DNA from: Flavobacteriales bacterium
GTDB taxonomy: Bacteria; Bacteroidota; Bacteroidia; NS11-12g; UBA955
Assembly: GCA_947463125.1 (NCBI GenBank)
Contig: CANHQZ010000012.1
Coordinates: 1-50,514 of the forward strand
DNA: 50,514 bases
Reading direction: 5' to 3'
Under the pieces are notes generated by a model that was given only the letters and a program-made list of their open reading frames with translations, was not told where the DNA came from and searched no databases. How positions within the stretch are numbered: the first letter of the stretch is position 1; the number at the start of each line of letters is the position of its first letter. This document shows, piece after piece, positions 1 to 50,514 of the stretch. The position numbers and the translations under genes are program-made.

Positions 1-973
1 CATCGCCAATGTTCATGCTTTGCACAGCACCGGTAAGGCTGGCATCTGAACCAATAAGTGAATTTTCCAGAATGGCGGTTTGTATTTGTGCGTTCTGGCC
101 AATGATACTGTTTTTAACCACCGACCTCAATATCACTGCATGCTCGCCAATACTCACATCGGGGCCAATAATGCTGTTTTCAATTTTGGCCGAAGGCGAA
201 ATATACACAGGCGGGATGATGATATTGGATTTTAGCAGTTCTTTCGGCACATCCGGCAAACCCTCACGTCGCAAGAGATTTCGGTTTGTTTGCAAAATAA
301 TCTCCTTCTTCCCGCAGTCAAACCAGTTTTCTACGGCAAATGTGCGCAATGCCACCCCTTTTTCCATCATGCATTGCAGCGCATCGGTCAGGTGAAATTC
401 GTTCTGGGTGCGGATATCGTGGGTGATATTATACTCAAGGCATTCCTTCAGGATACCTGTTTCTCTTATAAAATACAGACCTACCAGGGCAAGGTTGCTT
501 TTGGGTATGGCCGGCTTTTCCACCAGGCGGCGAATACTGCCTTCCTCATTGAGTTCGGCTACGCCAAATTGCCTGGGATCTTCGACCTTTTTTACACCTA
601 AACTGCTGACCGGCTGCGCCAATACAGATTTCAGGTCTGTCTCAAAAATGGTATCTCCGAGCACAATCAGCACCGGCTCATCATCCTGCACTTCATTGCG
701 GGCAAGCCATATAGCATGACCGGTTCCTTTTCCCAGGGTCTGAATAATAAAAGTGGAATTAACAGCCGTGTAATGTTCAGAAATATAATGCTCGATTTTA
801 TCGCCAAGATGCCCAATAATGAAGATGAAGTCGGTGATTCCGGCTTCAATAAGGGTATCCATGATATGACCCAGAATAGGCTTTCCGGCCACCGGAATCA
901 AACTCTTGGGTTGTGTTGTGGTATGGGGTTTCAGCCTGCTTCCGATGCCGGCTACCGGGATGATGGCTTTCAT
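1..973 (-). CDS. Sugar-1-phosphate nucleotidyltransferase (3' end outside window)
   Basis: Starts at an ATG at 973 and reads to the window edge without a stop, giving 324 visible residues; the C-terminus is missing. The N-terminus (MKAIIPVAGIGSRLKPHT, then QPKSLIPVAGKPI) is the nucleotide-binding signature of the NTP_transferase family, which couples a sugar 1-phosphate to NTP (the glucose-1-phosphate thymidylyltransferase/RmlA and mannose-1-phosphate guanylyltransferase type). The visible C-terminal part has hexapeptide-type repeats (around IIGPDVSIGEHAVI and NSLIGSDASL), so this is the long form with a left-handed beta-helix tail. It lies 16 bases downstream of tilS on the same strand and is probably co-transcribed with it. 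A role in supplying activated sugar for envelope glycans is inference; the base and sugar specificity cannot be read from sequence. Confidence 0.9.
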   Translation of the reverse strand, partial: MKAIIPVAGIGSRLKPHTTTQPKSLIPVAGKPILGHIMDTLIEAGITDFIFIIGHLGDKIEHYISEHYTAVNSTFIIQTLGKGTGHAIWLARNEVQDDEPVLIVLGDTIFETDLKSVLAQPVSSLGVKKVEDPRQFGVAELNEEGSIRRLVEKPAIPKSNLALVGLYFIRETGILKECLEYNITHDIRTQNEFHLTDALQCMMEKGVALRTFAVENWFDCGKKEIILQTNRNLLRREGLPDVPKELLKSNIIIPPVYISPSAKIENSIIGPDVSIGEHAVILRSVVKNSIIGQNAQIQTAILENSLIGSDASLTGAVQSMNIGD

Positions 974-989
974 ATTGCGATGCACAAAG

Positions 990-2303
990 TTACAACTCGG
1001 CGTGATTTTCCGCTATTTCCCATTGCACACACAATACCCTTTGTGTATTTTCCTGCACAGGTGCGGCTGCAGCACGCCTTATTCCGGGAACCCCCAAAAC
1101 CCCGTCTGAATGGGCCAGTATGGGATAAGAGTCTTTTTCGGAGGCAGGAATATGTGCATCGGTCAGCAAATCGCTGATTTTTTTGGAACCTTGCATGCCA
1201 AAAGGCTGAATCCGCTCTCCTTTTCTTCGGTGACGCAAACTCAGCGGATATAAAATCGCATCGGCATCAAAGTACCACACCTTTTCCGACGGAATCAGAG
1301 CATCACTCCCTTTGCAAAGATGAATGGTTAACAAAAACTTACCTGCATGCATGCAAACCGGCAGTTCAGCCTCTGATGCGATGTCTGTTTCTTCTATTTC
1401 GTGCCTGGATAACTTTCCAACCCAGATACCTGCATTTCTCACCTCGGCCATCCAGCCGTGAAAATAAAAACGGCTCCCGGTAGATGCTCTCAGCAGCTTA
1501 TCTGCCTCAGTGGAATTCATTCCCAGGTTTTTCAGGTACATATGAAGTGATAACTTATCCTCGTTATCAAACATCCTGCCGTCACCAACAGTAGGAAAAC
1601 CGGACGCCCATACCCGATTACGGCTGTTTTCAGCCTGCCGCAAATTGCTGAGTGAGCGGCTCAGGTCTGCAAATTCCTCTTCCGCATCGGGAAATTCGGA
1701 TTGAATAAGCGGTAAAATCCAGTGCCTTACTTTGTTGCGCAGGTAATCGGTTTTTCTGTTACTGCTGTCTTCCCGCCAGTCAAGCCTTTCAGAAACAAGC
1801 CAACGGCGGATTTCTGCGGCATCGGCAAACATCATGGGCCTGAAAATATTGTCGCGCCACAAAGGAATACCCTGCCAGGCTGCAGGACTGTTGCGCAGCA
1901 GATAAATAAAAAGATGTTCCAGGTTATCTGTGCGCTGGTGCGCCGTGCAAACTGTGGTCATTTCGGCATTTACCAGCTGCTGGAAGTGGTGGTATCGCAA
2001 ACGCCTTGCGGCCATTTGCACAGATTCCGCATTCAGCTGCGCTTCAATCAGGGTTTCGGGATGTGCCGCATGCATCGGTACCCCCCAATCCTTGCAGAGT
2101 TTTCGCACAAAGTGCTCGTCACCATCACTCTCATCTCCGCGCAATCCATAATTCAGGTGAGCCACCTCAAACCGATATCCTGAACGGAAAAACAAATGCC
2201 CCATTGCCACGGAATCGGCTCCGCCACTCACCGCCAGCAGTGTTTTTCCCTCAATTATTTCAGGAGCATTCTCATGGATAAAGCTTTCAAACCGATTTAG
2301 CAC
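990..2303 (-). CDS. tilS: tRNA(Ile)-lysidine synthase TilS
   Basis: A 437-residue protein with the PP-loop ATP-binding motif SGGADS at residues 26-31, followed by the family blocks VAHLNYGLRGDESDGD, TAHQRTDNLEHLF and the RNKVRHWILP region. TilS ligates lysine to C34 of the AUA-reading tRNA(Ile), changing its codon and amino-acid identity, and is essential in most bacteria. The open frame runs further upstream across the divergent gene, so I place the start at GTG 2303; this yields the usual family N-terminus (MLNRFESFI) about 25 residues before the PP-loop. A near-match to the -7 box (TTACTTTG) lies 8 bases upstream of the GTG, which would give a very short leader. It is divergent from the LptA-like gene with only 30 bases between the starts. 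Confidence 0.93.
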   Translation of the reverse strand: MLNRFESFIHENAPEIIEGKTLLAVSGGADSVAMGHLFFRSGYRFEVAHLNYGLRGDESDGDEHFVRKLCKDWGVPMHAAHPETLIEAQLNAESVQMAARRLRYHHFQQLVNAEMTTVCTAHQRTDNLEHLFIYLLRNSPAAWQGIPLWRDNIFRPMMFADAAEIRRWLVSERLDWREDSSNRKTDYLRNKVRHWILPLIQSEFPDAEEEFADLSRSLSNLRQAENSRNRVWASGFPTVGDGRMFDNEDKLSLHMYLKNLGMNSTEADKLLRASTGSRFYFHGWMAEVRNAGIWVGKLSRHEIEETDIASEAELPVCMHAGKFLLTIHLCKGSDALIPSEKVWYFDADAILYPLSLRHRRKGERIQPFGMQGSKKISDLLTDAHIPASEKDSYPILAHSDGVLGVPGIRRAAAAPVQENTQRVLCVQWEIAENHAEL

Positions 2304-2333
2304 GTTATTTGCAAAGTAATTCCAAAAATTCGG

Positions 2334-3911
2334 ATGAACAAGTCCCGTTTGCTGTTGTTTTTCATGATTATGCTCAATCTTCAAGGATTGCGTGCACAGG
2401 AAATCATGCTGAAAGCCGACCGCATGAAGGGAGAAAAACGCCGTGGCGAAAACTACCAGATTCTGCGCGGCAATGTAATGTTTGAACAAAGCGGGAGCGT
2501 AGTTACCTGCGATGAAGCTGAATACAATACGGTTAAAGAAGAACTTGAGGGCTTCGGAAATGTGCGCATTACCAGTTCTGAAGGGGCTGTAGTTACGGGA
2601 AACAGGCTGTTCTTCGACAACAAAAACAAAACTGCCCGGGTAGATGGGAACGTAACCTTGCGCGACAAAAACATGGTACTCACCACTCCCTGGATCATTT
2701 ACCATACCGATACCCGAATCGGTTATTACGGAGCCGGAGGAAAAATTGTTGACGATGAACTGACCCTCACCAGCCGCACAGGAAGTTACAATCCTTCCTT
2801 ATCCATGCTGTATTTTCGATATAATGTGGTTCTCACACACCCGGATTACGTGGTAAAAACCGACACACTGCAATACAGCAATAAAACCGGAAATACTTGG
2901 TTCTACAGCTTTACCGAGATACAAAGCGATGAAAACACCATCCTTTGCAACTACGGAAATTACAATACCAAAACCGGGCAAAGCTATTTCACAAGAAATG
3001 CAGCCCTGATCAACAAAGAAAACACCATTCGTGCCGATACGCTAAGCTATAACCGAAATTCGGGCATTGGCCACGCTTACGGCCGATTATGGGTGAAAGA
3101 TACCGCCCAGAACATCAGTATTTTCGGTAACCGCGGCTATTATGACAAAAACCGCAAATACACCCGCGTAATGGGAAATACACTTGCCAGAAAACAGGAA
3201 AAAAACGGTGATAGCTTGATGCTGAAAGCGGATACCTTCGTGTATGTTGCAGATACAACAAACCAAAAACGCCACCTGCATGCCTTTCACCGCACCTCGC
3301 TCTGGCGCACCGATTTCAGCGGTACAGCAGACAGCCTGACTTATAAGGTAGATGACAGTGTTTTTAACCTGTACGGCAAACCTGTGCTTTGGAACGAAAA
3401 CACCCGCCTGAATGCGGATACCATGCGTATTTTCATAGCCAACAGCCGCATACGTCTTATGCACATGCGGCAAAAGTCCTTTATAGCCATGCGTGAAGAT
3501 ACGGCTCATTTCAGCCAGATTTCAGGCAGCGATATGGATAATTATTTCACCCCTGAAAACAAACTCAAAACCATACGGGTAAAGGGTGATGGCAAAAGTG
3601 TTTACTATATCAAAGAGAAAGATTCAGCTGTCACTTCGGCCAATGCTGTACAATACAATAATATGCAAATCGATCTTGACAGCAACCGCGTTTCGGGGAT
3701 TCGATTTTATGGCAACCCATCGGGCACACTGTATCCTATGTCTGATTTTCCTCAGGAACAAAAGATTCTACCCGGATTTGTATGGGATGAAATGAACAGG
3801 CCCCGTGCTTCTGCATTCAAATCTCCTTTTCCGATTCCGCCATTGCCCGCCAGGTATACCGTCAGCAGTGCACCGCAAAAACCCACAGGACGTAAAAAGA
3901 CAAAAGGCTGA
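2334..3911 (+). CDS. LptA/OstA-like periplasmic protein
   Basis: A 525-residue protein with a signal peptide (hydrophobic stretch LLLFFMIMLNLQG, then a cleavage-like LRAQ). Residues of about 23-160 match the OstA/LptA fold: a putative jellyroll of short beta strands with the pattern 'adrm.g.....ilrGnV.feq....v.cdeA.yn...' repeated through most of the protein. LptA-family proteins bridge lipopolysaccharide across the periplasm from LptC to LptD. At 525 residues it is about three times an E. coli LptA and corresponds to the long OstA-like proteins of Bacteroidota, so it may be a longer bridge or combine LptA with LptD-like strands. The DUF5686 gene follows 77 bases downstream on the same strand, giving an outer-membrane biogenesis pair. 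The exact partner is inference. Confidence 0.75.
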   Translation: MNKSRLLLFFMIMLNLQGLRAQEIMLKADRMKGEKRRGENYQILRGNVMFEQSGSVVTCDEAEYNTVKEELEGFGNVRITSSEGAVVTGNRLFFDNKNKTARVDGNVTLRDKNMVLTTPWIIYHTDTRIGYYGAGGKIVDDELTLTSRTGSYNPSLSMLYFRYNVVLTHPDYVVKTDTLQYSNKTGNTWFYSFTEIQSDENTILCNYGNYNTKTGQSYFTRNAALINKENTIRADTLSYNRNSGIGHAYGRLWVKDTAQNISIFGNRGYYDKNRKYTRVMGNTLARKQEKNGDSLMLKADTFVYVADTTNQKRHLHAFHRTSLWRTDFSGTADSLTYKVDDSVFNLYGKPVLWNENTRLNADTMRIFIANSRIRLMHMRQKSFIAMREDTAHFSQISGSDMDNYFTPENKLKTIRVKGDGKSVYYIKEKDSAVTSANAVQYNNMQIDLDSNRVSGIRFYGNPSGTLYPMSDFPQEQKILPGFVWDEMNRPRASAFKSPFPIPPLPARYTVSSAPQKPTGRKKTKG

Positions 3912-3988
3912 TTCTGTCGGATTTTGCCGAAATTTCAACCGAAAATTATAACCAAAACTGTGTTTCAAACGTTCCTTTGCAGTACCTA

Positions 3989-6448
3989 ATGCGAATTGCT
4001 GTCCTCATTCTCAGTTTTTTAACCGTTTTTTCCGGCAAAGCCCAATATTTTACCGTTAGCGGATTCGTGGCCGACAGTAGCCGAGCGCCAATACCCGATG
4101 TCAGCATTTTCATTACCAATGGCTCCATGGTAGGCAATACCGATGGTTCGGGATTTTACAAATTTGACCTGAGAGCCGGCGAATATGAACTCGTTTTCAG
4201 CCACCCCAACTATCAGCGTATGAGCCTTAAGGTAGTGCTGGATAAAAAAGATGACACCCTGAATGTAATTTTACCCGAACTCGCAAAATCGGTTGGCGAA
4301 ATCCAGATAACCCGAAAATGGACCGATCCCGGACCTGAAATGATGCGAAAAGCCATTGAAAAAAAGGATTACTGGGCAACACGCATTCCAGCATCCAGCG
4401 CAGAAGTATACATCAGGGCTTTTGAGGAGTATAATCCGCCAAAAAAGAAAGAAAATGTATGGCATGAGCCTGACACTGCTGCTGAAAAGAAAAAGAAGAA
4501 AAAGAACAAAGAGGACGAATCCAGCATCAACATGGCCGAAGTACTACTGGAAAGGGATTTTCAGCCTCCGGGAAAAATAAAAGAAATACGTACCGGTGTA
4601 AAAAAAATCGGCGATGTGTCAGGTCTGTTTTATCTCAGCACCACCGAAGGTGATTTTAACTATTACCAAAATCTGATACGTATCCGCGGAATCGGCGATA
4701 TGCCGGTAATGTCACCGCTTTCAGGAACTGCCCTGCTGGCCTATAAATTTCAGTTTCTGGGCAGCTACAAAAACGAAGCGGGGCAGCGTGTTTTAAAAAT
4801 AAAAATGTCGCCAAGATCCATTTCCAATGCCGTTTTTTCAGGCGAGATTCACCTGGTCGACACCCTTTTTTACATATACCGCACCGAGTTGAATTATCCC
4901 TCCAATCAGCTGAATGAATACGACAAACTTACCATCCGCCAGGAGTTCAACCTAAGCAAAGACACCTGGATTACCTTGGAAAAACAGCGTTTTGATTACC
5001 ATGCCATTGCCGGCAAGGGAAAATTCAGTGGATATACTTTGGTGAAATACAATAAGTATGAACTCAACAAAACCTTCCCAAAAAACCATTTCGGACTGGA
5101 AATAAGTTCAGCTACAGACAGTGCCTACGATCGCGACAGCGCCTTCTGGAGCCAGAAACGTATGACGCCCCTAAACAACACCGAAATTCGATTCATTACA
5201 CGCACCGACAGTATTAAAAGGGTACAAAACAGCAAAACCTATCTCGACAGCATAGAAAAAGATAAAAACAAGGTTACCCTGGCCAAACTTTTTTTAAAAG
5301 GACAGGAATACCAGAACCGTGAAAAGGGCTACTACATGGATTTTCAACCCCTCATATTTATTGTTCAGCCCTGGTTCCCCGGTGGAACGCGTGTTACCTT
5401 GTGGAACACATTTGAAAGACGGTTTAAAAATAAACGCGATATCAGGCTGATTGAAAATCTATCCTACGGCATCAACAACAAAGACATCCGCGGCACGGTA
5501 ATTTTCAACACCACTTTTGACCCCTTTCACCGGGGAGTATTTTCTGCCACGGCAGGCCGTGATTTCAATTTTATCAATCCCAATGCAGCATTTCTCGATT
5601 TGGCGCGCCGCGGTAACTTTTACCAGAACAGCCATGCTGATGCGTATGTGCGAAGAGAGTTAATCAATGGCTTATATCTAAGGGTACAGGCAGAATTTTC
5701 TGAAAGACGCGACATCAGCAATTTTACCTTCGACGGATTTGCAGACAGCATTTTTGAAGACAACGTACCCACCCCATTTGCGACCAATCGTGCCTTTTTT
5801 GGCAACTTAACCCTCAGCTATACCCCATTCCAGAAATACATCAGAGAGCCACGACAAAAGGTCATTCTGGGAAGCCGCTGGCCCACGTTCAGTATCAACC
5901 TTAACCATGCAATACCGGGTGTACTGGGCTCCAACATTGATTACAGTTACCTGGAATACCGCATGGAACAGGAGTTCCCGCTGGGGTTGCTTGGCCGCAG
6001 CGAATACCGTATAGTCAGCGGCAGTTTTATGCGGCAAAAAAACCTGAGTCCTGTCGATTATCGCTACCAGCGCCGTGGTGACCCTACCGTGTTCACGCCG
6101 CCCATGTATGCCTTTCAAACCCTCGATTCAACTTTCGTAACCTATAAACGCTTTATTGAAGCGCATTACAGACATCATTTCAATGGTTCGCTTATCAATA
6201 AGATTCCCTTCATGCGCCTGCTGAAACTGCGAGAATCTGCCGGAGCCAATATTCTTTATGCACCCGAAAGACGAAACATGTTGTTTTATGAGGTTTACGC
6301 AGGCGTAGACAAACTGATACGCATTTGGCGCGACCGCTTCAAACTGGGCATATACTACGCAGTCGGATACAGCAATATTTATGAAAAGCCCATTGTGGGC
6401 TTCAAACTCAACTTCGAGTTTTTCGACAGGCGAAACAACTCATGGTAG
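3989..6448 (+). CDS. DUF5686 / carboxypeptidase-regulatory-like outer-membrane protein
   Basis: An 819-residue protein from ATG 3989, which begins a clean signal peptide (MRIAVLILSFLTVFSGKAQ); a TTG four codons earlier is less likely because it sits on a near-match promoter box. Residues of about 22-105 are a carboxypeptidase-D regulatory-like Ig fold (VSGFVADSSRAPIPDVSIF...GFYKFDLRAG), as at the N-terminus of SusC-like and DUF5686 proteins. The rest fits DUF5686: an early soluble part followed by many amphipathic strands rich in aromatic residues and ending in ...NFEFFDRRNNSW, which suggests an outer-membrane barrel. A lysine- and glutamate-rich low-complexity stretch lies near residues 155-180. 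Function of the family is unknown; its place after an LptA-like gene suggests an envelope role. Confidence 0.8.
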   Translation: MRIAVLILSFLTVFSGKAQYFTVSGFVADSSRAPIPDVSIFITNGSMVGNTDGSGFYKFDLRAGEYELVFSHPNYQRMSLKVVLDKKDDTLNVILPELAKSVGEIQITRKWTDPGPEMMRKAIEKKDYWATRIPASSAEVYIRAFEEYNPPKKKENVWHEPDTAAEKKKKKKNKEDESSINMAEVLLERDFQPPGKIKEIRTGVKKIGDVSGLFYLSTTEGDFNYYQNLIRIRGIGDMPVMSPLSGTALLAYKFQFLGSYKNEAGQRVLKIKMSPRSISNAVFSGEIHLVDTLFYIYRTELNYPSNQLNEYDKLTIRQEFNLSKDTWITLEKQRFDYHAIAGKGKFSGYTLVKYNKYELNKTFPKNHFGLEISSATDSAYDRDSAFWSQKRMTPLNNTEIRFITRTDSIKRVQNSKTYLDSIEKDKNKVTLAKLFLKGQEYQNREKGYYMDFQPLIFIVQPWFPGGTRVTLWNTFERRFKNKRDIRLIENLSYGINNKDIRGTVIFNTTFDPFHRGVFSATAGRDFNFINPNAAFLDLARRGNFYQNSHADAYVRRELINGLYLRVQAEFSERRDISNFTFDGFADSIFEDNVPTPFATNRAFFGNLTLSYTPFQKYIREPRQKVILGSRWPTFSINLNHAIPGVLGSNIDYSYLEYRMEQEFPLGLLGRSEYRIVSGSFMRQKNLSPVDYRYQRRGDPTVFTPPMYAFQTLDSTFVTYKRFIEAHYRHHFNGSLINKIPFMRLLKLRESAGANILYAPERRNMLFYEVYAGVDKLIRIWRDRFKLGIYYAVGYSNIYEKPIVGFKLNFEFFDRRNNSW

Positions 6449-6590
6449 GCCGCCCATCGTGCATTTATCTTCAAAAATAACACGGTAAATAGCCTGTGCT
6501 AATTAAGGAGCACAAAACATATTTATCCTGAGAGAATATTGCATTCCGTATTCTTTATTTTATTTTATTTCACCAATAAGATTATTTGCC

Positions 6591-6598
6591 TAAATTTG
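6591..6598 (+). promoter_or_regulatory. -7 promoter box TAAATTTG
   Basis: Perfect match to the Bacteroidota TAnnTTTG box, 31 bases upstream of the small ORF at 6630 and about 200 bases upstream of the gene at 6797. It would drive a transcript containing both. Confidence 0.55.
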
Positions 6599-6629
6599 TA
6601 GATTTTTTCTACCAAAAATATTTAACAAC

Positions 6630-6758
6630 ATGACCGGACGTAGTTTTGCCATCCTTTTACCCGAAGCCGAAACGGTATACATGCTATTAGGCAGAAAACA
6701 GCCATGCTCCTTTGCCATGAAAACCTTTGTGCAACAGGATAAGCCATTAATGAAATAA
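6630..6758 (+). CDS. Possible 42-residue leader peptide / small protein
   Basis: ATG at 6630 opens a 42-codon frame (starts MTGRSFAILLPEAETVYMLL) that stops at 6758, 38 bases before the next gene. It lies just downstream of a perfect -7 promoter box and is preceded by an A-rich stretch typical of Bacteroidota translation starts. It is not clearly a signal peptide or membrane helix and resembles nothing I know. It could be a translated leader that tunes the downstream T9SS cargo gene, a real small protein, or a chance frame; base content alone cannot tell. Confidence 0.3.
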   Translation: MTGRSFAILLPEAETVYMLLGRKQPCSFAMKTFVQQDKPLMK

Positions 6759-6796
6759 CATCACCCCAATATATAGCCAAACCAAATTTTAGACTC

Positions 6797-8341
6797 ATGG
6801 TAACCAAACAATTCTTCAAAAACACCCTTCTCGTTCTTTATTGCTTTTATTTTGTGAACGCAGGGGCCCAGACAAACTGGACTTCGCGCAGCACAGCAGG
6901 CTTTAACTACCGATGGCAAAGCGTAACACACGATGGAGCCAAGTTTTTAGCTGTGGGACGACCTACTGCTGGTTTTTCAACATTGGTCATGACTTCCACC
7001 GATGGCTTCACATGGACAAGTAGTACTACTAATCTACCAACGGTAAATATGAATGATGTCATTTTTGCGAACGGCAACTTTATCGCAGCCTGTAGCTTTG
7101 TGCAGGGATCAGGAGCAGACCAAGGCATACGTATTGCAACCTCAACAAACGGCACCAGCTGGACGGTAAGAAGTACACCCAATACAGACTGGCAGAGCCT
7201 GGCATTTGGCAACAACCGCGTTGTGGCGGTGGGTAGCGTTGAAAACTGGCCATCCACGGTTAAAGCCATGACATCCGATGATGGCGGGCTTACATGGACA
7301 GGCAGGCCATCTTTGCCATTGTCAAACATTTGGACAGGAGTGGCTTTTGGTGCAGGCAAATTTGTGGCTGTTTCAACCGAAGGCAATGGCAGCCCCAATA
7401 TTGTTTATTCAAATGATGGTATCACCTGGACCGGTGCCAATGTGCCCCCGGGTAATCCTACCTTCTGGAGTGTAGCTTTCGGTAACAACCGGTTTGTTGC
7501 CGTATCTCAATCAGGTGTGGCCGCTACCTCAACAGACGGTATAAACTGGACTGCCGCAAATACCCCTGGTGGCAACAAATGGCGGGACGTGATTTTTGGA
7601 GCAGGCAAATATGTGGCGGTATCTGACAGCGGATCTGTAAACCGCGCAATGGTTTCTGAAGATGGCATTAACTGGTTTGCAGAAAACTCAGCATCAAACA
7701 ATATGTGGACAGGTCTTGCCTTTGAAAACAACATGTTTGTGGCGGTTAGTAGTACAGGTAGTGGAAACCGTGTTATGACAAGGGACGGATCCATAGCTCC
7801 GCTTCCTGTTAGCTTGCTATCATTCTCTGGTCGTGCGGCGGACAAAGAAGTTCATCTGAACTGGGTTACCGCTTCAGAACAAAACAGCAGTCACTTTGAA
7901 GTGGAACGCAGCGCCAACGGCAAAGATTATACTGCCATAGGTCATGTAAAGGCCGGCGGCAACAGCTTCAGCATCCTCAATTATCAGTTTAAAGACGTAA
8001 ATCCCATAAACGGTTCATCCTATTACAGGCTTAAACAAGTTGATGTGGATGGCAAATTTACCTACAGCCACAAAGTGTTCATTACCATGCGGGGGGGGTC
8101 TGAGGCCATCATTGGACCAAATCCTTCCGAAGCCGCCGTCACATTGCATTTACCCGGCGACTGGACAGGTGTGTATGAGTATAAGATCCACGATATGAAG
8201 GGACAATTGATTGAATGTTCCGGCGGACTCCATGCAGGCAGCAACCATATTTCATTGAACAAACTGGTAAACGGCAAATACCTTCTGACCTTATGGGAAA
8301 ATGGCGAACTGAGACAACAAAAATGGTTGCTGAAGCAATAA
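6797..8341 (+). CDS. T9SS-exported repeat protein (beta-propeller-like) with type A sorting domain
   Basis: A 514-residue protein. Residues 1-28 form a signal peptide ending in NAGAQ. Residues of about 30-335 contain at least six imperfect repeats of about 45 residues with the core 'W..vaFGnnrFVAVs..g.....S.DGinWt', which look like the blades of a sialidase/BNR- or YCF48-like propeller. Residues of about 340-425 are a fibronectin-like linker (LLSFSGRAADKEVHLNWVTA), very common just before T9SS tails. The last 80 residues (GPNPSEAAVTLHL ... GKYLLTLWENGE) are a T9SS type A sorting domain, so the protein should be delivered to the surface or medium. A run of eight G at 8091-8098 lies at the linker/sorting-domain junction. 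The ligand or substrate is unknown. Confidence 0.88.
   Translation: MVTKQFFKNTLLVLYCFYFVNAGAQTNWTSRSTAGFNYRWQSVTHDGAKFLAVGRPTAGFSTLVMTSTDGFTWTSSTTNLPTVNMNDVIFANGNFIAACSFVQGSGADQGIRIATSTNGTSWTVRSTPNTDWQSLAFGNNRVVAVGSVENWPSTVKAMTSDDGGLTWTGRPSLPLSNIWTGVAFGAGKFVAVSTEGNGSPNIVYSNDGITWTGANVPPGNPTFWSVAFGNNRFVAVSQSGVAATSTDGINWTAANTPGGNKWRDVIFGAGKYVAVSDSGSVNRAMVSEDGINWFAENSASNNMWTGLAFENNMFVAVSSTGSGNRVMTRDGSIAPLPVSLLSFSGRAADKEVHLNWVTASEQNSSHFEVERSANGKDYTAIGHVKAGGNSFSILNYQFKDVNPINGSSYYRLKQVDVDGKFTYSHKVFITMRGGSEAIIGPNPSEAAVTLHLPGDWTGVYEYKIHDMKGQLIECSGGLHAGSNHISLNKLVNGKYLLTLWENGELRQQKWLLKQ
8091..8098 (+). repeat. G8 homopolymer tract inside coding sequence
   Basis: Eight consecutive G bases encode Arg-Gly-Gly just before the T9SS sorting domain of the repeat protein. 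A one-base slip would remove the sorting domain and leave the propeller intact. It is the only G run of this length I noticed in the window. Confidence 0.8.
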
Positions 8342-8374
8342 GAACCTACTTTGGTATGTTCTCATAATCCCGAA

Positions 8375-8392
8375 TCACCCCGGGTGAATTTT
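8375..8392 (+). terminator. Possible weak terminator
   Basis: A short GC-rich palindrome (TCACC, CCG loop, GGTGA) followed by ATTTTAT, 34 bases after the stop of the repeat protein. The stem is only five pairs, so a protein-binding palindrome is equally possible. Confidence 0.35.
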
Positions 8393-8472
8393 ATACCGGA
8401 TTATTTGTCATCAGAACGTCGTTATTGAATTGATAATCACCCGTCACATTTGTTTTTGTCGATTTTTTATAC

Positions 8473-8480
8473 TAAATTCG
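8473..8480 (+). promoter_or_regulatory. -7 promoter box TAAATTCG
   Basis: TTCG variant of the Bacteroidota -7 box, 22 bases before the GTG start of the lipoprotein gene at 8503. Confidence 0.5.
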
Positions 8481-8502
8481 TTTTTAAACAAATCCATAAA
8501 CC

Positions 8503-9099
8503 GTGAAACACCTGGGATTTTTCATCGGTCTTTTTTCCCTAACTGCATTATTTATTGCAAGTTGCAGGAAGGACATTGCCACACGAAGCGGACACCCACT
8601 GCAAGGCAGTGAATGGCTTGTTCCGGGAAAAAATGCTCCGAAATGGCAAACCAAGAACATTGATGGAATCGGTCCGGCGCAGGTGCTGGAAATTGCCGAT
8701 CCTGCCATAACGCCCGAACTGATCAATTCTTCCGTTGTTTTGGTTTATGCCAATCTTGGTGGCTACCCGGCCTCCATACGGCAGCCGGGCAAAATTGAAC
8801 TGACGCGCCTGCTGGTTTCCTACATGCGCGGTAACAATCCCCGCACCGATGTTTGGAGTGGCATGCCCGTTCCGGGCAAGATGCTCATTTTACTCACCAA
8901 TCCGGACAATGAGTATGACCCATACGGCAATGCAGCAGGGCATGAATTTCGATACTTCTTTGTACCCAAATATGATCCGAATGCTGCGGGTAAAAAACCG
9001 GCTGACGGCTCCTCAAACCTGCTGGCAAAATACACCGAAACAGATTTGCGCAACATGAGCTATGAACAGTTCATCGAAGCGGCCGGTTTGAAAAAATAG
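8503..9099 (+). CDS. Lipoprotein of unknown function
   Basis: A 198-residue protein starting at GTG 8503. MKHLGFFIGLFSLTALFIASC is a signal peptide with a lipobox (IASC), so it should be lipid-anchored through Cys21. I do not recognise the mature domain. It is a compact globular sequence with conserved-looking blocks (VVLVYANLGGYPASI, VLPGKML-like PVPGKMLILLT, GHEFRYFFVPKY) and ends in AAGLKK. The block 'VVLVYANLGG...' is seen in other Bacteroidota lipoproteins of unknown role. It sits 17 bases upstream of mtgA, but mtgA seems to have its own promoter box in the gap. Confidence 0.75.
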   Translation: MKHLGFFIGLFSLTALFIASCRKDIATRSGHPLQGSEWLVPGKNAPKWQTKNIDGIGPAQVLEIADPAITPELINSSVVLVYANLGGYPASIRQPGKIELTRLLVSYMRGNNPRTDVWSGMPVPGKMLILLTNPDNEYDPYGNAAGHEFRYFFVPKYDPNAAGKKPADGSSNLLAKYTETDLRNMSYEQFIEAAGLKK

Positions 9100-9100
9100 G

Positions 9101-9108
9101 TATCTTCG
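9101..9108 (+). promoter_or_regulatory. -7 promoter box TATCTTCG
   Basis: TTCG variant of the -7 box, eight bases before the mtgA ATG. With the usual spacing to the transcription start it predicts a leader of only a few bases. Confidence 0.5.
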
Positions 9109-9116
9109 AACCCGGA

Positions 9117-9779
9117 ATGGGTATTTTTAGTTTATTACGCAAATGGATATTCCGAGTCCTGCTCTGGTTTGTTGTACTCAGTTTTATTTGGGTACTTGCT
9201 TTAAAATGGATAAACCCTGGCACTACCCTACTCATGAAATCACGGGGAAACCACATTCAAAAAGAATGGGTTGACCTGGATAATATTTCAAAAAACATGC
9301 AGCTGGCTGTTATATGCGGAGAAGACCAGCGCTACTGCAAGCACTGGGGATTCGATGTTGAAGCCATTAAAAAGGCCGCTGAACACAACCTCAAAGGCGG
9401 TAAAAAACGAGGCGCCAGCACCATTAGCCAGCAGACAGCCAAAAATGTATTTTTATGGGAAGGCCGCAGCTGGATCCGAAAAGGCCTGGAAGTATGGTTC
9501 ACTGCACTGATTGAGCTAATCTGGGGCAAAGAGCGCATTATGGAGGTATACCTGAATGTAATTGAAACCGGTGAAGGGCTGTTTGGTGTGGAGGCCGCCG
9601 CACAAAGCTACTATGGCCAATCCGCAGCCCGCTTAAGTAAAAATGAAGCAGCGTATATAGCTGGTCTTCTTCCCTGTCCCAGAACCTGTGGACCGAACAG
9701 CCGTTTCACCGCCCGCAGGGCACAGGTCATTTTCTATGCTATGACCCGATACGGCATTGAACTTGAGTATCTCAAGTAA
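9117..9779 (+). CDS. mtgA: Monofunctional peptidoglycan transglycosylase MtgA
   Basis: A 220-residue GT51 enzyme that polymerises lipid II into glycan strands on the outer face of the inner membrane. One N-terminal membrane anchor lies at residues of about 10-30. GT51 motifs appear in order: EDQRYCKHWGFD with the catalytic Glu near residue 69, RGASTISQQTAKN, and GKERIMEVYLNVIE carrying the second conserved Glu, then the YYGQSA/LPCPRT region. There is no transpeptidase domain and the length is typical of MtgA, so it would act beside bifunctional or SEDS-type synthases encoded elsewhere. Confidence 0.95.
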   Translation: MGIFSLLRKWIFRVLLWFVVLSFIWVLALKWINPGTTLLMKSRGNHIQKEWVDLDNISKNMQLAVICGEDQRYCKHWGFDVEAIKKAAEHNLKGGKKRGASTISQQTAKNVFLWEGRSWIRKGLEVWFTALIELIWGKERIMEVYLNVIETGEGLFGVEAAAQSYYGQSAARLSKNEAAYIAGLLPCPRTCGPNSRFTARRAQVIFYAMTRYGIELEYLK

Positions 9780-9807
9780 AGAATGCGCCCCTGTGGCTGT
9801 TTTGTCT

Positions 9808-9815
9808 TAAATTTG
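9808..9815 (+). promoter_or_regulatory. -7 promoter box TAAATTTG
   Basis: Perfect -7 box, 12 bases upstream of the efp ATG at 9828. It fixes the efp start, because the longer frame from 9783 would begin upstream of this promoter. Confidence 0.6.
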
Positions 9816-9827
9816 CATCACTTTATT

Positions 9828-10391
9828 ATGGCAACTACCCAGGACGTATCCAACGGCATGTTTATTCGCTACAACGGCGAACTCTGCCAGATTATCGAAT
9901 GGCAACACCGCACACCCGGAAACCTTCGTGCATTTTATCAGGCCCGTATGCGCCGCGTAAAAGACGGAAAACTGGCAGAAAACCGCTTCCGCAGTGGCGA
10001 AGAAGTGATAATTGTGCGTGTGGAAACCCACGAACTGCAATTTTTGTATGAAGAAGGCGACAGCTTCATTTGCATGAACAATGAAACCTACGATCAGGTT
10101 CCCATCCCAAAATTCATGTTCGGCGACGGTGCCAAATTCATGAAAGAAGGCGATGAAGTACTTGTTTCTTTTGAAGGAGAACTTCCCATTGGCGCATCAG
10201 CACCCTCGCATGTGGTACTTGAAATCACCTACAGTGAGCCCGGTGTGCGCGGCGATACCGCTACCAACACACTGAAACCTGCCACCGTAGAAACCGGTGC
10301 TACCGTGATGGTTCCCCTGTTTGTGGAATCCGGAGAAAAAATCAAAATTGATACCCGCACCGGGGAATATGTGGAACGCGTAAAAGGGTAA
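9828..10391 (+). CDS. efp: Elongation factor P with Asn at the tip-loop position
   Basis: A 187-residue EF-P, full length with KOW-like domain I, OB domains II and III, and the signature region SEPGVRGDTATNT. EF-P binds between the P and E sites and relieves stalling at polyproline stretches. In E. coli-type proteins the domain I tip reads HVKPGKG, with the second Lys (K34) post-translationally modified. Here the loop reads QHRTPGNLRAF, so the equivalent position is Asn32 and the usual modification chemistry cannot apply. Start chosen at ATG 9828, 12 bases after a promoter box. The agmatinase-family gene follows after five bases, so they likely share a transcript. Confidence 0.95.
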   Translation: MATTQDVSNGMFIRYNGELCQIIEWQHRTPGNLRAFYQARMRRVKDGKLAENRFRSGEEVIIVRVETHELQFLYEEGDSFICMNNETYDQVPIPKFMFGDGAKFMKEGDEVLVSFEGELPIGASAPSHVVLEITYSEPGVRGDTATNTLKPATVETGATVMVPLFVESGEKIKIDTRTGEYVERVKG

Positions 10392-10396
10392 TTCCA

Positions 10397-11305
10397 TTGA
10401 GCAACCTGCCCGTTTCCGTTTTGCCCGCAGAAGAGGGCTTTTTGGCCTTGCCTGAGGCAAACCTTGCCACATTTGAAAGTGCCCGTGTTGTTATTCAGCA
10501 AATTCCGTACGAACATACCAGCTCATACATTGCAGGCAGTGATAAAGGTCCTGAGGCCATCGTCAGTGCCAGCCATTTTGTAGAGTTTTATGACGAAGAA
10601 CTGGATTCAGAAACATACCGGTATGTAGGTATTGCAACGCTGGCGCCCATGGACTTCACCAACACTGTGAATGCGGCGGCTGTAGCGAAAATAAAACAAC
10701 AGACTTCCGCGCTGCTGGAGCAAGGTAAATTTGTGGTATCACTGGGCTCTGAACACACCGTTACCCTTGGATTTGTACAGGCCCATTTGGAAAAATATCC
10801 CAACCTGAGCGTTCTGCAAATTGATGCCCACAGCGATTTGCGGGCCGAATACAACGGCAACCCTTATTCACACGCAAGTGTGATGGCCCGGGTACACGAT
10901 TTGGGTGTTCCGCTGGTGCAAATTGGCATACGTGCTCAATGCAAGGAGGAAGCCGATTTGAGAAAATCATCCTCTTACATCCATACCTGGTATGCGCACC
11001 AGTTGTGGAACGACGACGCATGGATTGATGCCTGTATCGACAAACTCAGCGATGAGGTATACCTGACCATTGATGCGGACGGATTTGACCCTTCAGTTTG
11101 CCCGGCTGTGGGCACTGCAGAACCCGGAGGTCTCAGCTGGATTCAGGGTTGTAAATTATTCCGCCGGCTGGCCGAACGCAAAAAAGTAGTAGGCTTCGAC
11201 ATCGTGGAAATAGCGCCACGCGAAACCGACATCATTACCGAATTCAGCATGGCCAAGCTGTGTTATAAAATTATTGGTTATTTGAACCTGCACAACCGCA
11301 TTTAA
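10397..11305 (+). CDS. speB: Agmatinase / arginase-family ureohydrolase
   Basis: A 302-residue binuclear-manganese ureohydrolase. Metal-binding signatures are visible: GSEHT near residue 117, DAHSDLR near residue 143 followed by SHASVMARV, and DADGFDPSVCPAVGT near residue 225. These place it in the agmatinase/SpeB branch, which makes putrescine from agmatine, though arginase or formimidoylglutamase activity cannot be excluded from sequence. The only in-frame start that keeps the whole domain is TTG 10397, five bases after the efp stop, which suggests translational coupling. The cysteine desulfurase gene overlaps its stop codon. Confidence 0.85.
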   Translation: MSNLPVSVLPAEEGFLALPEANLATFESARVVIQQIPYEHTSSYIAGSDKGPEAIVSASHFVEFYDEELDSETYRYVGIATLAPMDFTNTVNAAAVAKIKQQTSALLEQGKFVVSLGSEHTVTLGFVQAHLEKYPNLSVLQIDAHSDLRAEYNGNPYSHASVMARVHDLGVPLVQIGIRAQCKEEADLRKSSSYIHTWYAHQLWNDDAWIDACIDKLSDEVYLTIDADGFDPSVCPAVGTAEPGGLSWIQGCKLFRRLAERKKVVGFDIVEIAPRETDIITEFSMAKLCYKIIGYLNLHNRI

Positions 11306-12453
11306 TGATGCAAAACAGAATCTACCTCGATAACGCCGCCACCACCCCACTCGACCCCGAAGTGCTGGATGCCATGATTCCGGTAATGCGAGATTTGTAC
11401 GGGAATCCCAGCAGTACGCACGGACATGGCCGCAAGGTAAAAGCCCTGATGGAAGAAGCGCGCGGCAGCATTGCCAAACTGCTGAATTGCCAGCCATCTG
11501 AAATATTTTTTACCAGCGGTGGCACCGAGGCTGATAATTTGGCATTGCGCAGTGCAGTAATGTATAAAGGCGTCAAAAACATCATTACATCATCCATTGA
11601 ACACCATGCTGTTTTGCACACCGCAGAAGAACTGCACAAGGCCGGCCAGGCTGAATTGCACCTGGTGCGTCTGAAAGACAACGGGCACATAGATCTGGAG
11701 CATTTACAGGAACTGCTGAATACGTTGCCCAACTGTATGGTAAGCCTGATGCACGCCAACAATGAAATCGGAAATATGCTGGATGTGGAAACGGTGGGAC
11801 AAATGGCGCACCTGGCCGGGGCGCTGTTTCACTGCGATACCGTGCAAACCATGGGTCATTTTGCCTTTGATCTTAGCAAAGGTCATATCGATTATCTGGC
11901 CGCAGCAGCCCATAAATTCAATGGTCCAAAAGGCGTAGGGTTCATCTATATGAACAAGGCCCACCGGCTACCCCCGCAAATAACCGGCGGAGCCCAGGAA
12001 CGCGAAGTTCGTGGCGGAACAGAGAATGTTTATGGCATTATTGGCATGGCCAAAGCCCTGGAAATCTGCTACCGCGATATGGAAAAAAAGCGCAGCCACA
12101 TTGAAGGATTAAAAAACCATATGGTTGCGTTGCTGGAAAATGAAATTCCTGGTGTTGTATTCAACGGCGATTGCAGGGGAAACAGCCTGTATACCGTTCT
12201 TAGCGTCTCTTTTCCGCCGAGTGAAACAGGGAATATGCTCCTTTTCAACCTGGATATTGCGGGAATCTCGGCTTCCGGCGGAAGCGCCTGCAGCAGCGGC
12301 AGCAACAAGGGCAGTCACGTTATTAGCGCCATTTCACCCGGCACGGACCGAACCACCGTGCGCTTCAGTTTTGGCAAGTTCAACACCGAAGAAGAAATTC
12401 GCGCAACAGTTGAAAAACTCAAAACATGGTATCCGGCAGCTGTGCAGGCCTGA
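11305..12453 (+). CDS. Cysteine desulfurase (NifS/IscS family)
   Basis: A 382-residue class V aminotransferase-fold enzyme that removes sulfur from cysteine as an enzyme persulfide, for Fe-S clusters or tRNA thiolation. Visible signatures: IYLDNAATTPLDP at the N-terminus, SGGTEADNLAL, EHHAV, the PLP-lysine block AAHKFNGPKG near residue 205, and the catalytic cysteine loop GSACSSGS near residue 328. The loop is of the long, flexible IscS type rather than the SufS type. The start overlaps the preceding stop (TAATGATG); either of two adjacent ATG codons may be used. No isc or suf scaffold genes are adjacent, so whether it serves clusters or tRNA thiolation is unknown. Confidence 0.92.
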   Translation: MMQNRIYLDNAATTPLDPEVLDAMIPVMRDLYGNPSSTHGHGRKVKALMEEARGSIAKLLNCQPSEIFFTSGGTEADNLALRSAVMYKGVKNIITSSIEHHAVLHTAEELHKAGQAELHLVRLKDNGHIDLEHLQELLNTLPNCMVSLMHANNEIGNMLDVETVGQMAHLAGALFHCDTVQTMGHFAFDLSKGHIDYLAAAAHKFNGPKGVGFIYMNKAHRLPPQITGGAQEREVRGGTENVYGIIGMAKALEICYRDMEKKRSHIEGLKNHMVALLENEIPGVVFNGDCRGNSLYTVLSVSFPPSETGNMLLFNLDIAGISASGGSACSSGSNKGSHVISAISPGTDRTTVRFSFGKFNTEEEIRATVEKLKTWYPAAVQA

Positions 12454-12821
12454 TGAAAAACTGGCTTCCCATAATCCTTATTTTTTCTTTGTTCAGCAGC
12501 TGTGCCTATGTACTCACAGGCTCCAAACAGCGAATACGCATTGTTACAACCGAGCCTGGCGCGCAGGTATGGCATAAAAACAAATTGCTGGATACTACTC
12601 CATGCATAGTAAAAGTCAAACGGAGTTTTGATTTACAACCGCCTGTAGTATTGAAGAAGGATGGGTATGAAACACTGTCTGTGCCGCTCAAACGCAAGTT
12701 TAATGAAATTGCCGTGCTCAACTTCCTGATGCCAATAAACTGGCTGGTCGATGGATTCTCTGAAGCGGTGGTTGGCTACAAAGCATTCGATACGCTGACC
12801 ATGAAACGAATTGCCGACTAA
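12453..12821 (+). CDS. PEGA-like lipoprotein
   Basis: A 122-residue protein whose ATG overlaps the desulfurase stop (TGATG). MKNWLPIILIFSLFSSC is a lipoprotein signal with Cys17 as the anchor. The mature part resembles a PEGA-type Ig fold (VTTEPGAQVWHKNKLLDTTPC, then LKKDGYETLSVPL), a small surface-layer or envelope domain. A hydrophobic stretch NFLMPINWLVDGF near the C-terminus is followed by a short tail. Function unknown; no enzyme motif is present. Confidence 0.75.
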   Translation: MKNWLPIILIFSLFSSCAYVLTGSKQRIRIVTTEPGAQVWHKNKLLDTTPCIVKVKRSFDLQPPVVLKKDGYETLSVPLKRKFNEIAVLNFLMPINWLVDGFSEAVVGYKAFDTLTMKRIAD

Positions 12822-12835
12822 GGCGCAGATTTTTG

Positions 12836-12843
12836 TAATTTTG
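12836..12843 (+). promoter_or_regulatory. -7 promoter box TAATTTTG
   Basis: Perfect -7 box ending seven bases before the queD ATG. This predicts a transcript with almost no 5' leader. Confidence 0.6.
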
Positions 12844-12850
12844 TAACGAA

Positions 12851-13267
12851 ATGCCCGTTTTACACCTCACACGCAAAGAACATTTCAACGCAGCACACCG
12901 TTTGTGGAACCCCGGCTGGAGTGATGAAAAGAATTATGAAGAATTTGGCATTTGTGCCAATCCGCATTTTCATGGGCATAATTTCGATTTGTATGTAACC
13001 GTAAAAGGTTCTCCTTCCGCAGATACAGGCTGCATCATCAACCTGAAAGAACTCAAGGACATCATCCGCAAAGAAATCACGGATGAGCTGGACCACAAAA
13101 ACCTGAACATGGACGTTCCATGGCTTTCGCACTGCATCCCCAGCATCGAAAACATGGCGGTTGAAATCTGGAAACGCCTTGCTGCTGCTTTGCCTCAGGG
13201 CGCGGTATTAAGCAAGATTACACTGTGGGAAACCCAGAATAATTTTGTGGAGTATTACGGGGATTAA
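12851..13267 (+). CDS. queD: 6-pyruvoyl-tetrahydropterin synthase / QueD family
   Basis: A 138-residue member of the PTPS/QueD family. Zinc ligands are the histidines of FNAAHRL near the start and of HFHGHNF; the catalytic Cys lies in GICANPHFHGHNF; LDHKNLN and the terminal WETQNNFVEYY block are also family marks. QueD makes 6-carboxy-5,6,7,8-tetrahydropterin in queuosine synthesis, while close relatives make pyruvoyl-tetrahydropterin. No queC, queE or queF lies nearby, so QueD rather than biopterin chemistry is an inference from bacterial context. It faces the M14 peptidase gene tail to tail with a three-base gap. Confidence 0.88.
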   Translation: MPVLHLTRKEHFNAAHRLWNPGWSDEKNYEEFGICANPHFHGHNFDLYVTVKGSPSADTGCIINLKELKDIIRKEITDELDHKNLNMDVPWLSHCIPSIENMAVEIWKRLAAALPQGAVLSKITLWETQNNFVEYYGD

Positions 13268-13270
13268 TTC

Positions 13271-15022
13271 TCAATCTATCCTATACACCGGATACCGGTT
13301 ATGGGTAGGTTCGTAATACGGTGAATTTCTATATACAAACAACCATTGCGCCCAGGGATCTTCGGAAAAGGCTTTGTCTACGGCCTTCTTTTCTGTAAAC
13401 TTCTTTTTTAAAACCGGATTTGCTGCCAGTATTTCTGCAGCCTTATCGTCCCATACATAATCGCTGAAACCCTCTTTTTGCTGTAAAACAGCATCAAAAA
13501 AATTCCAGGCAAAATAACTGTCAGGAGATCTTGGCTCGAGGGTTGCGGCCAAAAACTGATAGTTGGCCTGGGTAACCGGAATTAGCCAGTCCCCTTTTCT
13601 TATTTTAACCGGAATTAATGTATCGGTGGTTTTCACGTTGTAGTGCAGATAATGCCCTTCATACGGGGTTTTTACCGTTTCGTATCCGGCAATAAAACTC
13701 ACGCGCATGGCCATGGTGGTATCCTGCCCCACCTGTTTCATTTCAATGCGGTTCAATTTAAGACGTTCATACACCTCGCCCCAGGCCCAGGGGAGTATGT
13801 AGAAGCGTGGCAACACTACGCTGTCCTTGGGTCTAAAAAAGCGATAATATCGAATGGGGCGACTCCATGGTTTTGTGGTGTCATAAAACAATCGCGGTTT
13901 ACCGGTAACATTACTTGTTTTGTAACCGTAATCAAATCCTCTAAACATCAGCGTATCCCAGCGGCTCTGATCCATTTCATAAGCAGTATTTTCAACCTGT
14001 ATACCCTGCAGTCTGCGGGTTTCAGCCCTTTTAAGATACGAACGGACATTGATGCTGTTGCTATGCTCTTTCGCCACACCCATAAGAAATACCCGCATAA
14101 AGGCCAGTGTTGCTTCCACCCGTTTTGGAAAAGGTTTAAGCATATGCGTTTCAACCGTGTAACCGATACAATGGTGCAATGCTGCAAAACCGGTGGCGTA
14201 ACGGCCTGTTTCCCAGAAAGCATGAATGCCGCTGTCGGGAACCGTTTTCATGGTTTCCACGTAGGGTGCTGTGGGCCACCCGGCCTTTTCCAGCTCCGGT
14301 TTCAGGTAGGTTTCTACACTTTGCAACAGCGGACGCAACTGGGGTAACAACTTTTCGGGACGTGTATGAAAATAGGTAAGCGTATACTGATAATCGGCAC
14401 CATTGCTGGTGTGATTATCCACGAATAAATCAAATTTTTGAGAGGCAAAATACCGGGCAAATGCCCGGGCATTTCGGCTGTCGGCCTTGATGAAATCGCG
14501 GTTAAGATCCAGGTTTCGGGCATTGCCCCTGAATCCCTGATTCTCAGGTCCGTTTTGATTGGCCCGAGTGCAGCAAGACTGGGTTTGAGAGCCATCCACA
14601 TTATACTGGCATATAATATGCAAATCCACTTTGTCCAGAATTTCTTGACTTCCTTTATCCAGAAGCAGTTCCCTTACCAAAAGCATACTGGCATCGGTTC
14701 CCTCCGGCTCTCCGGGGTGAATATTATTGTTGATGAGTACTTTTACCTTGTTTGCACCGCGATTGGTCTGCATTCTGAAAACATATATCGGACTCCCGCC
14801 ATCGGAAAGTCCTATGGTATCCAGCCTGCAGATTCCCGGAAATTGTTTTTGTACCGATTGATACCACTCAAAGCACTCTGTATATGTGGCAGTTCGTCTC
14901 TTGCCCGAACCTTCATAGGGGGTTACAAATTCATTTTTATCCAATAACGGTGATTTCTTTTGGGCATTGATATCACCTGCAAGAACAGAAAGCAGAAGTA
15001 CACAAAGAAGTTTATGTGCCAT
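13271..15022 (-). CDS. Secreted M14 zinc carboxypeptidase-family protein
   Basis: A 583-residue protein from ATG 15022, which starts a signal peptide (MAHKLLCVLLLSVLAGDINAQ); longer frames upstream run into the preceding gene. Zinc ligands: His102 and Glu105 in IHPGEPEG, and a later histidine in VDNHTSNGADY. The catalytic-Glu block is probably VETHMLKPFP. A conserved NLDLNRDF segment completes an M14 active site, so peptidase activity is expected in the periplasm or outside. The C-terminal 230 residues are a separate beta-rich region typical of Bacteroidota M14 proteins. The DUF4293 gene lies one base upstream on the same strand; a shared promoter is likely. Confidence 0.88.
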   Translation of the reverse strand: MAHKLLCVLLLSVLAGDINAQKKSPLLDKNEFVTPYEGSGKRRTATYTECFEWYQSVQKQFPGICRLDTIGLSDGGSPIYVFRMQTNRGANKVKVLINNNIHPGEPEGTDASMLLVRELLLDKGSQEILDKVDLHIICQYNVDGSQTQSCCTRANQNGPENQGFRGNARNLDLNRDFIKADSRNARAFARYFASQKFDLFVDNHTSNGADYQYTLTYFHTRPEKLLPQLRPLLQSVETYLKPELEKAGWPTAPYVETMKTVPDSGIHAFWETGRYATGFAALHHCIGYTVETHMLKPFPKRVEATLAFMRVFLMGVAKEHSNSINVRSYLKRAETRRLQGIQVENTAYEMDQSRWDTLMFRGFDYGYKTSNVTGKPRLFYDTTKPWSRPIRYYRFFRPKDSVVLPRFYILPWAWGEVYERLKLNRIEMKQVGQDTTMAMRVSFIAGYETVKTPYEGHYLHYNVKTTDTLIPVKIRKGDWLIPVTQANYQFLAATLEPRSPDSYFAWNFFDAVLQQKEGFSDYVWDDKAAEILAANPVLKKKFTEKKAVDKAFSEDPWAQWLFVYRNSPYYEPTHNRYPVYRID

Positions 15023-15023
15023 C

Positions 15024-15503
15024 TCAGCGAATACGGTCCATACTTTTGAGTAGTTTTTCATCCCTACGTACGGAAGCCCATGCCAGCGCTGACAGGATAG
15101 CACATGCAAATGGCCAAATTCCATGAATGCTGGGATACGAAGAAATATCAGGAGCATCTTTTGACATTTTAAAGAAGTCAAAAATCAGCGATGCCAGCAA
15201 TATCAATGACAGGAGTGAAGTATACAGGCATATTTTTTTCTGCAGTTCAGTCTTTTTGTACAGAAAAATAGCGTACAGAGAACCGAGTACCATCAACCCC
15301 AGAATGATAATATTAAGCTTATCATAGGGAGCGCCGCCCGGGTCAGTTTGATTGAAATAATGTTTGGTTACAAAATGCAGCTCGGCACTTATTCTATCAG
15401 CCTTGGTATTGCTGAATTTTGCAAAATTGGGGTTCAGAACCAACATCAACGCTGCGATTGTGGCCACCAGCAATAAATACAAGGATTGAATGCGTTGTAT
15501 CAT
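15024..15503 (-). CDS. DUF4293 four-helix membrane protein
   Basis: A 159-residue integral membrane protein with four predicted helices (residues of about 5-22, 65-83, 92-110 and 130-147) and a short soluble tail RRDEKLLKSMDRIR. The start MIQRIQSLYLLL is characteristic of DUF4293, a Bacteroidota family of unknown role. The ATG at 15503 lies only four bases downstream of a -7 box, which points to a leaderless mRNA. It is followed by the M14 peptidase gene with a one-base gap. Confidence 0.8.
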   Translation of the reverse strand: MIQRIQSLYLLLVATIAALMLVLNPNFAKFSNTKADRISAELHFVTKHYFNQTDPGGAPYDKLNIIILGLMVLGSLYAIFLYKKTELQKKICLYTSLLSLILLASLIFDFFKMSKDAPDISSYPSIHGIWPFACAILSALAWASVRRDEKLLKSMDRIR

Positions 15504-15507
15504 GCTG

Positions 15508-15515
15508 CGAATATA
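15508..15515 (-). promoter_or_regulatory. -7 promoter box TATATTCG (leaderless start)
   Basis: TTCG variant on the minus strand. Only four bases separate it from the ATG of the DUF4293 gene, about the distance at which transcription itself would start. Confidence 0.55.
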
Positions 15516-15566
15516 GTCAGTGTCAATATTTCCGAACCATAATTTTCGGCATGTAAAGGCAACCTT

Positions 15567-15612
15567 TCGAAAAGATCAAGTGTCTTTTCGATATGAAGTC
15601 TTTTATACTTCA
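15567..15612. repeat. Two tandem inverted repeats
   Basis: Arms TCGAAAAGA/TCTTTTCGA with a seven-base loop (15567-15591) are followed at once by TGAAGT/ACTTCA with a seven-base loop (15594-15612). They lie between divergent promoters and about 55 bases upstream of the subtilase promoter box, so operator or RNA-structure roles are both possible. Confidence 0.6.
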
Positions 15613-15667
15613 ATGAATTAATCAAAAATAAGCATCATGGGGTTTTTATTTTTATAGGGAAAAGTCG

Positions 15668-15675
15668 TAAATTTG
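15668..15675 (+). promoter_or_regulatory. -7 promoter box TAAATTTG
   Basis: Perfect -7 box, 24 bases upstream of ATG 15700. It overlaps an in-frame TTG at 15673, which argues against that TTG as the start. Confidence 0.6.
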
Positions 15676-15699
15676 ACAAGTATTGATTCTTTGAAAAAT

Positions 15700-18600
15700 A
15701 TGCAATTTAATCGATTCAAAAACTACCTGATCTGTTCGCTTCTGTGTTTCGCACCGTCACTGAATGCGCAGCATGATCCGGTTATCCGTTTGAAAACAGG
15801 CGATATAAAAACCAATATACGTCCGGTTGTTCCTTCCGTTAAAAATGACAAGGACTATTTTACGACTTTGATTACATTGAATTCAATACCCGAAGAATCC
15901 GGGAAGGAAGCGCTTGCAAGCCAGGGCATCAAACTGCTGGAGTACTTACCTGATTTTACATGGTACGCGGAAATACCGGCGGAAGCAGCGGGCAAAGACC
16001 TTTCATTTCTTGGTGTCAGATGCATACAACCCCTGCAAAGCGTATGGAAGACAGAAACAGGCATTTGGCAAAATGGGGGCCCAGAACATGCCCGTATCAG
16101 CACCTTTCCCGGCTGGGTGGAGGCTGTTGTTTTTCTGAACGGGAACCACCGATACGAAGAGGTAAAAGCTTCATTTGAAACGAAAGGTTTCAAATGCCGG
16201 AATTATTTGCCCAAGTTCACAACCTTTCAAGTGCAATTTCCGCTTGAAAAACTACCAAACCTGCTGTCTTCAGAAGGTTTCTACTGGATTGAACCCATCC
16301 CGCCTGCGGTGGAAGCACACAATTTTCCGGGACGGGTTAATCACCGAGCAATAAATGTCAACCTGGGCAGACCCGGTGGACGCAATCTTTGGGGAAAAGG
16401 CATTACTATTGGTGAGTGGGATGGTGCCGGGGTAGGCAGTCATGCTGATTTTAATGACCGGGTAATTAATAAAAATAAATTTGTTGCCGGGGGCGGTGGT
16501 GATCATGCAACTCACGTTTGCGGAACTATTACCGGGGGCGGCATCATCGATCCGTTTACGCAGGGGATGGCACCCAAAGCCAATTTGTTTGGATGGGATT
16601 TCGGCGGCAACATCGCAGCCGAAATGGATACTGCCTGTTTCAGGGACAGTATCGTGATGACTAACAATTCTTATGGTTACGGTTCTGACCCTTGCCCTAC
16701 CAGGGGAACCTATGACGGTATCAGCCGCAACCTTGATATTCTGGTTTCCATGTATCCCTACCTGAGCCATCAATTCAGTTCAGGCAATTCCAGGAGTGCC
16801 AACTGCGCTACGGGAGGATACAGAACTATTCACAGCGGCTTTCAAGCCGCAAAAAACATTATTACGGTAGGAGCGCTACAGTTTAACGATGGCAACAGTT
16901 CATTTCACAGTTATGGCCCTATGCGTGATGGTCGCATGAAACCCGATATCTGTGCGATGGGAGTGAGTGTTTACTCTAATTTACCCAACAACAACTATGG
17001 TACCATGTCCGGCACTTCCATGAGTTGCCCCGGGACCACCGGCACCCTCGCACTTCTGTATGAACGCTTTAAACAACTAAATAATAACAAAAAGCCTTTT
17101 AACCACACCCTCAAAGCCATCGTATGCAATACGGCTGACGATATTGGCAATACTGGTCCGGATTACGCATTCGGCTTTGGACGTATCAATGCCGTTAGTG
17201 CCATAAAAGTCATGGAGGAAAATTCTTACAAGGTAGATAGCGTTACAAATGGAGCAAACCGCGTGGATACTGTTTTTGTAAATCCGGGCACAGCAAGGTT
17301 TCAGGTAATGTTGGTATGGGATGATATCCAGGCACTGGCAAGTGCGTCCCCAACGCTGATTAACGATCTGGATCTTGAGGTGCAAAATCCATCGGGCACA
17401 ATATTTCGTCCCTGGACTTTGGATCCAGGTTGCCACACATGTTTGCCTACCCGACGCAGAGACAGCCTAAATAACGCAGAACAGTTTTATTTTGACAATC
17501 CGGTTTCCGGAAAATGGGTAATCCGCGTCAGAGGCAGAGTTGTTACTACCGGCAGAGAAATATACACTGTCACCCACAGCCAAATAAACAATTTCATAAG
17601 GGTGAGTTATCCAAATGGGAACGAAACCATGGTTCCGCCAACCGCATCGGCACCCCAAACCATTGCATGGGATGCGTTTGGCGCAAGCAGCACTTACACG
17701 ATAGAATACAGTTCAGACAGCGGTACTACCTGGAATAGTATCGCCACAGGCGTAGCCAGTTCGACCCGGTATTTCACCTGGAACAATGTGCCGGCAGGCC
17801 TCAATACCAGACGGGCGCTCATCAGAATTAAAAACGGCAGCCTAACCGATGTCAGCGATACGGTTTTCACGATTTATTCAAGGGCGAATCAGCCCAACGC
17901 AATAACCTGCAGCAACCAGGTTCATTTGTTTTGGCCCAGAACATCCGGAGCCGCATCCTACAGGGTTCTGCAGAGTATTAATTCCTTTTTTGAACCCATT
18001 GGCACAACCACGGATACATTTTTTACCGTAACAGGTCTTATTAATGGCAGAACCTATTGGTTCTCGCTGGAAGCCATAGGGCCTAAAGGAGAAATAGGTC
18101 CAAGGTGCGGCGGAAGATCCTTTACCCCAACAGCCACTCCGGTTGCTCCTGCCATCATTCGCCATCCGGCATCTCAGATAGTTTGTGCCGGAAACACCCT
18201 TACGCTGATTAGCGGAGCCACCGGATCCGCCAGTATGGCACGGCAGTGGCAAAGAAGCACCGACAGCGGTAAAACATGGCAAAATATGGCCGGTAAAAAC
18301 GGTGATACCTTAACCATTCCCAATTACAGCTGGAACCAGCGAGGCTTCTATTACAGAAACCGATTTGTAAATGCCTGTATGAATCTGGTTTATACCCAAA
18401 CGGCCATCATCGGTGTTGATACTCAGGCAATATTTACCTCACATCCAACAGACCAATCGCGCTGTGAAGGCGACTCGGTGCAGTGGACCGTTGGTGTAAA
18501 CTCAGGCCTGATACCCAGACTGCAATGGCAAATCAGCACCAATAATGGTGTAACATGGAGTAACCTGACAGGGGATACCCTAAACACACTTAAGCGGAGA

Positions 18601-20880
18601 AACCTTTCTTTTGCCAATAACGGCGAGCGCTACAGAATGCTGGCTACCAATTTCTGCAATACGCTAAAGCCTACCAATGTCGGAATTCTTACAGTCAGAC
18701 CACCCCTGAAGGTAATAAAACCAAAAGACACGACCATTTGCTTTGGACGATCAGTCACATTGAATGCGAACGGCTCGGGTGGCGATAATACAAAATACCA
18801 ATTTCAGTGGCTGGGTTTCCCTGCAGGCAGCAGCATTACCGTGCAGCCGACAGGAAAAACCAAATATAGGGTGACCCTTGATGATCAGTGCACATTTTAT
18901 GATGCCTTTGATTCTGTAACCGTTGATGTGAGAGGACCTTTGAAACTGACAGCAGGCAAAGACACAACCCTTTGCGCAGGAAGAAGCGTAAATCTGACTG
19001 CCGCCCTTAGCGGAGGATTACCCGCAGGATACAAGTATTTATGGACTCCGGGTAACGTAACCACTGCCACTTACAATGTCAGTCCTTCGGCCACTACCGA
19101 TTACACCGTTCGTGCATTGGACGGCTGCAGTCCCGATACCATTTATGCCACCTTCAAGGTTACAGTTAGAACTGCCCTGGATCTCACATTAAACAATGAC
19201 ACCCTGATCTGTAATGGAAATCCTGTTGCCCTTAAAGCAACCATCAATGGAGGCCTGACTGCCTCACGACTGGTAACATGGAATCAGGGACTGGGTACCG
19301 GACTGAATAAAACAGTATCACCATCCTCCACAACCGTTTACAGGGCTATTCTGAGCGACGGTTGTTCAGTGAAAAATGACACGTCTTTTGTGACTGTCAA
19401 TGTTAGGGCGCCGTTATCCTTAATACTGAAGCAGGATACGACTATCTGCCTGGGCAGAAATACAGGCCTGCAGGCTATTCCTTCCGGTGGACTCAGCACT
19501 GGCTATTCCATCACCTGGAATCAGGGACTTAGCAATGGACCAACCCATGTTGTTACGCCGACCAGCACTACCATTTACCGTGCCGTGCTAAAAGACGGAT
19601 GCACAGTAAAAAATGATACCCAACAGGTTACCGTAACCGTGAGACAGCCCCTGATCATCACGTCCAACAAGGATACCACGCTTTGCTATGGAAATGCAGT
19701 AACCCTCAATTCCAACGCTACCGGGGGCAATGGTCTTTACCAGTATAGATGGGAAGATGCAGCCACTCCCCTTGTGGCAATCGGAAGCAATGCCACACTC
19801 AATCTAAGCCCAACAAACACGCGCACTGTGAGGGTAATTCTTTCAGATGGATGTACCGTTAAGACAGATACTGCAACGATAAAGATTACGGTTTTACCTA
19901 ATCTCAGTATATCCTCCTCACCCGACACATCTGTTTGTTCAGGCGATAATGCCGATCTTCGGGTGAAAGCAACGGGAGGCAACGGCAGCTACAGTTACAG
20001 CTGGACTGACCTTTCCAATAACAGCAGCGCCGGCAGCAGTTCCGCAATAACAGTTACACCGGCAAGCACAAGAAGCTACCGAATAGTTGTAACAGATGGA
20101 TGTACCGTTACACAACCCCAGCAGAACATTCAGGTGCAGGTAGTTGCCCAACCCGTTGCCAGCCTGTTTATTCCCAATACCACGGTTTGCAATCCCGGCG
20201 AGTTTAATGTAAGAAATGTAAGTTCATCTGCCACACGCTATCTGCTTAATAACAACCGTTACAGCGGACGTGATACTACACTCAGATTTTTTACAGGGAC
20301 ATACAATATACGTTTAAATGCCTATAACAGCCTGGGCTGCATGGATACTGCCACCTACACTTTGAATGTGAATCCACGCCCCAAAGCAGGCTTTACGTTT
20401 ACCCCTGCAGCTCCCAGAGAGCTGCAAACCATATCCTTTACGGACCAGAGCACCGGTGCAAGTTCATGGAGCTGGTATTTGCCCCACGGATTTTTCAATG
20501 TTCAGCAGCCTGCCGGCTGGATTTCCAATGATACCGGTACATGGCCGGTGCAACAGATTGTGGGAAACACCTTTAACTGTTTTGATACATTTAACAGCAT
20601 TGTGCGGGTAGGCATTGGCTATTACCTGCATATTCCCAATGCTTTTACTCCTGATCAGAATGGAATCAACGAGGTCTGGAAACCCTCACTTCGCGGTGTA
20701 AAAACATACCGTTTGAGAATCTTCAACCGTTGGGGGCAAATGGTTTTCAAATCCGATAATCCTCAGGAAGGATGGACTGGTGAAGGAGCTCCTCAGGGCA
20801 CTTACATAGTGGAAGTGAGCATCATCAATGCCTACGACGAACGCATTACCGAAAAAGGAACGATTACACTGATTCGTTAA
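15700..20880 (+). CDS. Giant S8 subtilase with Ig-like repeats and T9SS type B sorting domain
   Basis: A 1,726-residue secreted protease. A signal peptide (ending SLNAQ) is followed by a prodomain-like region to about residue 220. The catalytic triad is visible as Asp241 (IGEWDGAG), His272 (DHATHVCGT) and Ser440 (MSGTSMSCPG). Beyond it are a P-domain-like region, a fibronectin-like segment, two immunoglobulin-like domains with Trp-Gln motifs, then six tandem repeats of about 80 residues, each with 'DTT.C.G..v.L.a...GG' and '..DGC...', followed by a PKD-like module. The last 85 residues (HIPNAFTPDQNGIN ... IFNRWGQMVF ... EGWTGEGAPQGTY) are the gliding-type (CHU_C, type B) sorting domain, so it should stay surface-attached or be released by the T9SS. 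It ends 17 bases inside the convergent kinase gene. Confidence 0.92.
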   Translation: MQFNRFKNYLICSLLCFAPSLNAQHDPVIRLKTGDIKTNIRPVVPSVKNDKDYFTTLITLNSIPEESGKEALASQGIKLLEYLPDFTWYAEIPAEAAGKDLSFLGVRCIQPLQSVWKTETGIWQNGGPEHARISTFPGWVEAVVFLNGNHRYEEVKASFETKGFKCRNYLPKFTTFQVQFPLEKLPNLLSSEGFYWIEPIPPAVEAHNFPGRVNHRAINVNLGRPGGRNLWGKGITIGEWDGAGVGSHADFNDRVINKNKFVAGGGGDHATHVCGTITGGGIIDPFTQGMAPKANLFGWDFGGNIAAEMDTACFRDSIVMTNNSYGYGSDPCPTRGTYDGISRNLDILVSMYPYLSHQFSSGNSRSANCATGGYRTIHSGFQAAKNIITVGALQFNDGNSSFHSYGPMRDGRMKPDICAMGVSVYSNLPNNNYGTMSGTSMSCPGTTGTLALLYERFKQLNNNKKPFNHTLKAIVCNTADDIGNTGPDYAFGFGRINAVSAIKVMEENSYKVDSVTNGANRVDTVFVNPGTARFQVMLVWDDIQALASASPTLINDLDLEVQNPSGTIFRPWTLDPGCHTCLPTRRRDSLNNAEQFYFDNPVSGKWVIRVRGRVVTTGREIYTVTHSQINNFIRVSYPNGNETMVPPTASAPQTIAWDAFGASSTYTIEYSSDSGTTWNSIATGVASSTRYFTWNNVPAGLNTRRALIRIKNGSLTDVSDTVFTIYSRANQPNAITCSNQVHLFWPRTSGAASYRVLQSINSFFEPIGTTTDTFFTVTGLINGRTYWFSLEAIGPKGEIGPRCGGRSFTPTATPVAPAIIRHPASQIVCAGNTLTLISGATGSASMARQWQRSTDSGKTWQNMAGKNGDTLTIPNYSWNQRGFYYRNRFVNACMNLVYTQTAIIGVDTQAIFTSHPTDQSRCEGDSVQWTVGVNSGLIPRLQWQISTNNGVTWSNLTGDTLNTLKRRNLSFANNGERYRMLATNFCNTLKPTNVGILTVRPPLKVIKPKDTTICFGRSVTLNANGSGGDNTKYQFQWLGFPAGSSITVQPTGKTKYRVTLDDQCTFYDAFDSVTVDVRGPLKLTAGKDTTLCAGRSVNLTAALSGGLPAGYKYLWTPGNVTTATYNVSPSATTDYTVRALDGCSPDTIYATFKVTVRTALDLTLNNDTLICNGNPVALKATINGGLTASRLVTWNQGLGTGLNKTVSPSSTTVYRAILSDGCSVKNDTSFVTVNVRAPLSLILKQDTTICLGRNTGLQAIPSGGLSTGYSITWNQGLSNGPTHVVTPTSTTIYRAVLKDGCTVKNDTQQVTVTVRQPLIITSNKDTTLCYGNAVTLNSNATGGNGLYQYRWEDAATPLVAIGSNATLNLSPTNTRTVRVILSDGCTVKTDTATIKITVLPNLSISSSPDTSVCSGDNADLRVKATGGNGSYSYSWTDLSNNSSAGSSSAITVTPASTRSYRIVVTDGCTVTQPQQNIQVQVVAQPVASLFIPNTTVCNPGEFNVRNVSSSATRYLLNNNRYSGRDTTLRFFTGTYNIRLNAYNSLGCMDTATYTLNVNPRPKAGFTFTPAAPRELQTISFTDQSTGASSWSWYLPHGFFNVQQPAGWISNDTGTWPVQQIVGNTFNCFDTFNSIVRVGIGYYLHIPNAFTPDQNGINEVWKPSLRGVKTYRLRIFNRWGQMVFKSDNPQEGWTGEGAPQGTYIVEVSIINAYDERITEKGTITLIR
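18700..20150 (+). repeat. Six tandem Ig-like coding repeats
   Basis: Six units of about 240 bases encode the modules 'kDTT.C.G..v.L.a...GG...y.....W..g......v.P...t.Y...l.DGC..k.dt..vtV.vr'. Each unit carries two cysteines, one near the start and one in DGC. Repeats 3 and 4 are the most alike (both share TWNQGL and DGC.VKNDT), suggesting a recent duplication; the others are more diverged. Confidence 0.8.
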
Positions 20881-22021
20881 GGACAATGCGCATGGTTGTT
20901 CTGACACCGGGTACACTTTCCTTCACATAGATATGTCCTTGGTGATAATCGTTGATTATACGCTTTGCCAGTGATAACCCCAGCCCCCAGCCACGTCTTT
21001 TGGTTGTGAAGCCGGGCTTGAAGACGGATTTGAAATGATTACGAGAAATGCCTTTTCCGGTGTCGGTTACATCCAGTGTGATTTTGGCGGCTTTAACACG
21101 GATTCTGTAAGTAAGGTTGCCGGCCCCTTCCATGGCATCAATACTGTTTTTGGTTAGGTTTTCAATTACCCAGTCAAAAAGATTTAGGTTCAACATCACA
21201 TACACTGGATTTTCCGAAGGATGAATTTCAAAATGAACTCCTTTGCCCGACCTTGTTTTCATGTATTCGACCGCATGCTTTAGGGCCTCATTTAGTTCCA
21301 CTTTTTTAAGGATGGGCTCTGAACCAATTTTACTAAAGCGCTCAGTAATGATTTGCAGTCTTCTGATGTCTTTGCGCATCTCATCGCCTGCATTCTCTGG
21401 CATTTCCCCCATTTCTATTACATCCACCCATCCCATAAGCGAGGAAATAGGGGTCCCGAGCTGGTGCGCTGTTTCTTTGGCAAGACCCACCCAAACCTGG
21501 TTTTCCTCCGCCCTGCGGCTAACGGAAAAAGCAAAGTAGGAGACAAGAATAAACAGGGCCACAACGCCCAGCACGACATAGGGATAATAGCGGAGCTGTT
21601 TCAGCACACTGCTTTCACCGTAATACACCTTGTGCACTATACCTTCGGCAATTGGAATGGGAATGGGCTCATTCTCCTCAGCAAACTGTGCTCTTTTTTC
21701 CTCAAGGTAACCCGGTCTTTTTATTTGTTTTTTATCCAAATTGATGAACTGCTGGGTAATTTTCCCTTTCTCATCCACCACAATGGCCGGAATCGTGGTG
21801 TTGTCCTGTATGAGTTCCAGATAGAAAGTAAGATTGGCATCATCCACCTCCGGATCACCGCTGTTCTTGACGGCCTTGGCCCAGGTTGCAATTTTTTTCT
21901 TCTCTTCCTGCGCTACTTTTTTTGCCAGTTCCTGGCTAAAATACAAGGTTAGCCCCCCAATAAAAATGGCCAGCAGGAGTAAAATAATCTTGATAAACTT
22001 TTTAATCTCGTAGCTGTTCAA
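20864..22021 (-). CDS. Sensor histidine kinase (orphan)
   Basis: A 385-residue kinase with two membrane helices (near residues 9-27 and 147-165) flanking a small extracytoplasmic sensor region without a known domain. The H-box is AKETAHQLGTPISSL, with phospho-acceptor His186; the ATPase part has the N-box (ENLTKNSIDAM), DTGKGI and GWGLGLSLAKRI. No response regulator lies nearby. The frame extends to 22075 across the upstream stop, so I take TTG 22021 (MNSYEIKKF), eight bases after that stop, as start; this is uncertain. The gene overlaps the 3' end of the convergent subtilase gene by 17 bases. The signal sensed is unknown. Confidence 0.9.
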   Translation of the reverse strand: MNSYEIKKFIKIILLLLAIFIGGLTLYFSQELAKKVAQEEKKKIATWAKAVKNSGDPEVDDANLTFYLELIQDNTTIPAIVVDEKGKITQQFINLDKKQIKRPGYLEEKRAQFAEENEPIPIPIAEGIVHKVYYGESSVLKQLRYYPYVVLGVVALFILVSYFAFSVSRRAEENQVWVGLAKETAHQLGTPISSLMGWVDVIEMGEMPENAGDEMRKDIRRLQIITERFSKIGSEPILKKVELNEALKHAVEYMKTRSGKGVHFEIHPSENPVYVMLNLNLFDWVIENLTKNSIDAMEGAGNLTYRIRVKAAKITLDVTDTGKGISRNHFKSVFKPGFTTKRRGWGLGLSLAKRIINDYHQGHIYVKESVPGVRTTMRIVLNESV

Positions 22022-22029
22022 GGTATTAT

Positions 22030-23985
22030 TTAATAAGGTGTTGTACTTTTTAGCCTTCGGAAAACAAAACACCAAAGCGTCTGAAGATCCAGATAAACAT
22101 GGTAATCGCGGGCATACGCAAGGTTAACCGCTGTTTCAAGTTCGGTATTGGCATACACCATTCCCGGATACAGGCAGCCCGGTTTTATTCTGGGTAAAAA
22201 TTCTGTATTGGGCCTGCCATTGTAGCTCACCCATGTTTCGCGGCCCAGCAATACGGCAATCCAGTTCTTCAACAAATAACGGCCCCTCCGGCCGGCAATC
22301 AACAATGGAGACAGTAGCAACACAATACCTGCAACGCCTAAGTCGAATATACGTTTTTTTCTCCGTATTTCCAAGTTTTCAATGGTAAAACTCAGGTCAA
22401 GGGTAAACAACTCTCCTCTTTCATTTTTACTGTTGCTTCCAATGACAAACTGGCTGCCTTCGGGAACAATTTTAAAGTGAACAGACTTGCCGGAAAGCCG
22501 GCTCATTACACTCATAATATCCGCAGAAGCCACATCGGCAGCACTAAAAATCACCAGATTGATATTGAAAATATCCACTACCTCGCCTATTTGTTCCAGA
22601 CTACCCGCAAAACCCTCGGGCCTGGAAGCATCTGGTGAAACCCGGGTAATGGCATCCATTTTCACCATGCTTCGGGTAAGCAATCCTTCAATACGCTGGG
22701 ATTCGTCCGTACCGGCAACCATAGCAATACGGTAAGCACCGCTGTCGGTAAAATGGGTATTGCGCGTTTGGATGAAATGCCAAAGCCATCTTAGCAATAA
22801 CGGTGCAGCCATGCTCCAGGCGCAACCCAGCAGCAATATGGCACGGCTGAACTGCAGTGATTTTGGCAAGAAAGCATAGGCGGAGAATGTAATCAGTGCA
22901 CCAACGGCTGCACCCCTCACAATTCTCCTTACCGAAAGGGGTTTGTCGTAACCACCGCTCAAGTACATGCAAAAGAGCACTACCAGAATATAGGCAGGAA
23001 TATGAAGGGCGAAATAGGTTTCGGGGTAAAAGCCTTTTACATACTTATTGTATTCTTCCCAGTATCGGGTAATGCCAAAATAACCTGCATAGATAAGCAG
23101 GAAATCCAGCACCGGCAGCAAAGCCGCACTGAAAGCCCTATAGGCAAGCGCCAGCGTGGCACGCATATAAATAGCGAGCTGAATAAACACATTCAGACGG
23201 CCTGCAATGCTTTGGCTGTAATGCTTGCGGGCAAACAGCACCATGGCATTGTAAAACACCTTCACATAATTGGCACTGCGCTTTTTGGTGCTTTCACCTT
23301 TGTAATGGATGATGGTGGTATCCGGAAAATAATAATTGTTATATCCACCCTTCGTAATCCGATAGCTTAAGTCAATGTCTTCTCCATACATGAAGAAATC
23401 TTCATCAAGCAAACCCACTTTTTCAAGTGTTTCGCTGCGAAGCAGCATAAATGCGCCACTCAGCACATCTACTTTGTGAATGCTATTCTCATCCAGAAAC
23501 TTCAGGTGATAACGTCCGAAGGTCTTTGACTTGGGAAACAGGGTAGACAAACCCGTCATTTTATAAAAGGCAACGGCAGGCGAAGGCAATCCCCGTTTAC
23601 TTTCCGGCAAAAACTGCCCTTTGCCGTCAATCATGCGCACACCCAGACCGCCGGCATCGGGATGCCCGTCCATAAATGCCACACACTTTTCCAGGGTATC
23701 ATCCTGCAACACCGTATCGGGATTCAGCAATAAAACATATCGGGAATCGCTGCTGCGGATGGCCTGGTTATTGGCTTTGCTAAATCCCAGATTCTCTTTG
23801 TTCTCAATACATTTCACCGCCGGAAAACGGGATTTTACCATTTCCATGCTGCCGTCCACACTGTTATTATCTACAACCCATACTTCAGCATCCAGATTGC
23901 GGGTTGCCCGCATGACACTGTGCAGCGCCTGCTCCAGAAAGTAGCGAACATTGTAATTGACGATGATAACCGATAGCTGGTGCAA
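22030..23985 (-). CDS. GT2 glycosyltransferase fused to a degenerate phosphoglycosyltransferase-like region
   Basis: A 651-residue fusion. Residues 1-270 are a rhamnosyltransferase-type GT2 domain (VIIVNYNVRYFLEQAL, VVDNNSVDGS, NLGFSKANN, LLLNPDTVL, MYGEDIDLSYR). Then come membrane helices (about 280-400), a nucleotide-fold-like segment (about 410-520, like the CoA-binding-type domain of polyprenyl-glycosylphosphotransferases) and a C-terminal part beginning RRKKRIFDLGVAGIVLLLSP, which matches the entry helix of bacterial sugar transferases. The catalytic part of those enzymes is not recognisable, so the second half may be a scaffold or regulator. It precedes the histidine kinase and follows recR on the same strand. 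A role in exopolysaccharide or O-antigen assembly is likely. Confidence 0.85.
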   Translation of the reverse strand: MHQLSVIIVNYNVRYFLEQALHSVMRATRNLDAEVWVVDNNSVDGSMEMVKSRFPAVKCIENKENLGFSKANNQAIRSSDSRYVLLLNPDTVLQDDTLEKCVAFMDGHPDAGGLGVRMIDGKGQFLPESKRGLPSPAVAFYKMTGLSTLFPKSKTFGRYHLKFLDENSIHKVDVLSGAFMLLRSETLEKVGLLDEDFFMYGEDIDLSYRITKGGYNNYYFPDTTIIHYKGESTKKRSANYVKVFYNAMVLFARKHYSQSIAGRLNVFIQLAIYMRATLALAYRAFSAALLPVLDFLLIYAGYFGITRYWEEYNKYVKGFYPETYFALHIPAYILVVLFCMYLSGGYDKPLSVRRIVRGAAVGALITFSAYAFLPKSLQFSRAILLLGCAWSMAAPLLLRWLWHFIQTRNTHFTDSGAYRIAMVAGTDESQRIEGLLTRSMVKMDAITRVSPDASRPEGFAGSLEQIGEVVDIFNINLVIFSAADVASADIMSVMSRLSGKSVHFKIVPEGSQFVIGSNSKNERGELFTLDLSFTIENLEIRRKKRIFDLGVAGIVLLLSPLLIAGRRGRYLLKNWIAVLLGRETWVSYNGRPNTEFLPRIKPGCLYPGMVYANTELETAVNLAYARDYHVYLDLQTLWCFVFRRLKSTTPY

Positions 23986-23990
23986 GGCTT

Positions 23991-24596
23991 TTAAACTTTA
24001 TATTCGGTTCTGTTGGCGATACTTCGTCCAAGGGTAATTTCATCGGCATAGCCAATCTCTCCGCCTATGGCAATACCGCGGGATATACAGCTGATGCGCA
24101 CGGGAAAATCCCTAAGCTTTTTTGCCAAATAAAACATAGTCGTATCTCCTTCTACGGTAGCACTGAAGGCCATGATTATTTCCTTAGGGGCATTCTTTTC
24201 TACACGGTCCAGCAAGGCCTGAATATGAAGCTGGTCGGGGCCGACCCCGTCCATGGGAGATATCAACCCGCCGAGCACATGATAAACACCGTTGAACTGA
24301 GCAGTAGATTCAATGCTCATCTGGTCGCTAAAATCTTCTACCACGCAGATGATACCTGCATTTCGGGAGGGATTGGAACAAACATTGCAAACCTCATGAT
24401 CGCTTACATTGCCGCATTCGCGACACAATTTCAATTCGGTTTTAATTTTAAGAATGCTGTCGGCCAGGTTTACCACCTCGTGTTCAGGGCGGTTGAGCAG
24501 GTACATAACCATGCGCAGTGCGGAACGCTTCCCTATACCGGGAAAACCCGAAAGCGCCTCTACGGCCTGCTCTACAATGCCTGATGTGAACTGCAC
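23991..24596 (-). CDS. recR: Recombination mediator RecR
   Basis: A 201-residue RecR of normal length. It has the helix-hairpin-helix (GFPGIGKRSALRMVMYLL), a four-Cys zinc finger (CRECGNVSDHEVCNVC), a Toprim domain (ICVVEDFSD to GLISPMDGVGPD) and the C-terminal Walker-like ITLGRSI. RecR with RecF or RecO loads RecA at gaps. It starts at GTG 24596, four bases downstream of a -7 box, so the mRNA should be leaderless. The glycosyltransferase fusion gene follows after five bases and may be co-transcribed. Confidence 0.96.
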   Translation of the reverse strand: MQFTSGIVEQAVEALSGFPGIGKRSALRMVMYLLNRPEHEVVNLADSILKIKTELKLCRECGNVSDHEVCNVCSNPSRNAGIICVVEDFSDQMSIESTAQFNGVYHVLGGLISPMDGVGPDQLHIQALLDRVEKNAPKEIIMAFSATVEGDTTMFYLAKKLRDFPVRISCISRGIAIGGEIGYADEITLGRSIANRTEYKV

Positions 24597-24600
24597 ACCG

Positions 24601-24608
24601 CGAAGTTA
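24601..24608 (-). promoter_or_regulatory. -7 promoter box TAACTTCG (leaderless start)
   Basis: TTCG variant on the minus strand, four bases from the recR GTG. Confidence 0.55.
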
Positions 24609-24703
24609 AGGATTTGAGACCGTTATCCCCATCCGTATCTGCATTGCAAGTATTTTCACCGCAATCCATGAACAAGAAAACTTGTGTTTGCCTTTTATTG
24701 TAC

Positions 24704-24711
24704 TAATTTCG
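24704..24711 (+). promoter_or_regulatory. -7 promoter box TAATTTCG
   Basis: TTCG variant, 10 bases before the panD ATG. A TTG lies 19 bases upstream of it (24682-24684), the expected -33 spacing. Confidence 0.55.
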
Positions 24712-24721
24712 CTGAAAATTT

Positions 24722-25069
24722 ATGCAGATTGAGGTTTTACAGGCCAAAATTCACAACGTTCGCATCACACAGACCGAACTGAATTATACCGGCAGCATTA
24801 CGATAGACATGGATTTGGTGGATGCCGCCGGACTGATCCCCAACCAGAAAGTGCTGATTGTAAACAACAATAATGGAGAAAGGTTCGAAACCTATATCAT
24901 CGCCGGTGACCGAGGCACCGGAATCATTGGACTCAACGGAGCCGCTGCGCGTAAAGGCCAGGTGGGGGATGAACTTATTATTATGACCTTTGCCATCATG
25001 ACCAAAGATGAGGCCATGGCCCATCAGCCCAAAAATATTTTCCCCGACAGAAATAATCGTCTGGTTTGA
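24722..25069 (+). CDS. panD: Aspartate 1-decarboxylase PanD
   Basis: A 115-residue pyruvoyl enzyme that makes beta-alanine from aspartate for pantothenate and coenzyme A. The self-cleavage site Gly24-Ser25 (NYTGSITID) is present, as are Lys9 and the C-terminal GAAARKGQVGDELII block. It begins a tight run of five genes: the flippase-like gene overlaps its stop codon. None of its neighbours belongs to pantothenate synthesis. Confidence 0.96.
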   Translation: MQIEVLQAKIHNVRITQTELNYTGSITIDMDLVDAAGLIPNQKVLIVNNNNGERFETYIIAGDRGTGIIGLNGAAARKGQVGDELIIMTFAIMTKDEAMAHQPKNIFPDRNNRLV

Positions 25070-26058
25070 CCTTGAACAGAAAAACCATAACGAATGTCCT
25101 GCTGCTTGTTCTCACTGCCCTCATCTTTCTCTGGATTGGGCTGAAAACAGACTGGACCGCTACCTGGAAAGCGGTTGTATCCTCGGATTTGAAATGGGTA
25201 GGCGCATCGGTTGCCGTGATGATTTTTGCACACTGGCTTAGAGGCTACCGCTGGAATATGTTGACCGCACCTGTAGGCTATCCGCTAAATGCAAAACGTT
25301 CATTTTATGCTGTGATGAGTGGTTACCTCATTAACGTGGCTACCAGCCGCGGAGGAGAGGTGGTGCGCTGCGCTATGGCTGCAAAAACCGAAAAAGCCCC
25401 CGCCGATTTACTTATCGGAACGGTAGTAACAGAAAGACTTGTAGATATGCTTATGCTGTTGCTGGTATGTGTTACAGGACTAATCTTTGAATTTGAAGTG
25501 CTTTATGGTTTTTTCGGGAATTTCATCCTGACACCACTTATCTTTTTTCTGTCAGATTCACCCTATATTTTAGTAGCACTGGGATTGCTGGCTGCAATAG
25601 CTTTTTTTTATTTTACATTCAGAAAGAAGAAAAAAACCGATAAAGCGCCCGGCAAACTGGCTACACTGTTATCGGGCTTCTCCAAAGGATTAAAAACCAT
25701 TTTTGCGCTGGAAAGCCCTGCTTTGTTTTTTCTGTATTCGGCCGGCATCTGGTTTTGTTACATGCTCAGCGGATATTGTCTGCTTCAAAGCCTGCCTGTT
25801 ACAGCGCATATGGGCTTTGGCAGCTCTATCAGTCTGCTCATTTTCAGTGCCGTGGGCATTGCGATTCCGCTACCGGCGGGTGCCGGAGTTTGGGGTGCCA
25901 TTTCGTTTGGCCTGCAGGCTGTATACGCCCTAAACACCAAAGATGCAGAAACCTTCGGCATTTTTAACCTTGCCTACCAAAACCTGTTCAGCATTATTGT
26001 TGGCGGAATATGTTATCTGCTGATGATGCTGGAAATGCGCAAAATCAAAACCGCATGA
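25066..26058 (+). CDS. Flippase-like membrane protein (UPF0104/LPG-synthase TM family), copy 1
   Basis: A 330-residue protein with about eight predicted transmembrane helices. It carries the family's marks: HWLRGYRWNML after the second helix, SGYLINVATSRGGEVVRC, and a late glycine-rich GIAIPLPAGAGVWGA. The family contains the transmembrane part of lysylphosphatidylglycerol synthase and lipid or glycolipid flippase-like proteins. Translation starts at TTG 25066, overlapping the panD stop, or TTG 25072. The heptose adenylyltransferase gene overlaps its stop (ATGA), so the cluster is translationally coupled. Substrate unknown. Confidence 0.85.
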   Translation: MTLNRKTITNVLLLVLTALIFLWIGLKTDWTATWKAVVSSDLKWVGASVAVMIFAHWLRGYRWNMLTAPVGYPLNAKRSFYAVMSGYLINVATSRGGEVVRCAMAAKTEKAPADLLIGTVVTERLVDMLMLLLVCVTGLIFEFEVLYGFFGNFILTPLIFFLSDSPYILVALGLLAAIAFFYFTFRKKKKTDKAPGKLATLLSGFSKGLKTIFALESPALFFLYSAGIWFCYMLSGYCLLQSLPVTAHMGFGSSISLLIFSAVGIAIPLPAGAGVWGAISFGLQAVYALNTKDAETFGIFNLAYQNLFSIIVGGICYLLMMLEMRKIKTA

Positions 26059-26549
26059 ATACCGATTCAAAAATCTGGAAACGCGAAGAAGCAGCGCAGC
26101 GCGCCGCCTCCATCAAAGCTGAAGGCAAACGCATCGTATTCACCAATGGTTGTTTTGATATACTTCACGCCGGACATGTAACCTACCTACAGGAAGCGGC
26201 TGCACTGGGCGATTTTCTGGTGGTGGGCATCAACAGCGATGACAGTGTAAAACGACTGGATAAAAGTCCGGCCAGGCCGTTACAAAACGAATTTTCTCGC
26301 AGCACCATCATGGCGGCACTGGAATGTGTGGGTGCAGTTATTGTATTTGACGAAGACACCCCGCTGGAATTAATACAGGCTGTAAAACCCGATGTACTCG
26401 TAAAAGGTGCCGATTACAACATTGAAGATATTGTAGGGGCTAAAGAAGTTTTATCCGCCGGAGGTGAAGTCAAAACCCTGGAATTTTTACCCGGCTACAG
26501 CACAACCAGCATTGAAAAGAAAATCCTGGAAGCCAACCGAAACTTATGA
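26055..26549 (+). CDS. rfaE2: D-glycero-beta-D-manno-heptose 1-phosphate adenylyltransferase
   Basis: A 164-residue nucleotidyltransferase of the cytidylyltransferase fold. FTNGCFDILHAGHVTYL contains the HAGH nucleotide-binding motif; VKGADYNIEDIVGA and the late YSTTSIEKKI are typical of the C-terminal domain of HldE. It activates heptose for the lipopolysaccharide inner core. It is a stand-alone RfaE domain II, so the kinase half (HldE domain I) must be encoded elsewhere. The start is ATG 26055, whose last bases overlap the preceding stop. Confidence 0.9.
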   Translation: MNTDSKIWKREEAAQRAASIKAEGKRIVFTNGCFDILHAGHVTYLQEAAALGDFLVVGINSDDSVKRLDKSPARPLQNEFSRSTIMAALECVGAVIVFDEDTPLELIQAVKPDVLVKGADYNIEDIVGAKEVLSAGGEVKTLEFLPGYSTTSIEKKILEANRNL

Positions 26550-27466
26550 AAACCGGCCTTGGGTGGAGGTTGCTGAAATGGTTCCTGATCGGAGCGTGTT
26601 TTTTCTGGATTTTCAATTTACTGAAAGGGGGCATCCCTGAACCCAAGGCAGTATGGCAAGCCATTACATCCATTCCATGGTACTGGCACGCTGCAGCCCT
26701 TGTATCTGCTTCGGCCAACTGGTGGCTGGAGGCCGTAAAGTGGCGGCTGCTGGTTTCAAATCTTGAAAAAATCCGTTTTGCCGCTGCGATAAAAGGGCTG
26801 CTGGCAGGGGCCGCTGCCAACAATGTAATCCCATTCCGCGTGGGCGAATTTCTGGGTAGGGTGATGTACCTGAAAGAAGAAAACAGGCCGGCAGCTTTGC
26901 TTAACAACTACTTTGGTGCCACCTGCCAAACCCTGGTAACCCTAATTGCAGGGATTCCGGCAGCCTATGCCCTGCTGGGTAAGGAAGCAGAAACGTATGG
27001 CCGCAACAGTGTGTTGTACATCCTACCGCTGATTTTGTTGCTGGGAATTGGCTGGTTTATGGTTAAAAACCGCGCAAAAAAACCGGCCTGGCTGGAAAAA
27101 TGGCTCATGGGTCTAAAGCACTTTTCAGGAAGACAAATCGCGGGAACTTTTGTTCTTTCCATGCTTCGTTACCTGGTTTTTGGCGGATTCTATGCTTTTT
27201 TCATTGTACAATTTCAGCTTGCAGAAATTCCAACCGCACTCACAGGCGTGGCCTGCATTTTCTTTATACAAACTTTCACCCCCGGCATGATATACACCGA
27301 TGCAGCCGTAAGGCTGAGTCTGCCCATGCTCGTTTTCACGGTTACCGATGCACAAAAGCCTTTGCTACTGGGAATTGCCGTAATTAACTATTTTTACAAT
27401 GTATTACTGCCCGCATTCGCCGGACTTATTGTATTCATTTTTCACAAATGGAAACCACAGCGTTAA
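26546..27466 (+). CDS. Flippase-like membrane protein (UPF0104/LPG-synthase TM family), copy 2
   Basis: A 306-residue multi-helix membrane protein (about eight helices). It is related in layout to the gene at 25066 but clearly diverged: WWLEAVKWRLLV replaces HWLRGYRWNML, and GAAANNVIPFRVGEFLGRVMYL replaces the SGYLINVATSRGGEVVRC block. The late segment QTFTPGMIYTDAAVR differs from copy 1. Its ATG overlaps the heptose enzyme's stop, and the GT2 gene starts 19 bases inside its 3' end. Two such proteins around one heptose-activating gene suggest transport of different envelope intermediates; this is inference. Confidence 0.83.
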   Translation: MKTGLGWRLLKWFLIGACFFWIFNLLKGGIPEPKAVWQAITSIPWYWHAAALVSASANWWLEAVKWRLLVSNLEKIRFAAAIKGLLAGAAANNVIPFRVGEFLGRVMYLKEENRPAALLNNYFGATCQTLVTLIAGIPAAYALLGKEAETYGRNSVLYILPLILLLGIGWFMVKNRAKKPAWLEKWLMGLKHFSGRQIAGTFVLSMLRYLVFGGFYAFFIVQFQLAEIPTALTGVACIFFIQTFTPGMIYTDAAVRLSLPMLVFTVTDAQKPLLLGIAVINYFYNVLLPAFAGLIVFIFHKWKPQR

Positions 27467-28569
27467 TAAACATCTGCGCTGCTGCGCTGGTAATAGCAGG
27501 TTTCTTAAGCCTCGGTATTCCAGTTTTCCTTTACCGCACACCCTCAAATGAAGCTGAAAAAGCGGTGCCGGAAACGGCCTTTTCCATGGTGGTGGCGTTC
27601 CGTAACGAAGCCGGCTGCCTGCCGGCATTGTTTGAATCAATACTTGAGGTACATTATCCTCATCATCTCATAGAGCTTGTGCTGTGCAACGACCACAGCG
27701 ATGATGACAGCAAAGATCGGGTCCTTGCATTTCAAAAAACGGCTCCATTCCGGGTGGTTTATTGCGAAAACACGAATGAAACAGGTAAAAAAGCAGCCCT
27801 GCAAACCGCGGTTAAAAACAGCAGTTTTGATACCCTATTTTTTACCGATGCCGATTGCCTTATTCCGCCGAATCTGTTTAATAGTTTAAATAACAACCTT
27901 ATAAAGAGTGGTGCAGTGCTTATTTCAGGTCCAATACGGTACTTCGGCGATGCATCTTTAATACATCAATATCAATGCATGGAAAGTGCAGTACTCATGG
28001 CACTTACAGCCGATGCTTTCAGAAAGAAAAATGCACTGATGGCCAATGGAGCGAATATGTGCGTTAAAAAATCTGTTTTCCTACAAGCCCAACAAGTTCG
28101 GGAAGACCTGAATATTCCCGGGGGTGATGATGTTTTTCTGTTAGAATATGCAATGCAAAAGCTTCAGACGGGATGCATATTCACCGGATCGCCTGAAAAC
28201 ATGGTTCAAACACGCTCGGAAAGTACCTGGTCAAGTTTAATGCATCAGCGAATTCGCTGGGCGCATAAGGTCCGCTTTCAAAAAGGTATTTCCGGAAAGA
28301 TATGGCAGTTTTTTTCACTGGCATTTTCCATTATTTATATCGTATCTATATGCCTTATTCCCTTTACAGGGTGGACTGCTGCTGCCATCATGGTTTTCGG
28401 GAAAATGACCGCTGATGTGGCAATACAAATGAAAATTTCACCGGCATTTTTATACAAAATAAACGTGTTTCATATTGCTGTATTTTCTATTCTCCAGGTA
28501 TTTATCATTTTCTACACCGGCGTTTGCGCGCGCTTTGGAGGATACGTTTGGAAGGGCAGAGAGTATTAA
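27448..28569 (+). CDS. GT2 family glycosyltransferase
   Basis: A 373-residue membrane-associated GT2 enzyme. One N-terminal helix (about 5-27) anchors a catalytic domain with MVVAFRNEAGCLPALF, the DxD-type FFTDADCLIP, GDDVFLLEYAMQ, and the acceptor motif MHQRIRWAHK. Three helices form the C-terminus (about 290-365). The layout resembles processive or lipid-linked GT2 enzymes rather than soluble ones. It overlaps the end of the flippase-like gene by 19 bases, so it is the fifth member of the panD cluster. Donor and acceptor cannot be told from sequence. Confidence 0.88.
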   Translation: METTALINICAAALVIAGFLSLGIPVFLYRTPSNEAEKAVPETAFSMVVAFRNEAGCLPALFESILEVHYPHHLIELVLCNDHSDDDSKDRVLAFQKTAPFRVVYCENTNETGKKAALQTAVKNSSFDTLFFTDADCLIPPNLFNSLNNNLIKSGAVLISGPIRYFGDASLIHQYQCMESAVLMALTADAFRKKNALMANGANMCVKKSVFLQAQQVREDLNIPGGDDVFLLEYAMQKLQTGCIFTGSPENMVQTRSESTWSSLMHQRIRWAHKVRFQKGISGKIWQFFSLAFSIIYIVSICLIPFTGWTAAAIMVFGKMTADVAIQMKISPAFLYKINVFHIAVFSILQVFIIFYTGVCARFGGYVWKGREY

Positions 28570-28591
28570 TATATCCAAGTTTGCCGTGCAA

Positions 28592-31192
28592 ATGATTAAA
28601 TTCGCACCTATGCGCAGACTGGTTTTGGGGCTACTTGTTTTTTCTTCGCTGCAACTCCATGCACAGTTTGCTGATAGTTTCACCGATGGTGAACTGAATA
28701 ACAATCCCAAATGGATATACAATGCGGGGGATTTTGAGGTTTTATCCGGAAGGTTAAAAACCCTGAATGCTAATGGCGGAGCAGTCAAATACGGCATTTC
28801 TTCGCTCGTAAATTATGATTCTGCAGAAATTTATGCCTGGGAATTTCAATGTGGAATTAACCCCAGCAGCGCTAATTATACCGAGTTCTGGATAGCAGCT
28901 GATTCCTTCGTGGAGAGGGCCAGAAACGGGTATTTCATCCGCGCCGGAAACACCAAAGATGAAATCAGTTTATACAAAATGGTGAACGGTGTGGCCACAG
29001 AAATTATATCAGGTGCAGACGGTGAACTGAATAAAACCAATAATTATTACCGGGTTTGGCTGGAAAGAAAAGGCGATTCCATTGCACTGTACAGAAAAGA
29101 CCTCGTAACTACCACCACCGCAAGGGAAGGAACCATTTTTGAAAAAGGCCTGAAAGGCGGAAAATATGCAGGAATTCACATTATCCAAAACGGAACTACC
29201 GCCATCGGAAAGCACTTTTTTGACAATATTTATATTGGAAATAAAATTAAAGATACGGTAGCACCGCGCATGGTTTATGCCGATTTTATTTATCCCAATA
29301 AAGTCGCTGTTACCTTCAGCGAACCTGTAAAAAACATGTTACCTTCTCAGTTTTCGATGTCTGTAGATGGCACATTGCAGGGAATTCCGGCCATGGTATT
29401 TCCGGATGTGAACGCACCGGAAAAGTGCATTATCCAATTTTCTCAGAACATTAAAACCAATGCAAACTGTGTGCTTAACAACCAGGGTACTGCAGATATT
29501 TCTGATAATTTATCTTTATTAAATAGCAAAAGTTTCATTTCGCTTTTTGCAGATACGGCTGTACTAAATGACCTGGTTTTTACCGAAATTATGGCCACAC
29601 CCTCTCCTGCTGCAGGCTTTCTGCCGGAAGAAGAGTATGTGGAATTGTATAACCGGTCAGGAAAATGGATTTCCTTAAAAAATTATACACTTAGTGATAA
29701 AAGCAGCAAGGTTTCGCTGCCGGATTCGGTAATTGCGCCCTACAGCTATTTTACCATTTCAAAAAACACAGCCTTGAAGCTGGATACACTTGGCAAATGG
29801 GTGGGTGTAAGCACATTGCCGTCCCTCAACAACGACGGGGATTTTCTGACCATATTCAACCACAGAAACGAAAAAATATGCGCCGTAGATTACACCTCAG
29901 CCTGGCACACCGATGCGCTGAAATCAAAAGGCGGCTGGAGTTTAGAGCGCATAGACACCGCATATTATTGTATTGACGACAATAACTGGAGAAGCAACCA
30001 GGGCATGGGTGGAACACCTGGTCAACCCAACTCTGTTGCCGGCAGTATAACAACTCCTGAGACCTTTTTGAGCCATGTGTACATGCCTCAGCCGGATGTA
30101 ACCCAACTGCACTTCAGCGCGCCGGTAGACAGCGCCTCAGCTTTTACACTCACCCATTACACGCTTGAATCCAGTGGTGAAAATCCGTTCAGGGTGGCAG
30201 AAATCAGTCAAAACAACAAAGTGGTTTCCTTGAAATGGCTGAATTATTTTACACCCAACAAAACAGAACAGATTACCGTAAGCAACCTTAAAAGCTGCGG
30301 TGCTGCTGTTTTCCCCACGGAAACCCTGTCTTTCGGAAGACCCGATACAGCCCGGGAAATCAGTGGTATTTTTATCAATGAGATCCTGTTTGATCCCGTT
30401 GGCGATGGATTTGATTATCTGGAGATTTACAACGCAGGAAACCGCATTGCTGATTTAAAGAACATTGCTTTGGCCGGCATCAATGATACTGGTGGCATTG
30501 CAACCGTATCCGACTACATGGAAGAACGGATATTGTTGCCCGGACAATATCTCGCCGTTTCCGAAGGTCCGTCCCAGATCCGAAAGCAATATCCACGACA
30601 CGATAAGAAAGCGCTGCAATTCCTGGCAGATATGCCCACGATGTCCAATGACAAGGGAGACATTAAACTCATCAGCAGGCTGGGAAAAACCCTGGACAGC
30701 TTTGCCTATGACGATGGTTTTCACAGTCCGGTTATTGCCAATAAAGACGGCGTGGCACTGGAAAAGACACAACCTGATGCGCCTTCCAACAACAAACAGT
30801 ACTGGACATCTGCCACATCCGCTGCGGGTTACGGAACGCCGGGAGAGCCCAATTCCCATCTGAATCTTTTTGTGACAGATACCCGAAAATATTTTCTGTT
30901 GCTGACAGAAACCATTACCCCGAATAATGATGGCGACAACGATTTACTGAAAATACAGTGCAGGTTACCCGAACCCGGCTACTGGCTTACCATGCGCATT
31001 TTCAATGAGAACGGATTCCCCGTGGCTTCCCCTTTTCAGAATTATTCCGTGGATAGTGATGCCATTATTCAGTGGGATGGTAATATGAACGGACGTGTTA
31101 TACCGGCAGGCAATTACGTTATCAAATTAGAAGCCTTCAGCGAAAATGGCAACACAGTCAGGGGTAAGCTGACTTTTTCCGTAAACCGCTAA
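28592..31192 (+). CDS. Secreted protein with two lamin-tail domains
   Basis: An 866-residue exported protein. Start ATG 28592 (MIKFAPMRRLVL...) or ATG 28610 gives a signal peptide ending in LQLHAQ; the longer frame from 28475 overlaps the preceding gene and is not preferred. Residues of about 20-210 are a concanavalin/LamG-like beta sandwich (FADSFTDGELNNNPKW). Two lamin-tail (LTD) domains follow: near residues 326-486 (LVFTEIMATPSP, EEYVELYNRS, GGTPGQPNS) and 590-760 (IFINEILFDPVGDGFDYLEIYN, GYGTPGEPNS). The last 90 residues (ITPNNDGDNDLL ... GRVIPAGNYVIKLEAF) form a FlgD/gliding-type C-terminal domain, a likely T9SS signal. LTD repeats occur in Bacteroidota surface proteins, often near nucleases, but no catalytic site is visible here. 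Confidence 0.85.
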   Translation: MIKFAPMRRLVLGLLVFSSLQLHAQFADSFTDGELNNNPKWIYNAGDFEVLSGRLKTLNANGGAVKYGISSLVNYDSAEIYAWEFQCGINPSSANYTEFWIAADSFVERARNGYFIRAGNTKDEISLYKMVNGVATEIISGADGELNKTNNYYRVWLERKGDSIALYRKDLVTTTTAREGTIFEKGLKGGKYAGIHIIQNGTTAIGKHFFDNIYIGNKIKDTVAPRMVYADFIYPNKVAVTFSEPVKNMLPSQFSMSVDGTLQGIPAMVFPDVNAPEKCIIQFSQNIKTNANCVLNNQGTADISDNLSLLNSKSFISLFADTAVLNDLVFTEIMATPSPAAGFLPEEEYVELYNRSGKWISLKNYTLSDKSSKVSLPDSVIAPYSYFTISKNTALKLDTLGKWVGVSTLPSLNNDGDFLTIFNHRNEKICAVDYTSAWHTDALKSKGGWSLERIDTAYYCIDDNNWRSNQGMGGTPGQPNSVAGSITTPETFLSHVYMPQPDVTQLHFSAPVDSASAFTLTHYTLESSGENPFRVAEISQNNKVVSLKWLNYFTPNKTEQITVSNLKSCGAAVFPTETLSFGRPDTAREISGIFINEILFDPVGDGFDYLEIYNAGNRIADLKNIALAGINDTGGIATVSDYMEERILLPGQYLAVSEGPSQIRKQYPRHDKKALQFLADMPTMSNDKGDIKLISRLGKTLDSFAYDDGFHSPVIANKDGVALEKTQPDAPSNNKQYWTSATSAAGYGTPGEPNSHLNLFVTDTRKYFLLLTETITPNNDGDNDLLKIQCRLPEPGYWLTMRIFNENGFPVASPFQNYSVDSDAIIQWDGNMNGRVIPAGNYVIKLEAFSENGNTVRGKLTFSVNR

Positions 31193-31196
31193 AACC

Positions 31197-31997
31197 ATGA
31201 ATCCACCATTGCGGCAAGAATGGATAAATGCACTGGCACCTGTTTTGGGACCGGAGGAAACCGAAGCCTGCTTCAGAATCTATGCAGCCTGGCTGAAAGA
31301 CAAAAACCAGGAAATGCAGCAAACGTCCATGGAGGACGTAATACGTCGATTGCGCAGGCATGAACCCATACAATATGTGCTTGGGGAAGCCTGGTTCTAT
31401 GGCATGGCTTTTATGGTAAACAAACACACACTGATTCCAAGGCCGGAAACCGAAGAACTCTGTGACATGATTATTAAATCAAACGCAGGTGAAAACCTGC
31501 GCATACTGGACGTTGGAACCGGAAGCGGTTGCATTCCGGTAACCCTGCTGAAACATAAAATCCACTGGACGGCAACAGCGCTGGATATAGACCGCGAAGC
31601 CTTGGCCATAGCCGAAAAGAATGCGCAAATACAAGGGGTTTCAGAGCGCATTTCCTTTAAACAGGCCGATTTCATTAACGGTTTTTCATCTGCGGATAAA
31701 TGGGATCTTATTGTATCCAACCCGCCTTACATCAACATGGCTGAAAAGGCTACAATGGAAAGCAATGTGCTGGACTGGGAACCACACACTGCGCTGTTTC
31801 CAAAAGGAAATGATGCTTTGATTTTTTATAAAAAACTGGCTGACTTATTGTACCGCCAAAACAGCAACTGTGTATTATGGGCAGAAATAAACAGTGCGCT
31901 TGCTGAAGAAACCCTGCATATTTTTAATGGATTCCGTTTCAAAAAACTGATAAAAGATATGAGCGGAAAATTGCGGTTTCTGCAGGTGATTACATAA
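31197..31997 (+). CDS. prmC: Release-factor glutamine methyltransferase PrmC
   Basis: A 266-residue class I SAM methyltransferase. The substrate-loop motif is NPPY at residues 175-178, with the SAM site ILDVGTGSGCIPVTLL and the conserved LIPRPETEEL just before it. PrmC methylates the GGQ glutamine of RF1 and RF2. It starts four bases after the lamin-tail gene, so it may share its transcript, and it ends at a strong hairpin terminator. Confidence 0.94.
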   Translation: MNPPLRQEWINALAPVLGPEETEACFRIYAAWLKDKNQEMQQTSMEDVIRRLRRHEPIQYVLGEAWFYGMAFMVNKHTLIPRPETEELCDMIIKSNAGENLRILDVGTGSGCIPVTLLKHKIHWTATALDIDREALAIAEKNAQIQGVSERISFKQADFINGFSSADKWDLIVSNPPYINMAEKATMESNVLDWEPHTALFPKGNDALIFYKKLADLLYRQNSNCVLWAEINSALAEETLHIFNGFRFKKLIKDMSGKLRFLQVIT

Positions 31998-32024
31998 AAA
32001 AAGGGGCACGGAGCCCCTTTAATT
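31998..32024. terminator. Bidirectional rho-independent terminator
   Basis: Stem AAAGGGGC/GCCCCTTT with a five-base loop (32000-32020), flanked by A-rich and T-rich tracts, between the convergent prmC and AT-hook genes. It serves prmC and perhaps both. Confidence 0.85.
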
Positions 32025-32042
32025 TTGAATGCTTTTTAAAAC

Positions 32043-32705
32043 TTATTTAGCCAGCGAAATTCCGTCTTTAACTTTTTTCAGTTCACCGCTTTTGTAAATC
32101 TGGGTGAGGGTTGTATACATACCCTGATAAAAACGCTTTTTATCGGTTTCGCCGCTGTTTGCGAACAATGCAGATATAAGCTCAGAAGACTTAACGGTTT
32201 TGGGAGCAGATTTCATAAAGTCCAGAATCATGCTCTTTTTGGTAGGCTGACCTTTACGGGGTCTTCCACCGCGCTTTTTGGCGTTCTTGGGCGGTCTTCC
32301 GCGACGCGCTGCAGGCTTGGCGGCAGCGGGGCGACCCGGCTTTCTTCCGCGTTTTGCCGGACGGCCCGGACGACGGCGCTTGGCCTTCATGCGTTCCTTC
32401 AGCTTCTCTATTTTTTTGGCAGCTTTCGCCTCAGCCTTTTCTATGGTTTTGGCAGCCTTGGCTTCCATTTTTGCAAGCTGCTTGTCAGCAGCAGCCTTAG
32501 CTTTCTTGAGGGCTGTTGCCATTGCCTTCATTTGTTTTTCGATGGCTTCGAAAACATTTATTTCAGGCTTTGCGGCCCTACGACCACGTTTCTTGCCCTG
32601 TACTTTATTTTTTGATCCTGGTTTACGCCCTCTTTTTTTGGGCTCAGAAGCCCCTGCCGGTGGCGTTGCCACAGCTTTGGTAACTGCTTTTGGTTTGCGT
32701 GCCAT
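32043..32705 (-). CDS. AT-hook / histone H1-like DNA-binding protein with a winged-helix-like C-terminus
   Basis: A 220-residue, highly basic protein. AT-hook cores appear at residues of about 24-32, 39-43, 111-118, 118-127, 134-140 and 145-151 (for example KRGRKPGRP and RRGRPPK). Between residues 50 and 108 lies a long Lys/Ala/Glu-rich segment that should form a coiled coil or a charged single helix. Residues of about 157-220 (SMILDFMKSAPKTVKS... KKVKDGISLAK) look like a winged-helix domain: three helices and a wing. The layout matches a nucleoid-organising, H1-like protein binding AT-rich minor grooves. Its own upstream spacer is the most AT-rich stretch I see here. A one-mismatch -7 box (AATTTTTG, 32734-32741) lies upstream. 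Not recognised as a characterised family. Confidence 0.8.
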   Translation of the reverse strand: MARKPKAVTKAVATPPAGASEPKKRGRKPGSKNKVQGKKRGRRAAKPEINVFEAIEKQMKAMATALKKAKAAADKQLAKMEAKAAKTIEKAEAKAAKKIEKLKERMKAKRRRPGRPAKRGRKPGRPAAAKPAARRGRPPKNAKKRGGRPRKGQPTKKSMILDFMKSAPKTVKSSELISALFANSGETDKKRFYQGMYTTLTQIYKSGELKKVKDGISLAK

Positions 32706-33064
32706 ATTATTTTTTATTGTTTAAATGGTCCTGCAAAAATTGCACTATTTTTTTGCATTACAAAGTAATTATTAAAAAAACACATAATTATTTTGTCATG
32801 ATTTTTAATTTAATCATTTAAAATATCGTATAACATTGTTATTCTTTATTTTAAGTTCAAATTAAATCAGCTACAAGGGAAATTTTTATGACACAATAAT
32901 GAAAATTTGTAAAACTATTTTTTCAGATTTATGTTTTCTCTTATTTAAAAAAATGATAATTGATATGATGCAGGTCATATCAACTTTATACTGCTATTTA
33001 CTTTTCATACATCGCAAATCGAATTAAAACTGACTTCCATAAATATCTTACACGCTACTTATGG
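32706..33064. other. AT-rich intergenic spacer
   Basis: About 360 bases between the divergent AT-hook gene and dxs, with many A and T tracts, and no ORF, RNA gene or convincing hairpin. It is a plausible site for AT-hook binding and thus autoregulation or nucleoid looping; that is inference. Confidence 0.6.
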
Positions 33065-33072
33065 TAATTTTG
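33065..33072 (+). promoter_or_regulatory. -7 promoter box TAATTTTG
   Basis: Perfect -7 box, eight bases before the dxs TTG start; predicts a leader of only a few bases. Confidence 0.6.
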
Positions 33073-33080
33073 CAAACAGA

Positions 33081-34838
33081 TTGACGCTACTCCAAAACAT
33101 ACAAAAAGCCTCAGACGTATCCGGTCTTTCGGAGGATGCATTAAAAATCCTTTGCGATGAGTGCCGTCAGTACCTGATAGATACCATACTGCAACATGGC
33201 GGGCACTTTGCCGGAAATCTGGGAGTAGTGGAGCTTACTGTTGCCCTGCTGAAGGTATTTAATACAGATTCAGACAGAATAATTTGGGATGTAGGACACC
33301 AGAGCTATGCGTGGAAAGTGCTTACCGGCAGACGTGATTCCCTTGCCTCAATCCGCTCATACGGAGGCATTTCCGGCTTCCCCAGGCGCGGTGAGCACCC
33401 TGACGATCATTTTGGAACCGGACATTCCAGCACTGCTATTTCCGCCGCCATGGGAATGGCTGTGGCTGCAAAACTGCAAAACAACCCAATACCGGTTCAT
33501 ATTGCCGTAGTTGGTGATGGTGCCCTCAGCGGTGGAATGGCATTTGAGGCACTGAACAACGCTGCTGCATCAAAATCCAACCTGCTGATTATTGTCAATG
33601 ACAACCAAATCAGTATCGATGCCGGCACCGGCGCCATGAATGAACATCTGGCAAACATCAAACCGGGCGAACCCAACCTCTTTACCCAGCTTAATCTGGA
33701 TTATCACGGACCCGTGGATGGTCATAACCTGACCGAACTGACACATCAGCTTTCGCGCATGAAATCCATGCAGCACCCCAGAATTCTGCACATCAAAACC
33801 ATCAAGGGAAAGGGCTACGCACCTGCAGAAGCGGAACAGACCAAATGGCACAGCACTTCCAAATTTGTGAAAATTGACTCTCAAAAGTCCACACCGGTTC
33901 TAAAATGGCATGAAGCTGCAGGAAAAACCATGCTGGAAATTGCAGAAAAATTCCCGCAAACCACCGGCATTACACCGGCGATGCCCAGCGGCAGCGGCCT
34001 GATTGACTGTTTTGCCCGCCATCCAGACAGGTTTTTCGATACAGGCATTGCGGAACAGCACGCGGTTACTTTTGCAGCAGGTTTAGCTGCATCGGGCTTA
34101 AAGCCTTATCTGTTCATTTACTCTACATTTCTGCAACGCGGCTATGACCAGGTAATCCATGATATTGCCCTGCAAAATCTGCCTGTTGTGATTTGCATAG
34201 ACCGGGCCGGCCTCGTGGGCGAGGATGGCCCGACACACCACGGAGCCTTCGATATTCCCATGCTGCGCTGTATACCCGGAATACGGATGCTTGCGCCTGC
34301 CACAGGGCATGAATTACACAGCATGATGATGGAAGCCGTTCACGCAGATTATCCCGTAGCCATCAGATACCCCAAAGGGCCCGTGCCTGAATATAGCCGG
34401 GATCCGGGCGATAAAAACCTGTTGAACCACCCGGGTTTTTGCCTGCAAAAAGGAGAAAAAGTAGCTGTGTTAAGCACAGGCAATGCCACAAACCTTGTGC
34501 AGCAGGCTTTTCGGACCAACAAGCTTGACGCGGCTCACTACCATTTCCCCGTGGTAAACCTCCACGATGAAAAAATGGCAACAGATATCGCCGGCAAATT
34601 CACCCGCATTATCACGGTAGAAGACGGAGCCATTACAGGTGGTTTTGGAGAAGGCTGGTCAGAGGCTTTGCACAAAAAAGGTTTTTGCGGAAGCATTAAA
34701 CACCTGGGGATTCCCGATACTTTTATTACCCATGGCAGCAATGAAATATTGTATGATCTGTGCGGTTACTCGCCTGCCAAGATTGCCGAAACCATAACAG
34801 AAGCCTTACGTCAGGCTGCGGGTCCAGTTGTTGATTAA
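33081..34838 (+). CDS. dxs: 1-deoxy-D-xylulose-5-phosphate synthase DXS (short form)
   Basis: A 585-residue DXS, the entry enzyme of the methylerythritol-phosphate isoprenoid pathway. It has VWDVGHQSYAWK, the thiamine motif GDGALSGG...NDN, the catalytic Glu in TGIAEQHAVTFAAG, and DRAGLVGEDGPTHHG. Typical DXS is about 620-640 residues; between NDN and the LFTQLNLDY block only about 24 residues remain where the E. coli enzyme has about 55-60, so a flexible loop of about 34 residues is missing. Start is TTG 33081. The 3' end overlaps the convergent pabA-type gene by 33 bases. Confidence 0.94.
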   Translation: MTLLQNIQKASDVSGLSEDALKILCDECRQYLIDTILQHGGHFAGNLGVVELTVALLKVFNTDSDRIIWDVGHQSYAWKVLTGRRDSLASIRSYGGISGFPRRGEHPDDHFGTGHSSTAISAAMGMAVAAKLQNNPIPVHIAVVGDGALSGGMAFEALNNAAASKSNLLIIVNDNQISIDAGTGAMNEHLANIKPGEPNLFTQLNLDYHGPVDGHNLTELTHQLSRMKSMQHPRILHIKTIKGKGYAPAEAEQTKWHSTSKFVKIDSQKSTPVLKWHEAAGKTMLEIAEKFPQTTGITPAMPSGSGLIDCFARHPDRFFDTGIAEQHAVTFAAGLAASGLKPYLFIYSTFLQRGYDQVIHDIALQNLPVVICIDRAGLVGEDGPTHHGAFDIPMLRCIPGIRMLAPATGHELHSMMMEAVHADYPVAIRYPKGPVPEYSRDPGDKNLLNHPGFCLQKGEKVAVLSTGNATNLVQQAFRTNKLDAAHYHFPVVNLHDEKMATDIAGKFTRIITVEDGAITGGFGEGWSEALHKKGFCGSIKHLGIPDTFITHGSNEILYDLCGYSPAKIAETITEALRQAAGPVVD

Positions 34839-35375
34839 TGCCTGCCCATCCGGAGTCAACACACTCTCAGGATGAAACTGCACCCCCTGCACGGGCAGAA
34901 ACTTATGCCGTATCCCCATAATTTCGCCATTGCAATCCGCTATCACTTCCAGCGGCGAATCTTCAAGGATACCTTCCAAAACAAGGCTGTGATAACGCCC
35001 CACCTGCATGGGATTGGGTAAACCCGCAAAAACGCCCACGCCCTTATGCTGAACAGCATGCGCCTTGCCATGCACAGGCTCTGAAGCCCTTACGAGCCTG
35101 CATCCGTAATGCAAACCAATAGCCTGATGGCCCAGACAAACCCCTAGTACAGGCAATTTGTCTGCTACTGCTGACAGCACCTCCATCAGCCTGCCCGCCT
35201 CGCCGGGTGTGCATGGCCCGGGACTGATAACCAGTCCGCGGTACATCCCCTGCAGGATTTCCTCCGGATCCACATCATCATTGCGCCTTACCGTAACATC
35301 AGCACCGCTCAGAATGAGGTAATGCACCAGATTCCAGGTAAACGAATCGTAGTTGTCTATGAGCAGTACTTTCAT
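34806..35375 (-). CDS. Glutamine amidotransferase, PabA/TrpG type
   Basis: A 189-residue class I glutaminase that supplies ammonia to a chorismate-using partner. The catalytic triad is visible: Cys in GVCLGHQAIG, His and Glu in FHPESVLTP; MKVLLIDNYDSFTWNL and ISPGPCTPGEAG are typical of the family. Sequence alone cannot separate PabA (folate) from TrpG (tryptophan). It ends a three-gene minus operon and overlaps the dxs 3' end by 33 bases on the opposite strand. Its chorismate partner is not next door; the menF gene 4 kb away is a different enzyme. Confidence 0.93.
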   Translation of the reverse strand: MKVLLIDNYDSFTWNLVHYLILSGADVTVRRNDDVDPEEILQGMYRGLVISPGPCTPGEAGRLMEVLSAVADKLPVLGVCLGHQAIGLHYGCRLVRASEPVHGKAHAVQHKGVGVFAGLPNPMQVGRYHSLVLEGILEDSPLEVIADCNGEIMGIRHKFLPVQGVQFHPESVLTPDGQALINNWTRSLT

Positions 35376-35379
35376 GAAA

Positions 35380-36051
35380 TCACTTTTTCAGGTTGCCGGT
35401 GAAAAATGCTTTTCCGTAGTCGGGCTCAAAATAGGCCACATCGGCCCACTCTCTTCGCTCGTGCATCTTTGCCGCTGAGGCACAAAGCCAGGAAGCATCG
35501 AGCGTTTCCGTAAACCCGGGATAACCGTCAAATGCCGGTACCAACTGTTTCAGCTTTGATAGGGCATTGCCACAAAAAACCACCTTTCTTCCCCTGTATT
35601 CAATCCACGCGTCTTCAGACAATATCTTGGCAGCCAGAGGCTCTTTGCATTCAAATGATGCGTTGTAAATGGCAAAAAACACTTCATCGCGGCGCGCATC
35701 CGTCATGCATATATATACGTCGGCATCAACCCCCGACAATGCAGCCATCCTGGCCGTCATTTCAAGACCGTCGCAGGACAACAGCGGAACATTCAGACCA
35801 AAACAGATACCTTTGGCCAGACTGGCTCCAATCCTCAGTCCGGTATAGGATCCGGGACCTTTATTGACGGCAACGGCTGAAATACCCTGTCCCTGCGATT
35901 TTGCAAACGCAATGCACTGCGCGGCCAGCACCGGAATTTGCTCCGCATGGGCATTTTCCACATCAGAATATAATTTTAGAACGCAGTTCCCCCCGCTGTC
36001 AGCCAGTGCAACAGAACCAACAGCTCCCGAGGTTTCAATGCAGAGTATCAT
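35380..36051 (-). CDS. tsaB: tRNA t6A synthesis protein TsaB
   Basis: A 223-residue ASKHA-fold protein, the non-catalytic partner of TsaD in making threonylcarbamoyladenosine at tRNA position 37. It has LCIETSGAVGSVAL, VNKGPGSYTGLRIG and the DARRDEVFFAIY segment typical of TsaB. TsaB regulates and scaffolds TsaD. It overlaps the LON-domain gene by four bases and is followed by the glutaminase gene after four bases. A perfect short hairpin lies just upstream of its start (see separate entry). Confidence 0.95.
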   Translation of the reverse strand: MILCIETSGAVGSVALADSGGNCVLKLYSDVENAHAEQIPVLAAQCIAFAKSQGQGISAVAVNKGPGSYTGLRIGASLAKGICFGLNVPLLSCDGLEMTARMAALSGVDADVYICMTDARRDEVFFAIYNASFECKEPLAAKILSEDAWIEYRGRKVVFCGNALSKLKQLVPAFDGYPGFTETLDASWLCASAAKMHERREWADVAYFEPDYGKAFFTGNLKK

Positions 36052-36674
36052 AGGGGATTCGACATTTTTTTAAAATGTCCGTTCAGCATAATTTTTTCTC
36101 TCATATCACGCAAGGCACTGAGTGATGAAAGCAGATTTTTCAAATGATTGATAACGTACAACTGCCTGTCTGACATGGACGTAAGTGCCGCAAGTTCCAA
36201 CTCCTGCTGTAGCTGCAGACCGCATTTGTGCACCCAAACCGGGAAATCTGCCGCTGGATCGGGGAATTTACCTCCGTCAAACTGGGTATGTGTGTAAAGT
36301 TCCCTCAATAAATCTGCAATCCTAAGCTTTAGTTCTTTGTCCTCGTTATCAATAAAGGGCAGATCCTGTACAAATCCTCCGCCATACAATTTGCCTTTGG
36401 CAACCGGATGAAAGTCCATAATCTCAAACCTGGAAAGGGCAGTACATTCTACATCCATTTCTCCGCCCGGCCATGTTTCTATGAGCGTTACAGCGCCCAG
36501 CTCCGCTCCGGTCCCTTCGAGTTTTTTTTCAAAAACCACCGGCATCCCGAACGATGTATTTTCTTCCATCACTTCATGTATCAGCTGCTTGTAACGAGGC
36601 TCAAAAATGTGCAACCGCACTTTTTCCCCTTCAAAAACAACAAGTTCCAGTGGAAACAATGGCAAATACTTCAT
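36048..36674 (-). CDS. Stand-alone LON substrate-binding-domain protein
   Basis: A 208-residue protein consisting of a Lon protease N-terminal (substrate-binding) domain without ATPase or protease domains. The entry MKYLPLFPLELVVF and HIFEPRYKQLIHE are typical; a helical C-terminus follows (LQLQQELELAALTSMSDRQLYVINHLKNLL). I use ATG 36674 because a perfect -7 box lies nine bases upstream. These proteins are widespread and their role is not settled; an adaptor for proteolysis is one guess. It heads the operon with tsaB and the glutaminase gene. Confidence 0.85.
   Translation of the reverse strand: MKYLPLFPLELVVFEGEKVRLHIFEPRYKQLIHEVMEENTSFGMPVVFEKKLEGTGAELGAVTLIETWPGGEMDVECTALSRFEIMDFHPVAKGKLYGGGFVQDLPFIDNEDKELKLRIADLLRELYTHTQFDGGKFPDPAADFPVWVHKCGLQLQQELELAALTSMSDRQLYVINHLKNLLSSLSALRDMREKIMLNGHFKKMSNPL
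36061..36079. repeat. Perfect inverted repeat upstream of tsaB start
   Basis: Arms GACATTTT and AAAATGTC with a three-base TTT loop, in the end of the LON-domain gene and nine bases upstream of the tsaB ATG. In the transcript it could fold over the tsaB ribosome-entry region. Confidence 0.65.
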
Positions 36675-36683
36675 AAATAATTG

Positions 36684-36691
36684 CAAAGCTA
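36684..36691 (-). promoter_or_regulatory. -7 promoter box TAGCTTTG
   Basis: Perfect minus-strand -7 box, nine bases before the LON-domain ATG. Confidence 0.6.
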
Positions 36692-36828
36692 ATTCAAAAA
36701 TCTTTTGGCCTTGTTTTGAGGATGCACTTTCCTCAACATTATTATTATTCCTAATCCATCTTTCACATTAGCCTGATTACGCTGCGATGAGCCCTGCGAA
36801 AAAGGCAGTTAAATCATCTCAATTGGAT

Positions 36829-36836
36829 TACCTTTG
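36829..36836 (+). promoter_or_regulatory. -7 promoter box TACCTTTG
   Basis: Perfect -7 box, 16 bases upstream of the thiolase ATG. Confidence 0.6.
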
Positions 36837-36852
36837 CAATACAAAAAGCAAC

Positions 36853-38031
36853 ATGTCTGAAGAAGTATATATTGTAGGCGCCATGCGCACCGCCATGGGA
36901 AGTTTTAACGGAACCCTTGCCTCGGTAAGTGCTCCGCGTCTGGGAGCTGCAGCCATCAAAGCAGCACTGGAAAAAAGCGGGGTATCTCCCGAAGCGGTTC
37001 AGGAAGTGTATATGGGTTGTGTGCTGCAGGCCGGCGTTGGCCAGGCACCTGCACGCCAGGCTGCCAAGTTTGCCGGAATCCCCGATAACGTACCTGCCAC
37101 CACCATCAACAAAGTATGCGCCAGCGGCATGAAATCAGTTGCCCTGGCGGCTCAGAGCATTTTGCTGGGCCACAATGACGTGGTGGTTGCTGGCGGTATG
37201 GAAAACATGAGCATGGTTCCGCACTACTTAACCAACAGCAGAACCGGAACCAAGTATGGAAATATTACCATGCTCGACGGGCTGCAGCATGACGGACTCA
37301 CCGATGTATACAGCAACTCCGTGATGGGAACCTGCGCCGAACTTTGCGCCAAAGAATACGGCTTCAGCCGCGAAGACCAGGATGCCTTTGCCATTGGCAG
37401 TTATAAAAAATCTGCCGCTGCATGGGCTGCCGGAAAATTCAAGGACGAGGTAACTCCCATCACCATCAGCACCCGCAAAGGGGATATTGAGTTTGCCGAA
37501 GATGAAGAATATAAAAATGTAAACTTCGACAAAATACCCGCACTCAAAGCGGTTTTTGCCAAAGATGGTACCATTACCGCAGCCAATGCCAGCACCATGA
37601 ACGACGGTGCTGCTGCGCTGGTGCTGGTGAGTGGCAAAAAACTGAAGGAACTGGGATTGAAACCCCTGGCCAGGATTGCCGGCTTCGCCGATGCCGAGCA
37701 GGCACCCGAATGGTTTACCACTACCCCCAGCAAGGCTTTGCCCATTGCTGCACAGCGGGCAGGAGTTTCCGTTGCTGACCTGGAATTTGTGGAATTCAAT
37801 GAAGCATTTTCTGTGGTGGGTTTGGCCAACAATAAGATTCTGGGCCTAAACCCTGAAAAAGTGAATGTTAATGGCGGTGCGGTATCCCTCGGGCACCCGC
37901 TGGGTGCATCAGGTGCGCGCATTCTGGTTACCCTGGTTCATGTGCTTCATCAGCAAAACGCCCGCTGGGGCGGCGCCGGCATTTGTAACGGCGGTGGCGG
38001 TGCAAGTGCCATGGTCATAGAACGCTGCTAA
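36853..38031 (+). CDS. Acetyl-CoA C-acetyltransferase (thiolase)
   Basis: A 392-residue thiolase that condenses or cleaves acyl-CoA units. Catalytic residues: Cys in INKVCASGMKSV, His in the late GHPLGASGAR, Cys in GICNGGGGASAMVI; NEAF is also present. The EVYIVGAMRTAMGSF entry and length fit acetyl-CoA acetyltransferases (AtoB/ThlA type). Start is ATG 36853; a longer frame upstream lies before the promoter box. It is monocistronic, so assignment to a pathway (beta-oxidation, mevalonate-independent ketone metabolism or storage) is not possible from context. Confidence 0.93.
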   Translation: MSEEVYIVGAMRTAMGSFNGTLASVSAPRLGAAAIKAALEKSGVSPEAVQEVYMGCVLQAGVGQAPARQAAKFAGIPDNVPATTINKVCASGMKSVALAAQSILLGHNDVVVAGGMENMSMVPHYLTNSRTGTKYGNITMLDGLQHDGLTDVYSNSVMGTCAELCAKEYGFSREDQDAFAIGSYKKSAAAWAAGKFKDEVTPITISTRKGDIEFAEDEEYKNVNFDKIPALKAVFAKDGTITAANASTMNDGAAALVLVSGKKLKELGLKPLARIAGFADAEQAPEWFTTTPSKALPIAAQRAGVSVADLEFVEFNEAFSVVGLANNKILGLNPEKVNVNGGAVSLGHPLGASGARILVTLVHVLHQQNARWGGAGICNGGGGASAMVIERC

Positions 38032-38067
38032 AAACTTATTTGCTTACCGTACCAATAAACACGGTCT

Positions 38068-38075
38068 TATCTTCG
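38068..38075 (+). promoter_or_regulatory. -7 promoter box TATCTTCG
   Basis: TTCG variant, 14 bases before the ATG at 38090. Confidence 0.5.
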
Positions 38076-38089
38076 TTTATTGCTTAATC

Positions 38090-39004
38090 ATGGCAAGCCG
38101 CTTTACCCTCTTATGTCTGTTGATTTTCGGCAACGCTCTGTCAGCCCGAACACCCGACAGCACAACGTTTAGGATACTGACAGAGGGCGAAAACCGCCTG
38201 AAAACCATCGCACCAAAGTTTATTGCGGCCAGGACTGATGAGGAAAGAACAGATGCAGCGTGGCAGGTTTACCGAACATTGGACAGCCTGCTTGCCCTGC
38301 CCGAAAGCTTTGATTACGGGTGGGATTCTTTAAAATCAAAAACCGTATCTATTCTGACCTCTCCGGACAAAAAAGTAAAACTCTACACCTGGAACCTGAT
38401 TCTGACAGACGGCAGTTTCAAACACTTTGGCTATCTGCAAACACGCAAAAAAAAGAGCATTGAGACCTACCCGCTGCTGGATACAACCACACAACAAAGC
38501 AAGGATATTGCGGATGAAGAACTGGATCCGGCAGCATGGCCGGGTGCCTTGTATTACAAACTGATTCCATTCAAAAAAAACCGTAAAACCATGTATCTGC
38601 TGTTTGGTTTTGACGGAAATACCATCCACAGCAACAAGGCCGTGATGGAAGTACTGTGGCTTTCCAAGGCAGCACCTGTGTTTGGCTACCCTGCCTTCCG
38701 ACAGGGAGAAGACGACCCCAGCGCGGAGTGCAGAATCATCATGGAATGCCACAACGATGTTAAGCTGTCTTTTTATTACGAAGAGAAAAAGCACATAGTG
38801 ATTGCCGACAAGCTGGCACCATCCTTCCCCGAGGCGAAAGATGACCGCTACTACTACATCCCCAGCGGCGATTATGACATATACAAAAGAAACCGCAGGG
38901 GAACATGGATTCGCAGTGACTTGAAAGACTGGGATCTGGGCCAAGGGGAAATGCGTCCCGCACCTGTTCCAAGGCCTGCGCCACCGGCACCCTCAGAAAA
39001 ATGA
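38090..39004 (+). CDS. Secreted protein of unknown function
   Basis: A 304-residue protein with a signal peptide (MASRFTLLCLLIFGNALSA). I do not recognise a domain. The mature part has many aromatic and charged residues (YGWDSLKSKTVSILTSPDKKVKLYTWNLIL, a pattern of alternating strands; then MYLLFGFDGN and FYYEEKKHIVIADKLAP) and ends in a proline-rich tail. It may be a beta-rich periplasmic protein. It converges on menF with a six-base gap. Confidence 0.7.
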   Translation: MASRFTLLCLLIFGNALSARTPDSTTFRILTEGENRLKTIAPKFIAARTDEERTDAAWQVYRTLDSLLALPESFDYGWDSLKSKTVSILTSPDKKVKLYTWNLILTDGSFKHFGYLQTRKKKSIETYPLLDTTTQQSKDIADEELDPAAWPGALYYKLIPFKKNRKTMYLLFGFDGNTIHSNKAVMEVLWLSKAAPVFGYPAFRQGEDDPSAECRIIMECHNDVKLSFYYEEKKHIVIADKLAPSFPEAKDDRYYYIPSGDYDIYKRNRRGTWIRSDLKDWDLGQGEMRPAPVPRPAPPAPSEK

Positions 39005-39010
39005 TTCATT

Positions 39011-40000
39011 TTAGAGGCAAACGGCAATCGTTTGCATTTTTGCTGCCGTTTCATCCCATTCGGACACGGCATCGCTAAGTGCGTTGATTCCGGCACCGGC
39101 GTGCAGTATTGCCCTGTTACCCAGCCATTCGCAGCAACGCAGATTTACCCATAAATGTGGTTTACCCTGTTGGTAAAAACCGATAAACCCGGTAAACAAT
39201 CCCCTGCTTTGAATTTCGAATTTCTGAATCAATGACAGGGCCTTATCTCTTGGTAAACCACCTACCGCAGGGGTGGGATGCAACCTTGCTATCAGGGGCT
39301 GAATACTGTTTGCTGATAAATCAAACCGATAACGTCTGACCAGATGCAACAAAGCACCAGCCCTAACCACTTCTGCCTGCCCGGAATCTATGATATTCGC
39401 CCCGGAATCTGCCAATACCCCTTCCATAAATTCCTGTGTGGCTGCATTCTCCTCCTTTTCCTTTTCGGTCCAGCCGACCTGCTCATCCAACAAGGTTCCT
39501 GCCATGGAAACCGTCTCCCAGGTCCCACCAACGGACGGTTGTATCAGAATTTCGGGCGTAGCACCCAGCCACGTGCCAAACCGGGGATGGCTCACCAGAC
39601 TCACAAATGCTTTGGGATAACGCAAACAAGCCTCCATAAATGCTTCATACAGAGAAACCCTCGTAGATACTACTGTTTGCCTGGCCGCTACAACCTTACG
39701 TACCGTTCCCTGTAAAATTTCCTGCTGTATTTTTTCAATGTAAAGATCCCACCCGGCACGGCTCATTTCCGCAGGTTTCTCTTTATCGGCAGACACAATG
39801 GATGCTGTCCATATACGCAGCATGGCTTCATCTTCTACCAATGCACCTGAAAGATAAAAGACGGAGATACCCGAATCCCAGGGTTTAAAGAAAAAACCTT
39901 CTTTTACACAAACATTTTCTATGGCTGACTCCTGAAAATCACCCCTGATACCGACCGGCATTTCACCGGGCTTGCGCCATATCGCAAATCCGTTGTTCAT
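39011..40000 (-). CDS. menF: Isochorismate synthase MenF
   Basis: A 329-residue chorismate-binding enzyme that makes isochorismate for menaquinone. The signature LHPTPAVGGLP plus LGATPEIL, GLFTGFIGFYQ and the C-terminal AGAGI block mark the isochorismate synthase branch rather than anthranilate or PABA synthase. It lacks the N-terminal extension of many MenF and EntC proteins and is compact. The thioesterase gene upstream overlaps its start by four bases, so the two form a menaquinone operon; menD and the rest are not in this window. Confidence 0.9.
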   Translation of the reverse strand: MNNGFAIWRKPGEMPVGIRGDFQESAIENVCVKEGFFFKPWDSGISVFYLSGALVEDEAMLRIWTASIVSADKEKPAEMSRAGWDLYIEKIQQEILQGTVRKVVAARQTVVSTRVSLYEAFMEACLRYPKAFVSLVSHPRFGTWLGATPEILIQPSVGGTWETVSMAGTLLDEQVGWTEKEKEENAATQEFMEGVLADSGANIIDSGQAEVVRAGALLHLVRRYRFDLSANSIQPLIARLHPTPAVGGLPRDKALSLIQKFEIQSRGLFTGFIGFYQQGKPHLWVNLRCCEWLGNRAILHAGAGINALSDAVSEWDETAAKMQTIAVCL

Positions 40001-40434
40001 GGTTTGGCCACTACCGCCAGCGTAATTGTTCCCTTACAGATTCTGCTGCCCTTCTGATTGAAGATGTTCACATCCCACACCTGAGAGGTTTTCCCGAGGT
40101 GAACCGGAGTCGCCTTTCCCAGCACCGTTTCGCCTTTAAACGCAGGTTTTACATGATTGCAGGTAACGGCCTGCCCAAAAGCCACGTGGGTGTTGCGGTT
40201 AAGACAGAGATTGCCTGCCATGCTGCCCAGGGTTTCAATCAAGGAAAGGGAAGCGCCACCGTTAAGCATTCCCAGCGGCTGGATGGTTCGCTCGTCTACG
40301 GGCATTTCTGCACAGAGAAAATCAGGACCCATTTCGGTAAAAACAATACCCAAAGCGGTGTTTAAGGTATTTTGACAACGCTCGTTAAGCGCTGCAATGG
40401 TTATATTCGCAGGGTCAAAAAAAATGGATTCCAA
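39997..40434 (-). CDS. Hotdog-fold thioesterase, probably DHNA-CoA thioesterase type
   Basis: A 145-residue single-domain hotdog protein. GMLNGGASLSLIETLGSMAG is the family's active-site helix region (catalytic-position Glu in IETLGS) and the C-terminal HLGKTSQVWDVNIFNQKG the usual strand. Being the first gene of a two-gene operon with menF suggests it releases DHNA from its CoA ester (MenI). The frame is open to GTG 40464, but I prefer TTG 40434, because a one-mismatch -7 box (40442-40449) lies seven bases upstream of it. It overlaps the divergent phosphatase gene head to head. Confidence 0.85.
   Translation of the reverse strand: MESIFFDPANITIAALNERCQNTLNTALGIVFTEMGPDFLCAEMPVDERTIQPLGMLNGGASLSLIETLGSMAGNLCLNRNTHVAFGQAVTCNHVKPAFKGETVLGKATPVHLGKTSQVWDVNIFNQKGSRICKGTITLAVVAKP
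40402..40409 (+). promoter_or_regulatory. -7 promoter box TATATTCG
   Basis: TTCG variant, 14 bases before the phosphatase ATG at 40424; it lies inside the thioesterase coding sequence. Confidence 0.5.
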
Positions 40435-41080
40435 TCTGTTGCAAAATTCTACCTCAGAGACCACAAAAACAATTTATTTAATAAGGCACGGCCAAACCGA
40501 TTTTAACCGACTTGGAATCGTTCAGGGATGCGGTGTAGATACGGATCTTAATGAAACAGGACTATGGCAGGCCCGGCGCTTTTTTGAAGCATACCAACAC
40601 ATGGAGTTTGGGCATATTTTTGTTAGCCGGCTTAAAAGAACCCACCAGACTGTGGCTCCTTTTACCCGGGAAAGAAATATTCAACCTTTCATTGTTCCCG
40701 AACTGGATGAAATCAACTGGGGGATCATGGAGGGCGAAGTCCCAACACCTGAAAGCCATGAGGAATTCCGGCGCATGGTTGCCGCCTGGCGAGCGGGAAA
40801 TTTGCATACTGCGGTAGAGGGAGGTGAAACACCGGCTGCCTTGTTTGAGCGCCAGAAAGAAGGGTTAAAAACCCTCGAAAAACAAATGACAGATAAACCG
40901 GCACTGGTATGCATGCACGGCAGAGCCATGCGCAGTTTTTTATGCCTGCTCACCAAACATCCGCTTCAGCTGATGGATGATTTCGAACACAACAATGTTT
41001 GCCTATATGTGCTGGAAAAAGCCGCTAATGAAGAATATTACCGCATTATTCTGCACAATTGCAGTGCACACCTGCAGTAG
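40424..41080 (+). CDS. Histidine phosphatase (phosphoglycerate-mutase-like)
   Basis: A 218-residue member of the RHG superfamily. Residues near the start contain the phospho-acceptor YLIRHGQTDFN, and a second conserved His lies in MHGRAMRSFL. The family includes phosphoglycerate mutases, alpha-ribazole phosphatase (CobC) and general phosphatases; specificity cannot be read here. ATG 40424 is preferred to ATG 40397 because the promoter box lies between them. The ferredoxin gene follows 22 bases later but with its own promoter box. Confidence 0.85.
   Translation: MDSNLLQNSTSETTKTIYLIRHGQTDFNRLGIVQGCGVDTDLNETGLWQARRFFEAYQHMEFGHIFVSRLKRTHQTVAPFTRERNIQPFIVPELDEINWGIMEGEVPTPESHEEFRRMVAAWRAGNLHTAVEGGETPAALFERQKEGLKTLEKQMTDKPALVCMHGRAMRSFLCLLTKHPLQLMDDFEHNNVCLYVLEKAANEEYYRIILHNCSAHLQ
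40442..40449 (-). promoter_or_regulatory. -7 box GAATTTTG (one mismatch), inside the opposite gene
   Basis: Minus-strand near-match, seven bases before the thioesterase TTG at 40434. It lies within the phosphatase coding sequence and shares its layout (TTTTGCAA...CAGATTG) with the dxs start region. Confidence 0.4.
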
Positions 41081-41087
41081 TAAAGCG

Positions 41088-41095
41088 TATTTTTG
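41088..41095 (+). promoter_or_regulatory. -7 promoter box TATTTTTG
   Basis: Perfect -7 box, seven bases before the ferredoxin GTG at 41103. Confidence 0.6.
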
Positions 41096-41102
41096 CAATC
41101 CG

Positions 41103-41423
41103 GTGAGCGACATCCAAATCAGTATCATTGACCGCGAAGGGCAAACCCACAGCGTGGCGGCACCTACCGACATGAACATGAACCTCATGGAGGTATGCAG
41201 ACTGCATGAATTACCCGTAAAGGGAGAATGTGGCGGTATGGCCATGTGTGCCACATGCCAGATATACATAGAAAGCAATCACGAGCTGTCTGAGCCATCC
41301 GATGATGAACTTGCCATGCTGGACCAGGCTTTTTTCGTAAAAAACAACAGCAGACTGGGCTGTCAAATCCATATCAGGAGCGAACTTGACGGTTTAATTG
41401 TTCGCCTGGCTCCGGAAAGCTGA
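41103..41423 (+). CDS. Adrenodoxin-type 2Fe-2S ferredoxin
   Basis: A 106-residue ferredoxin. The cluster ligands are the cysteines of GECGGMAMCATC (C-x5-C-x2-C) and the later Cys in SRLGCQI, the adrenodoxin-type spacing. It carries electrons for monooxygenases or iron-sulfur assembly. Start GTG 41103 is seven bases after a promoter box; the longer frame from 40977 lies inside the phosphatase gene and has no support. No partner reductase or monooxygenase gene is adjacent. Confidence 0.92.
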   Translation: MSDIQISIIDREGQTHSVAAPTDMNMNLMEVCRLHELPVKGECGGMAMCATCQIYIESNHELSEPSDDELAMLDQAFFVKNNSRLGCQIHIRSELDGLIVRLAPES

Positions 41424-41463
41424 TATTTTTTCAGTTTTTCTTGATACATCCAATATTTTTCAT

Positions 41464-41471
41464 TATTTTTG
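41464..41471 (+). promoter_or_regulatory. -7 promoter box TATTTTTG
   Basis: Perfect -7 box, 18 bases upstream of the rpsT ATG. Confidence 0.6.
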
Positions 41472-41489
41472 CAGTCCTTTTTTCGGAAA

Positions 41490-41744
41490 ATGGCAAATCA
41501 TAAATCTGCAATCAAACGTATCAGGGCTAACGAAGCCAAGCGGGATTTAAACCGCTACCAGCATAAATCTGCCCGTACTGTGGTAAAAGCAATCCGCAAA
41601 GCTGAGAACAAAGGCGAAGCAGAAGGATTGTTGTCCAAGGCTTTCAGCATGCTCGACAAGCTGGCCAAGAAAAACATCATACACAAAAACAAAGCGGGCA
41701 ACCTCAAGAGTAGCTTGAAGAAGCACGTGGATTCACTGGCATAA
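41490..41744 (+). CDS. rpsT: 30S ribosomal protein bS20
   Basis: An 84-residue basic protein with the S20 signature MANHKSAIKRIRANEAKR and an all-helical composition ending KSSLKKHVDSLA. It binds 16S rRNA. Start at ATG 41490; the earlier TTG would add a non-conserved extension. It is alone in its unit and ends at a clear terminator. S20 synthesis is self-regulated in some bacteria; nothing here shows that. Confidence 0.97.
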   Translation: MANHKSAIKRIRANEAKRDLNRYQHKSARTVVKAIRKAENKGEAEGLLSKAFSMLDKLAKKNIIHKNKAGNLKSSLKKHVDSLA

Positions 41745-41764
41745 ACTAACCAAGCCTTATAATG

Positions 41765-41789
41765 AAAAGCCACCTCCCGGTGGCTTTTT
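41765..41789. terminator. Bidirectional rho-independent terminator
   Basis: Stem AGCCACC/GGTGGCT with a TCCC loop, flanked by A4 and T7 tracts, between the convergent rpsT and archaemetzincin genes. Confidence 0.9.
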
Positions 41790-42434
41790 TTATGGTTTGG
41801 TCAGCAGCAATCGACAATTAGAACACAGCCATTTTTTCTCGGAAAACAAGGTTCTGGCAGTTCCTTTGGCGTCGTTCATCAAACATGACGGATGCTTCTT
41901 ACAATGCGGCAACCCCAGGTTATGGCCAACCTCATGCAAGGTTACCAGGGTAAGAAATGTATCTCGTTTGTTTCCAAACTGTTTTAATCGATGGTCTGAA
42001 ACGATACATGCCTCACCGGGCTTGTAACCCAGCCCGAATATTCCCCAGTGTGGATGGGGCCCCTTTTGGGTGAAGATATCGCGGGTACTTACCCCCAATA
42101 TACGATTACAGCCGGCAGGCTTGCGGTCTATTAACCATTTAAGCATAAGCGGTGCGCTGAAACGTTGTGTATTTTTCAATCTGCAGCTCTCCGGCATTTT
42201 AGAAGGAGGCAAGATCCGGATTTTCATGCCGTAAAAAGCACTAAGCTCCGCAGACAAAAGCCTTATTTGCCCGCTTTCAATACTACCCAAGGGTAAAATT
42301 GCCGTAACGGTTGAATCCTTTTTTTCTCGCGGAGATTCAGAATTGGATGGGCCGGAAACACAGGAATGCAGGAGCAGAATAACCGGGAGACCATACGCGC
42401 ATTTCATGGGATTAAAACGCTTATGGCTGAGCAT
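41790..42434 (-). CDS. Lipoprotein archaemetzincin (metzincin peptidase)
   Basis: A 214-residue zinc peptidase. The N-terminus (start ATG 42434 or ATG 42407, MKCAYGLPVILLLHSC) is a lipoprotein signal with a Cys anchor at the HSC site. The active site is HEVGHNLGLPHC from His167, followed by KKHPSCLM and NDAKG, and, 17 residues after the Met, CSNC; this is the archaemetzincin layout (HExxHxxGxxHC...CxM...CxxC), but with five instead of the usual four residues between the first two cysteines. Archaemetzincins are mostly cytosolic proteins in archaea and animals, so an exported, lipid-anchored form is notable. It lies 6 bases after the pyrH stop, as the last gene of the ribosomal operon, where frr is commonly found. 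Confidence 0.88.
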   Translation of the reverse strand: MLSHKRFNPMKCAYGLPVILLLHSCVSGPSNSESPREKKDSTVTAILPLGSIESGQIRLLSAELSAFYGMKIRILPPSKMPESCRLKNTQRFSAPLMLKWLIDRKPAGCNRILGVSTRDIFTQKGPHPHWGIFGLGYKPGEACIVSDHRLKQFGNKRDTFLTLVTLHEVGHNLGLPHCKKHPSCLMNDAKGTARTLFSEKKWLCSNCRLLLTKP

Positions 42435-42440
42435 TTATTA

Positions 42441-43154
42441 TCATTCGCCGTGAACGAGCGTTCCTACGGTTTCGCCCTGTAACAAACGGGTAAAATTACC
42501 AGGTTTGTTCATATCAAAAACGATGATGGGCTTTTTATTCTCCTGGCACAGGGTAATGGCGGTCATATCCATTACTTCAAGACCAAGGTCATAAACATCC
42601 TTGAATGATATGGTATCAAATTTTTTAGCATCGGGAACCTTTTCGGGATCGGCAGAATAGATTCCATCCACGCGGGTACCTTTTATCACAACATCAGCCT
42701 CGATCTCTACAGCACGAAGCGATGCTGCCGTATCCGTGGTGAAATAGGGATTGCCTGTACCGGCTCCAAAAATCACAACCCTACCCTTTTCCAAATGACG
42801 CATGGCTCTCCGGCGGATAAAGGGTTCTGATATCTGCTCCATTTTAATGGCTGAAAGCAACCTGGTAACCAAACCGGCCTTTTCGAATGCCCCCTGTAAT
42901 GCCATGGCATTAATCATGGTGGCAAGCATGCCCATATAATCGCCCGTTGCGCGATCTACCACACCACCCTGGGCTCCTTTAAGCCCCCGGAAGATATTAC
43001 CGCCACCAATAACAATGGCAATCTCAACACCCAGTTTCGATGCTGCCTTTACCTCTTCTGCATATTGCTCAAGCATCTTGGGATCAATACCATATTGCTG
43101 GTCGCCCTGCAGGCTTTCACCACTCAGTTTTAAGAGTACGCGTTTGTATTTCAT
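42441..43154 (-). CDS. pyrH: UMP kinase PyrH
   Basis: A 237-residue hexameric amino-acid-kinase-fold UMP kinase, the step UMP to UDP in pyrimidine metabolism and feedback-regulated. It has [28 protein letters not shown], the [15 protein letters not shown] segment and [13 protein letters not shown]. It follows tsf at a distance of 60 bases containing a strong hairpin, and precedes the archaemetzincin gene by six bases. Confidence 0.97.
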
Positions 43155-43171
43155 ATCGGTTTTTATGGGTA

Positions 43172-43206
43172 TAAAAAAAATCCCCCAAATTTGGGGGATT
43201 TTTTTG
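43172..43206 (-). terminator. Palindromic terminator between tsf and pyrH
   Basis: A nearly perfect palindrome (CCCCC, AAATTT centre, GGGGG, with A8 and T7-8 flanks). On the minus strand it has the form of a rho-independent terminator ending 17 bases upstream of the pyrH ATG, so tsf and pyrH may be uncoupled or attenuated. Confidence 0.85.
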
Positions 43207-43214
43207 AAATGTTA

Positions 43215-44045
43215 TTATCCTAACTGAATTCTTTTGAATTGTTTCACAGTCAAGCCGGATTCAACCTCGCCAAGCATTTTGCCAACGGTCTTGCTGTTGT
43301 CTTTAACAAATTCCTGGTTGAGAAGGGTGCTTTCCTTGTAGAATTTCTCAACCTTGCCTTGAGCAATCTTGTCCAGAATAGCTTCAGGCTTGCCTTCAGC
43401 ACGAGCCTGTTCACGGCCAATTTCCATTTCGCGGGCTACTACATCGGCAGAAACGTCAGCCTTGTTTACTGCAATAGGATTCATGGCAGCAATCTGCATA
43501 GCTACATCCTTACCTGCAGCTGTGTTGGCCTCAGATGGGGCATTGTTCAGTTCTACAAGCACACCAATACGGTTTGCGCCGTGAATGTATGAAACCACAT
43601 TTTCTCCTTTAACCAAGGCATATGCAGTCACATCAATCTTCTCACCGATTTTGGCAACTTCATCCATCAAACGACCAGCGATGGTTCCACCGCTGATGCT
43701 TAAATTTTTGAGGTCTTCAAGGGTGGCAGGCTCGGCATTCAAAGCAGCTTCAGCAATTTCTCTGGCAAAAGCTACAAATGCTTCATTTTTACCAACAAAA
43801 TCTGTTTCGCAAGTGAGTTTAATGGCGGCACCTTTTTTGGCATCGGCAGAAGTCACTGCAATTACAGCACCTTCAGAAGCTTCGCGGTCGGCCCGGTTGG
43901 CGGAAATTTTAGCTCCTTTTTTACGGAGATAATCCATGGCCGCTTCGAAATCACCATTGGTTTCGGTCAGGGCCTTTTTGCAATCCATGAGACCGGCTCC
44001 GGTCATTTGGCGCAATTTATTTACATCAGCAGCACTAATGCTCAT
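43215..44045 (-). CDS. tsf: Elongation factor Ts
   Basis: A 276-residue EF-Ts, the nucleotide-exchange factor for EF-Tu. The N-terminal UBA-like domain MTGAGLMDCKKAL and the core with TCETDFVGKNEAF are typical. It sits 47 bases after rpsB and likely shares its transcript, ending at the palindromic terminator before pyrH. Confidence 0.97.
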   Translation of the reverse strand: MSISAADVNKLRQMTGAGLMDCKKALTETNGDFEAAMDYLRKKGAKISANRADREASEGAVIAVTSADAKKGAAIKLTCETDFVGKNEAFVAFAREIAEAALNAEPATLEDLKNLSISGGTIAGRLMDEVAKIGEKIDVTAYALVKGENVVSYIHGANRIGVLVELNNAPSEANTAAGKDVAMQIAAMNPIAVNKADVSADVVAREMEIGREQARAEGKPEAILDKIAQGKVEKFYKESTLLNQEFVKDNSKTVGKMLGEVESGLTVKQFKRIQLG

Positions 44046-44092
44046 AGTTTTTTTATTAAAAGTTGAATGATGGTTACTAACTAAAATACGGA

Positions 44093-44836
44093 TCAGGCTT
44101 CGGAAGCTACTGCCTCTTTGTTCTCGGCATTATCTTCTTCAGGCTTCTCACGGCGACGCTCCTGCATACCCTCGATGATGGCATCGGCGAGTTCAGAAAC
44201 GATCAGGTTGATGCTTTTTGAAGCGTCATCATTTCCGGGAATGGCAAAATCTACTACAGTAGGATCTGAGTTTGTATCTACCAGACCAAAGCTGGGGATA
44301 CCCAGACGATGGCTCTCAGCAACTGCGATGTGCTCACGTTTCACGTCAATCATCAGGATAGCACCGGGAAGCTTGCTCATATCTTCAATACCACCCAACA
44401 TGCGGGACAGTTTTGCTTTCTCACGGTCCAGCATCAGACGCTCTTTTTTGTTGATACGCTCGAATGTGCCGTCAGTAGCCATTTTATCAATGTTCTGCAT
44501 GCGCTTGATGCTGCGGCGAACAGTCTGAAAATTGGTAAGCATACCACCCAGCCAGCGCTCGGTAACGTAGGGCATGTTGGCACGTCTGGCGTGTTCAGCC
44601 ACAATTTCCTGCGCCTGCTTTTTGGTAGCTACAAAAAGGATTCTGCGGCCCGACTTTGCGATATTGCGAATTGCGGCTTTTGCTTCTTCCAGTTTGGCTT
44701 CGGTTTTTTTCAAATCGATGATATGGATACCATTCTGCTCCATGAAAATATAGGGAGCCATTTTGGGATTCCACTTGCGGGTAAGGTGCCCGAAGTGTAC
44801 ACCGGCATCCAGAAGATCTTGTTGGGTATAGGCCAT
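44093..44836 (-). CDS. rpsB: 30S ribosomal protein uS2
   Basis: A 247-residue S2, with [20 protein letters not shown], the [14 protein letters not shown] block, and [14 protein letters not shown]. It binds the head of the 30S subunit and needs S1. Part of the ribosomal operon, nine bases downstream of rpsI; the acidic tail [15 protein letters not shown] is typical of Bacteroidota. Confidence 0.97.
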
Positions 44837-44845
44837 GATTTATTA

Positions 44846-45226
44846 TTAACGCTTAGAGAATTGGAAACGCTTACGGGCCTTTTTCTGACCGCTTTTCTTA
44901 CGTTCTACCACGCGTGAGTCACGGGTCATGAAACCGGCAGCTCTTAAAGCGGGTTTGAATTCGGCATTCAAATCGGTGAGTGCTTTGGCAATACCCAGAC
45001 GGATGGCTTCTGCCTGACCGCTGATACCACCACCACGCACATTCACGTTCACATCGAATTTGCCTTCGTTATCGGTCACCGATAATGGGCTCGAAATCGA
45101 AGTCCTGTGCCAGGGCAAAGGAAAATAGGATTCGAATTCGCGGTGATTAATGGTAATTTTACCGTTTCCTTCTTTGAGATAAACGCGGGCTACTGCCGCT
45201 TTTCTTCTTCCTGAGGTGTTTTGCAT
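44846..45226 (-). CDS. rpsI: 30S ribosomal protein uS9
   Basis: A 126-residue S9. It has GRRKAAVARVYLKEGNG, RGGGISGQAEAIRLGIAKAL, and the basic C-terminus KKARKRFQFSKR whose end reaches the P-site tRNA. It overlaps the operon with rplM, eight bases upstream. Confidence 0.97.
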   Translation of the reverse strand: MQNTSGRRKAAVARVYLKEGNGKITINHREFESYFPLPWHRTSISSPLSVTDNEGKFDVNVNVRGGGISGQAEAIRLGIAKALTDLNAEFKPALRAAGFMTRDSRVVERKKSGQKKARKRFQFSKR

Positions 45227-45234
45227 AATTTGGC

Positions 45235-45678
45235 TCAGATATCGAGTTTCAGATTTTCAGGTTTTTGTGCTTCATGAGGATGTTCGGTGCCTTCGTATAC
45301 GTACAGGTTGGTGAACAACCTGCTCGCCAGACGATTTTTGGGCAACATTCCTTTAACAGCCATTTCAATCAGCTTGGCAGGCTTCACATTCTTGGCAAGG
45401 GTAGAACGCTGTCCACCGGGAAACCCTGTGTGGCGCAGATATTCCTTCGTGCCCATCTTGTTGCCCGAGAGCTGAATTTTCTCGGCATTGATAACGATTA
45501 CATTATCTCCGCAGTCTACGTGCGGGGTAAAATCGGGTTTGTTTTTGCCGCGCAATACGAAGGCAATTCTTGATGCCATGCGGCCCAGATTTTGACCATC
45601 AGCGTCTACAACAAACCAGCGTTTGTTGACAGTAGCCTTGTTGGCCGATACAGTTTTGTAAGTACTTAACGGATTCAC
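45235..45678 (-). CDS. rplM: 50S ribosomal protein uL13
   Basis: A 147-residue L13 with WFVVDADGQNLGRMASRIA, PHVDCGDNVIVINAEKI, GMLPKNRL and the YEGTEHPHEAQKP end. It is the first gene of the operon L13-S9-S2-EF-Ts-PyrH. The GTG start at 45678 gives a family-standard N-terminus. A -7 box lies 30 bases upstream. Confidence 0.96.
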   Translation of the reverse strand: MNPLSTYKTVSANKATVNKRWFVVDADGQNLGRMASRIAFVLRGKNKPDFTPHVDCGDNVIVINAEKIQLSGNKMGTKEYLRHTGFPGGQRSTLAKNVKPAKLIEMAVKGMLPKNRLASRLFTNLYVYEGTEHPHEAQKPENLKLDI

Positions 45679-45708
45679 GTTGTGCGTTTCCTTTTATTTT
45701 TGGGGTTG

Positions 45709-45716
45709 CAAAAATA
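45709..45716 (-). promoter_or_regulatory. -7 promoter box TATTTTTG with -33 TTG
   Basis: Perfect minus-strand -7 box upstream of rplM, with a TTG about 20 bases further upstream, as expected for a Bacteroidota promoter; it should drive the ribosomal operon. Confidence 0.65.
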
Positions 45717-45821
45717 GCCAAAAACATTTGCTAAAACAAGTTATCCCCAACTTTTTTTAGCGAAGCATAAAATTAACACGAAAATCCGTGGGGCAAAGTC
45801 TGTTGATTGAGCCGGAAAATC

Positions 45822-46556
45822 CTACCAGTCTTCCTCGTCGGGCTGGTACGGACCGCGCAAAGCTCTTCTCAATCCTTCCACAAACTCCTTCACATCGCGG
45901 TCGGCTGCAAGCAAAAAGATATCGGTGTTTTGAAAGCCTTTTTTCACCCGCATGTAATATTCATGGTAGGTGCGAATCATTCTGGCCTCAGCGCCTCGCT
46001 CCACCTCTACATGCACAAAATTACCAAACTGATACTTAAACCGGCTTTCCTGGAAGCGAATCGCAAATCTGTACTCAAGTAACCCGGACTGCCTTTTATT
46101 GTAATCATTGGTCTGAATCACCATGGGAGTGGTAATCTTCATCACAATTTTATTGCCTACCACATTTTCGAGTACCCAGGTTTTATCTTTCATCTTTTCC
46201 TTGCCGAAACGCTTGGTGAGATAACGCATGGCCCGCCAGTACAAACTGTCAGCCCCGCAGGTTTCACAGTTTTCGTCTTCAACAACACCGGAGTAATAAA
46301 TAATCTCTCTGAGTGTATCGAAGGGTGGCATAAATCGCTTGTAAGGCACACGTGGCTTGATTTGCACATCCGACGATGGCTCAGATTCGCCCCATCCGCC
46401 ACCTGCCGGGGCAGTTGTATCAGCGGCAGTACTGTCTGTCCCTCCGGGACTTCTCCAGTCGGTTCCCCACGCTTGGGCAGAAAGGGCCTGAAAACAACCC
46501 ACCATGATTATACATACAGGCAGAATTGCCTTCTTAAAAGTACTTGTTTCTGTCAT
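45822..46556 (-). CDS. Secreted DUF4468-like protein
   Basis: A 244-residue exported protein from ATG 46556, with a signal peptide (VCIIMVGCFQALSAQ). After a Ser/Thr/Gly linker it has a compact domain (YYSGVVEDENCETCGADSLY, RAMRYLTKRFG, then VVGNKIVMKITTPM) resembling DUF4468 with its TBP-like fold. Bacteroidota genomes often encode these; their role is unknown. A purine-rich ribosome site (GGAGAAGGAAG) lies just upstream, the only strong one I noticed in the window. It ends with an acidic tail PYQPDEEDW. Confidence 0.65.
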   Translation of the reverse strand: MTETSTFKKAILPVCIIMVGCFQALSAQAWGTDWRSPGGTDSTAADTTAPAGGGWGESEPSSDVQIKPRVPYKRFMPPFDTLREIIYYSGVVEDENCETCGADSLYWRAMRYLTKRFGKEKMKDKTWVLENVVGNKIVMKITTPMVIQTNDYNKRQSGLLEYRFAIRFQESRFKYQFGNFVHVEVERGAEARMIRTYHEYYMRVKKGFQNTDIFLLAADRDVKEFVEGLRRALRGPYQPDEEDW

Positions 46557-46582
46557 GTTCTTCCTTCTCCGGTTCAAAAGAT

Positions 46583-46596
46583 ATGCCGAATTTTCG
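46583..46596. repeat. Small hairpin in the 5' leader
   Basis: GCCGAA/TTCGGC palindrome in the predicted 5' UTR of the DUF4468-like gene, between the -7 box and the ribosome site. Confidence 0.5.
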
Positions 46597-46600
46597 GCTG

Positions 46601-46608
46601 CGAATATA
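46601..46608 (-). promoter_or_regulatory. -7 promoter box TATATTCG
   Basis: TTCG variant on the minus strand, about 45 bases upstream of the DUF4468-like ATG at 46556. Confidence 0.45.
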
Positions 46609-46701
46609 CTTTCACTAAAAGTGATGTGAGGTTTTTACCTGAAGCTTTCTTTGTCCACATTGTCAGTTCTGTGCAATATAATAAACGTTCCGGAAGGTAA
46701 T

Positions 46702-47718
46702 TTATTGTGGCGTTTGAAATCTTCCTTTTGAAAAAATCGCAGGCTTGGGCCTGTTTTTTCTCCACGCAATTTGCTCGTCGAGAGGCAATTTTATAACAGA
46801 ACGGCATACTTCACTGCAACATCCTTCCAAAAGGGCGGCGCACTCCGGGCATTGAATAAACAGAATATGACAACCCGTATTGGCGCAGTTTACATGGGTA
46901 TCTGCGGGCTTTCCGCACTGATGACATGAAGCTATGATTTCATTGCTTACCCGCTCAGCAAGTCGCTGATCAAACACAAAATTCACCCCGTGAAATTTAT
47001 TGTCGAGGCCTTTTTCATTCACCTGGTTCACATAATGGATGATACCGCCTTTTAAATGATACACCTCGTTGAATCCATTGTGTTTCATCCAGGCACTGGC
47101 TTTTTCGCACCGTATGCCACCTGTACAATACATGAGAATGCGTTTGTCTTTCTCTTCCTCAAACTCATCAATTACACCCTGTAGCTCATCTCTGAATGTA
47201 TCTGCCTGAGGACACCGCGCATTTTCAAACCTGCCCACCTCACTTTCATAATGATTGCGCATATCGATAACCACGGTAGATGGATCAGCAAGTAACCGGT
47301 TCCACTTCTCCGCCTCCAGGTAATTTCCCGTATCGGCGGGGTTAAAAGTAGGATCGTCAATACCGTCTGCCACAATCTTGGGCCTTACTTTTATATCCAG
47401 CTTGTAAAAACCTATTTGCGACTCTTCTATGGCCGTATTCAACCTCACATCATGCAGAAAATCAACCTGGCGGATTGCCTTTTCAAAAGCGGCCATGCTT
47501 TCCGAAGGAAGGGCAATCTGGGCGTTGATACCCTCTTCGGCCACATAGATTCTGCCCACCACTTCAATTTCTTTAAGGGATACGTACAGGGAATCTCTGA
47601 AAAGCGAAGGATTATCTATGGGATGATAGCGGTAGAAGGAGATGGTGGTGTATGGCCTTTTATCGGCCAGCATACGCGCCTTCAGCTCCTCCCGATTCAC
47701 TCTGTTGTGCAATAACAT
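46702..47718 (-). CDS. trhO: tRNA uridine(34) hydroxylase TrhO (rhodanese family)
   Basis: A 338-residue TrhO. The catalytic Cys198 lies in MYCTGGIRCEKA, the rhodanese active-site loop; the N-terminal acylphosphatase-like domain has GRIYVAEEGINAQ. The C-terminus contains many cysteines (CHQCGKP, CPECAALL, GCCSEVC) likely to bind zinc. TrhO makes 5-hydroxyuridine at tRNA position 34, assisting wobble decoding. A -7 box 25 bases upstream of ATG 47718 is a perfect match. Confidence 0.9.
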   Translation of the reverse strand: MLLHNRVNREELKARMLADKRPYTTISFYRYHPIDNPSLFRDSLYVSLKEIEVVGRIYVAEEGINAQIALPSESMAAFEKAIRQVDFLHDVRLNTAIEESQIGFYKLDIKVRPKIVADGIDDPTFNPADTGNYLEAEKWNRLLADPSTVVIDMRNHYESEVGRFENARCPQADTFRDELQGVIDEFEEEKDKRILMYCTGGIRCEKASAWMKHNGFNEVYHLKGGIIHYVNQVNEKGLDNKFHGVNFVFDQRLAERVSNEIIASCHQCGKPADTHVNCANTGCHILFIQCPECAALLEGCCSEVCRSVIKLPLDEQIAWRKNRPKPAIFSKGRFQTPQ

Positions 47719-47743
47719 GGCCGGGGAAGATTTTAAAGCCTCA

Positions 47744-47751
47744 CAAAGTTA
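47744..47751 (-). promoter_or_regulatory. -7 promoter box TAACTTTG
   Basis: Perfect minus-strand -7 box, 25 bases before the trhO ATG. Confidence 0.6.
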
Positions 47752-47827
47752 CAACATACCTGCCACCCTTACCAACATTTGCGGCACAATAAATAAAACA
47801 ATAAAATCGTTTCAAAGGAAACACATT

Positions 47828-48667
47828 ATGAGATATCTATTTGTAACAGCATTATTCTTAGGCACATGGATAAACAGTTCGGGCGAATCCATTCAAAAAC
47901 TCATCGAAACCGGGAAAATTAAAGCCCTATTCAGATCATCGGGCGGGCATCAGGGCTATTGTATAGAAATGAAGGTGAAAAACCTCACTGCAAATACCGT
48001 TGCAATTGATGTGGAACCGGGACGGCGCCTGGAGGCAGATACTGCTTCAGACCAGGATATGCTGATTGTGAAAGACCAAACCATCACTCTGGCTGTGGGT
48101 CAGACATTTGTGGGCAAAGTATTTGCATTCTGCTGTCAGGCAAAAGACAAGTCACCGGCCAAAGGTCATTCATTCAAGGTTGGAGCAATGGCTTCCGCAG
48201 CTCTGGTAAAGCTGGCTCAGTTTATCAGCAAGAACAATTTCTCAAATCCGGCCGTACAAAACGCCATATGGGTGATTTCGGATAAACACAACCTGAGCAG
48301 TGTATATGAAGGCGACAAACAGGAAAATGCCGAATTGCGTCAGGTAACGGCAGAACTGGCCGGAATTAAACTTCCCTGGTACTACATCAGCTACAAGGCA
48401 CTGCCCGGCATGGTTTTTTCTGACAAGGCATCTACCCTGTCGGGTAATATTGAATACACGCTTTCCAACAATACCGCCGTGACCATTATTGTGAAAAACA
48501 CCAATGGCATGCTCATCAGAACCCTGATGGAAAACAAAGTCCAGCATCCCGGAAAGCAGGTGGTTCCGGTGTCTTTCCCGGTATCAGGGCTGAGCAAAGG
48601 CAAATACCAGATATGGGTGCTGGATGACAACACCAATATTGTTCATGGCCGGGAATTTGAACTTTAG
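47828..48667 (+). CDS. Secreted protein of unknown function with T9SS-like tail
   Basis: A 279-residue exported protein from ATG 47828 (signal peptide MRYLFVTALFLGTWINSS). The first part has GGHQGYCIEMKVKNLTANTVAI and a later FCCQAKDKSPAKGH, with closely spaced cysteines. The last 80 residues (ASTLSGNIEYTLSNNTAVTIIVKN ... GLSKGKYQIWVLDDNTN) resemble a T9SS type A sorting domain but lack the usual YPNP-type entry. I do not recognise the N-terminal domain. It converges on the GT39-like gene with a four-base overlap. Confidence 0.72.
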   Translation: MRYLFVTALFLGTWINSSGESIQKLIETGKIKALFRSSGGHQGYCIEMKVKNLTANTVAIDVEPGRRLEADTASDQDMLIVKDQTITLAVGQTFVGKVFAFCCQAKDKSPAKGHSFKVGAMASAALVKLAQFISKNNFSNPAVQNAIWVISDKHNLSSVYEGDKQENAELRQVTAELAGIKLPWYYISYKALPGMVFSDKASTLSGNIEYTLSNNTAVTIIVKNTNGMLIRTLMENKVQHPGKQVVPVSFPVSGLSKGKYQIWVLDDNTNIVHGREFEL

Positions 48668-50115
48668 TGCCTCCGTGCACTGTCCACCACCATTACCCAA
48701 ACCGGCATTTCGTCGGTTGGGTAGTGATGCTGCCGCATGAAATAACGCCTGTTTAACGAGTCCAGATGAGCCATGCTACTCACAATTACAGTATCGTAGG
48801 AATCATATTGGTAATCTTTACCAATCTTGAGGGCAAGGCCTTTATTCTTTAAAACAGCAGCATAGTACTTTTCTATGGGATAATACGCACCTACATGCCA
48901 TTTTGCCTGAAAAGGAAGCCTCCCGGATTGTTCAGCCTGATGAAGCACTTTGGCTGCGCTTACCCCCTCGGTATAGGTATTATGCCTGTAATTTTTATAA
49001 TAGCCAAGGACCATGATTCCTGCAATGAACAGGGACCAGTTCCAATGAAAAACGGGATTATTGTGCTCGGCCATGGGCAAAATCACGAGAAAAGCCATCA
49101 GCGGAATTGCGGGAGCCACATACCAGTATATGCGGGTAGCCGAAAAACTAATGATGACCACAAAAACCAAGATACCCAACAAAATCCTTAAGTACATTTT
49201 TGTGTGCGTATCCTTTTTTATGACAAAGCCGGCAAAAGCCAGCATTACGATAAATCCCATGAAATATTCCCTCCAGATCACATCAGCATAGTAAAACCAG
49301 CTGGTATGATGACCTTCATTGGGCCTGAGATAGCGGCCTGAAAACTCATTTTCAGCCACGGCCTGCCAATAACCGGGCGTAAGCCACTCGCGCATTCCGT
49401 AATAACCCATAACCACTGAAGCAGGAATGAGAAAGAAAATAATTATTCGCTTGTAATCCAATACAGCACGGGGTTTAATTGCATAACCCATAGTGAACCA
49501 TACAGGCAGCCACATGGCTGCGGCTACACCTTTGGTTAGCAGGGCAAGCGAAAACCATACTGCCATTGCTGTCAGCGATTTTCCACGGTTGGGATTTTCC
49601 AAAAAAATCAGCCATGATAATGTAGCCAGAAAAATAAACAGGGTAAGTATGGCATCATAATCGCCGGTTCTGGTTACGTGGTAGGTATTAAAACCTCCGC
49701 AGCCCAGCATTACCGCCACCCATGCGGCAGCGGTAGTGAAGCCGCTGCGCTTATGCAAATAGCGAAAACCTGCAAGAATCAGTATACAGCCTGCAACCGC
49801 AGAGGGCAGTCGTAATGCCAGCAATCCCGGCCCCAGCAATTTCATGCAGATCCATTGCAAGAGAACCAGTAAATGGGGTTTTGTATTCCAAAAATCAGGT
49901 ATTCCGTCATACGTAGTATACCAGAGATTGCCTGACTCCAGCATTTCAAGGGCATTGTTTGCCTGTCGGCTCTCATCCCAAAGATACATGGGTACGGCAT
50001 CCAGCCTGTAACAAATTACCCAAAAGGATAACAATAAAAGTAAAGCTACAGATACCTGCTCTGCAATATACCCGGCATCCTTACTTTTCGGCACCATAGG
50101 TCCGGGTGTATTCAT
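48664..50115 (-). CDS. GT39/ArnT-like integral membrane glycosyltransferase
   Basis: A 483-residue protein with about 11 transmembrane helices and a soluble C-terminus. The first periplasmic loop contains the acidic pair of this fold in MYLWDESRQANNALEM, and GDYDAILTLF lies after the third helix. The family includes protein-O-mannosyltransferases and lipid A aminoarabinose transferase, using polyprenyl-linked sugars; the acceptor here is unknown. Start ATG 50115 overlaps the preceding gene's stop, so the two are coupled. Confidence 0.85.
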   Translation of the reverse strand: MNTPGPMVPKSKDAGYIAEQVSVALLLLLSFWVICYRLDAVPMYLWDESRQANNALEMLESGNLWYTTYDGIPDFWNTKPHLLVLLQWICMKLLGPGLLALRLPSAVAGCILILAGFRYLHKRSGFTTAAAWVAVMLGCGGFNTYHVTRTGDYDAILTLFIFLATLSWLIFLENPNRGKSLTAMAVWFSLALLTKGVAAAMWLPVWFTMGYAIKPRAVLDYKRIIIFFLIPASVVMGYYGMREWLTPGYWQAVAENEFSGRYLRPNEGHHTSWFYYADVIWREYFMGFIVMLAFAGFVIKKDTHTKMYLRILLGILVFVVIISFSATRIYWYVAPAIPLMAFLVILPMAEHNNPVFHWNWSLFIAGIMVLGYYKNYRHNTYTEGVSAAKVLHQAEQSGRLPFQAKWHVGAYYPIEKYYAAVLKNKGLALKIGKDYQYDSYDTVIVSSMAHLDSLNRRYFMRQHHYPTDEMPVWVMVVDSARRH

Positions 50116-50514
50116 CAAGGCTCGGCAATCAGAATTCTGCCCGTAAACGACTGTTCATCAGATTGCATTCTGATAAAGTAAATACCTGCATTGACTTCGG
50201 CAGGAATGTTTATGCGGCCGTCAGAGGTCTGACCACCAAAGCAAACGGCACCCGACGCAGAATACACGGTGTAGTTATATTTTTTACCGACCGGAACTGA
50301 GACCTTCAAATCAGCACCTGCATTAACAGGAACAGGGTAAACCTTCACATCCGGCGACACATGTTGTTTTGTACCCACATGGCTAATCAGCACAGGGATA
50401 TCTGCCGTATCCCGGCATCCATTGCTGTTGCTGGCAACCACGAGTTTTACCGTGTAGTTGCCTTCCTGTGCATACTGATGCGTGCCGGGCAAACCGGTTG
50501 TTTTTGAACCGTCG
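50115..50514 (-). CDS. T9SS cargo protein, C-terminal part (5' end outside window)
   Basis: The 3' end of a longer gene, about 132 visible residues, open at the window edge. It has the end of a PKD-type domain (HQYAQEGNYTVKLVVA...RDTADIPV) and then a T9SS type A sorting domain (VKVYPVPVNAGADLKV ... VNAGIYFIRMQSDEQSFTGRILI). The mature function lies outside this window. It is coupled to the GT39-like gene. Confidence 0.85.
   Translation of the reverse strand, partial: DGSKTTGLPGTHQYAQEGNYTVKLVVASNSNGCRDTADIPVLISHVGTKQHVSPDVKVYPVPVNAGADLKVSVPVGKKYNYTVYSASGAVCFGGQTSDGRINIPAEVNAGIYFIRMQSDEQSFTGRILIAEP

Follow-up and report, generated by a model that had tools for sequence, protein, structure and literature searches.

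H-NS-like bridging proteins combine an N-terminal oligomerisation domain, a flexible linker and a C-terminal DNA-binding domain, and descriptions cover H-NS in Enterobacteriaceae, MvaT in Pseudomonas, Lsr2 in actinomycetes and Rok in Bacillus (excerpts of PMC6936261). Rok has, immediately ahead of its winged helix, an arginine-rich tail (R105-R112) that touches the minor groove and phosphates next to this domain; A-tracts are disfavoured, and GRP AT-hooks are stated to be absent (excerpts of PMC6212790). RGRP and PGRP cores and the GSKNK extension are treated, in excerpts of the AT-hook literature, as AT-hook signatures, the extension being AHL-type. In the part of the open-licence PMC literature covered, we found neither a described Bacteroidota counterpart of the H-NS and Rok types nor a paper that appears to describe the protein analysed here.

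Here, we analyse an AT-hook/winged-helix protein from a lake bacterium (Flavobacteriales bacterium, GCA_947463125.1). The window, i.e., the whole stretch of DNA analysed, comprises 50,514 nt (positions 1 to 50,514 of contig CANHQZ010000012.1), and the gene lies between two genes that we take to be prmC (judged by its sequence) and dxs (as in the initial annotation; Table 1). All parts of the protein are of known kinds; the novelty lies in how they are combined, in the fixed locus and in the C-terminal half being exchanged in some relatives. The protein is probably a lineage-specific chromatin protein that has not been described before.

Table 1. Features of the AT-hook locus, with positions in the window
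Feature	Position	Strand	Remarks
prmC (release factor methyltransferase, presumed)	31197..31997	+	next to AT-hook gene in 35/35 family loci
Bidirectional intrinsic terminator	32000..32020	.	between convergent prmC and AT-hook genes
AT-hook/helix/winged-helix gene, 220 aa	32043..32705	-	ATG start; stop codon counted in
Winged-helix domain (predicted), residues 155-220	32046..32243	-	structure predictions and fold matches
Five further AT-hook cores, residues 114-152	32250..32366	-	last is KRGGRPRKGQ, abutting winged helix
Charged helix (predicted), residues 51-110	32376..32555	-	AlphaFold2, pLDDT about 84-92
N-terminal AT-hook KKRGRKPGSKNK, residues 23-37	32595..32639	-	most conserved stretch besides winged helix
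AT-rich spacer, divergent	32706..33080	.	AT-hook gene to dxs start
Putative -7 box of AT-hook gene, AATTTTTG	32734..32741	-	resembles TAnnTTTG
Putative upstream box of AT-hook gene, TTTG	32761..32764	-	19 nt from AATTTTTG (TTTG-N19)
Putative dxs -7 box, TAATTTTG	33065..33072	+	kept in most congeners
dxs (DXP synthase, presumed)	33081..34838	+	TTG start; divergent from AT-hook gene in 33/35 family loci

Sequence and predicted structure of the AT-hook protein

The AT-hook ORF is a real gene whose reading frame is under purifying selection. Compared with the congener L018, dN is 0.053 and dS 1.62, giving a dN/dS of 0.033 that is approximate, with dS saturated; compared with L020 the values are 0.105, 1.45 and 0.072 (for L019 and L021, no dS could be calculated). 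We also considered an ORF on the + strand (32278-32724) as the true gene and set it aside, as changes relative to L018 and L020 are mostly synonymous in the - strand frame. The antisense frame stays largely open in four congeners (116-161 codons), so its openness alone is not decisive.

The encoded protein is strongly basic (pI 11.3, net charge +52) and carries seven GR[PKR] AT-hook cores (residues 26, 41, 114, 120, 124, 136 and 147). The initial annotation had counted at least five; these are real, and the actual number is seven. Six of them are GR[P/K], which was never reached in 20,000 residue shuffles (maximum four), and the number of GRP cores was reached once. Four of the seven cores are GRP and the other three GRK or GRR, more than expected by chance, and the protein possesses R-G-R-P cores flanked by basic residues. 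The GSKNK extension of the N-terminal hook occurs in 35 of 35 relatives, and G26, R27, G30, S31, K32 and N33 are invariant across 33 aligned rows. The hook directly before the winged helix is likewise kept in all 35 relatives, which have three to seven cores each and a pI of 10.2-11.5.

An AlphaFold2 model of the whole protein, with 14 family members as input, has low confidence at residues 1-50 and 111-150, i.e., around both hook clusters (pLDDT about 39-64), and predicts a 60-residue helix between them and a winged helix at the C-terminus (H156-166, a short strand, H173-184, H189-206, E209-212 and E215-218; pLDDT about 85-95). A second prediction, for residues 146-220 with 33 members as input, gives the same winged-helix secondary structure. 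The charged helical spacer and the winged-helix C-terminal domain proposed initially are both recovered, the latter with high confidence. Helix 3 of the winged helix has conserved polar positions (Q194, T198, T199, T201, Q202 and K205), and the wing positions vary within the family. In the charged helix, the power at period 3.6 is reached by a fraction of 0.0002 of shuffles, and the conserved hydrophobic positions (52, 55, 59, 62, 66, 77 and 80) could form a dimerisation face. With its many charged and Ala residues and a period closer to 3.6 than to 3.5, this segment may form a single amphipathic helix and not a coiled coil.

Among isolated-domain matches to the C-terminal domain, globular domains of linker histones are the commonest, with 15 of the 50 rows listed in one comparison and 17 of 50 in a second (VIA-align 2; rows counted by hand, some being titled only as chromatosomes). 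They match with Z 8.7-9.9 and rmsd 1.7-4.5 Å over about 65-74 residues. The winged helices of cullin WHB, MCM, ORC, Hel308 and a retron effector lie within about 1 Z of them, and the absence of Rok among the VIA-align 2 matches listed carries no evidential weight. Foldseek returned no match to this domain at E <= 0.001 (790 at E <= 10), and the viral-protein fold matches are generic winged helices, none of them at E <= 0.001. As modelled, the C-terminal domain has a winged-helix fold with a shape like that of H1. The fold alone is no proof of kinship with H1; unrelated winged helices score alike, and no sequence profile connects the two. The Pfam linker-histone model has no match at E up to 10 with 14 members, or at E up to 1 with the whole window protein. 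The suggestion that the protein resembles H1 by convergence rather than homology is thus upheld as likeness without detectable homology. Searches of Pfam, NCBIfam, PHROGs and PDB sequences gave weak matches only, driven by the helix or by composition, and no curated family. The Pfam AT_hook model PF02178, which has 13 positions only, gave no hit to the window protein at E up to 1.

Basic disordered GR-rich segments can bind RNA too, and one winged-helix match is the ribosome-bound LYAR (6zmi), which would suit a basic protein that binds RNA or ribosomes and uses its hooks for nonspecific contacts with nucleic acid. However, the RGRP/PGRP cores and GSKNK are AT-hook signatures and the AT-rich spacer beside the gene is conserved, and we consider such a protein very improbable. 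Winged helices can serve for protein contacts as well, as in the cullin WHB matches, and this counts against the reading in which the domain grips DNA.

The AT-rich spacer and its putative promoters

The initial annotation pointed to an AT-rich spacer of 360 bases beside the gene. The AT-richness stands, the length is 375 bp, and the promoters on either side of the spacer are divergent. Its GC content is 22.1%, versus 46.7% for the window, of which it is the lowest-GC 360-bp stretch; the 11 other intergenic gaps of at least 60 bp have 30-49% GC. A/T runs of at least 6 cover 198 of the 375 bp, against an average of 37 and at most 119 in 1,967 segments taken elsewhere; no other part of the window is as rich in long A/T runs. 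A-tracts are not significantly enriched beyond composition (15 vs 10.9 in shuffles, reached by 72 of 1,000), TpA steps are few (43 vs 56.5 in base shuffles), and no repeats were found in the spacer.

AT-richness beside dxs is conserved in every locus that could be checked. In all 33 loci the counterpart spacers are AT-rich, with a GC fraction of 0.19-0.31, or 0.45-0.69 of the locus value. When gaps were compared roughly, on the basis of ORFs, in 32 of the 33 loci (L048 being unmappable), a second gap existed in 29, and in 28 of these the spacer had the lowest GC; one of 64 other gaps is as low. Ordinary promoter composition may account for part of this AT-richness. In an alignment of six sequences from the genus, the spacer is poorly conserved except at both ends, which hold promoter-like boxes; what is conserved is the composition of the spacer, not its sequence, save its ends.

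These boxes include a putative -7 box and an upstream TTTG for the AT-hook gene, and a putative -7 box for dxs. A TTG/TTTG element upstream of the -7 box is part of such promoters. The promoter pattern matches 17 of 34 loci against 0.8 expected; it was written from six sequences that are themselves six of the 17 matches, and the remaining 11 include several loci that are closely related to one another. A scan for E. coli-type promoters around the spacer was uninformative (1 vs 2.3 expected). For a flavobacterium, a -7 consensus of TAnnTTTG and a median leader of 24 nt are given in excerpts of PMC9723704.

The TTG start of dxs lies 8 bases past its -7 box (33065-33083) and no in-frame ATG is close by, so the dxs mRNA may be nearly leaderless. 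In six relatives (L031, L036, L040, L046, L047 and L048) there is an inverted repeat just past the promoter, about 20-50 bases upstream of the AT-hook ATG. It forms a predicted hairpin in all six despite differing sequence (energy z-scores -1.1 to -3.7), is not present in the window gene, and might serve as a hairpin in the leader or as a palindromic operator.

Distribution and chromosomal address

Relatives were found in 16 of 39 near genomes (single-sequence search), in 41 of 70 genomes and 7 of 14 genera of the same taxonomic family, and in 42 of 108 genomes of the order, where the added genome (G030) has AT-hook-sized fragments only. Across a phylum-wide sample, two of 395 genomes gave a match, the genome itself and one with a hook-sized fragment, so that a wide distribution in Bacteroidota is not supported. 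A scan of 84,980 species genomes yielded 35 loci, all Bacteroidota by title save one labelled Sphingomonadales. Among the 41 family genomes, 35 have full-length matches, three (genus g2) match piecewise and have a shorter hook region, and a further three (G013, G455 and G457) match in the N-terminal half only. No relatives were identified in viral contigs, phages or plasmids that would point to an origin there. The protein is confined to about one taxonomic family and apparently defines an undescribed protein family. Half of the genera of that taxonomic family are without the gene; thus, it does not encode a universal nucleoid protein.

The narrow distribution weighs against a strict xenogeneic silencer that covers AT-rich acquired DNA genome-wide and silences it. 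The succession of helix, basic linker, hook and winged helix does resemble the Rok layout, and at a window GC of about 47% AT-rich acquired DNA would be distinguishable. However, the spacer is poor in TpA and holds A-tracts of the kind that Rok disfavours (AT-hooks would accept them), and we regard this role as unlikely.

The chromosomal address is conserved. prmC is convergent with the AT-hook gene in 35 of 35 family loci, and the two loci in which dxs is missing are on contigs that end before it. Among 30 genomes picked for having no full match to the protein, dxs was found in 27; in the 28 dxs loci then compared, a prmC relative adjoins dxs only in L105, which ties the AT-hook gene to the prmC-dxs arrangement. 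No other basic hook protein was seen at these 28 loci, of which at least L090, L102 and L116 are cut upstream of dxs. The AT-hook gene is probably a single-gene transcript, since the bidirectional terminator shuts it off from prmC.

Such an address could be that of a local dedicated regulator, which would bind the divergent spacer and control itself and dxs, and with it isoprenoid supply, and have no genome-wide role. Both genes are divergent across the spacer in all 33 loci that reach dxs, and promoter-like boxes for both are inside it. However, prmC and genes past dxs are part of the fixed neighbourhood too, which may be plain synteny in one taxonomic family, many low-specificity hooks suit a general binder better, and the spacer is kept by composition rather than by sequence outside its ends. 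On balance, we think that a purely local role is improbable.

Exchange of the C-terminal half

In three genomes, the N-terminal half of the protein continues into a different C-terminus. In G013 (L087), the protein encoded in the prmC-dxs slot has the N-terminal hook and the helix, after which comes a tail of 88 residues (82% K, A and P), and G455 (L085) has in the same slot a 115-residue tail of KPKAV repeats that is 72% K, A and P (the start points of both tails were chosen by us). The N-terminal half in G455 can be aligned to the window protein (35% over 122 columns, E 3e-13). G457 (L086) has, at this address too, a KPKAV-type repeat like that of G455, and its contig stops inside the repeat. 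No winged-helix remnant was found nearby in L085, L086 (as far as the contig reaches) or L087. The KPKAV repeats are near-perfect (L085:3555-4319, - strand; L086:4493-5080, + strand); one assembly breaks there, and the repeat number may differ between strains.

G019 encodes in the prmC-dxs slot (L105:938-1354, - strand) a protein of 139 aa with a shorter helix and tandem GRPRIHP hooks, with six GR[PKR] cores. PF02178 matches this hook array below the model cut-off (E 0.021). The similarity of the protein to the family is weak and composition-prone (E 0.004, in one pairwise comparison); it is not clearly homologous and is possibly another gene.

Thus, at one address different predicted DNA-gripping ends are encoded, one of them resembling the C-terminal tail of H1. 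That K/A/P tails stand in for the winged helix in three genomes would fit a general DNA-packing role better than that of a single-site regulator. A more far-reaching reading is that a silencer of AT-rich DNA or an analogue of linker histones arose independently in Bacteroidota, put together from AT-hooks, a helix that dimerises and a winged helix of the H1 type, with a C-terminus that is interchangeable at one locus between a winged helix, a K/A/P-rich H1-type tail and a tandem hook array (the last in one genome and possibly another gene). We offer it tentatively, as something that could be so and more probably is not; if true, it would be a natural series in which to ask how the individual parts of a linker histone matter. 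A conserved protein in which AT-hooks go together with an H1-like winged helix, this domain being naturally swapped for an H1-type tail, would represent a testable case of convergent chromatin-protein evolution.

A proposed nucleoid-associated role

We consider it fairly probable that the protein is a lineage-specific nucleoid-associated protein that grips AT-rich DNA, perhaps as a dimer. The several AT-hooks, i.e., the invariant N-terminal GSKNK hook and the cluster that runs up to the winged helix, would insert into AT-rich minor grooves, and the C-terminal winged helix would give a second DNA contact. The helix between the hook clusters would space the DNA-binding units and probably dimerise them, so that the protein could coat or bridge AT-rich DNA by multivalent binding. 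The spacer, with both promoters, would be a likely high-affinity site, and we infer that the gene is probably self-regulated, as we would any effect on dxs. The same genome encodes two HU genes. The AT-hook protein is therefore an addition rather than a replacement, and basic nucleoid packing need not depend on it.

Comparison with known systems

Like the bacterial H1-like proteins AlgP, Hc1 and BpH1 and CarD of Myxococcus, the family has lysine-rich or AT-hook tails. None of these proteins is known to have such a winged helix, and the family gave no matches to them in Pfam or NCBIfam. Several RGRP/PGRP hooks are shared with HMGA and plant AHL proteins, and the N-terminal hook has the AHL-type GSKNK extension. 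AHL proteins have a PPC domain and HMGA an acidic tail, whereas the window protein has a long helix and a winged helix in their place.

AlphaFold2 predicts a helix, a disordered stretch and a winged helix, a layout that would be of the H-NS/Rok type if the helix oligomerises. Like Rok of Bacillus subtilis, the protein has an N-terminal helix (a predicted coiled coil in Rok), a basic stretch and a similar size. In both, an arginine-rich element lies directly before the C-terminal winged helix, and the KRGGRPRKG hook, ahead of the start of the winged helix at residue 155, would take the place of the arginine-rich tail of Rok. Rok also reaches the minor groove through N154 and T156 at the start of helix 3 and R174 in the wing. 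The fold match to the Rok domain is weak (Foldseek 5zuz at rank 42, E 0.15, prob 0.66, TMq 0.47, 23% identity). Unlike Rok, to which there is no sequence match, the window protein carries true GRP hooks both before and after its helix.

With H1 and H5 the protein shares a winged-helix globular domain (Z 9.5-9.9 with 1hst, 7dbp and 7kbf) and very basic flanks, and it differs from them in its AT-hooks, in the C-terminal position of the winged helix and in the missing Pfam linker-histone match. The K/A/P-rich tails of its relatives resemble the H1 C-terminus. By analogy, the best reading is that the AT-hook protein would work like Rok and H-NS, or like a mini-H1, without being one.
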